From contig JAQBNZ010000061.1 in NCBI GenBank assembly GCA_028288285.1, positions 1 to 40,865 of the forward strand: a stretch of 40,865 nucleotides of DNA, read 5' to 3'. The stretch comes from Mucilaginibacter sp. (GTDB lineage: Bacteria > Bacteroidota > Bacteroidia > Sphingobacteriales > Sphingobacteriaceae). The notes under the pieces are model-generated. The model did no database searches. It had not been told where the DNA came from and worked only from the letters and a program-made list of their open reading frames with translations. The translations under genes and the position numbers were made by a program. Each line of letters begins with the position of its first letter. Positions within the stretch are counted from its first letter, which is position 1. Shown in pieces: positions 1 to 40,865 of the stretch.

Positions 1-695
1 TTTACTGGCAGTTTGTGGGCGCCATAAAAGGTATGAGCGAAGCTTGTACTAAGTTTGAAACCCCGGTAACCGGTGGTAACGTAAGCTTTTACAATCAATC
101 GTCTGATGAAGGTCCGGTTTTCCCAACGCCTACAATCGGGATGTTGGGCGTGATGGATGATGTGAGCAACATCATGACATCAGACTTTAAACAACCAGGC
201 GATTTGATTTACCTTATTGGTGAATCTGTTAACGATATTGCATCATCACAATATTTGGCATCATACCATAAAATATTGAGCGCACCTGCACCTTATTTTG
301 ATATAGATAAGGAATATGATATGCACCAGGTGGTTAAAGAACTGATAAAACATAAAGTTATCCAGTCTGCACATGATGTGGCCGATGGTGGTTTGTATAT
401 TGCTTTGGTTGAATCGGCTATGCCAAACAGCCTGGGCTTTGATATAGAGACCGATAGCAGCATCCGTAAAGACGCATTTTTGTTTGGCGAAGCACAAGGC
501 AGGGTAGTGGTAAGTGTTGCACCAGACGACCAGGAACGCTTTATAGAGATGATGGCTACCAGCGAAGTGGAGTTTAGTCTTTTAGGCACTGTTAATGGAA
601 TTGGCAATACCAATATTGACGAAGAACTTTTTGGTAATATCACCGATATTAAAATGGTGAACGACAACGTGCTGCACGTAATTTTAGGCGAATAA
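1..695 (+). CDS. purL: Phosphoribosylformylglycinamidine synthase, 3' end (partial)
   Basis: This is the C-terminal part of FGAM synthase, the ATP- and glutamine-dependent enzyme of purine biosynthesis that converts FGAR to FGAM in the cytosol. The reading frame is open from the first bases of the window; in frame at position 3 it reads YWQFVGAIKGMSEAC, a conserved PurL stretch, so the true start lies outside. The next segment (TPVTGGNVSFYNQS) and the late LFGEAQGRVVVSV segment are typical of the second AIRS-like half of small-type PurL. The TAA stop at 693-695 directly abuts the ATG of the next gene, so the two are probably co-transcribed. A GTG at 15 is not the start. Confidence 0.9.
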   Translation, partial: YWQFVGAIKGMSEACTKFETPVTGGNVSFYNQSSDEGPVFPTPTIGMLGVMDDVSNIMTSDFKQPGDLIYLIGESVNDIASSQYLASYHKILSAPAPYFDIDKEYDMHQVVKELIKHKVIQSAHDVADGGLYIALVESAMPNSLGFDIETDSSIRKDAFLFGEAQGRVVVSVAPDDQERFIEMMATSEVEFSLLGTVNGIGNTNIDEELFGNITDIKMVNDNVLHVILGE

Positions 696-1085
696 ATGCT
701 TAAGCTTAATAAAATCCACCATATAGCTATAATCTGTTCAAACTACGAACAGTCAAAGCGGTTTTATGTGGAGATATTAGGCTTTAATGTTATCCGCGAG
801 ATATTTCGTGAAGAACGGAATTCTTATAAACTTGATTTGGAAGTAGGGGGGCAATATCAGATAGAGCTGTTCTCTTTTCCAAACCCAACACCAAGGCCAT
901 CGCACCCAGAGGCTGCCGGCTTAAGGCACCTGGCTTTTGAAGTTGATGATATTGACGAAGCTATATTTCATCTTAATGAGCTTGATGTGGTTACCGAACC
1001 CATCAGGGTAGATGAAACAACAGGTAAACGCTTTACCTTCTTTACTGATCCGGATGGTTTGCCGTTAGAGTTGTATGAGAAATAG
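696..1085 (+). CDS. VOC family protein (glyoxalase/YaeR-like)
   Basis: A 129-aa vicinal-oxygen-chelate protein with two beta-alpha-beta-beta-beta halves. The four positions that usually bind the metal are visible: His in KIHHIAI near residue 8, Glu in QIELFSF, His in GLRHLAFEV and Glu in the C-terminal LPLELYE. It resembles the YaeR/GloA2-like group annotated as lactoylglutathione lyase-like, but the substrate cannot be told from sequence. It starts immediately after the purL stop. Its last 132 bp (954-1085) are duplicated at 2745-2876 with 7 differences, so the present 3' end may have been supplied by the DNA that inserted just downstream. Confidence 0.85.
   Translation: MLKLNKIHHIAIICSNYEQSKRFYVEILGFNVIREIFREERNSYKLDLEVGGQYQIELFSFPNPTPRPSHPEAAGLRHLAFEVDDIDEAIFHLNELDVVTEPIRVDETTGKRFTFFTDPDGLPLELYEK
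954..1085 (+). repeat. 132-bp direct repeat, left copy (VOC gene 3' end)
   Basis: This stretch matches 2745-2876 base for base except for 7 substitutions, six of them synonymous or in the stop codon region and one changing Val to Met. Both copies are in the same orientation and both end exactly at a stop codon. They bracket the minus-strand pair at 1191-2665. Confidence 0.9.
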
Positions 1086-1113
1086 TACGAACTTCTAAAA
1101 TAATAAAAAAAAC

Positions 1114-1153
1114 AATGAGGCCATCTCATAAGTACTTATTAGACGGCCTCATT
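1114..1153 (-). terminator. Intrinsic terminator for the lipoprotein gene
   Basis: An imperfect 20+20 bp inverted repeat: outer arms AATGAGGCC and GGCCTCATT, inner arms meeting at ATAAGTACTTAT, with two mismatched positions. On the minus strand it is followed by a T-rich tract (the A-run at about 1104-1112 on the plus strand), which fits termination of the lipoprotein/toxin pair. On the plus strand no T-run follows. Confidence 0.6.
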
Positions 1154-1154
1154 T

Positions 1155-1184
1155 AGCCTGTGGTGATAATACCGACCACAGGCT
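1155..1184. repeat. Hairpin AGCCTGTGG / CCACAGGCT
   Basis: A perfect 9-bp inverted repeat (1155-1163 and 1176-1184) around a 12-base loop. The core, TGGTGATAATACCGACCA, resembles the TTGGTG...CACCAA palindromes at 2715-2738 and 33511-33637, so it may be a diverged member of the same intergenic repeat family. It lies 7 bp past the stop codon of the lipoprotein gene. Confidence 0.5.
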
Positions 1185-1190
1185 GAACAG

Positions 1191-1844
1191 TCATTTGGAT
1201 ATTTTGAATTTATAAAAAAGATGGTATCGTTTCTTTATGAATCCTCCCTTGAATCTTACATCTTCAGCGAAAATAGGATCAGAAATTACTTCAACCCGGC
1301 CAAAAAGTACTCCTTCCGAATTGGCCCTTTTATTCAGTATAAATGACACTGTTTTAGCGTTTACAGTAAGGGTACTGCTTTTAGCCGCACGTTGACTGCT
1401 TTTCAACACTTGTCTATCTTTGTAAAACTCTGTGAAAAAAGTAGAAACGTTATTTCCAAGAATCCGATGTTTTATCGTTTGGTTGCCAAATGGAACTGCT
1501 ACTTCTATAAGTGTTGAATCGTCCATTTTAGTTTTGGAACAGAACCATACATCGTATTTGCTATCTTCACTCCTCGCTTTACTACTATCTTCTGTTAATA
1601 AACTAACAGTTATTTTAGGATCTAGATATTGGCTTTTATTTAAAGTATCTAAGGTTGATTTTGATAGATCAACTAATACAATATTGTTATCCTTATCCAT
1701 CAGTGATGATCGCTCACCTGATAATTCAGAAAATGAGTTCTTCAAAGATGGCTGATACTGAATTTTATATTTAGGAGAACAACCTGTAAAAAGCAAGTAA
1801 GCCGAAGACAAAAGCAATAGATAACTTCTTTTAATTTCCATCAA
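1191..1844 (-). CDS. Putative lipoprotein, possible immunity partner
   Basis: A 217-aa protein of unknown family. The N-terminus (MMEIKRSYLLLLSSAYLLFTGC) is a lipoprotein signal peptide with a lipobox ending at Cys22, so the mature protein should be tethered to a membrane on the periplasmic side. The rest has no domain I recognise and is a mixture of short beta-like and charged segments. Its start overlaps the end of the upstream gene by 4 bp (ATGA-type overlap), so the two are translationally coupled. A small lipoprotein directly after a toxin-like C-terminal domain is the usual position of an immunity protein; that role is inference. Start could equally be the second Met. Confidence 0.7.
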   Translation of the reverse strand: MMEIKRSYLLLLSSAYLLFTGCSPKYKIQYQPSLKNSFSELSGERSSLMDKDNNIVLVDLSKSTLDTLNKSQYLDPKITVSLLTEDSSKARSEDSKYDVWFCSKTKMDDSTLIEVAVPFGNQTIKHRILGNNVSTFFTEFYKDRQVLKSSQRAAKSSTLTVNAKTVSFILNKRANSEGVLFGRVEVISDPIFAEDVRFKGGFIKKRYHLFYKFKISK

Positions 1845-2665
1845 TTTATGTTCCCCGTTATTCTATATTTCACATGTACAACAGTTTCAAATGGCACATA
1901 ACCTCTTTTGTGCTGAAGTAACCACCAACCGGCAAAGCCGCTCATATAACCTTGATAGGTTATAGCATCATGCCTATCTAGCCCAAAATGATCTTTTATA
2001 GTTAAAGTTATTGTGGCTGACCAATAGCCACCAACAGGGCCATTGAATTCATCTAATTGCACGTCGGTCGATTCGGTGTCATTCAGTAATATTTGTAATC
2101 CGTGGAATTTATTAAAAATTCCATTAAAAATAGGTCGTATTGAGCTACTTAAATCTAAAGTTCCAATGCTACCTATGTTACCACCATTTGCTTTTAGTTG
2201 TGCATTTAATTGACCACCAAAATTAATAGCGAAGTTTTGCAGTTCTGAACTTGCGCCAACTCTTGCATTAAGCACAGCGTTTTCAAACGTCCCACCAGTT
2301 TTATCTTTAAACTTTTGAATCATCTGGTCTCCGACAGTTGTCAAGCCGCCATCAAAATATGTAAACTTATGAAACATTTCTGTCACTCCATTAAAGAGAT
2401 CCCAATCAGATAGATTTATCATTTCAGGTTTTATACCATTTGTACTAACGCTGGTGCCGAAAGTCATATCTTCAGTATTTCCCCTCGGAGTAATATGCCC
2501 AATAAGGCGACCACTTGACTGCTGTAAATATGATAACAATTCAATTGTAGTACCATTATTTATAAGAGGTGTTGGATCACCTTTTATTGGTGAATTTACA
2601 TCACTAAAATCGCTAAAACTAAAATTCGGATCAGTAGTAACATCTCCAGGCAATGAAATTGTCAT
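1841..2665 (-). CDS. DUF3289-like protein, probably the truncated C-terminal end of a larger toxin-type protein
   Basis: A 274-aa ORF. Its last about 90 residues carry KDHFGLDRHDAITYQ, then FAGWWLLQHKRGYVPFETV and a final ITGNI. From memory this matches the pattern of DUF3289 proteins (QDHFGLD..D, WFVLQ, G.KPF, V.I.G), a family found beside type VI secretion and polymorphic-toxin genes. An earlier NGVTEMF-like segment and LQILLNDTESTDVQL also fit. The N-terminus looks cut: the frame stays open 10 codons upstream of the ATG (SPDCTGTWVP), to a stop at 2696-2698, and no signal peptide or secretion domain is present. It overlaps the lipoprotein gene by 4 bp. Toxicity is inference; the family match needs a profile search. 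Confidence 0.6.
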   Translation of the reverse strand: MTISLPGDVTTDPNFSFSDFSDVNSPIKGDPTPLINNGTTIELLSYLQQSSGRLIGHITPRGNTEDMTFGTSVSTNGIKPEMINLSDWDLFNGVTEMFHKFTYFDGGLTTVGDQMIQKFKDKTGGTFENAVLNARVGASSELQNFAINFGGQLNAQLKANGGNIGSIGTLDLSSSIRPIFNGIFNKFHGLQILLNDTESTDVQLDEFNGPVGGYWSATITLTIKDHFGLDRHDAITYQGYMSGFAGWWLLQHKRGYVPFETVVHVKYRITGNIN

Positions 2666-2714
2666 TGGAACCCATGTTCCTGTGCAATCAGGCGATTACT
2701 TAAAGGCATGGCAG

Positions 2715-2738
2715 CTTGTTGGTGACAACACCAACAAG
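2715..2738. repeat. Perfect palindrome CTTGTTGGTG-ACAA-CACCAACAAG
   Basis: A 10-bp perfect stem with a 4-base loop, 6 bases before the second copy of the VOC 3' end. The core TTGGTG/CACCAA is shared with the four repeats at 33511-33637. It sits at the right edge of the inserted segment. Confidence 0.7.
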
Positions 2739-2744
2739 GGCGCA

Positions 2745-2876
2745 GACGAAGCTATATTTCATCTTAATGAGCTTGATGTGGTTACCGAACCCATCAGGAT
2801 GGATGAAACAACAGGTAAACGCTTTACCTTCTTTACTGATCCGGATGGTTTGCCGTTGGAGCTTTATGAGAAGTAA
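2745..2876 (+). pseudogene. VOC gene 3' fragment (right copy of the 132-bp repeat)
   Basis: It encodes only the last 43 residues of the VOC protein (DEAIFHLNELDVV through the final LPLELYEK) and a TAA stop, with one amino-acid change (Val to Met). It has no start codon or N-terminal half, so it cannot make a functional VOC fold. The sequence upstream is an unrelated palindrome. The likely reading is that this is the original chromosomal 3' end, displaced when DNA carrying a nearly identical 3' end inserted into the gene. Confidence 0.85.
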
Positions 2877-2891
2877 TTACAGAGCCTCTAA

Positions 2892-2937
2892 ATAAAGAAA
2901 AAGCTTCCTTAGTAAATTAAGGAAGCTTTTTCTTTAT
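2892..2937. terminator. Strong bidirectional intrinsic terminator
   Basis: A perfect 20-bp inverted repeat (2892-2911 and 2918-2937) with a 6-base loop. The core is AAGCTTCCTTA / TAAGGAAGCTT, flanked by A-rich and T-rich arms (AAAGAAA / TTTCTTT), so U-tracts form in both directions. It closes the exopolysaccharide operon (NRPS stop at 2965) and the VOC fragment on the other strand. Confidence 0.85.
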
Positions 2938-2964
2938 ATGTGATTATTGGGGTTAAATCGGGAA

Positions 2965-5649
2965 TTATTTAACAGCCTTATCTAAACACTCCTGCAAAAC
3001 TTTGGCAAATTGCTTATCGTTAGGTGGCGCAAATATGGTGTTATGTTCGCCCGGTATTTCGTAAACATTCACTCCTTTTTTAGCATAGGGTACCCAGCCT
3101 AAATATTTAAAATCATCCATGTAAAAGGTTTTCTTTTTGGCGCGGAAAAGTTCGAGCTTAATATCTATAGAGGTTAACAGGTAATTGCGTTGTGCAGCTG
3201 CGCTTCTTTCGTTTATTTCGTCATTATACTCTGAAAAAATGTCTTTCTTTTTTACCTTATCAGGAAATATCTTTTTGTTAATCTTCTTTATCCTGCGGCC
3301 TATTTCCCTGCTTTTATATTCTATAGTTCTTTTTGGGTCTTCAATAAATAACACAACCGTGTAAGTTATCTGTTTAATTAATAACCAGCTATTTTTAATT
3401 GCTTTTTTAACCGGGGTATCAATTTTTTTTGTTTGGTCGGCATAGGTATCAAACATGGCCAGCATTTTTACGTCTTTACCCATAGCCAGCATTTGCTTAG
3501 CCATTTCATAGGCTATCATACCACCTAACGAATACCCCGCCAACGCATATGGGCCAACCGGGTCATGCGCTATAATCTCTGCAATGTAATTTGCCGCAAT
3601 ATCTTCCATTACATCCAAAGGCTCATCAATACCGTTAAGGCCCTTTGCCTGCAGGCCATAAACAGGCTGGTCATTATCCATATTCATAGCTAAGGCGTTA
3701 AAAAGCAATACATTTAAGCCGGCACCATGTACAATATATAGAGGCATTTTGCTGCCTTTTGGTTTAATTGGTACTAATGATTGCCATGTAATAGCAGAAT
3801 CATCAACAACTAATCTGGTGGCCAGCTTTTCAACTGTTGAGTGCTCAAACAAAGTAGCCAGTGGCAAACGCTTGCCGGTTTCTTTCTCTAAGCGAGCCAT
3901 TATCCGTACCGCTACCAATGACCGGCCGCCAAGCTCAAAAAAATTATCATGGATACTTATTTCTTTCAGCCCCATAAATTCTTCCCATATACCGGCTACC
4001 AATTTTTCGTTATTAGTACGTGGTGCCATATAGGCATTGGTACGGTTTATTTGGCTATAATCAGGCATTGGAAGGGCCTTACGGTCAATTTTTCCGTTAG
4101 GGGTAATAGGAATTGTTTCCATCAGCACAAAGTCGTCAGGCACCATGTATTCAGGCAGCACCTGTAACAATTCCCGTTGCCAAACATCAGTTAACAATTT
4201 AATATCCGCTACAGTGGTCTCTTCAGCAGAAAGGACTATATAGCCAACTAAGCGAGGATCGCCGGGTCGGTCCTCACGGGCAACAACAACGGCTTCCTTA
4301 ACGTTTTTCTGCTTGGTAAGGGCATGTTCTATTTCTTCCAGCTCAATGCGGTAACCACGTACTTTTACCTGGTGGTCAATACGGCCGAGGCATTGTATCT
4401 CGCCAGTAGGGGTAATTTTGCCAAGGTCGCCGGTACGGTACATTTTATCACCGGCAATTTCCGAAAACGGATTATCAACAAAACGTTCATTAGTTAACTC
4501 AAGCCTGTTTAAATAACCACGGGCAACTCCATCGCCACCAATAAAAATCTCGCCAATGGTGCCATCAGGTATTTCAGCCAGTTTTTCATCTAATATATAT
4601 ACCTGTGTATTGGCTATGGGCTTACCAATGGTAATATCTACATCATCCTTAATATGTTTTACGGTAGACCATACAGTTGTTTCGGTAGGGCCATACATAT
4701 TCCATAATTCGCTGCAACGGGCAATAAGCTTGTTTATTAAATCTTTAGGTAAAGCCTCTCCGCCACATAAAACTTTCATAGGCAGCTTTTTATCCCATCC
4801 AATCTCCAGCATCATGCGCCAGGTGTAGGGGGTAGCCTGCATTATAGATATTTCTTCCTTTATAGCAAGGTCAAGCAATGCACGACCATCTTTAGCGGTA
4901 ATGGTATCTGTTAAAACTATTTGTGCACCTGTAAGTAGTGGTAAAAAAAGTTCCAAACCGGCAATATCAAAAGATATGGTAGTTACCGCCAGCAATTTAT
5001 CATTTGCAGTAATGCCGGGTTTCTTTTGCATGCTCAGTAAAAAGTTCACCAGGTTATGGTGCTTTATTTGCACACCCTTAGGTTTTCCGGTTGAGCCTGA
5101 TGTGAAAAGGATGTAAGCCAGATCATGCCCGGTTACGTCAGTATCCGGCTCAGTAGAAGGATAATTTAAAACTTTGTCCCACACATCCTCTAATAAAACC
5201 TCGGTACCTGTTGAGGCAAAATGGCCTTTATATTTATTGGATGTTATAAGAATTTTAGCGGCCGAATCTTCCAGCATAAATTCTATACGATCTTTTGGAT
5301 ATTCGGGGTCAAGCGGAACATAGGCAGCGCCTGTTTTAAGTATAGCCAGTAATGAAATGATCATCTCAGGCGAACGGTCTACAGCTAAACCTATAATGTC
5401 GCCAGTTTTTATATTTAAACCAAGCAGGTATCGGGCTAATTTATTGGCAGCTTCGTTAACACTTTTAAAGCTTAAGGTACGATCTTCAAATTTTATAGCA
5501 ACCTTATCAGGTACTTCGCCCGCTGTTTTGGCTATAAGGTGATGAAGCGCCACAGTATTTGGATAATCTACCACAGTTTGATTTAATGCTGATGCCATTA
5601 TTTTATTGTTCAACACGGAGGGTATAGTGTTGTTATTTTTCTCCAACAT
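2965..5649 (-). CDS. Single-module NRPS: adenylation, carrier and thioesterase domains
   Basis: An 894-aa protein that should activate one amino acid, load it on a carrier and release it. Adenylation domain about 40-530: LFTSGSTGKPKG at 181-192, NMYGPTETT at 317-325, YRTGDLGK, GRIDHQVKVRGYRIELEE and NGKIDRKALP (Lys520). Carrier domain about 540-615 with the phosphopantetheine Ser577 in ELGGRSL. Thioesterase about 625-890 with Ser707 in GYSLGG, Asp in MFDTYAD and His in GEHNTIF; a basic lid region interrupts it. My hand-aligned specificity code is D-I-L-Q-L-G-M-V-W-K, which resembles glycine codes. There is no condensation domain, yet residues 22-40 look like a C-to-A linker, so one may have been lost. 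It is last in the exopolysaccharide operon, 8 bp after the glycosyltransferase; product unknown. Confidence 0.88.
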   Translation of the reverse strand: MLEKNNNTIPSVLNNKIMASALNQTVVDYPNTVALHHLIAKTAGEVPDKVAIKFEDRTLSFKSVNEAANKLARYLLGLNIKTGDIIGLAVDRSPEMIISLLAILKTGAAYVPLDPEYPKDRIEFMLEDSAAKILITSNKYKGHFASTGTEVLLEDVWDKVLNYPSTEPDTDVTGHDLAYILFTSGSTGKPKGVQIKHHNLVNFLLSMQKKPGITANDKLLAVTTISFDIAGLELFLPLLTGAQIVLTDTITAKDGRALLDLAIKEEISIMQATPYTWRMMLEIGWDKKLPMKVLCGGEALPKDLINKLIARCSELWNMYGPTETTVWSTVKHIKDDVDITIGKPIANTQVYILDEKLAEIPDGTIGEIFIGGDGVARGYLNRLELTNERFVDNPFSEIAGDKMYRTGDLGKITPTGEIQCLGRIDHQVKVRGYRIELEEIEHALTKQKNVKEAVVVAREDRPGDPRLVGYIVLSAEETTVADIKLLTDVWQRELLQVLPEYMVPDDFVLMETIPITPNGKIDRKALPMPDYSQINRTNAYMAPRTNNEKLVAGIWEEFMGLKEISIHDNFFELGGRSLVAVRIMARLEKETGKRLPLATLFEHSTVEKLATRLVVDDSAITWQSLVPIKPKGSKMPLYIVHGAGLNVLLFNALAMNMDNDQPVYGLQAKGLNGIDEPLDVMEDIAANYIAEIIAHDPVGPYALAGYSLGGMIAYEMAKQMLAMGKDVKMLAMFDTYADQTKKIDTPVKKAIKNSWLLIKQITYTVVLFIEDPKRTIEYKSREIGRRIKKINKKIFPDKVKKKDIFSEYNDEINERSAAAQRNYLLTSIDIKLELFRAKKKTFYMDDFKYLGWVPYAKKGVNVYEIPGEHNTIFAPPNDKQFAKVLQECLDKAVK

Positions 5650-5657
5650 ATGTAATA

Positions 5658-6842
5658 TTATGTGCCTGGGTTATGTGGTGTATGGATAAATTTTTTGTTA
5701 GCCCCCTTTAATTTAAACAGTAATGCAAGCATCGAGAAGAAAATTAAAGGTATTTTTAATACTGCACCAAGCAGTTTGCTATTAAAGAATTGTGCAGGTA
5801 CGGCAATTAATATACCCATGTAGCATAGCGCAGTAGCTGTAAACCACATTTGCCATGACGGGCCTATACCTGGCGTTAAAAATGCTATTAGTAACATAAA
5901 AGGCATAAGGCCGAGCATTAATACGCGTGGGAGTATAGCGGTTTGGTATATTTCGTTAAAATAATCAAAATTGCCATGTTTAAAAAGTTCGGTAAAACCT
6001 GTGCTGCCATACGTTTTAAGCAGGTTAAACTGTGCAGAAAGCCATCTGCGGCGTTGCTTTTTAAATACCTCGGGGTTGCTAACCTTTTCGTCATATACAA
6101 GGGCCGCATCAGAATAAGCCACATGTATTTTTTGACGGGTAAGTACCAGCCCCATTTCTTTATCAAAACCGCCAACTGCATCAATCTGGCTCATGGTGTC
6201 TTTAAAAAGCCTGTATTCTAAAGCCATTCCCGAACCTATAATTGCCGCGGACAAGTTGAATACCCGCTGAGCTTTACGGAAAATGTGGTTATTTATTTCT
6301 TCGCTTATGGCATCTAAAATGGCAATGGGAGTTTCGGTATTTTTTGCTACGCGATGCCCTTGTATAACTCTTTCGCCGGCATGCAAATAATTATTAATAT
6401 GGTGCAGATAATCTGGAGCGGCAACGTTATCAATATCAAATACCACTGCGGCATCAAAATCCTGATGCGTATTTTCAATGGCTTTGTGCAGGGCTTTTGA
6501 TTTGGTGCTGTTTTCAAAAACAACTTCAACCACCTGTAAAGGCATTGCCTTTAATTTTTCAATGGTTGATGGCTGCATGGAATCAGCAATAACACAAATG
6601 TGGAATTTATCCTTCGGATAGTTTATGGTTAAAGCCTGAGCCGCCGAGTTTAATATGATCTCATCCTCTTTATAAGCACAAATATATATTACAAACTTGC
6701 TGTATGCCGCTGCAACTGGTGGTGCTTTAACAATTACAAGGCGCCCAACTACCGAAAATATAAAAAGGTACAGGCTATAAAGTCCCAGGTAAATAAATAC
6801 AAGGCTAAAAATTATTGTGAATATAAATTGAATAAATTCCAT
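5658..6842 (-). CDS. Membrane GT2-family glycosyltransferase
   Basis: A 394-aa family 2 (GT-A fold) glycosyltransferase at the inner membrane. An N-terminal hydrophobic segment (about residues 5-35) precedes the catalytic domain, which starts at KFVIYICAYKEDE. The DxD metal and nucleotide-sugar site is FDIDN near residue 136; a GGFDKEM motif and KQRRRWLSAQ (the QxxRW signature of processive-type GT2 enzymes) follow near 220-270. Three to four hydrophobic helices close the protein. It resembles the cellulose-synthase/hyaluronan-synthase-like group. It probably adds a sugar during exopolysaccharide repeat assembly or chain building; donor and linkage cannot be read from sequence. It lies between the glycosyltransferase remnant and the NRPS. 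Confidence 0.87.
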   Translation of the reverse strand: MEFIQFIFTIIFSLVFIYLGLYSLYLFIFSVVGRLVIVKAPPVAAAYSKFVIYICAYKEDEIILNSAAQALTINYPKDKFHICVIADSMQPSTIEKLKAMPLQVVEVVFENSTKSKALHKAIENTHQDFDAAVVFDIDNVAAPDYLHHINNYLHAGERVIQGHRVAKNTETPIAILDAISEEINNHIFRKAQRVFNLSAAIIGSGMALEYRLFKDTMSQIDAVGGFDKEMGLVLTRQKIHVAYSDAALVYDEKVSNPEVFKKQRRRWLSAQFNLLKTYGSTGFTELFKHGNFDYFNEIYQTAILPRVLMLGLMPFMLLIAFLTPGIGPSWQMWFTATALCYMGILIAVPAQFFNSKLLGAVLKIPLIFFSMLALLFKLKGANKKFIHTPHNPGT

Positions 6843-6897
6843 GTGCTTAATGCCGGCTTAAATTATGAATTGTAATTAGCTTGGTTATATTTTTCTA

Positions 6898-7100
6898 TCA
6901 AACTTTTGATAAAATTTCCTTTACCTGTGTTATACGGTGTCCCCAGGTGTTATTTTCTGCAATTTTCAACCTGTTTTGCTGCTTTCAGGCGTATCATTTA
7001 AAGCCTCGTTTATTGCAGCCGAAAACTCTTCGACCGTTTGCCAAATGCCGCGCTATGGTATAATTTGTCTATCCCAGTTCCCCGTCAAACTGCATCTTGG
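6898..7100 (-). pseudogene. Remnant of a GT4-type glycosyltransferase C-terminus
   Basis: No intact gene fills 6843-7130, but the minus strand still encodes a recognisable glycosyltransferase tail in two frames. One frame reads RGIWQTVEEFSAAINEALND and ends at an in-frame TGA; a neighbouring frame continues with RLKIAENNTWGHRITQVKEI and ends at TGA (6898-6900). This order is the usual end of GT4 enzymes, so one frameshift is needed, and an in-frame TAG precedes the first part. The N-terminal and catalytic regions are absent. It lies between the flippase and GT2 genes, where an active glycosyltransferase would be expected. Confidence 0.65.
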
Positions 7101-7130
7101 AAAAAATAACAATATATTGCTCTTTTAAAC

Positions 7131-8465
7131 TCACACCTTCACTTCCTTTTTATGCAATAAGTGGGTTACTATTTCTTTTAACTCCTGGTAGCCTAATGTA
7201 AAAATGTCTGTTACAGTAAATTTAAGATGCTTTTTAAGCTGCCAATAACCAAATATGGCACCCGTTAAGAAGGTGAACAAGGAGGCAACAGCCACACCAT
7301 ATAAGTTATGAAATAAATAGATGCCTATAAAATCGCCAATAACGTTTACTATCAACATTAAAATTACTTTGATCATATTAAGGTGCGGCTTACCAATTAT
7401 ATCAAGGGTGACACCAAAAAATTTGTCGATAGGCAGTAGCATTACATAGCATATAAAAATTCGGAAAATGCTCACGGCATCTGTATTGTCAAATTTTTTA
7501 CCAAACAATATATTGATAACAGTTCCGCCGAGTATAAAAGCCGCAATGGCTATTGGTATAAATAGTACGGTTAACATACCTGCATATCTTTTCATGATAA
7601 TTGCAACACCTGCTTGATCTTTACGGTGTACAGCCGATGATAACTCAGGCATAGCGGTAGCAATAAAGCTGCGTATAGGTATCTGAAAAATTTCAAGCAA
7701 GCGCTGTGGTATATAATATATACCCACCAGCTCAACAGGAAACTTTGATTTAATTATAAAGGTATCTGAACTACTTAATAATGTTGAAATTAATGTTGTA
7801 CCTACACTAAACTTGCCAAAATGGACAAGCTCTTGCATTGATTGTTTTGTTTTGTATTTTATGGTACGAGTCTTAGACCATCCTGTAAATATGCAAACCA
7901 GGCTGGTAAAAATGTTATTTGCAAGGTAGCAGTATATAACTGTTTGAAAGTTAAGGTTATGCATGAATATTAACCCAAGCACACCTAATAAAAAACCAAT
8001 CTGATTTACCAATTGTAATATGAGTAATTTATCAAAACGCTCTTCGGCGGGTAATAACCACGATGCTATTGCTGATGGCAAAGTGCATATGTAAATTATA
8101 CCAAACCATTTAATTGTGGCAACTACATCAGGGTTACTGCTTTTAAAGAATAGGTAAAGTAAAAAGTCTATTATTACTAAAGAAAGGGTTAAGATAAAGC
8201 CCACTGACCATGCAGAACCTGCTACATTTATAGCCCGCTTTTTACTGGCACCAGCATAAAACTTTATTACAGATGTTTGCATAAATCCTGTTCGGAAGGT
8301 ATCAGCAAGGGTGAATACGATTAGAAAGAATATGTAATTACCAAAATCAACCTTATGCAGGTTGTGTGCCATTAATGATAGTACAAGCATACCTATTACA
8401 GGCATTGCTGCATTACTGATCAGGGAAATGGTATGCTTATTTACAATCTTTTTAAAAAACGACAT
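7131..8465 (-). CDS. Wzx-type polysaccharide flippase
   Basis: A 444-aa integral membrane protein of the MOP/oligosaccharide-flippase superfamily, with about 12 hydrophobic helices from residue 10 to 420 and a short charged tail. The N-terminal helix pair (AAMPVIGMLVLSLMAHNL then FGNYIFFLIVFTLADTFRTG) is the familiar opening of polysaccharide-biosynthesis family proteins. It should move lipid-linked repeat units across the inner membrane before polymerisation. It lies 15 bp after the acetyltransferase gene in the same operon, beside the putative polymerase gene, which fits a Wzx/Wzy-type pathway. Confidence 0.85.
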   Translation of the reverse strand: MSFFKKIVNKHTISLISNAAMPVIGMLVLSLMAHNLHKVDFGNYIFFLIVFTLADTFRTGFMQTSVIKFYAGASKKRAINVAGSAWSVGFILTLSLVIIDFLLYLFFKSSNPDVVATIKWFGIIYICTLPSAIASWLLPAEERFDKLLILQLVNQIGFLLGVLGLIFMHNLNFQTVIYCYLANNIFTSLVCIFTGWSKTRTIKYKTKQSMQELVHFGKFSVGTTLISTLLSSSDTFIIKSKFPVELVGIYYIPQRLLEIFQIPIRSFIATAMPELSSAVHRKDQAGVAIIMKRYAGMLTVLFIPIAIAAFILGGTVINILFGKKFDNTDAVSIFRIFICYVMLLPIDKFFGVTLDIIGKPHLNMIKVILMLIVNVIGDFIGIYLFHNLYGVAVASLFTFLTGAIFGYWQLKKHLKFTVTDIFTLGYQELKEIVTHLLHKKEVKV

Positions 8466-8480
8466 ATGGTAAAATTCAGC

Positions 8481-9095
8481 TTAAGTCCGTTCCCAGCTGC
8501 CGGTTTCAAAATTATACTGTTTTATTACTCTTGCAGGGTTCCCAACTGCAACACAATAGGCAGGGATATCCTTGGTAATCACACTCCCAGCTCCTATTAT
8601 TGCATTTTTACCAATTGTTACACCAGCTGTAATTGAGCTGTTTGCACCCACCCAAACGTTATCATTAATAATTATTTGCTTAGTTGTTACCTTTTGTAAG
8701 CGCGGAGGGAGTGTCACATCCTCAAAGCCATGGTTTAAGCCCGAGATTACAATATTTTGTGCAAGCATTACATAATTACCCAAAGTAACCGGGCCAATAA
8801 TAACATTACTTAGGCCTATGCCTGCATTGTTGCCTATTAAAACAGCTCCAACACCATTGTTTATTACAGCAAAATCTTCAATAATAGAATTCTCTCCAAT
8901 ACTGAAATCATTAAATGGAAACAAATCAAGTCTTGCATAAAATTTGATAACTACATTTTTACCACGTTTATGAAAAAATGGATTTACAAACCATTTTACC
9001 CATAGCCGCGGTTCGGCCCTTCCTTTAGAAACCAGGAGCCGGTGAACAAACTTTTTTAAATTTGGGTTTGATTTTATTTTGGATGCTAATGACAT
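8481..9095 (-). CDS. Hexapeptide-repeat acyltransferase (left-handed beta-helix)
   Basis: A 204-aa cytosolic O-acyltransferase of the MAT/WcaF-like group. The region from about residue 65 to 190 is built of hexapeptide turns ([LIV]-G-x-x-x-x), for example IGPVTLGNYVMLAQN, NVWVGANSSITAGVTIGKN and AIIGAGSVITKDIPA. The probable catalytic His lies in SGLNHGFED. It ends with the VGNPARVIK motif common to sugar acetyltransferases. It probably acetylates a sugar of the exopolysaccharide using acetyl-CoA. It starts 21 bp after the upstream polymerase gene. Confidence 0.87.
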   Translation of the reverse strand: MSLASKIKSNPNLKKFVHRLLVSKGRAEPRLWVKWFVNPFFHKRGKNVVIKFYARLDLFPFNDFSIGENSIIEDFAVINNGVGAVLIGNNAGIGLSNVIIGPVTLGNYVMLAQNIVISGLNHGFEDVTLPPRLQKVTTKQIIINDNVWVGANSSITAGVTIGKNAIIGAGSVITKDIPAYCVAVGNPARVIKQYNFETGSWERT

Positions 9096-9116
9096 TATTG
9101 ATAGCTATTCAGCGTA

Positions 9117-10613
9117 TTAATTTATTAACACTTTATTGGTTTCATTCTCTTGTAGTTCCTTATCCAGCCTCATTGTTACTATCAACAATGCACTTGCAAG
9201 ATAAAATAAAATATTAGAAGGGTATTGTACGAGTGCCTGTTGCGGAGAGTTACCTACATTAAATACAAATATTACCAATGCCATTGCCAAACAATAATTC
9301 TTCAGTTCGGGGTTTTTGATAAGGTAATAGTTATTAATACCTGTTTTTAATATTACAAACATCAATGTGCAAAACAAAAATAAACCAATCCAGCCCATTT
9401 CAACGGCTACACGTACGTAACCACTATCAGGCGGAAATTTAGCCAGCATGGAGTTTGGTGCAAACTTGCGGCCCCATAAACCTACTGAACCTAAGCCACC
9501 TCCAATTGGGTGCGATAGTATATACGGCTTTATTCTCTTTTGATTTTCAATCCTAACGTTATAAGAGGCATCTTTTGCAGGGTTAAATGCCGACTGGAAA
9601 CGCTTTATAAGAGGGTTGCTGGTGGGGGCAACTATAATGAAACCCAGCAAAAGGCCAGCAGCAGCCACAAAGAATAATATTTTTTTGTTAAACTTAAGAA
9701 TGGCCAGCAATGCCATGGCAGCAGGCAGCAAAACATACGCAGCTCTACTTCCAGAGTATAACATTGTGAGTAAAAAGAACGGGACAGCTAACCACAACAG
9801 GATTTTTTTTATGATAGAAATATCTTGAAAAGTAAAAACTATACACATTACTGCAGCTACTACCAGGTTGTATGAATAAGTAGTAGGGTCAGGAAATATA
9901 CCCACCTTACGTAAGTGGCCCTCTATAAATAAAAAGCTAAGCACTTCGGGGTTGGAATAATACCATTTTTTCTCAAATGAAAGTAATCCAAAGTTCTCTT
10001 GCTGAAAACCTGATATTGCAGCAAGAAGTGCTAAGAACAGCCACAACTTCATTAGAAACCTTATATATTCAACAGACCGTATATGATATACAAACACAAA
10101 AAATACTAATAACAGAAAACCTATTGTTCTTACTGTATATAGCCAGGCTAATATACTTGGGGAAGCCGGGTTTATTGCTTCAAATAAATTATAAGCAAGC
10201 CAGATCAATATTAAATAACTTATGGGGTTTTGAAAGTAACTCCAGCTATAGTCATATTTTTTCTTTAAAAAGAAACCGAAAACAAGCAGATAAGTGATGG
10301 CATCCATTAAAATACCCAATGGTACGCCTTCAGGTACCACTTTCGCTGCATAATTAATGAAAAAGGCAGCAATTACATATACAGCTATGCCAAACCGGGG
10401 GTAAGCCACTATCCCTAAAACAACAGGTATACCTACAAATAACACCATTAACGCACCGGCTGCAATAACGCCTCCTTTGGCTACAACCGCGCCAATAAAT
10501 ATGGCAACAGGCAATAAAAGCAAAATAAGGTTAAAAGTAGTAAGGTTGCTAAAAACCACCTTTCTACTTAAAAAACCTTTAAGCCCGTTTTGTGCCTGGT
10601 TGTTTAACATCAT
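9117..10613 (-). CDS. O-antigen ligase/polymerase family membrane protein (Wzy-like)
   Basis: A 498-aa polytopic protein with about 11-12 hydrophobic segments. The Wzy_C signature region is around residues 280-400: YSGSRAAYVLLPAAMALLA, then a periplasmic loop with NVRIENQKRIKPYILSHPI and GGGLGSVGLWGRKF, as in O-antigen ligase/polymerase families. Given the flippase and chain-length regulator alongside, a Wzy-type repeat-unit polymerase is more likely than a ligase; sequence alone does not separate them. It ends 21 bp before the acetyltransferase start. Confidence 0.83.
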   Translation of the reverse strand: MMLNNQAQNGLKGFLSRKVVFSNLTTFNLILLLLPVAIFIGAVVAKGGVIAAGALMVLFVGIPVVLGIVAYPRFGIAVYVIAAFFINYAAKVVPEGVPLGILMDAITYLLVFGFFLKKKYDYSWSYFQNPISYLILIWLAYNLFEAINPASPSILAWLYTVRTIGFLLLVFFVFVYHIRSVEYIRFLMKLWLFLALLAAISGFQQENFGLLSFEKKWYYSNPEVLSFLFIEGHLRKVGIFPDPTTYSYNLVVAAVMCIVFTFQDISIIKKILLWLAVPFFLLTMLYSGSRAAYVLLPAAMALLAILKFNKKILFFVAAAGLLLGFIIVAPTSNPLIKRFQSAFNPAKDASYNVRIENQKRIKPYILSHPIGGGLGSVGLWGRKFAPNSMLAKFPPDSGYVRVAVEMGWIGLFLFCTLMFVILKTGINNYYLIKNPELKNYCLAMALVIFVFNVGNSPQQALVQYPSNILFYLASALLIVTMRLDKELQENETNKVLIN

Positions 10614-10619
10614 TAATAA

Positions 10620-10757
10620 TTATGCAAGGAAAATTTTAACGGCCCAAACAAAAACCCCAACAAATACAAATAAGATAGCCGCCTTGCGCGTTTTTTGCTC
10701 AAGTGGAGTCAAATCTTTGTAAAGGTCTGTTTGGTTTTCTTTTGGTTCAATTTTCAT
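10620..10757 (-). CDS. 45-aa single-pass membrane peptide
   Basis: A small ORF in the gap between the Wzz/kinase and polymerase genes. It reads MKIEPKENQTDLYKDLTPLE, then a short basic stretch (QKTRKAA) and one hydrophobic helix (ILFVFVGVFVWAVKIFLA) to a TAA stop. Positive residues before the helix predict an N-in topology with the C-terminus at or just across the membrane. Its stop lies 6 bp before the polymerase start and its ATG lies 42 bp after the upstream stop, so it fits the operon spacing. No family recognised. A role as an accessory subunit of the polymerase or copolymerase is a guess. Confidence 0.6.
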   Translation of the reverse strand: MKIEPKENQTDLYKDLTPLEQKTRKAAILFVFVGVFVWAVKIFLA

Positions 10758-10799
10758 TTTATATAGCAGTTACTGCCTCAGTAAAGTGGGTGCTACGTA

Positions 10800-12944
10800 T
10801 CAGGATCTGTCTTTAATATTAGCCTTATTTAATATCCAGCCCGCAAATTTCCCGTTCAGGTTTTTCAAAAACTTAATATCTTCTTTTTGTGATTTTTTAA
10901 TGCTTTTACCAGCTTCAAAAACCGCAATTATTTTATTGGCAAACAATAACCACTCCTTTGATTTATTAAGTGATGATAGGGGCGGTGTTTCAATTATAAT
11001 AATATCATACTTAAGCTTTAACTCACTAAACTTACTACGGATAAAGTTTTCGTCGCTAACTTCAAGCAGGGTAATATCACCGCCATGGTTGCCTATCACA
11101 TTTATATTATTTGAAATGGAATTATAGTTATCAGGATTGTTTTTAAAATAATCTTCAAGATATAATTTTGGGTGTGCCGTTTGGCTAATGGTTGGATTTA
11201 AAAAGTTGCCATCAATTAATAACACTTTTTTATTAATCATGGAGTAAGAATAGGCCAGGCTTATGGCTAAAACCGTTTTGCCCTCATGATTAGCCAGACT
11301 GGTAACAGCCAGTACCTTTTCGCCCCGCAGTTCCTGATCAACCTCAAAACGTATTGACCGGATCAGTTCTTTAAACTGTTTCATTTTTTCGCGGTGCTCA
11401 ACATCCCAAAGTTTTTTAAGATCAAGTGAGCCGCCGCTTATCGTATTTAAAAAACCAAGTAAAGGGAGCTTGGTGTTATTTGCTAATTGGGCAGGATCTT
11501 TTATTGTTTCATCAAAAAAGAATATCACAAACAATATAATCACACAAAAGGTAAAGCTGGCAATACCGCTTAATATAATAAGCAGCATTTTTTTAGAAGG
11601 TTCTGCAACATCGGGCGCAGCCTTGTCTACCAATCTTACTTTAACAGAGTTGGTTAATCTGAAATTGGTTTCATTAAACCTGTTCAAGGCATCCATGTAC
11701 TCCTTAATGGCCATATCAATGTCAAATTGATATTTCTTAACAGTGGCATCAAATGGTACAAGCCTGTTATATTTTGTATTTAATTCACTTAATGCCTTGT
11801 TGATAGATGAGATACTGTATTTGGCAAGATCCCTGTTTATTTCCAGTAGTGCTCTTTGACGAACGAGTTCTTCCTTACCTATAAGCGGATTGGTTATGTA
11901 CTTGTCTGATGTTTGGTTTAACTGTTGTGTTAGCTTTAAGCTTAATGAATCTATTGAAGCTCTATATATAGGATTAAAATCGCTGCGTACATATCTGTCT
12001 GTAAGTAAATGTAATTGTTCCTGGGTAGTGGTTACCGCAAGGTTGTATTTACTTACTGATGCCTCAAGATATTGGCGATCTTTCGGGTCAAACTTTTCAT
12101 CAAGAGAATGTATTGTTCCGATATTTGCTGCCAGTTCTCTTTCTGCCTGTAATTTACGGTCATTATATTCAACTGTTTTGTCGAAAATAGATTTTGCCTG
12201 ATCTTCAAGGTTTAAGATGCCATTTTTTATCTTGTAGATTCTTAAACTATTAGTTTTTGAATTTAATGTATCGCGTTTTTCATTAACAAATTTTGATAGA
12301 TAATCAACCGCATCATTCTCATTCTTTTTTATGGTATGCGTGTAGTAGTCAATAAATTCGATGCTTAATGTATTTACTACAAATGCCGAAAGCTGTGCAC
12401 TGTCTGATTCATAACCTACCAATATAAAATCGCTGTCTTGGTCTCTAACTACGTAAAGATCTGCCCGTAAAGAACGCTCGTCATATTTCATTGACCTAAG
12501 CAATTCATTTAAACCCTTTTCATCATTTATATAAAAAGATAGTGATTCAAGGTGATTGGCCTTATCTGTGTATACCTGTATCGCGTGTTTACGTGCGGCA
12601 TCGCTTAAGGTTAATAAAAGCTTACTGGGTTTCCTGAACGGTACCGGATCAGTAAGGTCATGTATCATTAACCTGTATGAAACCTGGTTAACAAGCTTTT
12701 TAAGCTTCATTATCTCTATCAGGTTGCTGAATTTATGGGTTAATTGCTGATCCTGAGCAATACCCGTAGGATCAAGCATATGGCTTGATTCATCAACAAG
12801 GCCGGTAGCTATTTGCGTGGTTGATACATACTTGTCTGCAAGGTTTTTTACCAGAAAATAAGAAACTATAATTGTTACAAGCGGAATTATTATCAGCAGG
12901 TTTATATGTTTCCATAAAACTTTTAAAAAATTACCTAATTCCAT
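10800..12944 (-). CDS. Polysaccharide co-polymerase / BY-kinase-like protein (Wzz-Wzc type)
   Basis: A 714-aa inner-membrane protein that should control chain length and export. A Wzz domain is bounded by membrane helices at about 15-34 and 452-475, with a long coiled-coil-rich periplasmic region between. The cytosolic ATPase (about 540-705) has a Walker A-like ANHEGKT (Lys556), Walker A' VLLIDGN (Asp578) and Walker B IIIIETPP (Glu652). Canonical BY-kinases have GEGKS/T, LLIDxDxR and IIDTPP, so the signature residues are altered. The C-terminus (NKANIKDRS) has no tyrosine cluster. ATP binding is plausible, but autokinase activity is doubtful. It starts 1 bp after the TolC-like stop. Confidence 0.85.
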   Translation of the reverse strand: MELGNFLKVLWKHINLLIIIPLVTIIVSYFLVKNLADKYVSTTQIATGLVDESSHMLDPTGIAQDQQLTHKFSNLIEIMKLKKLVNQVSYRLMIHDLTDPVPFRKPSKLLLTLSDAARKHAIQVYTDKANHLESLSFYINDEKGLNELLRSMKYDERSLRADLYVVRDQDSDFILVGYESDSAQLSAFVVNTLSIEFIDYYTHTIKKNENDAVDYLSKFVNEKRDTLNSKTNSLRIYKIKNGILNLEDQAKSIFDKTVEYNDRKLQAERELAANIGTIHSLDEKFDPKDRQYLEASVSKYNLAVTTTQEQLHLLTDRYVRSDFNPIYRASIDSLSLKLTQQLNQTSDKYITNPLIGKEELVRQRALLEINRDLAKYSISSINKALSELNTKYNRLVPFDATVKKYQFDIDMAIKEYMDALNRFNETNFRLTNSVKVRLVDKAAPDVAEPSKKMLLIILSGIASFTFCVIILFVIFFFDETIKDPAQLANNTKLPLLGFLNTISGGSLDLKKLWDVEHREKMKQFKELIRSIRFEVDQELRGEKVLAVTSLANHEGKTVLAISLAYSYSMINKKVLLIDGNFLNPTISQTAHPKLYLEDYFKNNPDNYNSISNNINVIGNHGGDITLLEVSDENFIRSKFSELKLKYDIIIIETPPLSSLNKSKEWLLFANKIIAVFEAGKSIKKSQKEDIKFLKNLNGKFAGWILNKANIKDRS

Positions 12945-12945
12945 G

Positions 12946-13632
12946 TTATTTAACCTCTTCTAATTTCACACCCAAAATTTCTTCAAGGTTGGTTTTTGCC
13001 ATTAACATGGCCAATTCGGCCTGTACTTTAAAACCGTTTTGATTATACAGGCTTGTTAAAGACTCATTATAAACCAGAAATGTAGTTTCGTTTTTTTGGA
13101 ACGCATATTTTAGCTGCCCTACAGCAGTTTGGCCATCAATTACTGCACCTGAACGTAAACGAACTTCGGCCTGGGCCGCCAGATAGGTAAAATATAAACG
13201 CTTAACCTGTGCCTCAATGCTTAATAAATATTCGCTTTGCTGCGCTTTTGCAATATTATAGGTTTCTTTAGCGGCATGTATAGTATAAGGCTTTGTAAAA
13301 ATTTGCCCAATGTTTATCGATACACTTAACTGGTAGCCATTAAAAATGGTAGGCTGTAAAAGGTTTTGAGAATTTTTTGGCTGATATATGTACGATGCTG
13401 TAAAAACATCCAGCCATGACATCTTTGAGCCGTTGTAGTTGGTTTTTGCCAAATTTACCTGACTTTGGCGCACCTTCATTTCAGGAAAATTCTTTTTTGC
13501 AGTAGCTATCAGTTTTTCAAGATAAGGATAATTAACATCAGCAATGAAGCTGGTTGCCTGCGCATGTAATCGTGTAGTAAATAGGAAGCTAAGTAATATA
13601 ATAATACTAAGTAATCTTAATGTAGTGTTCAT
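12946..13632 (-). CDS. Short TolC-like outer-membrane efflux family protein
   Basis: A 228-aa protein with a cleavable signal peptide (hydrophobic core IIILLSFLF, cleavage likely after LHA-Q). The remainder has the long amphipathic helices and turns of the outer-membrane efflux protein family (NYNGSKMSWLDVFTASYIYQ, LSVSINIGQIF, IEAQVKRLYFTYLAAQAEVR). It is about half the usual TolC length of 430-480 residues, corresponding to one structural repeat, so the channel might need more copies per ring or it may serve another periplasmic role. No Wza-type exporter lies in the window, so this may be the outer-membrane partner of the Wzz protein. Confidence 0.75.
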   Translation of the reverse strand: MNTTLRLLSIIILLSFLFTTRLHAQATSFIADVNYPYLEKLIATAKKNFPEMKVRQSQVNLAKTNYNGSKMSWLDVFTASYIYQPKNSQNLLQPTIFNGYQLSVSINIGQIFTKPYTIHAAKETYNIAKAQQSEYLLSIEAQVKRLYFTYLAAQAEVRLRSGAVIDGQTAVGQLKYAFQKNETTFLVYNESLTSLYNQNGFKVQAELAMLMAKTNLEEILGVKLEEVK

Positions 13633-13640
13633 TCGTTTAA

Positions 13641-14735
13641 TTAAACTTTCTCTTTCTGAAACAAAGCGGGTACCGTTCCAACTATGATTTTAAGATCAAG
13701 CCAGAATGAATATTTTTGGGCATAAAAGTTATCCAGTTTTTTTCTTTCCCGTTCAGACATGTCTTCTTTTCCGCGTTTGCTTATTTGCCATAGGCCCGTT
13801 AAACCGGCAGGCCCTAAAAAACGCATTGACCATTCATTGGAGGTAAGCATTTCTGCTTCATAAACCGGCAAAGGCCTGTTTCCTACTACAGACATGTCTC
13901 CTCTTAAAATATTAAATAACTGCGGTAATTCATCTAAGCTTGAATTACGTAAAAAATTTCCAAGTTTTGTAACTCTTGGGTCGTTCTTTATTTTTACAAA
14001 GGCAGATTTGATAGTGCCTTCTTCTTCAATAGCATACTGATTATTTGTTTCTGATAGCTGCGCCAATAGTTGATCAGCATCAGTACGCATTGATCTGAAC
14101 TTATAAAAATCAAATATTTTATAACCTGTGCCCACACGTTTGCTTTTATAAAAAATAGGCCCCTTTGAATCAAATTTGATCAGTATTGCTACAATAAACA
14201 ATACAGGCAACAGGCATATTAGCATTATTGTAGATATAAAAAGATCAATAAAACGTTTGCCAGCGGGCATTTTGTATGTAATATCAACTTCTTTTGAAAG
14301 CTCAAGTAACCTTGGCCTTATCAGTTTAAACCTAACCAAAAAATTAAGCCTTTCTCTTAAATCGGAAGTTGAGAAGGGATATGTATAAAAGTCATGCAAT
14401 TTCATTTGCATGGCTTTTTGCACTAGTTTTTTATCATTACGGGTTGATATCATTACAATAATAAGCCCGTTCATAAGAAAGTTGGTTCTGAGCCTTTCAA
14501 CAAGCTGAAAACATTTTTCATCCTTATCAACCTCAACTAAAATTATATCAGGTATGGTTAAAATTGATTGATTGCCTAAGTAATCTTCAATGTCTTTAAG
14601 TGTGTCATTAAATTTAATGCGAAAGTCTTTACTCAAACCATCAGAGATCAAATCTTTTAATTCCAGTCCTGCATATGCGATACTGATTTGTGTGCCCGAA
14701 CTTTCATTCCAATCAGTTGCTGTCTGCTGCATCAT
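13641..14735 (-). CDS. Receiver-like domain fused to a sugar-phosphate transferase (initiating glycosyltransferase)
   Basis: A 364-aa fusion. Residues about 15-145 resemble a response-regulator receiver, but the usual phosphoacceptor Asp is replaced by Glu68 (IILVEVD), suggesting a locked or phosphate-independent state. Residues about 160-364 are a bacterial sugar transferase (WcaJ/PglC type): GKRFIDLFIS followed by a membrane helix (IMLICLLPVLFIVAILIKF), then KSKRVG, FYKFRSM, LRNSSLDELPQLFNIL, MSVVGNRPLP and GLTGLWQISKRG. It should transfer a hexose-1-phosphate to undecaprenyl phosphate, the first step of repeat-unit synthesis. Its 5' end overlaps the response-regulator gene by 23 bp, and it lies 8 bp before the TolC-like gene. 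Confidence 0.85.
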   Translation of the reverse strand: MMQQTATDWNESSGTQISIAYAGLELKDLISDGLSKDFRIKFNDTLKDIEDYLGNQSILTIPDIILVEVDKDEKCFQLVERLRTNFLMNGLIIVMISTRNDKKLVQKAMQMKLHDFYTYPFSTSDLRERLNFLVRFKLIRPRLLELSKEVDITYKMPAGKRFIDLFISTIMLICLLPVLFIVAILIKFDSKGPIFYKSKRVGTGYKIFDFYKFRSMRTDADQLLAQLSETNNQYAIEEEGTIKSAFVKIKNDPRVTKLGNFLRNSSLDELPQLFNILRGDMSVVGNRPLPVYEAEMLTSNEWSMRFLGPAGLTGLWQISKRGKEDMSERERKKLDNFYAQKYSFWLDLKIIVGTVPALFQKEKV

Positions 14736-15102
14736 AAACTTGTAGGGCTTGATTTATTGCTGTTTTTAAGGTTGTTGGATTGAAAGGCTTGTGTATGTAA
14801 GCTTCAACTGTAAATGGCATGTTAGCTACCTGCTCTTCAAGATCATGAGCAGCAGAAAGCAGTATAACAGGTATATTCCGGTAAAAACCACTTATTTTAA
14901 CATTCTTTACAAATGATTGTCCATCAAAATAAGGCATTTGCAGATCTGATATGATCAGTTTTGGCATATTACCATCTTCTAACCAGCCAAATGCTTCAAT
15001 ACCATTATTTTTTACAACTATATCATATTCCTTTGATAGAATAAAATTCAGAAGTTTTAATATGCTTAAATCGTCATCAACAATAAGTAATGTTTTTTTC
15101 AT
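14713..15102 (-). CDS. Stand-alone response-regulator receiver protein
   Basis: A 129-aa single receiver domain with no output domain (CheY-like). The acidic pocket is Asp10/Asp11 (LLIVDDD), the phosphoacceptor Asp53 (IISDLQMP), the switch Ser in ILLSA and the conserved Lys-Pro in YIHKPF. It is the first gene of the exopolysaccharide operon and overlaps the next gene, which itself starts with a degenerate receiver domain. It probably relays a kinase signal to the initiating transferase or another operon product by protein contact; no histidine kinase is present in the window. Confidence 0.88.
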   Translation of the reverse strand: MKKTLLIVDDDLSILKLLNFILSKEYDIVVKNNGIEAFGWLEDGNMPKLIISDLQMPYFDGQSFVKNVKISGFYRNIPVILLSAAHDLEEQVANMPFTVEAYIHKPFNPTTLKTAINQALQVYDAADSN

Positions 15103-15399
15103 TCCTATTTTTTACCGTGTTATATTATATATATGCTATTTATAAATGTGAAAAAGGTAAAAATTACCATACTTACGCTTATTATAAACAAGATTAAGCA
15201 TAATATTTTTATTAAACAGCCAGGTATACTAAATTATAAACTCAAATTTTTTATCTAAAAGTATATTAAATTATTCGCAAGTGAGTTTAATTCTACCATT
15301 AGAATCATAAATGTTAACAAATAATGATATTGTGGATTTTTAATCCAATATCTTCGTTCAGCTAAAGTTTACGTAACCAAATTAATAAAGTTTCCATTT
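15103..15399. promoter_or_regulatory. Divergent intergenic region between the exopolysaccharide operon and the FGGY kinase
   Basis: About 300 AT-rich bases that must carry promoters in both directions. The clearest structure is an inverted repeat at 15326-15352 (GATATT-GT-GGATT / AATCC-AATATC, 11 pairs with a 2-base bulge), 48 bp before the FGGY kinase ATG, which could be an operator or a hairpin in its leader. A short GGTAA/TTACC palindrome lies at about 15155-15168 on the exopolysaccharide side. I found no perfect TAnnTTTG box for the kinase. Confidence 0.4.
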
Positions 15400-16896
15400 A
15401 TGCAAAAATATTTCGTGGGGGTAGATCTGGGTACCGGCAGCACTAAAGCTGTGGCAGTTGATGCCGAAGGGAATACCCTTTCTACGGCCCAATATCACTA
15501 TGTAACCAGCAATCCTCAACCCGGCTACAGTGAGCAAAACCCATGCCTTATATGGCAGGCATTTGTTTCATGTATTAATGATATTACCTCAAAGTTAGGC
15601 GGTGAACCTGTTGCAATAAGCCTTAGTGCTGCTATGCACAGCATTATGCCGGTAGCCAAAGATGGTACAGCCCTTTCTGATGCCATTTTGTGGGCCGATT
15701 CAAGAAGCGGAGATATTGCACAAAGTATCCGAATTTCTACACAAGGTGAGGATATTTATCACCACACAGGTACAGCAATATATGCTATGTCGCCATTATG
15801 TAAGCTTATATGGCTGCGAGAAAATTGCCCTGAATTGTTTAATGAAGCTTATAAATTCATATCTATAAAAGAGTATATATGGTATAAGCTTTTTGGTGTA
15901 TTTGAGGTAGATTATTCCATTGCTTCGGCAACCGGGTTATTTGATATTTTAGCTCTTAGCTGGTACGATAAATCTTTAGCAATGGCTGGTTTAAACAACG
16001 AGAAACTATCCAAACCGGTGGATACGGAAACTTATCGTTCTTTGACAGATTTTAACAAATTACTGCCGGGTATCTCTGTAAAAACTCATTTTGTAATTGG
16101 TGCCAGTGACGGGTGCTGTGCCAATCTTGGAGGGAACGCCGTGAGGCCGGGGATTGCTGCGTTAACAATTGGTACAAGTGGTGCCGTAAGGGTAGGTAGT
16201 AACGCCCCAATTTACAATTACGGTGCCATGACCTTTAACTATTTGCTTAACAAAAAAACATTCATTTGTGGCGGGGCGGTAAACAATGGCGGCGCCGCGG
16301 TAGACTGGCTTCTGAAAAGTTTTTTAAAGCTAACTAACATTACCAACGAAACTTACAACGCTTTATTCAGCGATATTAAAACCGTAAGCCCCGGCAGCAA
16401 TGGCTTGATATTTTTACCTTACCTATATGCCGAGCGTGCTCCCGTGTGGGATTCAAAAAGCTCTGGTGCGTTTTTAAATATTAATCACAACCACCAGCAG
16501 CCGCATTTTTTACGGGCAGCTTTAGAGGGTATTTGCTTTGCGCTGAATGATGTTTTAAAAGCAGTGGAGAATTCTTCTCAGCAAATTGAGGAGATAGTGG
16601 TAAGCGGAGGCTTTATATCTTCGCCGGTATGGGTACAACTACTGGCAGATATAACAGGTAAAAAACTGGTACTACAGCAAACCGATGATGCATCAGCAAT
16701 TGGAGCTATATATTTAGCGATGCAGGCCTTGCAAATTGATATTGAGCCAATACATGTAAAGGAAGCAAAAGATAGGGTAGTGATAGCGCCTGATATGGCA
16801 AACCACCATGTTTATACTAAGATATTTGAAGTGTATAAAACGTTATATTTTAACCTGAAAGAATCCATGCACCTAATGCATGATCTTATAAATTAA
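15400..16896 (+). CDS. gntK: FGGY-family sugar kinase, gluconokinase-like
   Basis: A 498-aa cytosolic FGGY carbohydrate kinase. The N-terminal phosphate-1 motif is VGVDLGTGSTKAVAVD, followed by LSAAMHSIMPVAKDGTALSD and AILWADSRSG. The segment with AMHS and WADSR is characteristic of gluconate kinases of this family rather than glycerol or xylulose kinases. The second ATPase half shows LTIGTSGAVRV, GAVNNGGAAVDWLL, the FLPYLYAERAPVWD motif and VSGGFISSPVWVQLLADI. It probably phosphorylates gluconate to 6-phosphogluconate; no gluconate permease or dehydrogenase is nearby, so the substrate is not secured. It is single, convergent with the next gene, and shares the TTAA at 16893-16896 with it so that the two stop codons overlap. 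Confidence 0.8.
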   Translation: MQKYFVGVDLGTGSTKAVAVDAEGNTLSTAQYHYVTSNPQPGYSEQNPCLIWQAFVSCINDITSKLGGEPVAISLSAAMHSIMPVAKDGTALSDAILWADSRSGDIAQSIRISTQGEDIYHHTGTAIYAMSPLCKLIWLRENCPELFNEAYKFISIKEYIWYKLFGVFEVDYSIASATGLFDILALSWYDKSLAMAGLNNEKLSKPVDTETYRSLTDFNKLLPGISVKTHFVIGASDGCCANLGGNAVRPGIAALTIGTSGAVRVGSNAPIYNYGAMTFNYLLNKKTFICGGAVNNGGAAVDWLLKSFLKLTNITNETYNALFSDIKTVSPGSNGLIFLPYLYAERAPVWDSKSSGAFLNINHNHQQPHFLRAALEGICFALNDVLKAVENSSQQIEEIVVSGGFISSPVWVQLLADITGKKLVLQQTDDASAIGAIYLAMQALQIDIEPIHVKEAKDRVVIAPDMANHHVYTKIFEVYKTLYFNLKESMHLMHDLIN

Positions 16897-17297
16897 CGAA
16901 TCATAACGCCGGGTTTATTAATAACCGGCAGCTTTATAAAGTTATCATCAACAATACTTTCCGGTAAAAATATGAACTTCTTATCGAAGATCTCGCGGCC
17001 AATATAGTAGCTTAACCAGTACTCGTTATTCAGTCCGAATGTTTGCTCGTCAATAGGTTCTATCAATTTAAAGCTATTCGGCTCCACTAACGGGAATGCA
17101 TGGCGCAGGGTAGAAGTCTTTACCGGTTCGCCGTCTTTTTCGCCATAGCCTTTTGAGGTAATAAGCACATTTTCAAGCGGCACTTTTTTAAGGTTAATAA
17201 GATATACGTACCAAACCTTACTTTCAATGTTTTCACTCTCCAAAGCAACAGCAATGGCTATGTCTTTTACTATGTTAGCGGGAAGGTCTTTAATCAT
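16893..17297 (-). CDS. Conserved-looking cytosolic protein of unknown function
   Basis: A 134-aa protein without signal peptide or membrane helix. It opens with alternating residues (DIAIAVALE, WYVYLINLKK, ENVLITSKGYGEKDGE) that suggest a beta-sandwich, and includes an acidic LSYYIGREIFDKKFIF segment near the end. I do not recognise the family. Its stop codon overlaps that of the FGGY kinase on the other strand. It lies about 80 bp after the 178-aa gene and could be the end of the cell-surface operon or have its own promoter. Confidence 0.7.
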   Translation of the reverse strand: MIKDLPANIVKDIAIAVALESENIESKVWYVYLINLKKVPLENVLITSKGYGEKDGEPVKTSTLRHAFPLVEPNSFKLIEPIDEQTFGLNNEYWLSYYIGREIFDKKFIFLPESIVDDNFIKLPVINKPGVMIR

Positions 17298-17377
17298 CTA
17301 TTACAAATTTACTTAGGCAAGAATAACAAAAAGCGACCCACAATTGGTCATCCACTTATAAAAATATTTCGCGCGGC

Positions 17378-17914
17378 TTATTTAACCTGGCGTTGCAAGC
17401 AACTTATTTGTGTTTGTATAACGGCCGGATCATTTACATTAATACTTGCAGAGGTACTCTTTGTAAAAATAAATTCAAAATATTTAAGTGAGTCCTGCTT
17501 TAGTTGTTCTATTTCATTTTGGGTTGGGTAAGCTTCATAGTACCTGGTAACAAGATTTGCATTATCCGTTTTTTGAACCTTAATAAGTTTTATTTTGGTG
17601 TTAAGCTTTTGCTCATTATCAAATCCAAAATTTATACTTACAGGCTTTGGCGACAACAGGCCGCTTGTGTACTTAAATAATACTGTATAATTTACATCAC
17701 CTGATTTGCTTTTGGCAATAATTTGTATTGCTATTCCATTATAACGATTTCCAATCCTTACATATTGGTAGCTTTCAGCTGTTTTAAATATAATCATGCC
17801 GTTTTTTTCTGCTTTGCTAATGGTACACTGGGCGTGCACAAATTTTGCAGAAGTAAAAAATATCAATGTAGCGCCTGCAAAAATTTTGCAGGTAACTTTT
17901 AAAAACGTGGACAT
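17378..17914 (-). CDS. Secreted protein of unknown function beside PorP
   Basis: A 178-aa protein with a clear signal peptide (hydrophobic core IFAGATLIFFTSA, likely cleavage at VHA-Q). The mature part contains two Cys near its ends (CTISKAEKNG and ISCLQRQVK), which may form a disulfide, and is otherwise beta-rich. No family recognised. Its start overlaps the PorP-like stop by 16 bp, so it is translated with the surface-adhesin/PorP pair, and a periplasmic or outer-membrane accessory role is plausible. Confidence 0.68.
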   Translation of the reverse strand: MSTFLKVTCKIFAGATLIFFTSAKFVHAQCTISKAEKNGMIIFKTAESYQYVRIGNRYNGIAIQIIAKSKSGDVNYTVLFKYTSGLLSPKPVSINFGFDNEQKLNTKIKLIKVQKTDNANLVTRYYEAYPTQNEIEQLKQDSLKYFEFIFTKSTSASINVNDPAVIQTQISCLQRQVK

Positions 17915-18900
17915 AATAATGATTGGTTTAAGTTTTTATGCCTATAAATTAAAGATATTTCAATTGTTTTTGGTTGATAGTAGATGTTTTGCGAGGTAGA
18001 GCTACTATAATTTAAGCCAACGCTGATATTTTTAAAATCCATGCCAACATAAGGGATAAACGATTGGTTAAACCTGTGCCATAAACCCAGATAAAATTTA
18101 ACGGCCAAATTGTAATTATCGGCTTTTAAACCATAAGCGGCTCCAATTAATTTATCTTTATCCGTACCCTGAGCCATGTATACACCGCTAAATAATATGG
18201 ACGACTGGCTATTAATATTTATTTCGCCGCCGCCATGAAAGGTGCCGCGAAAAGGTATTTTATAACCAGATGCGTCAAATAGCGATTCCTTTGGCCTGGT
18301 AGTGTGATATAAAGAAACACCCGCATAAATATTAGATTTTTGCAGATGTACAGCATATAATATGCCTGCATTTAGTTCAATGTAATTAGTTGATGTATTG
18401 TCATAATTAACGTTTGCCGGTATACTGGTATCAAAAAAATCAATATTGAACTGAGATGCAAATGTAAGCTTGTTGTAATCAAAATGGCGGTTGGCATAGT
18501 TTACCTGGAAACCCATTCCTAAAGTTTGTGCGCCCTTGTCGGCAAGGCTTTTATGATAAGCGCCCGATAAGGAAAAGTAATTACTTTGTAATGCTCCGTT
18601 TAATGTTTTATCAAACAAGCCGCTTATACCAACCCCAAAAGTATCATCTACTGGCAGGTGCTCGGAAAGTATCTTAAAATCGGCGGATACACTTGTTGTG
18701 CTATAGCTGCTGCCCACATTCCACCATTGCTGCCTTTCATTTAAGGTAATACGATAATCGCCGTCAAAAAAACCTGTTAATGCCGGATTGAGTGTTAAAG
18801 GTGAAGCAAAGTATTGCGAAAAATGAGGATCCTGCGCTTTAAGTATATTGCCAAAGTATAAAAATGCAAACAAAGTTAATAAAAGCTTATACCTTAACAT
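17899..18900 (-). CDS. PorP/SprF family type IX secretion membrane protein
   Basis: A 333-aa outer-membrane beta-barrel protein with a signal peptide (LLLTLFAFLYFGNILKA-QDP). The mature N-terminus DPHFSQYFASPLTLNPALTG is the signature of the PorP/SprF family. The remainder is alternating amphipathic strands ending in an aromatic strand (IEISLIYRHKN) before a short tail. Members of this family usually sit beside one large adhesin with a CHU_C sorting domain and attach or help export it through the type IX system. That is the arrangement here: the adhesin gene ends 3 bp upstream. Confidence 0.88.
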   Translation of the reverse strand: MLRYKLLLTLFAFLYFGNILKAQDPHFSQYFASPLTLNPALTGFFDGDYRITLNERQQWWNVGSSYSTTSVSADFKILSEHLPVDDTFGVGISGLFDKTLNGALQSNYFSLSGAYHKSLADKGAQTLGMGFQVNYANRHFDYNKLTFASQFNIDFFDTSIPANVNYDNTSTNYIELNAGILYAVHLQKSNIYAGVSLYHTTRPKESLFDASGYKIPFRGTFHGGGEININSQSSILFSGVYMAQGTDKDKLIGAAYGLKADNYNLAVKFYLGLWHRFNQSFIPYVGMDFKNISVGLNYSSSTSQNIYYQPKTIEISLIYRHKNLNQSLLCPRF

Positions 18901-18903
18901 ATG

Positions 18904-21342
18904 CTACTTTAATAGAATGGTATTACCAGTTTTATGAATCAATTTATCTACATAATCATAACCTTCGGCATACCAGCTAAAGGTATCCAGAAAATGTATT
19001 TGTCCTTTATAAACCCCATCCCAGCCATTTGAAGGGGTAGGATCATTGGTTTGAAATACCAACGACCCCCAGCGATCATACACCCTGAAAGCCTTAAAGG
19101 TTTTTATACCCAGTAAAAATGGATATAGTCTGTTATTGCTTAATTGTATTGGTGTAAAGGCCTTGGGTACCAGAATTTGTGGTATGACGGCAACGGTAAC
19201 ATCTACAGGTGTTATGGTGTAACAACCATAAATATTTGTGCCCTTAATGTAGTAGATGCCTGTTTTATTAATGGCCCGGGCGTTGCTTACCTCATTTAAA
19301 ACATCCTTGTCAATAAAATAGGTAAACGTCAATTTGGGTGAGCTGCCAGCTGTAACTTCAGCTTTAGTAAGGTCTATCAAATTAGGCATATATACTTTTG
19401 CCGGGTTGGCGGTAATAACAACTGGCAGCTTATGAATATTTACGGTAACAGGCTTAATTACCTCACAACCATATATACTTGTTGCCTTTATGTAATAAAC
19501 ACTACTATCAGCTACTGCACGTGGCGTTGTTAAGGGGATAGTTGCACGTGAATCGGTCCAATAAGTAAGCTTGTCAATATTGGTGCTACCAGCAGTTACA
19601 GATAGTGCAGTAATATCTACCTTTTCGGGATAGCAGGCTGCTGCCGGAGGATTGATTACTAACTCAGGCAACGGGTTTATTGTAACAAAAACAGCATTTA
19701 TTTTTTCGCAACCATTGTTATTAATAGCCTTTATATAATAGGTGCCGCTTTGTTCCAGTCTATCAGGAGATAATAATGGTATTGTAGCAGCCTGGTCTGT
19801 CCAGTAGGTATAAGTAAGGTTAGCATCGCTACCTGTAGTTATATAAGCTTTTGTAATATTGATCTTTAAAGGATAGCAAACTGCTGTAGGGTTAGTTATT
19901 GTTAATACTGGTAATGGGTAATTAGTGATTTGTACGGGTTTTATAACAGAACAGCCACTGGTTGTTGTGCCCATAATGTAATAAGTACCGGCAAGGGTTA
20001 TATTTGTTGGGTTACTTAAAGGTTGCGTGGCTGAGGCGTTAGTCCAATAAGTAAAGGTTAAACCTGCACTACTACCCGCGGTAACACCTGCTGCGGTAAT
20101 ATCAACAGGTGATGAAAAACAAACTGTTGGCGGATCTGTAATAGTTATTGTTGGGAGGGGGTTAACTTCTACTTTTACAGGTTTGATATCAGTACAGCCC
20201 GATGGCGCTGTTGCTTGTATGTAATAAGTACCTGATGTAGTTAAAGCATTTGGCAATGGCAGGGCAGTTGTTGCGGCAGCATCTTTCCAATAAGTATATA
20301 CTAAATTGGCATCACTTGTTTTAGTTATTTGGGTGCTTGTAAGATCAATAGATGCGCAAACAGGTGCGGGATCTTTAACATTAAATGTAAAGCCGGGTAA
20401 CGCTTTTAATGTTGCATCAATAGTGTAATTACAACCAAAACCTATAAATGGTATTAAATCTAATTTTATTGATGTACCATCTGCACCTGCTGATGGAATA
20501 CTGAGTATTTGGCCGGTACCTAATAACTTAGATCTATCTGCCGAATACCATTCATAATGGTTATAACCTGCCGGGCCTGTAAGTGTTGCATTGGGTTTTG
20601 CAGGGCAAAAGGCTGTTCCTTGAATTAACTCAGAACAGTTGTTGTTAACATCTATATAGGCATATCCAAAATGCCCTCCTGCGGTACAATCAGCTGCTGT
20701 AAACTCAAGTCGTAATTTATGGCCTCCATAACCGTTTAAATTAATGCTTACAGGTGTCCATTCTTTATAAATAACTTGCCCCAAAGAATGTTTAAAGCCT
20801 GGAAGTGCAGCAGTGGCTGCATACTCGAACGATCCACATGTTATGTACGCATTTGCGGTAATGTCAAATACTTTAGCGGTAAAACGGGGTTGTTCGGCCG
20901 AGGAATGATTTGGATCTTGTAATACAATAGCGTATTGATAAGTTAAAACGAAATTTTGTTGAGTTGCTGGTACATCAAAATCATAACTTACTCTATCGGC
21001 ACGAGCACCTGTACCGTCGTTGCCCAATTTTACGGAGTAGTTACTGCCATCTGGGGCAGAGGTTGGGAAATTGCCATAAGGATCTACACCTGTACCTTTT
21101 TGTATAATATCAATCACCCCAGCTGTAGGCACAGTTGCCACCACATTAATAACGTTAGTACCACCAAACGCATAAGTGGTACCTGTATATGCCTGCCAAT
21201 TGTTAAAGTTACCAAATTCAAAATCAATATTTGCAGGGCATGAGCCTATTTGGGCAAACGTTGCACCATTGACTAAAAAGGTGCATAAAAAGACTAATAA
21301 AAAAGGTCTCAGACCTTTTTTAAAAACAAGATAAGGTTTCAT
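18904..21342 (-). CDS. Large surface protein with five Ig-like repeats and a CHU_C type IX sorting domain
   Basis: An 812-aa secreted protein. Signal peptide to about residue 30 (LVFLCTFLVNGATFA-Q). An N-terminal jelly-roll-like domain follows (about 31-235: FEFGNFNNWQAYTG, RLEFTAADC). Then about five tandem units of roughly 80 residues (about 320-725), each with a 'VC....(I/V)DIT' opening, 'LTYTYWTD..AT.PL' and 'GTYYIKA...GC..IKPV' ending. The paired cysteines probably form a disulfide in each unit; the last unit lacks the first Cys. The C-terminal about 85 residues (VPKAFTPIQLSNN, FRVYDRWGSLVFQT, WDGVYKG) are the gliding-motility-associated CHU_C domain that targets type IX secretion. It is likely a surface adhesin or glycan-binding protein paired with the PorP-like gene. 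Confidence 0.87.
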   Translation of the reverse strand: MKPYLVFKKGLRPFLLVFLCTFLVNGATFAQIGSCPANIDFEFGNFNNWQAYTGTTYAFGGTNVINVVATVPTAGVIDIIQKGTGVDPYGNFPTSAPDGSNYSVKLGNDGTGARADRVSYDFDVPATQQNFVLTYQYAIVLQDPNHSSAEQPRFTAKVFDITANAYITCGSFEYAATAALPGFKHSLGQVIYKEWTPVSINLNGYGGHKLRLEFTAADCTAGGHFGYAYIDVNNNCSELIQGTAFCPAKPNATLTGPAGYNHYEWYSADRSKLLGTGQILSIPSAGADGTSIKLDLIPFIGFGCNYTIDATLKALPGFTFNVKDPAPVCASIDLTSTQITKTSDANLVYTYWKDAAATTALPLPNALTTSGTYYIQATAPSGCTDIKPVKVEVNPLPTITITDPPTVCFSSPVDITAAGVTAGSSAGLTFTYWTNASATQPLSNPTNITLAGTYYIMGTTTSGCSVIKPVQITNYPLPVLTITNPTAVCYPLKINITKAYITTGSDANLTYTYWTDQAATIPLLSPDRLEQSGTYYIKAINNNGCEKINAVFVTINPLPELVINPPAAACYPEKVDITALSVTAGSTNIDKLTYWTDSRATIPLTTPRAVADSSVYYIKATSIYGCEVIKPVTVNIHKLPVVITANPAKVYMPNLIDLTKAEVTAGSSPKLTFTYFIDKDVLNEVSNARAINKTGIYYIKGTNIYGCYTITPVDVTVAVIPQILVPKAFTPIQLSNNRLYPFLLGIKTFKAFRVYDRWGSLVFQTNDPTPSNGWDGVYKGQIHFLDTFSWYAEGYDYVDKLIHKTGNTILLK

Positions 21343-21447
21343 TAATCACGGAGATTAAGCCCTTAATATAGAAATGTTTTGCTAACTATTTGATTAATAT
21401 GGGATTTTTAGGAAAAAAATATCAATCATTTGCTTTAAAGTAATAAA

Positions 21448-23847
21448 CTATTTCTTTTTTGCAATAGCCTTTTTCTTTGCAGGCGATTTTTTTGCCGCCG
21501 GTTTGGCAGTAGATGCAGCTTTGCCAAAGCGCCCTTTTTTGGCATCTTTTGGCATAGCATCAGCTAAGGCTTTGCATTCTTCAAAAGTTAAGGTTAAAGG
21601 GTCTTTATCCTTAGGTATTTTAACGTTTAGTTTTCCAAATTCAATATAAGGGCCCCAGCGTCCGTTTAAAACTTTAACGGTTTCATCTTCGTCAAAGGCT
21701 TTTATCAGCTTTTCCGCATCTTTCTTACGCTTGGCGTTAATTAACTCAATGGCTTCCTCTTCGGTAACATCCAACGGATCGATCTCTTTTGGCAGGGAAA
21801 CAAAAGCACCGTTATGGCTTATATATGGCCCAAAACGGCCAATAGCAACTTTCATTACCTTGCCTTCAAATTCACCAACAACTTTGGGTAGCTTGAATAG
21901 TTCAAGTGCCTCTTCTAAAGTAATGGTTTCTATACTCTGGCCGGTGCGAAGGCTTGCATATAGCGGTTTTTCTTCTCCATTTTCTTCGGTGGCATTTTCA
22001 CCAACCTGTACAAACGGGCCGTAACGACCAATACGTACCGACATTTTTTTACCACTCTCAGGGTGTACACCTAATTCGCGCTCGCCGGTTGCTTTATCTG
22101 CAGTTTCAATAGTGCTTTGTACATCCTTATGGAAAGGATCATAAAAAGAACGGATCATTTTTGTCCAGTCCTGCAGGCCCTGGGCAATCTCATCAAACTG
22201 CTTTTCAACGCTGGCGGTAAAGTTAAAATCAACAATTCCCTGAAAATGCAGAACCAAAAAGTCATTCACCACAGCACCAATATCAGTAGGGAACAGCTTG
22301 CCGCGTTCAGCACCCGTGTTCTCAGTTTTTTCTTCTTTGGTAATGTTTTCGCCTTTTAGCGTTAGTACACGGAAGTTCCTTTGACGGCCTTCGCGTTCTT
22401 CTTTAACCACATAACCGCGGTTTTGTATGGTTGATATAGTAGGGGCATAGGTTGATGGTCGACCTATACCTAATTCTTCTAATTTTTTAACTAAGCTTGC
22501 CTCGGTGTAACGTGCAGGCGGGCGCGAAAATCTTTCTGTAGCGGTTAATTCCTGCAGTTGTAAAACCTGCCCTTTGGTTAAAGGTGGCAGTATGGCGTTC
22601 TCGCCATCAGCTGTTTGGTTGTCTTCGTCCTCATCACTGCTTTCCAGGTAAACTTTCAGGAAACCATCAAACTTCATTACCTCGCCATTGGCAACCAATT
22701 CTTCTTTACGTGTGGATATACTAATTTTTGCAACCGTTTTTTCAAACTGTGCTTCGCTCATTTGTGAGGCTATGGCGCGTTTCCAAATCAGTTCATATAA
22801 GCGTTTCTCTGATCCGTCGCCATCAATAGTATGCTTATCGAAATAGGTTGGGCGGATGGCTTCGTGCGCTTCTTGTGCGCCGGCGCTTTTTGTTTTATAT
22901 TTTCTATGCTGATGATATTTATCGCCGTAGGCAGATACAATTTCGGTAGCGGCAGCATTTAAAGCAGTGTCAGATAAGTTTACCGAATCTGTACGCATGT
23001 AGGTAATATTACCCGATTCATACAGCTTTTGTGCTACCTGCATAGTGCGCGCTACCGAGTAACCCAATTTACGACTGGCTTCCTGTTGTAAGGTAGATGT
23101 GGTAAATGGTGCGGCAGGCGAACGTTTGGCAGGCCTGGTCTCTAATGATTTAATATCAAAGATGGCCTTAACACAATCCTGTAAAAAATTTTCGGCATCC
23201 TCCTGTTTGCTGAAACGTTCAGGCAATTCGGCTTTAAAAGCGTTTCTGCCTGTGCCAAATATGGCTACTATTTTAAAAGCAGCTTCTGATTTAAATTTAT
23301 TTATCTCGCGTTCCCTATCAACAATTAAACGTACCGCAACAGATTGTACACGGCCAGCAGATAGTGATGGTTTAACTTTTTTCCATAAAACCGGTGATAA
23401 TTCAAAACCAACCAACCTGTCTAACACGCGGCGGGCCTGTTGTGCATTTACCAGGTTATAGTCTATTTTGCGTGGGTTTTCAATGGCACGCATTATTGCG
23501 GGCTTGGTTATCTCATGGAAAACAATGCGGCGGGTATCTGGCTCTTTCAAACCCAGGGTTTCAAATAAGTGCCATGATATGGCTTCTCCTTCGCGGTCCT
23601 CATCGGATGCGAGCCATACAATGTCTGCTTCTTTAGCTAATTTTTTTAACTCACTAACCACCTGCTTCTTATCGGCAGGCACTTCATATCGTTGCGTGAA
23701 GTTATTGTTGATATCAATAGCATCTTCAGATTTAACAAGGTCGCGAATATGGCCGTAACTTGATTTTACAGTAAAATCCTTTCCCAGGTAACCTTCAATT
23801 GTTTTGGCTTTCGCCGGTGATTCAACTATCAGTAAGTTTTTAGCCAT
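21448..23847 (-). CDS. topA: DNA topoisomerase I
   Basis: A 799-aa type IA topoisomerase that relaxes negative supercoils. The TOPRIM domain opens with NLLIVESPAKAKTIEGYLG and has ASDEDREGEAISWHL. The active-site Tyr lies in ITYMRTDSVNLS, and LGIGRPSTYAPTI follows. Instead of Cys4 zinc ribbons, the C-terminus has three glycine-rich topoisomerase C-repeats (RYGPFVQVGE, RFGPYISHNG, RWGPYIEFGK) and then a Lys/Ala/Pro-rich tail that may bind DNA nonspecifically. Length and order fit the Bacteroidota form. It is separate from neighbours; 254 bp lie between its start and the mnmA stop. Confidence 0.96.
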   Translation of the reverse strand: MAKNLLIVESPAKAKTIEGYLGKDFTVKSSYGHIRDLVKSEDAIDINNNFTQRYEVPADKKQVVSELKKLAKEADIVWLASDEDREGEAISWHLFETLGLKEPDTRRIVFHEITKPAIMRAIENPRKIDYNLVNAQQARRVLDRLVGFELSPVLWKKVKPSLSAGRVQSVAVRLIVDREREINKFKSEAAFKIVAIFGTGRNAFKAELPERFSKQEDAENFLQDCVKAIFDIKSLETRPAKRSPAAPFTTSTLQQEASRKLGYSVARTMQVAQKLYESGNITYMRTDSVNLSDTALNAAATEIVSAYGDKYHQHRKYKTKSAGAQEAHEAIRPTYFDKHTIDGDGSEKRLYELIWKRAIASQMSEAQFEKTVAKISISTRKEELVANGEVMKFDGFLKVYLESSDEDEDNQTADGENAILPPLTKGQVLQLQELTATERFSRPPARYTEASLVKKLEELGIGRPSTYAPTISTIQNRGYVVKEEREGRQRNFRVLTLKGENITKEEKTENTGAERGKLFPTDIGAVVNDFLVLHFQGIVDFNFTASVEKQFDEIAQGLQDWTKMIRSFYDPFHKDVQSTIETADKATGERELGVHPESGKKMSVRIGRYGPFVQVGENATEENGEEKPLYASLRTGQSIETITLEEALELFKLPKVVGEFEGKVMKVAIGRFGPYISHNGAFVSLPKEIDPLDVTEEEAIELINAKRKKDAEKLIKAFDEDETVKVLNGRWGPYIEFGKLNVKIPKDKDPLTLTFEECKALADAMPKDAKKGRFGKAASTAKPAAKKSPAKKKAIAKKK

Positions 23848-24102
23848 TTAACCTTGTTGTTTTTGCAAAGAAAACATAAAATGCGATAGAAACGCAAATT
23901 ATGTTTTTTTGAGCCTGATAATGTATAAAAGTTTGGGTGCATGAAATGTTTTTGCAAAGCGGCTTATTGTTGCAAATTTGCAATGGTTTGGTTGTTTCAA
24001 GAAGGTTTTTTAGCTAATTAATTTACTTGTCATCCTATGTAAAGCAGGTCTATCAGTGAATAGATGCTTCATACGTTACCCATGACAAGGGATTTTTTAA
24101 TG
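23848..24102. other. Intergenic region topA-mnmA with a degenerate GTCAT repeat
   Basis: The part next to topA should hold its promoter; a TTTG and a TATGTTTT box about 16 bases apart are visible on the minus strand near 23880-23905, one base off the TAnnTTTG consensus. The part next to mnmA holds an imperfect palindromic repeat (24029-24087). No small gene or RNA recognised. Confidence 0.4.
24029..24087. repeat. Interspersed palindromic repeat (GTCAT...CATGAC), copy 1
   Basis: An imperfect inverted repeat bounded by GTCATCC and CCCATGAC. On the minus strand it reads GTCATGGG, then GTATGAAGCATCTATTC. The 13 bases GAAGCATCTATTC also occur in the repeat at 32049-32124, so these are two members of one interspersed family. 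Confidence 0.6.
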
Positions 24103-25191
24103 CTAAATAAGGAATCCGCCGCCTAAAAGGTCGTTGCCTTCATAAAACACCGCAGACTGGCCCGGCGCAATGCCCGATACCATGTGATCAAAAGATACTT
24201 TCATGTGGTCGCCTATTTGCTGTATTTTGCTTTCGGTACCTGCATCTTTGTAACGTATTTTGGTTACTGCTTCTAATGGCTCGGTAATGGTTTCATACTT
24301 AACCAAATTAAGGTTACGTACCCAGGCTTCCTTCTTTTCAAGTTCTTCAATAGTACCTAATACCACGGTGTTGGTCTCCGGCTGAATTTGGGTAACAAAC
24401 ATTGGTTTGCCCAATGCAATGCCCAAACCCTTACGCTGGCCAATGGTGTAAAAAGGATATCCCTGGTGTTTGCCCACTAAAGTGCCGTCAGTTAATACAA
24501 AGTTGCCCGGGCCAACACGTTCGTCAAGGTCCTCAACTTTATGCCTCAGGAATGATCTGTAGTCGTTATCAGGCACAAAACATATCTCATAGCTTTCGCT
24601 TTTACCTGCCAGCTCCAATTGTCCCATATCAACAGCCATCTGCCTGATCTCAGGTTTAGAAAAACTGCCTAAAGGAAACTTAGTACGTGCAAGGTTCTTT
24701 TGAGATACACCCCACAATACGTATGATTGATCTTTATTTTCGTCTTTACCTTTTGATATTACATACCTGCCATTATCCTGTAAACGGATATTGGCATAAT
24801 GCCCTGTAGCTATAAATTCGCAGTCCAGTTTATCGGCACGTTTTAATAATGCTTCCCATTTAATGTGGGTGTTGCATAAAACGCATGGATTAGGGGTACG
24901 CCCGGCAAGATATTCATCAACAAAGTTGTCAATAACAAAGTCGCCAAATTCATTACGAATATCCAATATATAATGCGGGAAGCCATAACCAACGGCTAAT
25001 GCACGCGCATCATTAATACTATCCAGACTGCAACAGCCTGTTTCTTTTGAGCTACCGCCAGATGCGGCATAGTCCCACGTTTTCATAGTAAGCCCTATAA
25101 CTTCGTAGCCCTGCTCGTGCAGCATCACTGCCGCTACCGAACTATCAACTCCGCCGCTCATCGCTACCAATATTCTTCCGTGCTTACTCAT
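24103..25191 (-). CDS. mnmA: tRNA-uridine 2-sulfurtransferase MnmA
   Basis: A 362-aa cytosolic enzyme that thiolates the wobble uridine U34 of tRNA-Lys, -Glu and -Gln using sulfur relayed from a cysteine desulfurase. The ATP-pyrophosphatase loop is MSGGVDSSVAAVML at residues 9-22. The catalytic Cys is in NPCVLCNTHIKWE near residue 102, and the second one, which forms the persulfide, is in SYEICFVPDNDYRSF. The C-terminal half contains the tRNA-binding FYTIGQRKGLGI and the barrel domain ending GQSAVFYEGNDLLGGGFL. A -7-like TATCTTTG box lies only 8 bases before the ATG, so the transcript may be leaderless or nearly so. Confidence 0.95.
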   Translation of the reverse strand: MSKHGRILVAMSGGVDSSVAAVMLHEQGYEVIGLTMKTWDYAASGGSSKETGCCSLDSINDARALAVGYGFPHYILDIRNEFGDFVIDNFVDEYLAGRTPNPCVLCNTHIKWEALLKRADKLDCEFIATGHYANIRLQDNGRYVISKGKDENKDQSYVLWGVSQKNLARTKFPLGSFSKPEIRQMAVDMGQLELAGKSESYEICFVPDNDYRSFLRHKVEDLDERVGPGNFVLTDGTLVGKHQGYPFYTIGQRKGLGIALGKPMFVTQIQPETNTVVLGTIEELEKKEAWVRNLNLVKYETITEPLEAVTKIRYKDAGTESKIQQIGDHMKVSFDHMVSGIAPGQSAVFYEGNDLLGGGFLI

Positions 25192-25199
25192 ATTGAGCG

Positions 25200-25207
25200 C
25201 AAAGATA
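25200..25207 (-). promoter_or_regulatory. Candidate -7 promoter box of mnmA
   Basis: On the minus strand this reads TATCTTTG, an exact match to the Bacteroidota -7 consensus TAnnTTTG. It ends 8 bases before the mnmA ATG, giving a very short 5' leader if used. No good -33 TTG box was seen at the expected distance. Confidence 0.45.
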
Positions 25208-25269
25208 CGGCTTTCCTGTTTATATAGATTAAGGCTTGGGTCAGAGGATAGTAAAATGAAATTGTTTGA

Positions 25270-25500
25270 TATTTATGGCAGGGGTAGGGTAGTCCCTACG
25301 GGACAAAGGATGTTTCTTATGATGTTTTTTCTACAAAGCGGTAGCCCCCCTGGGGCAGATAGCCATTTTTTAAATACGTATACATTACCCTCTGGGGCAG
25401 ATAGCGGTGTTTTAAATATCATTCGTAAATCTTCTTGCGCCGTAGGTGCAACCGCTTTGTAGAAACAGAAAAGACGTTTATTTGCACCGTAGGTGCTGTC
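25270..25500. repeat. Composite intergenic repeat cluster
   Basis: The gap between mnmA and the Rieske gene (336 bp) is filled by short palindromic modules. An exact 15-bp inverted repeat TTTCTACAAAGCGGT (25328-25342) / ACCGCTTTGTAGAAA (25451-25465) frames the centre. Inside are two copies of CTGGGGCAGATAGC followed by TTTTAAAT (about 25350-25374 and 25391-25416) and a TTGCGCCGTAGGTGCAA palindrome (25435-25451). A related GCACCGTAGGTGC lies at 25484-25496, and AGTCCCTACGGGAC starts the cluster near 25290. The modular, hairpin-rich form suggests an interspersed repetitive element rather than a gene. Confidence 0.65.
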
Positions 25501-25527
25501 CATCTCCATTAGAGCGACTAAAAATCG

Positions 25528-26346
25528 CTAATACTTAATGTATATTTTACCATTTGATTCCTTGACAGGATATATATCTATATTGTCTTTAGCCGGACCT
25601 GCTTTTACAATCCCCGTGCTGCAATCAAACTGCGACCCATGCCAGGGACATTGAACTGTTCCGCAAATCATTGTTCCGCCTGCTAAAGAACCTCCTTTAT
25701 GACAGCAATGGTCATCAAAAGCCAAATATCCTGACTCTGTTTTTCCAAGAACTATCCGTTTAGTGCCAATATGAATGAGTTTCATTTGATCGGTCTTTAA
25801 TTCATCGGCAGTTGCAACCTCAATTAATCCCTTGTTATCAGCTACATGCGTTTCATTCCACTTGCCGGCACCGGCATACCTGATATCAACTCCTATCTGA
25901 TTACGGTAAGCTAAGGTCCCGCCAAGCCACCCCGAAATAAATAACATGATAACACCTATAGCTTCCAAACCGATTATCAACCCTTGAGCGGAATTATCCC
26001 GAAAAACATAGGCTATTGTAAAAACTATAACCAATGAAAGGTTGATTAAGCCATGTGTTGCGGCACGTTTTTTACCGGAACTATTGGGAGGTACTGTTTT
26101 AAAATAATCAATAACCCCGGGTATGGCAGCAATAAGTGCAGAAACAATTCCGGCTATTTCCAGATATTCACCGGTTTGCCAGTAGCTTTTGTTGCCACTT
26201 GTTAGGTGTAAAACATCAAACAGGAGTGTCCCTATAAGAAATGCGATTGGAAATGGTATAAGTATAGGATGTATTGGGTGTCCTTTTATACTTGCTTTGC
26301 TTCTCATTGGTAAGGAGTTAAATGCATCAGTATAAAAAATAGCCAC
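25528..26346 (-). CDS. DUF2231 membrane protein fused to a Rieske [2Fe-2S] domain
   Basis: A 272-aa protein. Residues about 20-150 form a four-helix membrane domain of the DUF2231 type (KGHPIHPILIPFPIAFLIGT, EIAGIVSALIAAIPGVIDYF, and two later helices). Residues about 170-272 are a Rieske domain with the cluster ligands Cys214/His216 and Cys233/His236 (C-x-H-x16-C-x2-H), matching the family spacing. A redox role in the membrane, perhaps as a small electron carrier, is likely; the partner is not visible. It begins 30 bp after proA in the same direction. The ATG at 26346 is used here; Met14 (MRSKASIKGHP) is an equally reasonable start because family similarity begins there. Confidence 0.85.
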   Translation of the reverse strand: MAIFYTDAFNSLPMRSKASIKGHPIHPILIPFPIAFLIGTLLFDVLHLTSGNKSYWQTGEYLEIAGIVSALIAAIPGVIDYFKTVPPNSSGKKRAATHGLINLSLVIVFTIAYVFRDNSAQGLIIGLEAIGVIMLFISGWLGGTLAYRNQIGVDIRYAGAGKWNETHVADNKGLIEVATADELKTDQMKLIHIGTKRIVLGKTESGYLAFDDHCCHKGGSLAGGTMICGTVQCPWHGSQFDCSTGIVKAGPAKDNIDIYPVKESNGKIYIKY

Positions 26347-26376
26347 CTACTTTTGTTTTAACAGAAGATTAAAAAA

Positions 26377-27624
26377 CTATGGCGTTCGTATCTGTCCGTT
26401 CCCTTTTACAATCCATTTATAACTGGTGAGTTCTTCTAATCCCATTGGGCCGCGGGCATGCAGCTTTTGTGTACTGATGCCAATTTCGGCACCTAAACCA
26501 AACTGGGCGCCATCAGTAAAAGCGGTTGAGGTATTTACATAAACCGCCGCAGCATCCACCTGGTTTAAAAACGTTTCGATATGGTTTTCATCTTCAGATA
26601 TGATAGCCTCGCTGTGTTTGGAGCTATTAATGGCAATGTGGTTCAATGCTTCATCTAAGGAGTTAACCGTTTTGATAGCCATTTTCATCGACAAAAACTC
26701 CGTGCCAAAATGCTCGGGTTGCGCTTCATGCAACAACCCGGCTGGATAGATGCCATCCAATACACTGTAAGCGGTTTTGTCGGCATACAAGGTCACTTGT
26801 TTTTCGCCAAGCGGCTCTACTACATGTACAAGGTCGCCGAGGCGTTTGCTGTTTATGATGAGACAATCAAGCGCGTTACATACGCTTACCCGGCGAGTTT
26901 TGGCATTATCTATAATAGCGGTTGCCTTATCCAGGTCGCCGGTTTCATCAAAGTAAGTATGTACAATGCCCGCACCTGTTTCAATTACCGGCACCTTGCT
27001 GTTGCTGCGTACATAGTTAATAAGGCTCTGACTGCCACGGGGTATCAATACATCAACATAACCAACAGCGTTTAAAAGAGCTTCGGTGGCTTCACGTTCA
27101 ACAGGTAACAAGGTGGCTACGTTTGCATCAATATTATTTGCCGATAGCACCTCGTGTATAATTTTTATAATTGCCCTGTTGGAATTATCCGCATCACTGC
27201 CGCCTTTTAATATGCTTATGTTGCCTGTTTTAAAGCAAAGCGCAAACACATCAAAAGTAACATTTGGCCTGGCCTCGTAAATTACACCAACAATACCCAG
27301 CGGTACCCTTACTTTAGATATATGCAGGCCATTAGCCAGGGTTGTATCTGAAAGCACAGCTCCCAACGGACTGTTTAATCCTGCCACATTTTCAATATCT
27401 GCGGCAATAGCTTTTATTCGTTCGGCTGTAAGGGTAAGGCGGTCGTATTTTGGGTCGGCCGGATCCATACGGTCCAGGTCTTTTTTATTCTCCTGCAAAA
27501 GGAAATCGGCTTGCTCAATAGCGGCTTTTGCCACATCAAGCAATACCTTATCAATCACCGCAGAGGGAAGTATCTTACCACGTGCCGCTGTTAATGCGTC
27601 CTCAAAATATTGTTTATATGCCAT
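26377..27624 (-). CDS. proA: Gamma-glutamyl phosphate reductase
   Basis: A 415-aa NADPH-dependent enzyme of proline biosynthesis that reduces gamma-glutamyl phosphate to glutamate-5-semialdehyde. It belongs to the aldehyde-dehydrogenase superfamily: [33 protein letters not shown], and the catalytic Cys in [14 protein letters not shown] are visible. [34 protein letters not shown] and LTSYKWIV close the protein, as in other ProA sequences. It starts 2 bp after the proB stop, so proB-proA are co-transcribed. No proC is present nearby. Confidence 0.95.
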
Positions 27625-27626
27625 TT

Positions 27627-28706
27627 TTATCCCTGTAAATAAAGGTAATCATAATGTACCAGTGGCCGCTGATTTTTTTGGCCTACCCACTCACGTGCCT
27701 TTTCAGAGCCATATTCTGCCAAACCAAGACCTATCAGTTTATTGTTTTCATCTACTATTTTAATGATCTCTCCCTTTTTAAAGTCGGATATTACATCAAT
27801 TATACCCACAGGCAACAAGCTTGATGCTTTGCTGGAGATCAATACCGCTTTTGCACCTTCATTTACCTGTACAACACCGGTTGCAGCGGTTTCTGAATGG
27901 GCTATCCATTTCTTTTTGCCTGATGCTTTTTTCTTGGGGATAAAGCGGGTGTGGCTAACCTTATTATCCAAAACATCTATCAGTATATTTTCTTTTGTGC
28001 CATTGGCAATGTGTACTGCTATACCCAGTTTAGCCACCTTATGCGCAATGGTAGATTTGGTGATCATACCACCGCGCCCAAACTGCGAGCGGCCCGAGCT
28101 TACGAACGATGAAAAGTCGATACCAGCCTCGGTCACTTCGTTAATTACAGCTGACCCCGGTAGCTTCGGATCGCCATCATAAATGCCATCAACATTAGTA
28201 AGTACAATAAGGGCCTGCGCATTCAGCATAGATGCAATTAATCCGGCCAGCTCGTCATTATCAGTAAACATCAGTTCCGTTACCGATACCACATCATTCT
28301 CATTAATAACAGGGATAACCTGGTGCTGCAGCAAAATCTCCAGGCAGTTTTTCATGTTGAGGTAATGCAGCCTGTCTCTGAAATCCTCCTTGGTAACCAA
28401 CACCTGCGAGCAAAGGATGTCAAATTTTTCAAACAGATGGGAATAAGTATTTATCAATTTTACCTGCCCTATAGATGCAAGCAGCTGGCGCGTGGCCACT
28501 GCATCAAACTTATCGGTAACTGTTATTAAACTCCTGCCAGATGCCACCGCACCTGATGATACTAAAATAACTTCCTTTCCCTGCTTTTTAATTGAGGCAA
28601 TTTGGTTAACCAAATGTTCAATACGTTCCACATCAGGCAAGCCGTTTGGTTTGGTTATAACGTTAGAGCCTATTTTAATAATTATCCGCTGGTAATTAAA
28701 AGCCAT
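27627..28706 (-). CDS. proB: Glutamate 5-kinase with PUA domain
   Basis: A 359-aa cytosolic amino-acid kinase that makes gamma-glutamyl phosphate, the committed and usually proline-inhibited step of proline synthesis. The kinase domain (about 5-255) shows [59 protein letters not shown] and [16 protein letters not shown]. Residues about 275-355 form a PUA domain ([37 protein letters not shown]). First gene of proBA; a TAAATTTG box at 28789-28796 (minus strand) is a candidate promoter. Confidence 0.95.
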
Positions 28707-28788
28707 TAATGTATATCTGTTTAGTCGACAATAATAGCGATTTACTGCTTAAACGAACAGTTTTTTGATGCTATTTATAAAATATTAT

Positions 28789-28796
28789 CAAATTTA
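28789..28796 (-). promoter_or_regulatory. Candidate -7 promoter box of proBA
   Basis: On the minus strand this reads TAAATTTG, an exact TAnnTTTG match, about 82 bases before the proB ATG. The leader between contains only short weak hairpins. No proline-rich leader peptide was found there. Confidence 0.4.
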
Positions 28797-28862
28797 TTTG
28801 GTACGAATAAAAAATTTAATATTTTTGTCTACTTATTCTATAGACAATGTATTATTTAGTTA

Positions 28863-28870
28863 TATATTTA
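28863..28870 (+). promoter_or_regulatory. Candidate -7 box for the Cys-leader/TonB receptor transcript
   Basis: TATATTTA, one base off TAnnTTTG, ending 6 bases before the ATG of the short cysteine ORF at 28877. If used, transcription would start at or within a few bases of that ATG, making the small ORF leaderless. The same arrangement is seen before the Cys leader of the sulfate operon. Confidence 0.4.
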
Positions 28871-28876
28871 GTTCGA

Positions 28877-28918
28877 ATGTTACCAATGCAGGGCCTGACT
28901 GCATGCTGTTGTTGTTAA
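28877..28918 (+). CDS. 13-codon leader ORF ending in four cysteines
   Basis: This short ORF reads MLPMQGLTACCCC and then TAA. The last four codons are TGC TGT TGT TGT, immediately followed by the stop. A second in-frame ATG at 28886 would give a 10-residue version. It lies 54 bp before the TonB-receptor ATG and just after a -7-like box. A run of four Cys codons is unlikely by chance and is the hallmark of a ribosome-stalling, cysteine-sensing leader. Just downstream, GTTAATT (28914-28920) can pair with AATTAAC (28939-28945), and an alternative TTGTTG/CAACAA pairing overlaps the Cys codons. I see no U-tract terminator, so the mechanism (translation, Rho or RNA stability) is open. Confidence 0.6.
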   Translation: MLPMQGLTACCCC

Positions 28919-28972
28919 TTTCCTTTGCAACAATTAGTAATTAACGTTATTTCATTTCTTTCACCCAATTAC

Positions 28973-31930
28973 ATGAAAATTTATACAAATTTTTTAAAGC
29001 TCATTGTGCTATTGTTAGTGCTTGTTCCAACGGCAGCCCTGGCCCAGCTTAACGGCAGTTATATTTTAAGCGGTACCGTAAACGACGATCACGGTGCCCC
29101 GCTGGTAGGTACAAATGTAACCATAAAAGGTACCACCAATAGAACCGCTACAGACACTGTAGGTAAGTTTTCATTAACCACCAGTGCAAAATTGCCCTTC
29201 ACTTTGGTTTTTAGTGCCGTGGGCTTTCAACCACAGGAGTTTTATATTAAAAATGCCAATAGCGCTGTAAATGTACATCTTACAACGCAGTCGTTACTTA
29301 TAAACGAGGTGGTGGTTACTGCATCGCGAAGAGAAGAGAAGCTGCTGAGATCGCCGGTTGCTATAGAAAAACTGAGTATTAACGCATTAAAACAATCGCC
29401 CGGCCCAAGCTTTTATGATGCGCTGGAGAACGTGAAAGGCGTACAGATGACAACTACCAGTATTACCCTTAAAGTGCCTAACACACGTGGTTTTAACAGC
29501 CCAAACAATTTTAGGTTTATGCAACTGGCAGATGGGGTGGATATGCAGTCGGCCACGTTGGGTGTACCGCTGGGTAATGCTATAGGCCCAACCGAGCTCG
29601 ATATAGCCAGTATTGAAATAACGCCGGGTGCAGCAGCGGCATTGTATGGTACTAACGCAATAAACGGACTATCCAACCTGTTTACAAAAGACCCTTTCAG
29701 ATACCAGGGCTTAAGCGCTTATCACCGTACAGGAATTAACCATGTAGATGGTATAGGAATTAGTCCAAGCGCGATTACCGAAACAGCTGTAAGATATGCC
29801 AAAGCATTTAATGATAAATTTGCCTTTAAGATCAACGCCAGTTACCTGGAGGGTAAAGACTGGCAGTCAAACACCCGCTTAGATCAAAACCCTGCTAACC
29901 TGAAGACCGCTAACCCGGCTTATCCGGAATTAGCCGGAACCAATAACGCTGCTTATGATGGCTGGAATAAATATGGTGACGATGCCCTTGCCGGCAGTAA
30001 CACGGTATCTATAAAAGGTATTGTGGTTGATGGTGTGGCAAGGCCGAATTTGACCGTTGCCCGCACAGGTTATAACGAGGTTGATTTGGTAGACCCTAAA
30101 GTAACCAACTTAAAACTGGATGGTACGCTGGCATATAAGCTTACGCCAAACACTACTTTATCCTACACTTATCGCTATGGTAAAATGGATGGCGTATTTC
30201 AGCGGGGGAACAAGATATCGCTTAACGGCGCTACAGTTCAAAACCATAAGGTGGAATTGAAAGGTAAAGATTTCCTGGTACGTGGGTATGAGTCAATCGA
30301 GAATACCGGCAATTCATATAATGTGAAGCCGTTGGCAGATAACCTTGACCTTAATCATGCCAGCAACTCAGTATGGGCAACTACCTATAAAAATGCACTA
30401 ACGTCTTATGCTTCAGCTAATGGTGGCTTAACATCGGCCAATCTTGCTGCTGCAAATAATGCGGCTCGTGCTGCTGCTGATGCCGGGAGGGTATTACCGG
30501 GTACACCTGAATTTAATGCACTAAAAAATACGATCATCGGCATAAACAACTGGGATATCAAATCAAGTTTGATACCTAACGCGCCCGTAACAGGCGGTGC
30601 TGCGTTAGTGCAAAAAAGCCATATGTTTAATGGCGAAGCACAGTGGGACCTCACCCGCAAGGTTAAGGTGGTTGACCTGCTGGTGGGCGCCGATGTTCGC
30701 GTTTATCAGATCATCCCGGATGGTAATAACTTTGTTGATTTTAGTCGCCCCATAGCCGACAGGAATACCCCTTTGCCCGATGGCAGTTTTGGTAACGATG
30801 TTATTTACAAAAAATATGGTGCGTTTACCCAGGTAACTAAAACATTCTTTGACGAAAAGTTAAAACTATTTGGATCGGTACGGTGGGATCACAATCCTTA
30901 TTTTGATCCTAAATTTACGCCACGTTTGGCAGCAGTTTATTCGCCAACGCAAAACCACAATTTTAGGTTCACGTTCCAGAATGGTTATCGTTTCCCCTCA
31001 TTATTTGAAGCATTATCTTATGTAAACAATGGCCGTGTTAAACGCGTGGGCAGTTTAGATTTTATCAATAATGGCTTAGGATATTTAGATAACAGCTATA
31101 CGCAGCAATCGGTAACAGCATTTAATGCAGCTGTAAAAGCGCAGTCTACTACCGGCGATGATGCCACAGCTTTAGCAAACAGGAGCCTGTTGCAGGTAGC
31201 CAACCTGCCGAAAGCACGCCCGGAGCAGATTACTTCATTTGAGGTAGGTTACAAAGGTATTTTCTTTGACAATAAAGTATTTCTGGATGTAGATGCCTAT
31301 ACTAACCGTTACAACGGCTTTTTAGGCCAGGTGCAGGTGTTTGTGCCAAACGGGACAACGGTTGGTACAGACGCAGCCGTATTGAGCATGCTTGACATTA
31401 ACCGCGACCCTACAACTGCCACATCAACCAATGCTGCCAGTGCAGGGCAAAGCCGATACCGTGTATACACCAATGCCAAAAACATTTATAACAATTACGG
31501 CTCATCAGCCGGGTTAAGTTATAATTTTTATAAACGATACACCGTATCAGGTAACGTAAGTTATAATAAACTAAAAGCACAGCAAACCTCAGATATATTC
31601 GTGACCGGCTTTAACACGCCTGAATGGTCAGGCAACCTTTCCTTTGGCAACCGCGAGGTGGTAAAGAACTTTGGTTTTAATATTGTGTATAAATGGCAGC
31701 AATCTTTCTTGTGGGAGAGCCCATTAGTAACCGGGAGGGTTGATGCCATACACACCTTTGATGCACAAGCTACTTACCGGGTGCCGGTGTATTATGCAAC
31801 GTTTAAGATTGGGGCATCAAATATTTTCAATAAAAGATTTATCCAATATGCCGGCGGACCGACAATTGGTGGCCTGTACTATGCATCCATCACACTTGAT
31901 GGATTGCTAAGCGGAGCGAAGCAGAATTAA
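28973..31930 (+). CDS. Stand-alone TonB-dependent outer-membrane receptor
   Basis: A 985-aa receptor with a signal peptide (LIVLLLVLVPTAALA-Q). Residues about 30-115 are a carboxypeptidase-D regulatory-like domain (YILSGTVNDDHGAPLVGTNV). A TonB-box-like LLINEVVVTASRREE follows, then the plug (about 130-250, ending EITPGAAAALYGTNAINGL) and a 22-strand-type barrel, with an Ala/Asn-rich loop near 495-530. The terminal strand region is GLYYASITLDGLL. The ATG at 28973 is preferred over an upstream TTG because the signal peptide starts there. No SusD partner adjoins, so it is not a classical glycan-uptake pair. It converges on the sulfate operon and is preceded by a four-Cys leader ORF, so uptake of a sulfur-containing nutrient is a reasonable inference. 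Confidence 0.88.
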   Translation: MKIYTNFLKLIVLLLVLVPTAALAQLNGSYILSGTVNDDHGAPLVGTNVTIKGTTNRTATDTVGKFSLTTSAKLPFTLVFSAVGFQPQEFYIKNANSAVNVHLTTQSLLINEVVVTASRREEKLLRSPVAIEKLSINALKQSPGPSFYDALENVKGVQMTTTSITLKVPNTRGFNSPNNFRFMQLADGVDMQSATLGVPLGNAIGPTELDIASIEITPGAAAALYGTNAINGLSNLFTKDPFRYQGLSAYHRTGINHVDGIGISPSAITETAVRYAKAFNDKFAFKINASYLEGKDWQSNTRLDQNPANLKTANPAYPELAGTNNAAYDGWNKYGDDALAGSNTVSIKGIVVDGVARPNLTVARTGYNEVDLVDPKVTNLKLDGTLAYKLTPNTTLSYTYRYGKMDGVFQRGNKISLNGATVQNHKVELKGKDFLVRGYESIENTGNSYNVKPLADNLDLNHASNSVWATTYKNALTSYASANGGLTSANLAAANNAARAAADAGRVLPGTPEFNALKNTIIGINNWDIKSSLIPNAPVTGGAALVQKSHMFNGEAQWDLTRKVKVVDLLVGADVRVYQIIPDGNNFVDFSRPIADRNTPLPDGSFGNDVIYKKYGAFTQVTKTFFDEKLKLFGSVRWDHNPYFDPKFTPRLAAVYSPTQNHNFRFTFQNGYRFPSLFEALSYVNNGRVKRVGSLDFINNGLGYLDNSYTQQSVTAFNAAVKAQSTTGDDATALANRSLLQVANLPKARPEQITSFEVGYKGIFFDNKVFLDVDAYTNRYNGFLGQVQVFVPNGTTVGTDAAVLSMLDINRDPTTATSTNAASAGQSRYRVYTNAKNIYNNYGSSAGLSYNFYKRYTVSGNVSYNKLKAQQTSDIFVTGFNTPEWSGNLSFGNREVVKNFGFNIVYKWQQSFLWESPLVTGRVDAIHTFDAQATYRVPVYYATFKIGASNIFNKRFIQYAGGPTIGGLYYASITLDGLLSGAKQN

Positions 31931-31936
31931 GTTGTG

Positions 31937-31975
31937 AGAACCAAGAATTAAGAGCCAAGAAGCTCTTGGTTTATC
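31937..31975. repeat. Hairpin AACCAAGA / TCTTGGTT after the receptor gene
   Basis: An 8-bp inverted repeat downstream of the receptor stop, with a smaller AGAGC/GCTCT pairing nested inside. It may help end or stabilise the receptor transcript ahead of the true terminator at 32002. Confidence 0.4.
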
Positions 31976-32001
31976 AAGATTGTTTTTAAGTGATTTAGTT
32001 T

Positions 32002-32034
32002 AAAAAGCGGGTGGGCGAGCTGCCCGCTTTTTTT
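32002..32034. terminator. Intrinsic terminator, TonB receptor
   Basis: A 10-bp stem AAAAAGCGGG (32002-32011) / CCCGCTTTTT (32023-32032) with an 11-base loop, followed by more T. The A-run on the left arm would also give a U-tract on the minus strand, so it may act on the convergent sulfate operon too. Confidence 0.8.
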
Positions 32035-32048
32035 GTGGGATTGATCGT

Positions 32049-32124
32049 CATGCTGAACGTTTGAAGCATCTATTCTAAGACATGCATATTTACAAATAGA
32101 TCCTTCGCTATTGCTCAGGATGAC
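32049..32124. repeat. Interspersed palindromic repeat (GTCATGCTGA...TCAGGATGAC), copy 2
   Basis: Outer arms GTCATGCTGA and TCAGGATGAC pair with one mismatch, and inner arms GAAGCATCTATT and AATAGATCCTTC pair with one mismatch, forming a long imperfect hairpin. GAAGCATCTATTC is shared with the repeat at 24029-24087. Elements of this look (GTCATGCTGAAC...) are common between genes in Sphingobacteriaceae as I remember them. A further short AAGATTTTTC/GACAAG stretch follows to 32165. Confidence 0.65.
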
Positions 32125-32190
32125 AAATGGGGCAAAAAAAATGACAAGAAAAATCTTGTCATCCTAAAAATCTAATAATCCCAGTTGTTC

Positions 32191-33441
32191 TTACTCCACT
32201 GAATCTCTCAGCATTAAAGCCCCAACTGTTACGTTTGTGCGGCTATCAATAATTATAGCGCCACCGTTGGCTTTATTAATCTGGTAAGGATCAAAGGCTA
32301 AAGGTTCGGCTGTTTTAATAACGATACGGCCAATGTCGTTCAGCTTAAAATCTTCTGCATAATCTTTCTCCAGTGTATTTATGTTCACCTTGTAAAGAAT
32401 TTCCTGTACTTTGCAACGCACAGTTTTAGTATTATGCTGCACCAAATAGGTGAGCGACGTATCCAGCGGACGGGTATCCATCCAGCACAGATCAGCTTCT
32501 ATTGCTTTTGAAACCTGCGGGTGCCCGGCACTGTTCACAATAATATCACCACGACTAATATCAATATTATCCTGCAGGTGCACGGTTACAGACATGCCTG
32601 CTAAGGCCTCCTCCGGCTGTTTATCAAACAATTCGATCTTTGAAATAGTAGAGCTAAAGCCTGAAGGTAGTATAGTTACCTTGTCGTTGACGCGGAATGA
32701 TCCGCTTGATACACGGCCTGCATAGCCACGATAATCGTGCAGGGCCTCTGTTTGGGGGCGTACCACCCATTGTACAGGTAGCCTTGCATGTGCGGATGAA
32801 TCATCTATCGTAATCTCTACATTTTCCAGGTGATGCAACAAGCTATCGCCGCTATACCAGCTAATGTTTGGCGATGCATGAACAATGTTATCACCTTTAA
32901 GCGCGCTCACCGGGATGTAGGTTACATTATCAAGATTAAGCTTAGCGGCTAATACTTTATAATCGGCTACTATCTGGTTAAAAACTTCTTCGCTGTAATC
33001 AACCATATCCATCTTGTTTACCGCTACTACTACCTGTGGTATTTGTAATAACGAAACTAAAAAAGAGTGGCGGGTGGTTTGTTCAACAACACCTTTGCGG
33101 GCATCTATCAATATAATGGCTAAGCCGGCGTTGCTTGCACCGGTAACCATGTTACGGGTATACTGGATATGACCGGGAGCATCGGCTATGATAAATTTAC
33201 GTTTATTGGTCTCAAAATACTTGTAAGCCACATCAATGGTAATGCCTTGCTCACGTTCGGCTTTAAGTCCGTCGGTTAAAATAGCAAGGTCAATGCTACC
33301 ATCGTCGTTTTTACGGTTCGATGCATGTAGTGCCTCCAACTGATCAGCCAGGATAGCCTCGCTATCATATAGCAATCTGCCTATTAATGTGCTTTTACCG
33401 TCATCAACACTGCCTGCGGTAATAAATTTTAGTATATCCAT
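32191..33441 (-). CDS. cysN: Sulfate adenylyltransferase subunit 1 (GTPase)
   Basis: A 416-aa EF-Tu-like GTPase that, with CysD, couples GTP hydrolysis to adenylation of sulfate to APS. The P-loop is GSVDDGKST at residues 10-18, the G3 motif DAPGHIQYTRNM, and the G4 motif NKMDMVDYS. The C-terminal beta-barrel domains (RGYAGRVSSGSFRVNDKV, MSVTVHLQDNIDISRGD) follow. There is no fused APS kinase, which agrees with a direct APS-reducing pathway. It is the last gene of the operon, separated from cysD by 198 bp containing four palindromic repeats. Confidence 0.94.
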   Translation of the reverse strand: MDILKFITAGSVDDGKSTLIGRLLYDSEAILADQLEALHASNRKNDDGSIDLAILTDGLKAEREQGITIDVAYKYFETNKRKFIIADAPGHIQYTRNMVTGASNAGLAIILIDARKGVVEQTTRHSFLVSLLQIPQVVVAVNKMDMVDYSEEVFNQIVADYKVLAAKLNLDNVTYIPVSALKGDNIVHASPNISWYSGDSLLHHLENVEITIDDSSAHARLPVQWVVRPQTEALHDYRGYAGRVSSGSFRVNDKVTILPSGFSSTISKIELFDKQPEEALAGMSVTVHLQDNIDISRGDIIVNSAGHPQVSKAIEADLCWMDTRPLDTSLTYLVQHNTKTVRCKVQEILYKVNINTLEKDYAEDFKLNDIGRIVIKTAEPLAFDPYQINKANGGAIIIDSRTNVTVGALMLRDSVE

Positions 33442-33639
33442 TCTCTTTATTCTTAACCCCTCTTTGAGAGGTGTTAGTGTGTGCTTATAACTCTATCCCT
33501 TGCCAAACGGGTCGGTGAGGACACCGACCGCAGGATATAATTTGTTAGCCGTTGGTGAGGACACCAATAGCAGGAACAATCTTTAAAGTTGGTGTCCTCA
33601 CCAACGGCAGAATACCAGGGTTGGTGTCCTCACCAACTT
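33442..33639. repeat. Four 18-bp palindromic repeats between cysD and cysN
   Basis: Copies: GTCGGTGAGGACACCGAC (33511-33528), GTTGGTGAGGACACCAAT (33551-33568), GTTGGTGTCCTCACCAAC (33588-33605) and the same again (33620-33637). Each is a hairpin with a 4-base AGGA or TCCT loop; the first two are in one orientation and the last two inverted. Trailing CGCAGG/AGCAGG or CGGCAG/CCAGGG segments suggest a longer unit. Spacings from start to start are 40, 37 and 32 bases. The last copy ends 3 bases from the cysD stop. They could stabilise or process the operon mRNA or be copies of a REP-like mobile repeat. Confidence 0.8.
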
Positions 33640-34545
33640 CTAAAAATAGCCCCCTTTTTTCCTGTCTTCCATGGCTGCCTCACTTACTTTATCATCCATA
33701 CGGGCGCCACGCTCGCTTATTTTTGATGATGCTATTTCATTAATTATATCATCTATCTCAAACGCGTATGATTCCACAGCGGCGGTACAGGTCATATCGC
33801 CAACGGTACGGAAACGCACATTTTTGTTCTCAATTATATCCTCCTCATCCATGTTTAAAAATGGAGAAGCAGCCATTAACTGGCCATTACGGGTAATACA
33901 ATCACGTTTGTGGGCAAAGTAGATGGATGGTAAAGGAATGTTTTCCCTGCGGATGTAGTTCCACACATCCAATTCAGTCCAGTTACTTATCGGAAACACG
34001 CGTACGTTCTCCCCCTTATGAATTTTCCCGTTGTAAATGTCCCACAACTCGGGGCGCTGGCGTTTAGGGTCCCACTGGCCAAACTCATCACGTACCGAAA
34101 ATATACGCTCCTTGGCGCGGGCCTTTTCCTCATCGCGGCGGGCGCCACCTATGCAGGCATCAAACTGGTATTTAGCAATAGTATCTAAAAGGGTAACGGT
34201 TTGCAGGGCATTCCTGCTGGCGTTCTTTCCTTTTTGTTCAATAACTTTGCCTTCATTAATACTGTCCTGTACATGGCCTACAATCAGCTTTTCGCCAATG
34301 CGGGCTATCATTTCATCACGATAGGTGATGGTTTCCACAAAGTTATGACCGGTATCAATATGCACCAGCGGAAAAGGGAACTTACCCGGGCGAAAGGCTT
34401 TTTCGGCCAGCCGTACCAGGGTAATAGAATCTTTACCGCCAGAAAATAACAGCGCAGGTTTTTCAAATTGCCCTGCTACTTCGCGCAAAATATAAATGGC
34501 CTCTGCCTCTAATTCATCCAGGTAATCTAACCGGTATTTGCTCAT
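33640..34545 (-). CDS. cysD: Sulfate adenylyltransferase subunit 2
   Basis: A 301-aa ATP-sulfurylase catalytic subunit of the PP-loop family, forming APS from ATP and sulfate with CysN. The PP-loop is LLFSGGKDSITL (Ser35-Ser40). HIDTGHNFVETI, CIGGARRDEEKARAKER, FPISNWTELDVWNYI and FAHKRDCITRNGQ match CysD, and the C-terminal RMDDKVSEAAMEDRKKGGYF is the usual ending. It overlaps the cysH stop by 4 bp, so the two are translationally coupled. Confidence 0.95.
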   Translation of the reverse strand: MSKYRLDYLDELEAEAIYILREVAGQFEKPALLFSGGKDSITLVRLAEKAFRPGKFPFPLVHIDTGHNFVETITYRDEMIARIGEKLIVGHVQDSINEGKVIEQKGKNASRNALQTVTLLDTIAKYQFDACIGGARRDEEKARAKERIFSVRDEFGQWDPKRQRPELWDIYNGKIHKGENVRVFPISNWTELDVWNYIRRENIPLPSIYFAHKRDCITRNGQLMAASPFLNMDEEDIIENKNVRFRTVGDMTCTAAVESYAFEIDDIINEIASSKISERGARMDDKVSEAAMEDRKKGGYF

Positions 34546-35261
34546 TCTTTTAAATCATTTAGTTCAATTGCATGCAGTCCGCATTCTTTTTTGGATTGGT
34601 CTTCCCACCACCAGCGCCCGGCCCTAAAATCTTCGCCGGGTTGTACCGCCCTTGTGCAGGGCAGGCAGCCTATACTTGGGAAACCCTTGTCATGCAATGT
34701 ATTGTACGGTATATTGTATTGTTTTATGAATGCTTTAACCTCATCTAAAGTCCAGCTAAAAATAGGGTGAAACTTAATAAGCTGATTGCCTTCGTCCCAT
34801 TCCACGTTGTGCATTTCTTCGCGGTTAGGTGATTGCTCTGCACGGATGCCGGTTATCCAGCACTTGTTGCCTGTTAAAGCACGGCGCAATGGCTCTATCT
34901 TACGTATGCCACAGCATTCTTTACGATTCTCTACCGATTCATAAAAACTGTTAGGACCTTTGGCGTTTACCATCTCTTCTAACAGGTGATGAACAGGATA
35001 GTAGGCATGTACCGGCTTACCGTAAATTTCCATAGTGCGATTCCAAACATAATAAGTTTCGGGGAATAGTCTTCCGGTTTCCAGTGTAAAAACTTTTATA
35101 GGGATATTATTAGCGAATATCATGTGCGTAATAGCCTGATCCTCCCAGCCAAAGCTGGTAGAAAATACTATTTCGCCCGGAAATTGCTCTGCCAGTGCCT
35201 GTAAAGCGGCAACGGGATCTTTTCCCTCAATCAATTGCGATATGTATGTAGTATCTGCCAC
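34542..35261 (-). CDS. cysH: Adenylylsulfate (APS) reductase
   Basis: A 239-aa reductase that turns APS into sulfite. The two cysteine pairs that bind a [4Fe-4S] cluster are Cys116-Cys117 (KECCGIRK) and Cys199-Cys202 (GCLPCTR), which mark APS-type rather than PAPS-type reductases; the absence of an APS kinase gene agrees. The catalytic Cys is Cys227 in KKECGLH near the end. STSFGWEDQAI is the nucleotide-binding loop. It shares one base with the upstream fusion gene (35261) and 4 bp with cysD. Confidence 0.94.
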   Translation of the reverse strand: MADTTYISQLIEGKDPVAALQALAEQFPGEIVFSTSFGWEDQAITHMIFANNIPIKVFTLETGRLFPETYYVWNRTMEIYGKPVHAYYPVHHLLEEMVNAKGPNSFYESVENRKECCGIRKIEPLRRALTGNKCWITGIRAEQSPNREEMHNVEWDEGNQLIKFHPIFSWTLDEVKAFIKQYNIPYNTLHDKGFPSIGCLPCTRAVQPGEDFRAGRWWWEDQSKKECGLHAIELNDLKE

Positions 35262-36769
35262 TATATTACTTTAATTATAAAATTCATGATGCTGCGCAAA
35301 CTTATTAAAATAACAATAACTGCTACTGAGAACATAATTGCTTTTGCAGATATTTTGTTTGATATGCGTGCTGCTACCGGCGATGCCAATGCACTGCCAA
35401 TTACAAGCCCGGCTACTGCTTCCCAATGAGCTCCGTTGAGCATAGTGATGAAGGTAAGTGAGCTCATGAGCGCTATAAAGAAGCGCGATAATTTTACAGT
35501 ACCTAATGAAAAACGAGGATGACGGCCACCTGCTATAAGGGTAGAAAGCACGATAGAGCCCCAGCCACCACCACCAACGGCATCAATAAAACCACCGCCT
35601 AAACCCAAAAGAGGGATATTTTTAATTTTAGCTGATGTTCTTTTACGGTTAAGGTTAATTGCCTTAAACAGAATAACCAACCCTAATATGAGTGTGTATA
35701 ACGACACAACAGGCTTGGTATACTGGCTATAATGTTCTAATGAGGATAGGAGGTACGCACCTGTAACAGCACCAATAATGCCCGGTAGCAACAACAACTT
35801 AAATAGTTTCCAGTTTACGTTACCCATACGGTAATGCATCCATCCTGCAATACCGTTGCTCATTATCTCTGACAAATGTACACCCATACTTGCCGAAGCA
35901 GGCGGTATGCCCATTGATAACGAAAAGGTTGTTGAAGTAACTCCGTATGACATGCCTATGGCGCCATCTATTAGCGCGAACACAAAACCTGCTACCAGGA
36001 AATAATAAAACAGCGGGTTAACGCCTTCTACATAGGTTCTAAAAACTGGTTCCTTTAGCCATAAAACCGTTAATGCAATACCTAAGAAAACAACAAAAGT
36101 ACCCCAAACAAACAGCATTAATTTTTTATTGCTTGGTGGTTTTTGTTTGCCAACCAATACTGCTGTTACGCGGTTAAGTTCTTTAACTTTATGAGTAAAA
36201 TCGCCTGATAATTGGTTACGGATCTCATTCATTTGCTGTAATGAGGTATCCAGTTCGGCAGGCAGCGCTTCATTTAAAACTTCTTTAAGCCGTTTAGCTA
36301 TAGTTGGCGATTTACCATTGGTGGATATGCCAATTTTAAGGTCGCCTTTTTGTACAATGGAACCCAGGTAGAAATCGCAAAGCTCTGGCTTATCGGCTAC
36401 ATTGATAAGCAGCTTACGATCATGTGCCGATTGGCGTATATAATTATTCAATTCACTATCGTCCGTAGCTGCAATAACAATATCGGCACCATCCAAATCT
36501 GTATCTGAAAATGCTTTTTGAATAATATTAAGTTGCGCATATTCTGCCGCGAGCGTATGTATCTCGGACAAAAAAGTTTTAGAAATAACAGTAACCGCCG
36601 CAGCCGGACTGTTTTGTAGCAGTGCAGTCAGCTTTTCTAAGCCAACATTACCACCGCCAACAAGCACCGTATGCAGGTTATCCAGCTTTAAAAACACAGG
36701 GAACAATTGATTACCCTCCGTCTTTTCCGGCTGAAGATCGGTTGTATTATTCTTGGGCAACAATGTCAT
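35261..36769 (-). CDS. Fusion: siroheme synthase (precorrin-2 dehydrogenase) and TauE/SafE-type permease
   Basis: A 502-aa two-part protein. Residues about 22-210 match the CysG-N/Met8 type precorrin-2 dehydrogenase/ferrochelatase: VFLKLDNLHTVLVGGGNVGL, DGADIVIAATDDSELN, LINVADKPELCDFYLGSIV and GDLKIGISTNGKSPTIAKRL. This half should make sirohydrochlorin and insert iron to give siroheme for sulfite reductase. Residues about 220-502 are a TauE/SafE (TSUP) membrane permease with about eight helices, showing LIDGAIGMSYGVTSTTFSL and LGGGFIDAVGGGGWGSIV. The permease may carry sulfate, sulfite or another sulfur anion. The gene overlaps cobA by 23 bp and cysH by 1 bp. The frame is continuous through the join, so this is a real fusion, not an assembly of two ORFs. 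Confidence 0.88.
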   Translation of the reverse strand: MTLLPKNNTTDLQPEKTEGNQLFPVFLKLDNLHTVLVGGGNVGLEKLTALLQNSPAAAVTVISKTFLSEIHTLAAEYAQLNIIQKAFSDTDLDGADIVIAATDDSELNNYIRQSAHDRKLLINVADKPELCDFYLGSIVQKGDLKIGISTNGKSPTIAKRLKEVLNEALPAELDTSLQQMNEIRNQLSGDFTHKVKELNRVTAVLVGKQKPPSNKKLMLFVWGTFVVFLGIALTVLWLKEPVFRTYVEGVNPLFYYFLVAGFVFALIDGAIGMSYGVTSTTFSLSMGIPPASASMGVHLSEIMSNGIAGWMHYRMGNVNWKLFKLLLLPGIIGAVTGAYLLSSLEHYSQYTKPVVSLYTLILGLVILFKAINLNRKRTSAKIKNIPLLGLGGGFIDAVGGGGWGSIVLSTLIAGGRHPRFSLGTVKLSRFFIALMSSLTFITMLNGAHWEAVAGLVIGSALASPVAARISNKISAKAIMFSVAVIVILISLRSIMNFIIKVI

Positions 36770-37538
36770 AAAATTCCCTGATAGGCTGAAACTTGGGGTG
36801 AAGTGAAACTACTTCGCCAAAAACAATTAAAGCAGGAGAGGTGATATGGTTTTCTTCGGCCACCTCAACAATGGTATCAACCACGCCAACCACTACTTTT
36901 TCATTAGCGGTAGATCCGCTTTGTATTACGGCAACAGGTAACTTGTTTTTGCCTTCATTTTTAAATATCTCAGCAATTTCGGCAAGTTTGTGTATGCCCA
37001 TAAGCACAACAACGGTTGCTTTGGTTTTAGCCGCCTGGTAAAGATCTGCAGATACTTTACCATCGCTGGTTGTACCTGTTACTACCCAAAAGCTTTCGCT
37101 AAGGCCGCGGTGTGTAACCGGTATACCTTGCAAGCCCGGTACGCCAATTGAACTTGATATACCCGGAATAATCTGTGCCGGAATGCTGTAATCTGCAGCA
37201 TGGTCCAGTTCCTCGTATCCACGACCAAACACAAACGGATCGCCGCCTTTTAGCCTTACTACGTGACCGTAATTAAGGGCATAATCAATCATCAGCTTGT
37301 TAATGTTTTCCTGCGAAAATGAATGGTCGCCAGAGCGTTTACCTACATATACTTTAGTGGCATGTGCGGGAGCAAATTCAAGCAATTCTTCATTAACCAA
37401 AGCATCATACAACACTACATCGGCGGTTTGTAAAGCTTTTATACCTTTTATGGTGATAAGTTCTGCATCGCCTGGGCCTGCGCCAACAAGGGTTATGCGT
37501 GGCTCTTTAACTGAAGTTTTTGTTTGTGTTTGTATCAT
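36747..37538 (-). CDS. cobA: Uroporphyrinogen-III C-methyltransferase (SUMT)
   Basis: A 263-aa SAM-dependent enzyme that methylates uroporphyrinogen III twice to precorrin-2 for siroheme synthesis. Motifs: ITLVGAGPGDAELITIKG, ADVVLYDALVNEELL, VYVGKRSGDH, VVRLKGGDPFVFGRGYEE and IPVTHRGLSESF. Together with the downstream dehydrogenase fusion it completes siroheme synthesis. It overlaps the sulfite reductase stop by 4 bp and the next gene by 23 bp. Confidence 0.95.
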   Translation of the reverse strand: MIQTQTKTSVKEPRITLVGAGPGDAELITIKGIKALQTADVVLYDALVNEELLEFAPAHATKVYVGKRSGDHSFSQENINKLMIDYALNYGHVVRLKGGDPFVFGRGYEELDHAADYSIPAQIIPGISSSIGVPGLQGIPVTHRGLSESFWVVTGTTSDGKVSADLYQAAKTKATVVVLMGIHKLAEIAEIFKNEGKNKLPVAVIQSGSTANEKVVVGVVDTIVEVAEENHITSPALIVFGEVVSLHPKFQPIREFYDIVAQE

Positions 37539-39625
37539 GATAACACTGCCTCTCTTTTATTTTTAACCAATTGCAGAAATTCCGTAGCTTGTTGTAAGTA
37601 TGCTGTAGCAAATTCTTCAGAAGGTTCGTTTTTGTTTATTTGTAATACCAGGTCGCTAAAAGTACCATCAATGGTAATCTCGCCTGTTGAAGTATAGTAA
37701 GTATCAAACTCGCGGATAATGCCCGCTTGTGTGCTGCTATTAACGCTTTTATCAAGCAATAAAGCTTTGGCCCCGCTAATCATTGTATTGTAAGAATGAT
37801 AGATAGCATCGGCCCATAAGCCTTTTGCATAGGCACCGTTGGCCCAGCCCAGTTTCTCGTCGCTTTCATAAAGCAAAGTTGCTACAAGGTCAATTACAAC
37901 ACCGGCGCACTCGCCAACACCTATTGCCGTAGCAAATGTTTCCTGGTGGCCCCAGTCTACAAATTCGTCTTCGGTTAGTGTGCTCAGGTCTGCCAGTGGC
38001 TTTAATAACTGATAAAAATAATCCTTGCCTTTGCTGTCATAATAAGCATGGAAAGTTTCGCCACCAACAGAGTTGGTTTTATAATCATCTAACACTGCTC
38101 TTAATACATGCGTAGCACGTTTAGCCGGGACTTTTATAACTTTTTCGGCTGCACGGCCAACACCATTACCTACCGTTCCGCCACCTAACAATACCTGTAC
38201 AGATGGTAAAACTTTTAAGCCTGATTTTAATGAACTGCCATGAAAACCAATATGCGCCAAGCCATGCTGACCGCAACTGTTCATACAGCCACTAATTTTT
38301 ATCTTAATATCACGATTAAAAATTAGGTCTTCATATTCGTTGTAAATTACATCTTCCAGCACCTTTGATAAGGTCATGCTGTTAGAGATGCCTAAGTTAC
38401 AGGTATCAGTACCCGGACAAGTGGTTACATCTGCAACGCTGTCGAAACCCGGCGCCGCCAGATCTAAAGCCAGCAGGCCTTCATATAACCCAGGCAATGC
38501 CTCCTTACGGACGAACTTTAACAGTAAGCCCTGGTTTTGAGTAACACGAATTTCATCGCCTACAAAAGGTTTAATAGCATCAACTAATGCACGGGCAGTA
38601 TTAGATGGTATATCGCCAACAGGTACTTTAATATATACACCATAAAAGGCGCTTTGCTTTTGCTCAAAAACGTTAGTTGCGAGCCATTGTTCGTATCGCA
38701 GCGGGTTGCTTATCTCCACATCAGGGTAAACTATTTCTGCAGGCAAAGCTGGTTCAGGAACAGTATCGCGGTTAATTGGGTATGTTTTTACTTTTAAAGC
38801 TATGCGTTCTTCTTTAGCTAATCGCAATACTTCATCCAAACCAATTTTTTGGATAAGGTATTTCATACGGGCCTTATTACGGTTATTGCGTTCGCCGTAA
38901 CGGTCAAACACACGTATTATGGCTTCTATGTAAGGTATCAGCTCATCTTCCGGAAGGAAATCTTCTACAGCGCTTGCCAGTAAAGGCTGGGCACCAAGTC
39001 CGCCGCCTAATAAAACCTTAAAGCCACGCTCGCCATTTTCTTTAAGCTTGGGTATCAAGCCCACATCATGGATATAGGCAAACGCGGTATCAGCATCGCT
39101 TGATGAAAAAGATATCTTGAATTTGCGACCCATATCCTGACAGATAGGGTTACGCAAAAAATATTCAAACGTTGCCTGTGCATAAGGCGATACATCAAAC
39201 GGTTCCTGCGGATCAACGCCGGAGGCAGGAGAAGAAGTTACATTTCTTACCGTATTACCGCATGCTTCGCGCAGGGTTATATCGTCACGCTCCAAATCGG
39301 CCCATAGTTGCGGGGTACGATCAAGGCTCACATAATGAATTTGAATATCCTGGCGGGTGGTTAGGTGCAGGTTGCCGCTACCATATTCGTCGGCTATATC
39401 AGCAATTTTTAATAGCTGCTTAAAAGTTACCTTACCAAACGGTAGTTTAATACGCACCATTTGTACGCCGGGCTGCCTTTGGCCATAAACACCACGTGCC
39501 AGACGCAGGCTCCGGAATTTTTCGTCATGTATTTTACCCTCTCTGAATGCCCTAATCTTTCTTTCCAGGTCAATAATATCCTGTTCAACTATGGGGTTCT
39601 CCAGTTCCGTTCTGAAGCTTTGCAT
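37535..39625 (-). CDS. Assimilatory sulfite reductase (siroheme/[4Fe-4S]) with a helical HEPN-like tail
   Basis: A 696-aa member of the nitrite/sulfite reductase hemoprotein family. Residues about 1-530 hold two ferredoxin-like half-domains and siroheme domains; the cluster and siroheme ligands are Cys403, Cys409, Cys447 and Cys451 (CPGTDTC and GCMNSCGQH). LPFGKVTFKQLLKIADIAD and GNLHLTTRQDIQIHYV are family motifs. Residues about 540-690 form an extra helical region (LWADAIYHSYNTMISGAKAL, then TQAGIIREF) that resembles HEPN domains; its role is unknown. Sulfite rather than nitrite is indicated by the cysH/D/N and siroheme genes downstream in the same operon. It is the first large gene, preceded by a Cys leader and attenuator. 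Confidence 0.92.
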   Translation of the reverse strand: MQSFRTELENPIVEQDIIDLERKIRAFREGKIHDEKFRSLRLARGVYGQRQPGVQMVRIKLPFGKVTFKQLLKIADIADEYGSGNLHLTTRQDIQIHYVSLDRTPQLWADLERDDITLREACGNTVRNVTSSPASGVDPQEPFDVSPYAQATFEYFLRNPICQDMGRKFKISFSSSDADTAFAYIHDVGLIPKLKENGERGFKVLLGGGLGAQPLLASAVEDFLPEDELIPYIEAIIRVFDRYGERNNRNKARMKYLIQKIGLDEVLRLAKEERIALKVKTYPINRDTVPEPALPAEIVYPDVEISNPLRYEQWLATNVFEQKQSAFYGVYIKVPVGDIPSNTARALVDAIKPFVGDEIRVTQNQGLLLKFVRKEALPGLYEGLLALDLAAPGFDSVADVTTCPGTDTCNLGISNSMTLSKVLEDVIYNEYEDLIFNRDIKIKISGCMNSCGQHGLAHIGFHGSSLKSGLKVLPSVQVLLGGGTVGNGVGRAAEKVIKVPAKRATHVLRAVLDDYKTNSVGGETFHAYYDSKGKDYFYQLLKPLADLSTLTEDEFVDWGHQETFATAIGVGECAGVVIDLVATLLYESDEKLGWANGAYAKGLWADAIYHSYNTMISGAKALLLDKSVNSSTQAGIIREFDTYYTSTGEITIDGTFSDLVLQINKNEPSEEFATAYLQQATEFLQLVKNKREAVLS

Positions 39626-39652
39626 ATCTATCGCGTATTAAAATTGTTTTAT

Positions 39653-39682
39653 AAAAAAACCCCTTCGCTGTGGCTGAAGAGG
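39653..39682 (-). terminator. Attenuator terminator before the sulfate operon
   Basis: On the minus strand a 7-bp stem CCUCUUC / GAAGGGG (39682-39676 and 39666-39660, one G-U pair) with a 9-base loop is followed by seven U (39659-39653). It stands 27 bp before the sulfite reductase ATG and after the leader ORF, so it can stop transcription before the operon. Confidence 0.75.
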
Positions 39683-39714
39683 CATGTATTTCATTTACAC
39701 ATACTTACAACCAC
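39670..39714 (-). promoter_or_regulatory. Antiterminator pairing that competes with the attenuator
   Basis: On the minus strand, GUGGUUG-U-AAG (39714-39704) can pair with CUUCAGCCAC (39679-39670), 10 pairs with one bulged U and one G-U. The downstream arm takes CUUC from the left arm of the terminator, so the two structures exclude each other. The upstream arm spans the last Trp-Leu-stop codons of the leader ORF, so a ribosome finishing the leader would cover it. A further pairing of ACAGC (39727-39723) with GUUGU (39711-39707) could act as a protector hairpin. Confidence 0.6.
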
Positions 39715-39779
39715 GATCTTTCGCTGTGCATGCAGCAATAAACAAGAATGTTGTTATATGTAAAAGTTGTATGCTTCAT
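39705..39779 (-). CDS. 24-aa leader peptide with tandem cysteine codons (sulfate operon attenuator)
   Basis: The ORF encodes MKHTTFTYNNILVYCC followed by MHSERSWL and a TAA. The Cys codons 15-16 (39737-39732) lie 17 bases upstream of the antiterminator arm. A ribosome stalled there for lack of charged tRNA-Cys would leave that arm free and allow read-through; a ribosome reaching the stop would cover it and let the terminator form. This is the standard layout of an amino-acid attenuator, placed before genes that make sulfide for cysteine. It follows a TATATTTG -7 box ending 10 bases before the ATG, so the ORF may be nearly leaderless. No homologue recalled; function is inference from structure. 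Confidence 0.65.
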   Translation of the reverse strand: MKHTTFTYNNILVYCCMHSERSWL

Positions 39780-39789
39780 TTTTATATTT

Positions 39790-39797
39790 CAAATATA
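39790..39797 (-). promoter_or_regulatory. Candidate -7 promoter box of the sulfate operon
   Basis: On the minus strand it reads TATATTTG, an exact TAnnTTTG match, 10 bases before the leader ATG. Upstream (39798-39950) is AT-rich without a clear -33 TTG at the normal distance, so the assignment is tentative. Confidence 0.45.
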
Positions 39798-39962
39798 TAC
39801 ATACTATAGGGAATTAGTAGAATTTATTTGAAAATATTAAAGTTGTGACAATGGTTTGATTTTTTAACAGCCAAGTTACCCTGATGATATAGATGTTAAA
39901 ATTAATTAAACGGATATTGATGCTGTTTCTTGTATTATTTATGTAAATAACTTAAAACAAAA

Positions 39963-39986
39963 AAGCACTGCTGCAAAGCGGTGCTT
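39963..39986 (-). terminator. Intrinsic terminator of the arginine decarboxylase gene
   Basis: On the minus strand AAGCAC (39986-39981) pairs with GTGCTT (39968-39963), with an inner GCT/AGC pairing, followed by a run of T (plus-strand A-run 39959-39964). It lies 18 bp after the stop codon. Confidence 0.75.
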
Positions 39987-40003
39987 ATATTATTTAATTG
40001 AGT

Positions 40004-40865
40004 TTACGAGGTATAACCCAGTATTTTCAATACCTGTTTACTGTTTTGTTCCTCACCAAAAACCTCAAAGTTAAAGGTTTCATCTCTGTTTCTGCGGATG
40101 ATGACATGCTTGGGTGATGGCAGCAGGCAATGGTGAATACCACCATAACCGCTTAATACTTCCTGATAGGCACCTGTGTTAAAGAAACCCAAATATTGCA
40201 CCTTACGGGTTTTTGGCATAAACACGCTGTTCATGTGTGCTTCCTGGTTGTAATAATCCTGACCATCGCAGGTAATACCGCCTAAGTTTACGCGCTCGTA
40301 TTCGCTATCCCAGTTGTTAATGGGTAGTAACACATATTTTTGGTTAAGCGCCCAAACATCGGGCAGGTTGGTAATGAATGATCCATCCAGCATCAACCAT
40401 CTTTCGCGGTCGTTCTGTTGCTTGCGGCCTAATACTTTATATAAAATACCTGATGCTTCTGCAACTGTATATTTACCAAATTCTGTAATGATATCCGGCT
40501 CCATGGTATCGTTTTCGGCACATATTTCTTTTATACGGCTCACAATTTCGTTGATAATGTACTCATAATCAAAATCAAAATCCAATGAGTCTTTAAAAGG
40601 CATGCCACCGCCAATATCCAATGTATCAAGTGCAGGATTTATTTTTTTAAACTTGCAGTAAAGCGTAACATATTTTTCCAGCTCGTTCCAGTAATATGGC
40701 GTATCTGAAATACCCGAGTTTATAAAGAAATGCAACAGCTTAACCTGAAAGTTAGGGTTCTTTTCAATTTTATTATGATAGAAATCAATAATGTCTTCCA
40801 TCCGTATACCTAAGCGCGAGGTATAAAACTGTGAGTCGGGCTGTTCTTCAGCAGCTATACGAATA
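40004..40865 (-). CDS. speA: Biosynthetic arginine decarboxylase, C-terminal part (partial)
   Basis: The frame runs off the right edge of the window, so the 5' end is missing; about 286 residues are visible, starting IRIAAEEQPDSQFYTSRLGI on the minus strand. The enzyme converts arginine to agmatine for polyamine synthesis, using PLP. Seen here are the TLDIGGGMPFKDS phosphate-binding loop of the alanine-racemase-like barrel, EFGKYTVAEASGILYKVLG, and the LGGITCDGQDYYNQE segment, whose Cys-Asp lies in the active site of the fold III decarboxylases. The C-terminus fits the form common in Bacteroidota (about 465 aa). The ATG at 40801 is internal. Confidence 0.85.
   Translation of the reverse strand, partial: IRIAAEEQPDSQFYTSRLGIRMEDIIDFYHNKIEKNPNFQVKLLHFFINSGISDTPYYWNELEKYVTLYCKFKKINPALDTLDIGGGMPFKDSLDFDFDYEYIINEIVSRIKEICAENDTMEPDIITEFGKYTVAEASGILYKVLGRKQQNDRERWLMLDGSFITNLPDVWALNQKYVLLPINNWDSEYERVNLGGITCDGQDYYNQEAHMNSVFMPKTRKVQYLGFFNTGAYQEVLSGYGGIHHCLLPSPKHVIIRRNRDETFNFEVFGEEQNSKQVLKILGYTS

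What the first reader, a model, noticed from the sequence alone, without database searches (positions are those of the whole stretch)
39653..39797. Complete cysteine attenuator before the sulfate-assimilation operon
In order on the minus strand there are a -7 box, a 24-codon ORF with tandem TGC TGC, an antiterminator arm covering the ORF's last codons, its partner, and an intrinsic terminator 27 bp before the sulfite reductase start. The two structures exclude each other (10 versus 7 pairs) and the Cys codons are spaced so that a stalled ribosome frees the antiterminator. The downstream genes supply sulfide for cysteine. I know of no described ribosome-mediated cysteine attenuator for this operon in Bacteroidota.
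Basis: partly seen in the sequence, partly recalled or inferred. Interest (0 to 1): 0.88.

Follow-up and report, generated by a model that had tools for sequence, protein, structure and literature searches.

The report
Cysteine-sensing attenuator before sulfate-assimilation operon
Soil bacteria of the genus Mucilaginibacter and several related genera appear to switch on their sulfate-assimilation genes by letting a ribosome stall on cysteine (and perhaps methionine) codons in a tiny leader gene, a well-known kind of RNA switch not previously described, as far as I could find, for these amino acids in this phylum.

Summary
On the minus strand, a TATATTTG -7 box (39797-39790) is followed by a 24-codon ORF, MKHTTFTYNNILVYCCMHSERSWL (39779-39705), an antiterminator arm inside its last codons, and an intrinsic terminator (39683-39653), 27 nt before a sulfite-reductase-like gene that heads siroheme, cysH, cysD and cysN genes. 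It is not chance: most Mucilaginibacter genomes sampled carry it, and equivalents precede the same gene in six other genera of the family. In 95 divergent leader ORFs chosen without regard to content, Cys makes up 11.3% of residues (2.7% in shuffles) and 67 contain CC or CxC (about 2.4 expected). All four TGY-TGY spellings occur. Folding the window leader with a ribosome at Cys favours the antiterminator (terminator probability 0-0.03); with a ribosome at the stop codon the terminator forms (1.0). Best explanation: classical ribosome-mediated transcription attenuation sensing cysteine. New here: Met codons are as enriched as Cys codons and cluster beside them, so the switch may read both sulfur amino acids; His leaders of the same genus lack this Met excess. 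Cysteine leader peptides are known in Actinobacteria, without obvious terminators. I rate this a new variant of a known kind. No expression data exist.

The parts
39801..39820 (-). Conserved upstream element CTACTAATTCCCTATAGTAT next to the -7 box; likely promoter or operator element
   Evidence: Conserved in the genus, also in orthologues without the leader, e.g. L080, L086; full element found only at this operon in the window genome
39790..39797 (-). Bacteroidota-type -7 box TATATTTG (TAnnTTTG)
   Evidence: Read directly; conserved in relatives
39705..39779 (-). 24-codon leader ORF MKHTTFTYNNILVYCCMHSERSWL*
   Evidence: Cys and Met codon enrichment in 90-95 divergent homologous leaders
39732..39737 (-). 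Tandem Cys codons TGC TGC, the proposed stall site (followed by an ATG Met codon)
   Evidence: third bases vary synonymously in relatives
39708..39714 (-). Antiterminator 5' arm GTGGTTG, inside the last codons of the leader ORF
   Evidence: Folds with 39670-39676
39697..39704 (-). Inner antiterminator helix, 5' strand GTATGTGT
39682..39689 (-). Inner antiterminator helix, 3' strand ATACATGC, overlapping the first two bases of the terminator stem
39670..39676 (-). Antiterminator 3' arm CAGCCAC, sharing C39676 with the terminator stem
39653..39683 (-). Intrinsic terminator GCCTCTTC-AGCCACAGC-GAAGGGG-TTTTTTT
   Evidence: conserved in the genus
37535..39625 (-). Nitrite/sulfite reductase family protein (696 aa), first gene of the controlled operon
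   Evidence: Pfam NIR_SIR and NIR_SIR_ferr; sulfite role inferred from the operon context
36747..37538 (-). Uroporphyrinogen-III C-methyltransferase (siroheme branch)
   Evidence: NCBIfam TIGR01469 over cut-off
35261..36769 (-). Siroheme synthase N-terminal domain fused to a TauE/SafE sulfite exporter domain
34542..35261 (-). CysH-type (P)APS reductase
   Evidence: NCBIfam NF002537 and TIGR02055 over cut-off
33640..34545 (-). CysD, sulfate adenylyltransferase small subunit
   Evidence: NCBIfam TIGR02039 over cut-off
32191..33441 (-). CysN, sulfate adenylyltransferase large subunit
   Evidence: NCBIfam TIGR02034 over cut-off

Best explanation
A classical ribosome-mediated transcription attenuator. 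RNA polymerase starts just after the -7 box and a ribosome loads on the 5'-proximal AUG. With enough charged tRNA-Cys, the ribosome runs to the stop codon and covers GTGGTTG; the terminator forms and transcription stops before the sulfite-reductase gene. When charged tRNA-Cys (possibly also tRNA-Met) is short, the ribosome stalls at TGC TGC; GTGGTTG stays free and pairs with CAGCCAC while an inner helix captures the foot of the terminator stem. The terminator cannot form and the sulfate-assimilation genes are transcribed. Shown by sequence and comparison: all parts, their conservation, codon enrichment, exclusive pairing. Inferred: transcription start, translation of the ORF, stalling, response to cysteine or methionine, co-transcription of the whole gene run.
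For: Conserved leader in 113 of 150 genus genomes. A terminator plus a Cys-containing first-ATG ORF occurs in six other genera of the family, and a model built on Mucilaginibacter alone has (weak) hits directly upstream of the same gene in four genomes of two of those genera. Cys is 11.3% of residues versus 2.7% in shuffles; CC/CxC in 67 of 95 versus a mean of 2.4, maximum 7. Synonymous third-base variation. The last Cys codon lies a median of 50 nt before the terminator. The shared base C/T keeps its partner in both stems: G-C-G 24, A-T-A 18, G-T-A 8, A-T-G 1, no A with C. The arm pairs better with its own terminator half than with swapped ones: -11.1 versus -9.3, sd 0.21. Window leader: P(terminator) 0-0.03 stalled at Cys, 1.0 at stop. 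Nascent-RNA model: 86 of 90 leaders sequester 5 or more nt of the terminator 5' half when stalled at Cys, 15 of 90 at stop. The genus has an analogous His leader before hisG.
Against: No expression, term-seq or ribosome-profiling data. At full equilibrium only 17 of 90 leaders, the window included, flip completely (spacer shuffles: mean 0.85, maximum 3); most need a kinetic argument. Compensating changes represent few independent events: about 4 changes on a weakly supported tree. A few leaders keep only one Cys codon.
Confidence: 0.92

Rival explanations
1. The leader acts through translation or Rho-dependent termination, as in the mycobacterial cysteine leader ORFs; the hairpin only trims transcript ends.
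For: Cysteine leader peptides in Actinobacteria lack obvious terminators and are reported as translational attenuators.
Against: A strong U-tailed hairpin is conserved at this place and its 5' half is specifically complementary to the leader.
Confidence: 0.05
2. The short ORF encodes a functional cysteine-rich micropeptide and the terminator is a constitutive brake.
For: The peptide is conserved in position and has conserved Cys residues.
Against: The rest of the peptide drifts freely and its length and C-terminus vary; in relatives the Cys pair is sometimes single or replaced by CxC or CH.
Confidence: 0.02
3. The codon pattern and hairpin are coincidental, or the hairpin is the terminator of the upstream gene.
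For: Terminator-like hairpins are common: the simple scan found no clear excess over shuffles.
Against: The upstream gene has its own hairpin at 39986-39963; codon enrichment far exceeds shuffles.
Confidence: 0.01

Closest known systems
Ribosome-mediated amino-acid operon attenuators (trp, his, thr, ilv leaders)
   Same: Leader ORF rich in codons of the pathway product, exclusive antiterminator/terminator, terminator before the first biosynthetic gene
   Different: Codons are Cys with clustered Met and the operon is sulfate assimilation; in a third of the leaders the AUG lies only 4 nt after the -7 box, suggesting leaderless translation
Polycysteine leaderless short ORFs of mycobacteria (Canestrari et al. 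2020, as cited in PMC13236596 and PMC9031893)
   Same: Short, leaderless ORF with tandem Cys codons before sulfur or cysteine genes
   Different: Those are described as translational attenuators and the mycobacterial leaders have no conserved terminator (PMC1262725); here an intrinsic terminator and antiterminator are conserved, in an unrelated phylum
Cys leader peptides before cys operons of Mycobacterium and Propionibacterium acnes and cbs of Bifidobacterium longum (Seliverstov et al. 2005, PMC1262725)
   Same: Runs of Cys codons near the end of a leader ORF before cysteine genes
   Different: No terminator identified there; mechanism left open
His leader before hisG in Mucilaginibacter (this study)
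   Same: Same genus, short leader ORF rich in codons of the pathway product close to a -7 box
   Different: His codons; internal Met is 1.3% instead of 8.4%

Membership tests
Ribosome-mediated transcription attenuator (trp/his type) | Short leader ORF enriched in codons for the pathway product | tested here: met
Ribosome-mediated transcription attenuator (trp/his type) | Rho-independent terminator between leader ORF and first structural gene | tested here: met
Ribosome-mediated transcription attenuator (trp/his type) | Antiterminator that excludes the terminator | tested here: met
Ribosome-mediated transcription attenuator (trp/his type) | Ribosome stalled at the sensor codons frees, and at the stop codon masks, the antiterminator arm | tested here: met
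   Window: (computational). Across relatives full equilibrium switching in 17 of 90, nascent sequestration in 86 of 90
Ribosome-mediated transcription attenuator (trp/his type) | Downstream genes serve synthesis of the sensed amino acid | tested here: met
   siroheme, cysH, cysD, cysN; sulfide for cysteine
Ribosome-mediated transcription attenuator (trp/his type) | Read-through rises when the amino acid is limiting | not testable with these tools
   Needs RNA measurements
Mycobacterial polycysteine leaderless ORF attenuators | No intrinsic terminator; control of translation | tested here: not met
   A conserved terminator is present; an effect on translation was not testable
Cysteine T-box or SAM riboswitch | Match to the Rfam covariance model | tested here: not met
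   No Rfam match

The most novel reading that the evidence does not exclude
A dual sulfur-amino-acid sensor: the leader reads both charged tRNA-Cys and charged tRNA-Met from one codon cluster, often on an essentially leaderless mRNA, and drives a sulfate-assimilation operon by intrinsic termination, evolved independently of the actinobacterial cysteine leaders.
Probability: 0.5. Interest if true: 0.7.

Novelty: new variant of a known kind. Interest (0 to 1): 0.58.

Why it matters
Control of sulfur assimilation in Bacteroidota is poorly described. This gives a directly testable cis-acting mechanism that needs no dedicated protein sensor, and a second, apparently independent origin of cysteine-codon attenuation, here with a complete terminator/antiterminator. 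The clustered Met codons raise a testable question: can one leader integrate two related amino acids that share a sulfide supply? The leader family (about 90 divergent sequences here) is also a good comparative set for attenuator evolution, with apparent losses and a change in how the competing stem is built.

Tried and rejected
Rfam at gathering and permissive thresholds: no match. Weak RNA-model hits elsewhere (L205-L207, L209-L211, L213, L218, L219) were inspected and are ordinary terminators, not leaders of sulfur genes. The two weak extra hits in the window genome (E about 3 and 4) were not pursued. Equilibrium folding as a universal test was too strict: only 17 of 90 leaders flip, so a nascent-RNA model was used. 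Tree-based counting of compensating changes lacks power: 2 independent pairs on supported branches. A search for a regulon sharing the upstream element found only this operon plus one 2-mismatch hit. In the 22 orthologues from other families that were inspected, no comparable leader was seen directly before the gene; many of those genes lie behind other genes, so this is not proof of absence. One RNA-model hit in another family of the class (G644, E 6e-4) was not inspected. Laying the whole genome for a full leader scan was not possible. The paper Canestrari et al. 2020 could not be read and is cited through papers that describe it. A 2014 paper from the Lyubetsky group on sulfur genes is known to me only from a reference list and memory.

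Full report
The object and its place. The window comes from a Mucilaginibacter genome (Bacteroidota): the top relatives of its sulfite-reductase-like protein are nearly all named Mucilaginibacter or are metagenome bins near it. On the minus strand the order is: conserved element CTACTAATTCCCTATAGTAT, -7 box TATATTTG, a 24-codon ORF, a competing stem, an intrinsic terminator, 27 nt, and a 696-residue nitrite/sulfite reductase family protein. That gene is followed by a uroporphyrinogen methyltransferase, a siroheme-synthase/TauE fusion, cysH, cysD and cysN on the same strand; the first five overlap end to end and cysN follows after about 200 nt. The sulfite role of the first gene rests on this context; its NCBIfam scores lie below every curated cut-off and the best is a NirA-type model.

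Is it more than chance? The 301-nt leader region matches 113 of 150 genomes of the genus. Of 88 fetched regions in which the gene start was found, 85 passed the terminator pattern, L045 has a variant terminator, and two (L080, L086) keep the promoter element but lack the leader. In other genera of the same family, upstream regions of the orthologue carry the same arrangement with different sequence. Loci with a terminator and a Cys-containing first-ATG ORF, by coded genus: g14 10 of 15, g21 10 of 12, g18 6 of 14, g4 3 of 4, g17 2 of 2, g8 1 of 1; g15 and g16 0 of 12; the single genomes of four further genera none. The genus codes carry no names. The covariance model built only on Mucilaginibacter hits exactly before the orthologue in four genomes of g18 and g21 (E 1.5e-4 to 7e-3). 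Other hits of that strength were ordinary terminators, so it is the location that makes those four meaningful.

What is selected in the ORF? ORFs were picked by the first ATG after the -7 box, not by content. In 95 sequences under 75% identical, Cys is 11.3% of residues against 2.7% in nucleotide shuffles; 90 have at least one Cys, and 67 have CC or CxC against a shuffle mean of 2.4 and maximum of 7. The Cys pair is spelled TGCTGT 25, TGTTGC 18, TGTTGT 12 and TGCTGC 8 times, so selection is on the amino acid. The last Cys codon lies a median of 50 nt before the terminator, with about half of the values between 48 and 54, while the stop-to-terminator distance has quartiles 20 and 33.

Methionine. 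Unexpectedly, Met is enriched as strongly as Cys: 8.4% against 2.0%. ATG occurs in frame at 8.4% but at 1.2% and 0.7% in the other frames. An internal Met lies within four codons of a Cys in 53 of 60 Mucilaginibacter leaders (shuffle mean 11.4, maximum 22) and in 26 of 30 leaders of other genera (mean 4.7, maximum 10). The His leaders before hisG in the same genus (for example MNGIALHHLHLHHHHVVIS) have 33% His but only 1.3% internal Met and 0.3% Cys, so Met excess is not a general property of leader peptides there. As sulfide also feeds methionine synthesis (established biochemistry), a dual sensor is plausible. Alternatives are that ATG codons serve re-initiation or a small hairpin that forms over the Cys codons (local folding -4.3 versus -2.3 kcal/mol shuffled).

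How the switch works. In the window sequence, GTGGTTG (codons 22-24) pairs with CAGCCAC, and GTATGTGT with ATACATGC, 15 pairs in all; this captures G39683, C39682 and C39676 of the terminator stem. Folding with a ribosome stalled on either Cys codon (12 nt masked from the first base of the A-site codon) gives antiterminator probability 0.95-0.99 and terminator 0.00-0.03; with the ribosome at the stop codon the terminator has probability 1.0; with no ribosome the terminator also forms (0.97). Across 90 divergent leaders, in the RNA made before the terminator 3' arm exists, a mean of 10.5 nt of the terminator 5' half is sequestered when stalled at Cys, 2.5 nt at stop, and 6.9 (maximum 7.6) when stalled at Cys with the spacer shuffled. 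At full equilibrium only 17 of 90 flip completely (shuffle mean 0.85, maximum 3). The window is among them; the others would need the kinetic lead of the antiterminator, as expected for co-transcriptional attenuation but not shown.

Compensating changes. The base shared by both stems (C or T after GCCTCTT) is C only with G in the leader arm and G in the terminator 3' arm (24 leaders). When it is T, the partners are A and A (18), G and A (8) or A and G (1); A never faces C. The arm pairs with its own terminator half better than with swapped halves (-11.1 versus -9.3, sd 0.21). The tree is weak and implies only about four changes of that base, so this is supportive rather than decisive. In part of the genus the competing arm instead pairs the terminator stem directly (GAGGCTTT with AAAGCCTC, L058).

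Translation start. In 33 of 95 leaders the ATG lies exactly 4 nt after the -7 box; in the window it is 10 nt. Given the usual position of the start site in Bacteroidota promoters (my knowledge), many of these leaders should be leaderless or nearly so. This was not measured.

What is known. In the open-access library I found no cysteine attenuator in Bacteroidota. Cysteine leader peptides were predicted in Actinobacteria without terminators (PMC1262725). Cysteine-rich leader ORFs in mycobacteria were proposed as the first cysteine-directed attenuation in bacteria (PMC4633059), and leaderless polycysteine ORFs there are cited as cysteine-responsive attenuators acting on translation (Canestrari 2020, as cited; the paper itself was not available). 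Leader-peptide attenuation upstream of amino-acid operons was suggested in Flavobacterium psychrophilum without naming cysteine (PMC9723704). Most subscription papers could not be searched, so a prior description cannot be ruled out.

Verdict. It works like a trp/his-type attenuator and meets each sequence-testable defining feature; the physiological response is untested. It is a new variant of a known kind: cysteine (probably with methionine), complete intrinsic terminator, Bacteroidota.

Noticed in passing
Leaders in loci L001-L090 and L203-L308; window ORF 39779-39705: Met codons are enriched as strongly as Cys codons in the leader peptides and cluster beside them, suggesting dual sensing of cysteine and methionine.
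   Followed up: partly
Loci L340-L369 (hisG upstream regions, genus Mucilaginibacter): A His-rich leader peptide (e.g. MNGIALHHLHLHHHHVVIS) precedes hisG in 29 of 30 loci, close after a -7 box: an apparent histidine attenuator.
   Followed up: partly
39801-39820 minus strand; L080, L086, L249, L264, L267, L268, L279, L280, L284: An upstream element (CTACTAATTCCCTATAG type) is kept even where the leader is absent; similar CTAYTAAAT-like dyads precede orthologues in some other families (L323, L324, L329). Possibly an operator for an unidentified sulfur regulator.
   Followed up: partly
L080, L086, L249; genera g15 and g16 (L267-L269, L297-L305): Orthologues with the gene (and often the promoter element) but no leader or terminator: apparent losses, or lineages that never had the attenuator.
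   Followed up: partly
39714-39740 minus strand and equivalents: A small hairpin tends to form over the Cys codons, more stable than shuffles and better matched to its own sequence than to swapped ones; possibly an RNA polymerase pause signal.
   Followed up: no
35261-36769 minus strand: Siroheme synthase N-terminal domain fused to a TauE/SafE sulfite exporter domain in one protein.
   Followed up: no
37535-39625 minus strand: The first gene is called sulfite reductase by context, but its NCBIfam scores are below every curated cut-off and the best is a NirA-type model.
   Followed up: no
Leader set (95 sequences): In 33 of 95 leaders the start codon lies exactly 4 nt after the -7 box, suggesting leaderless translation of the leader ORF.
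   Followed up: partly
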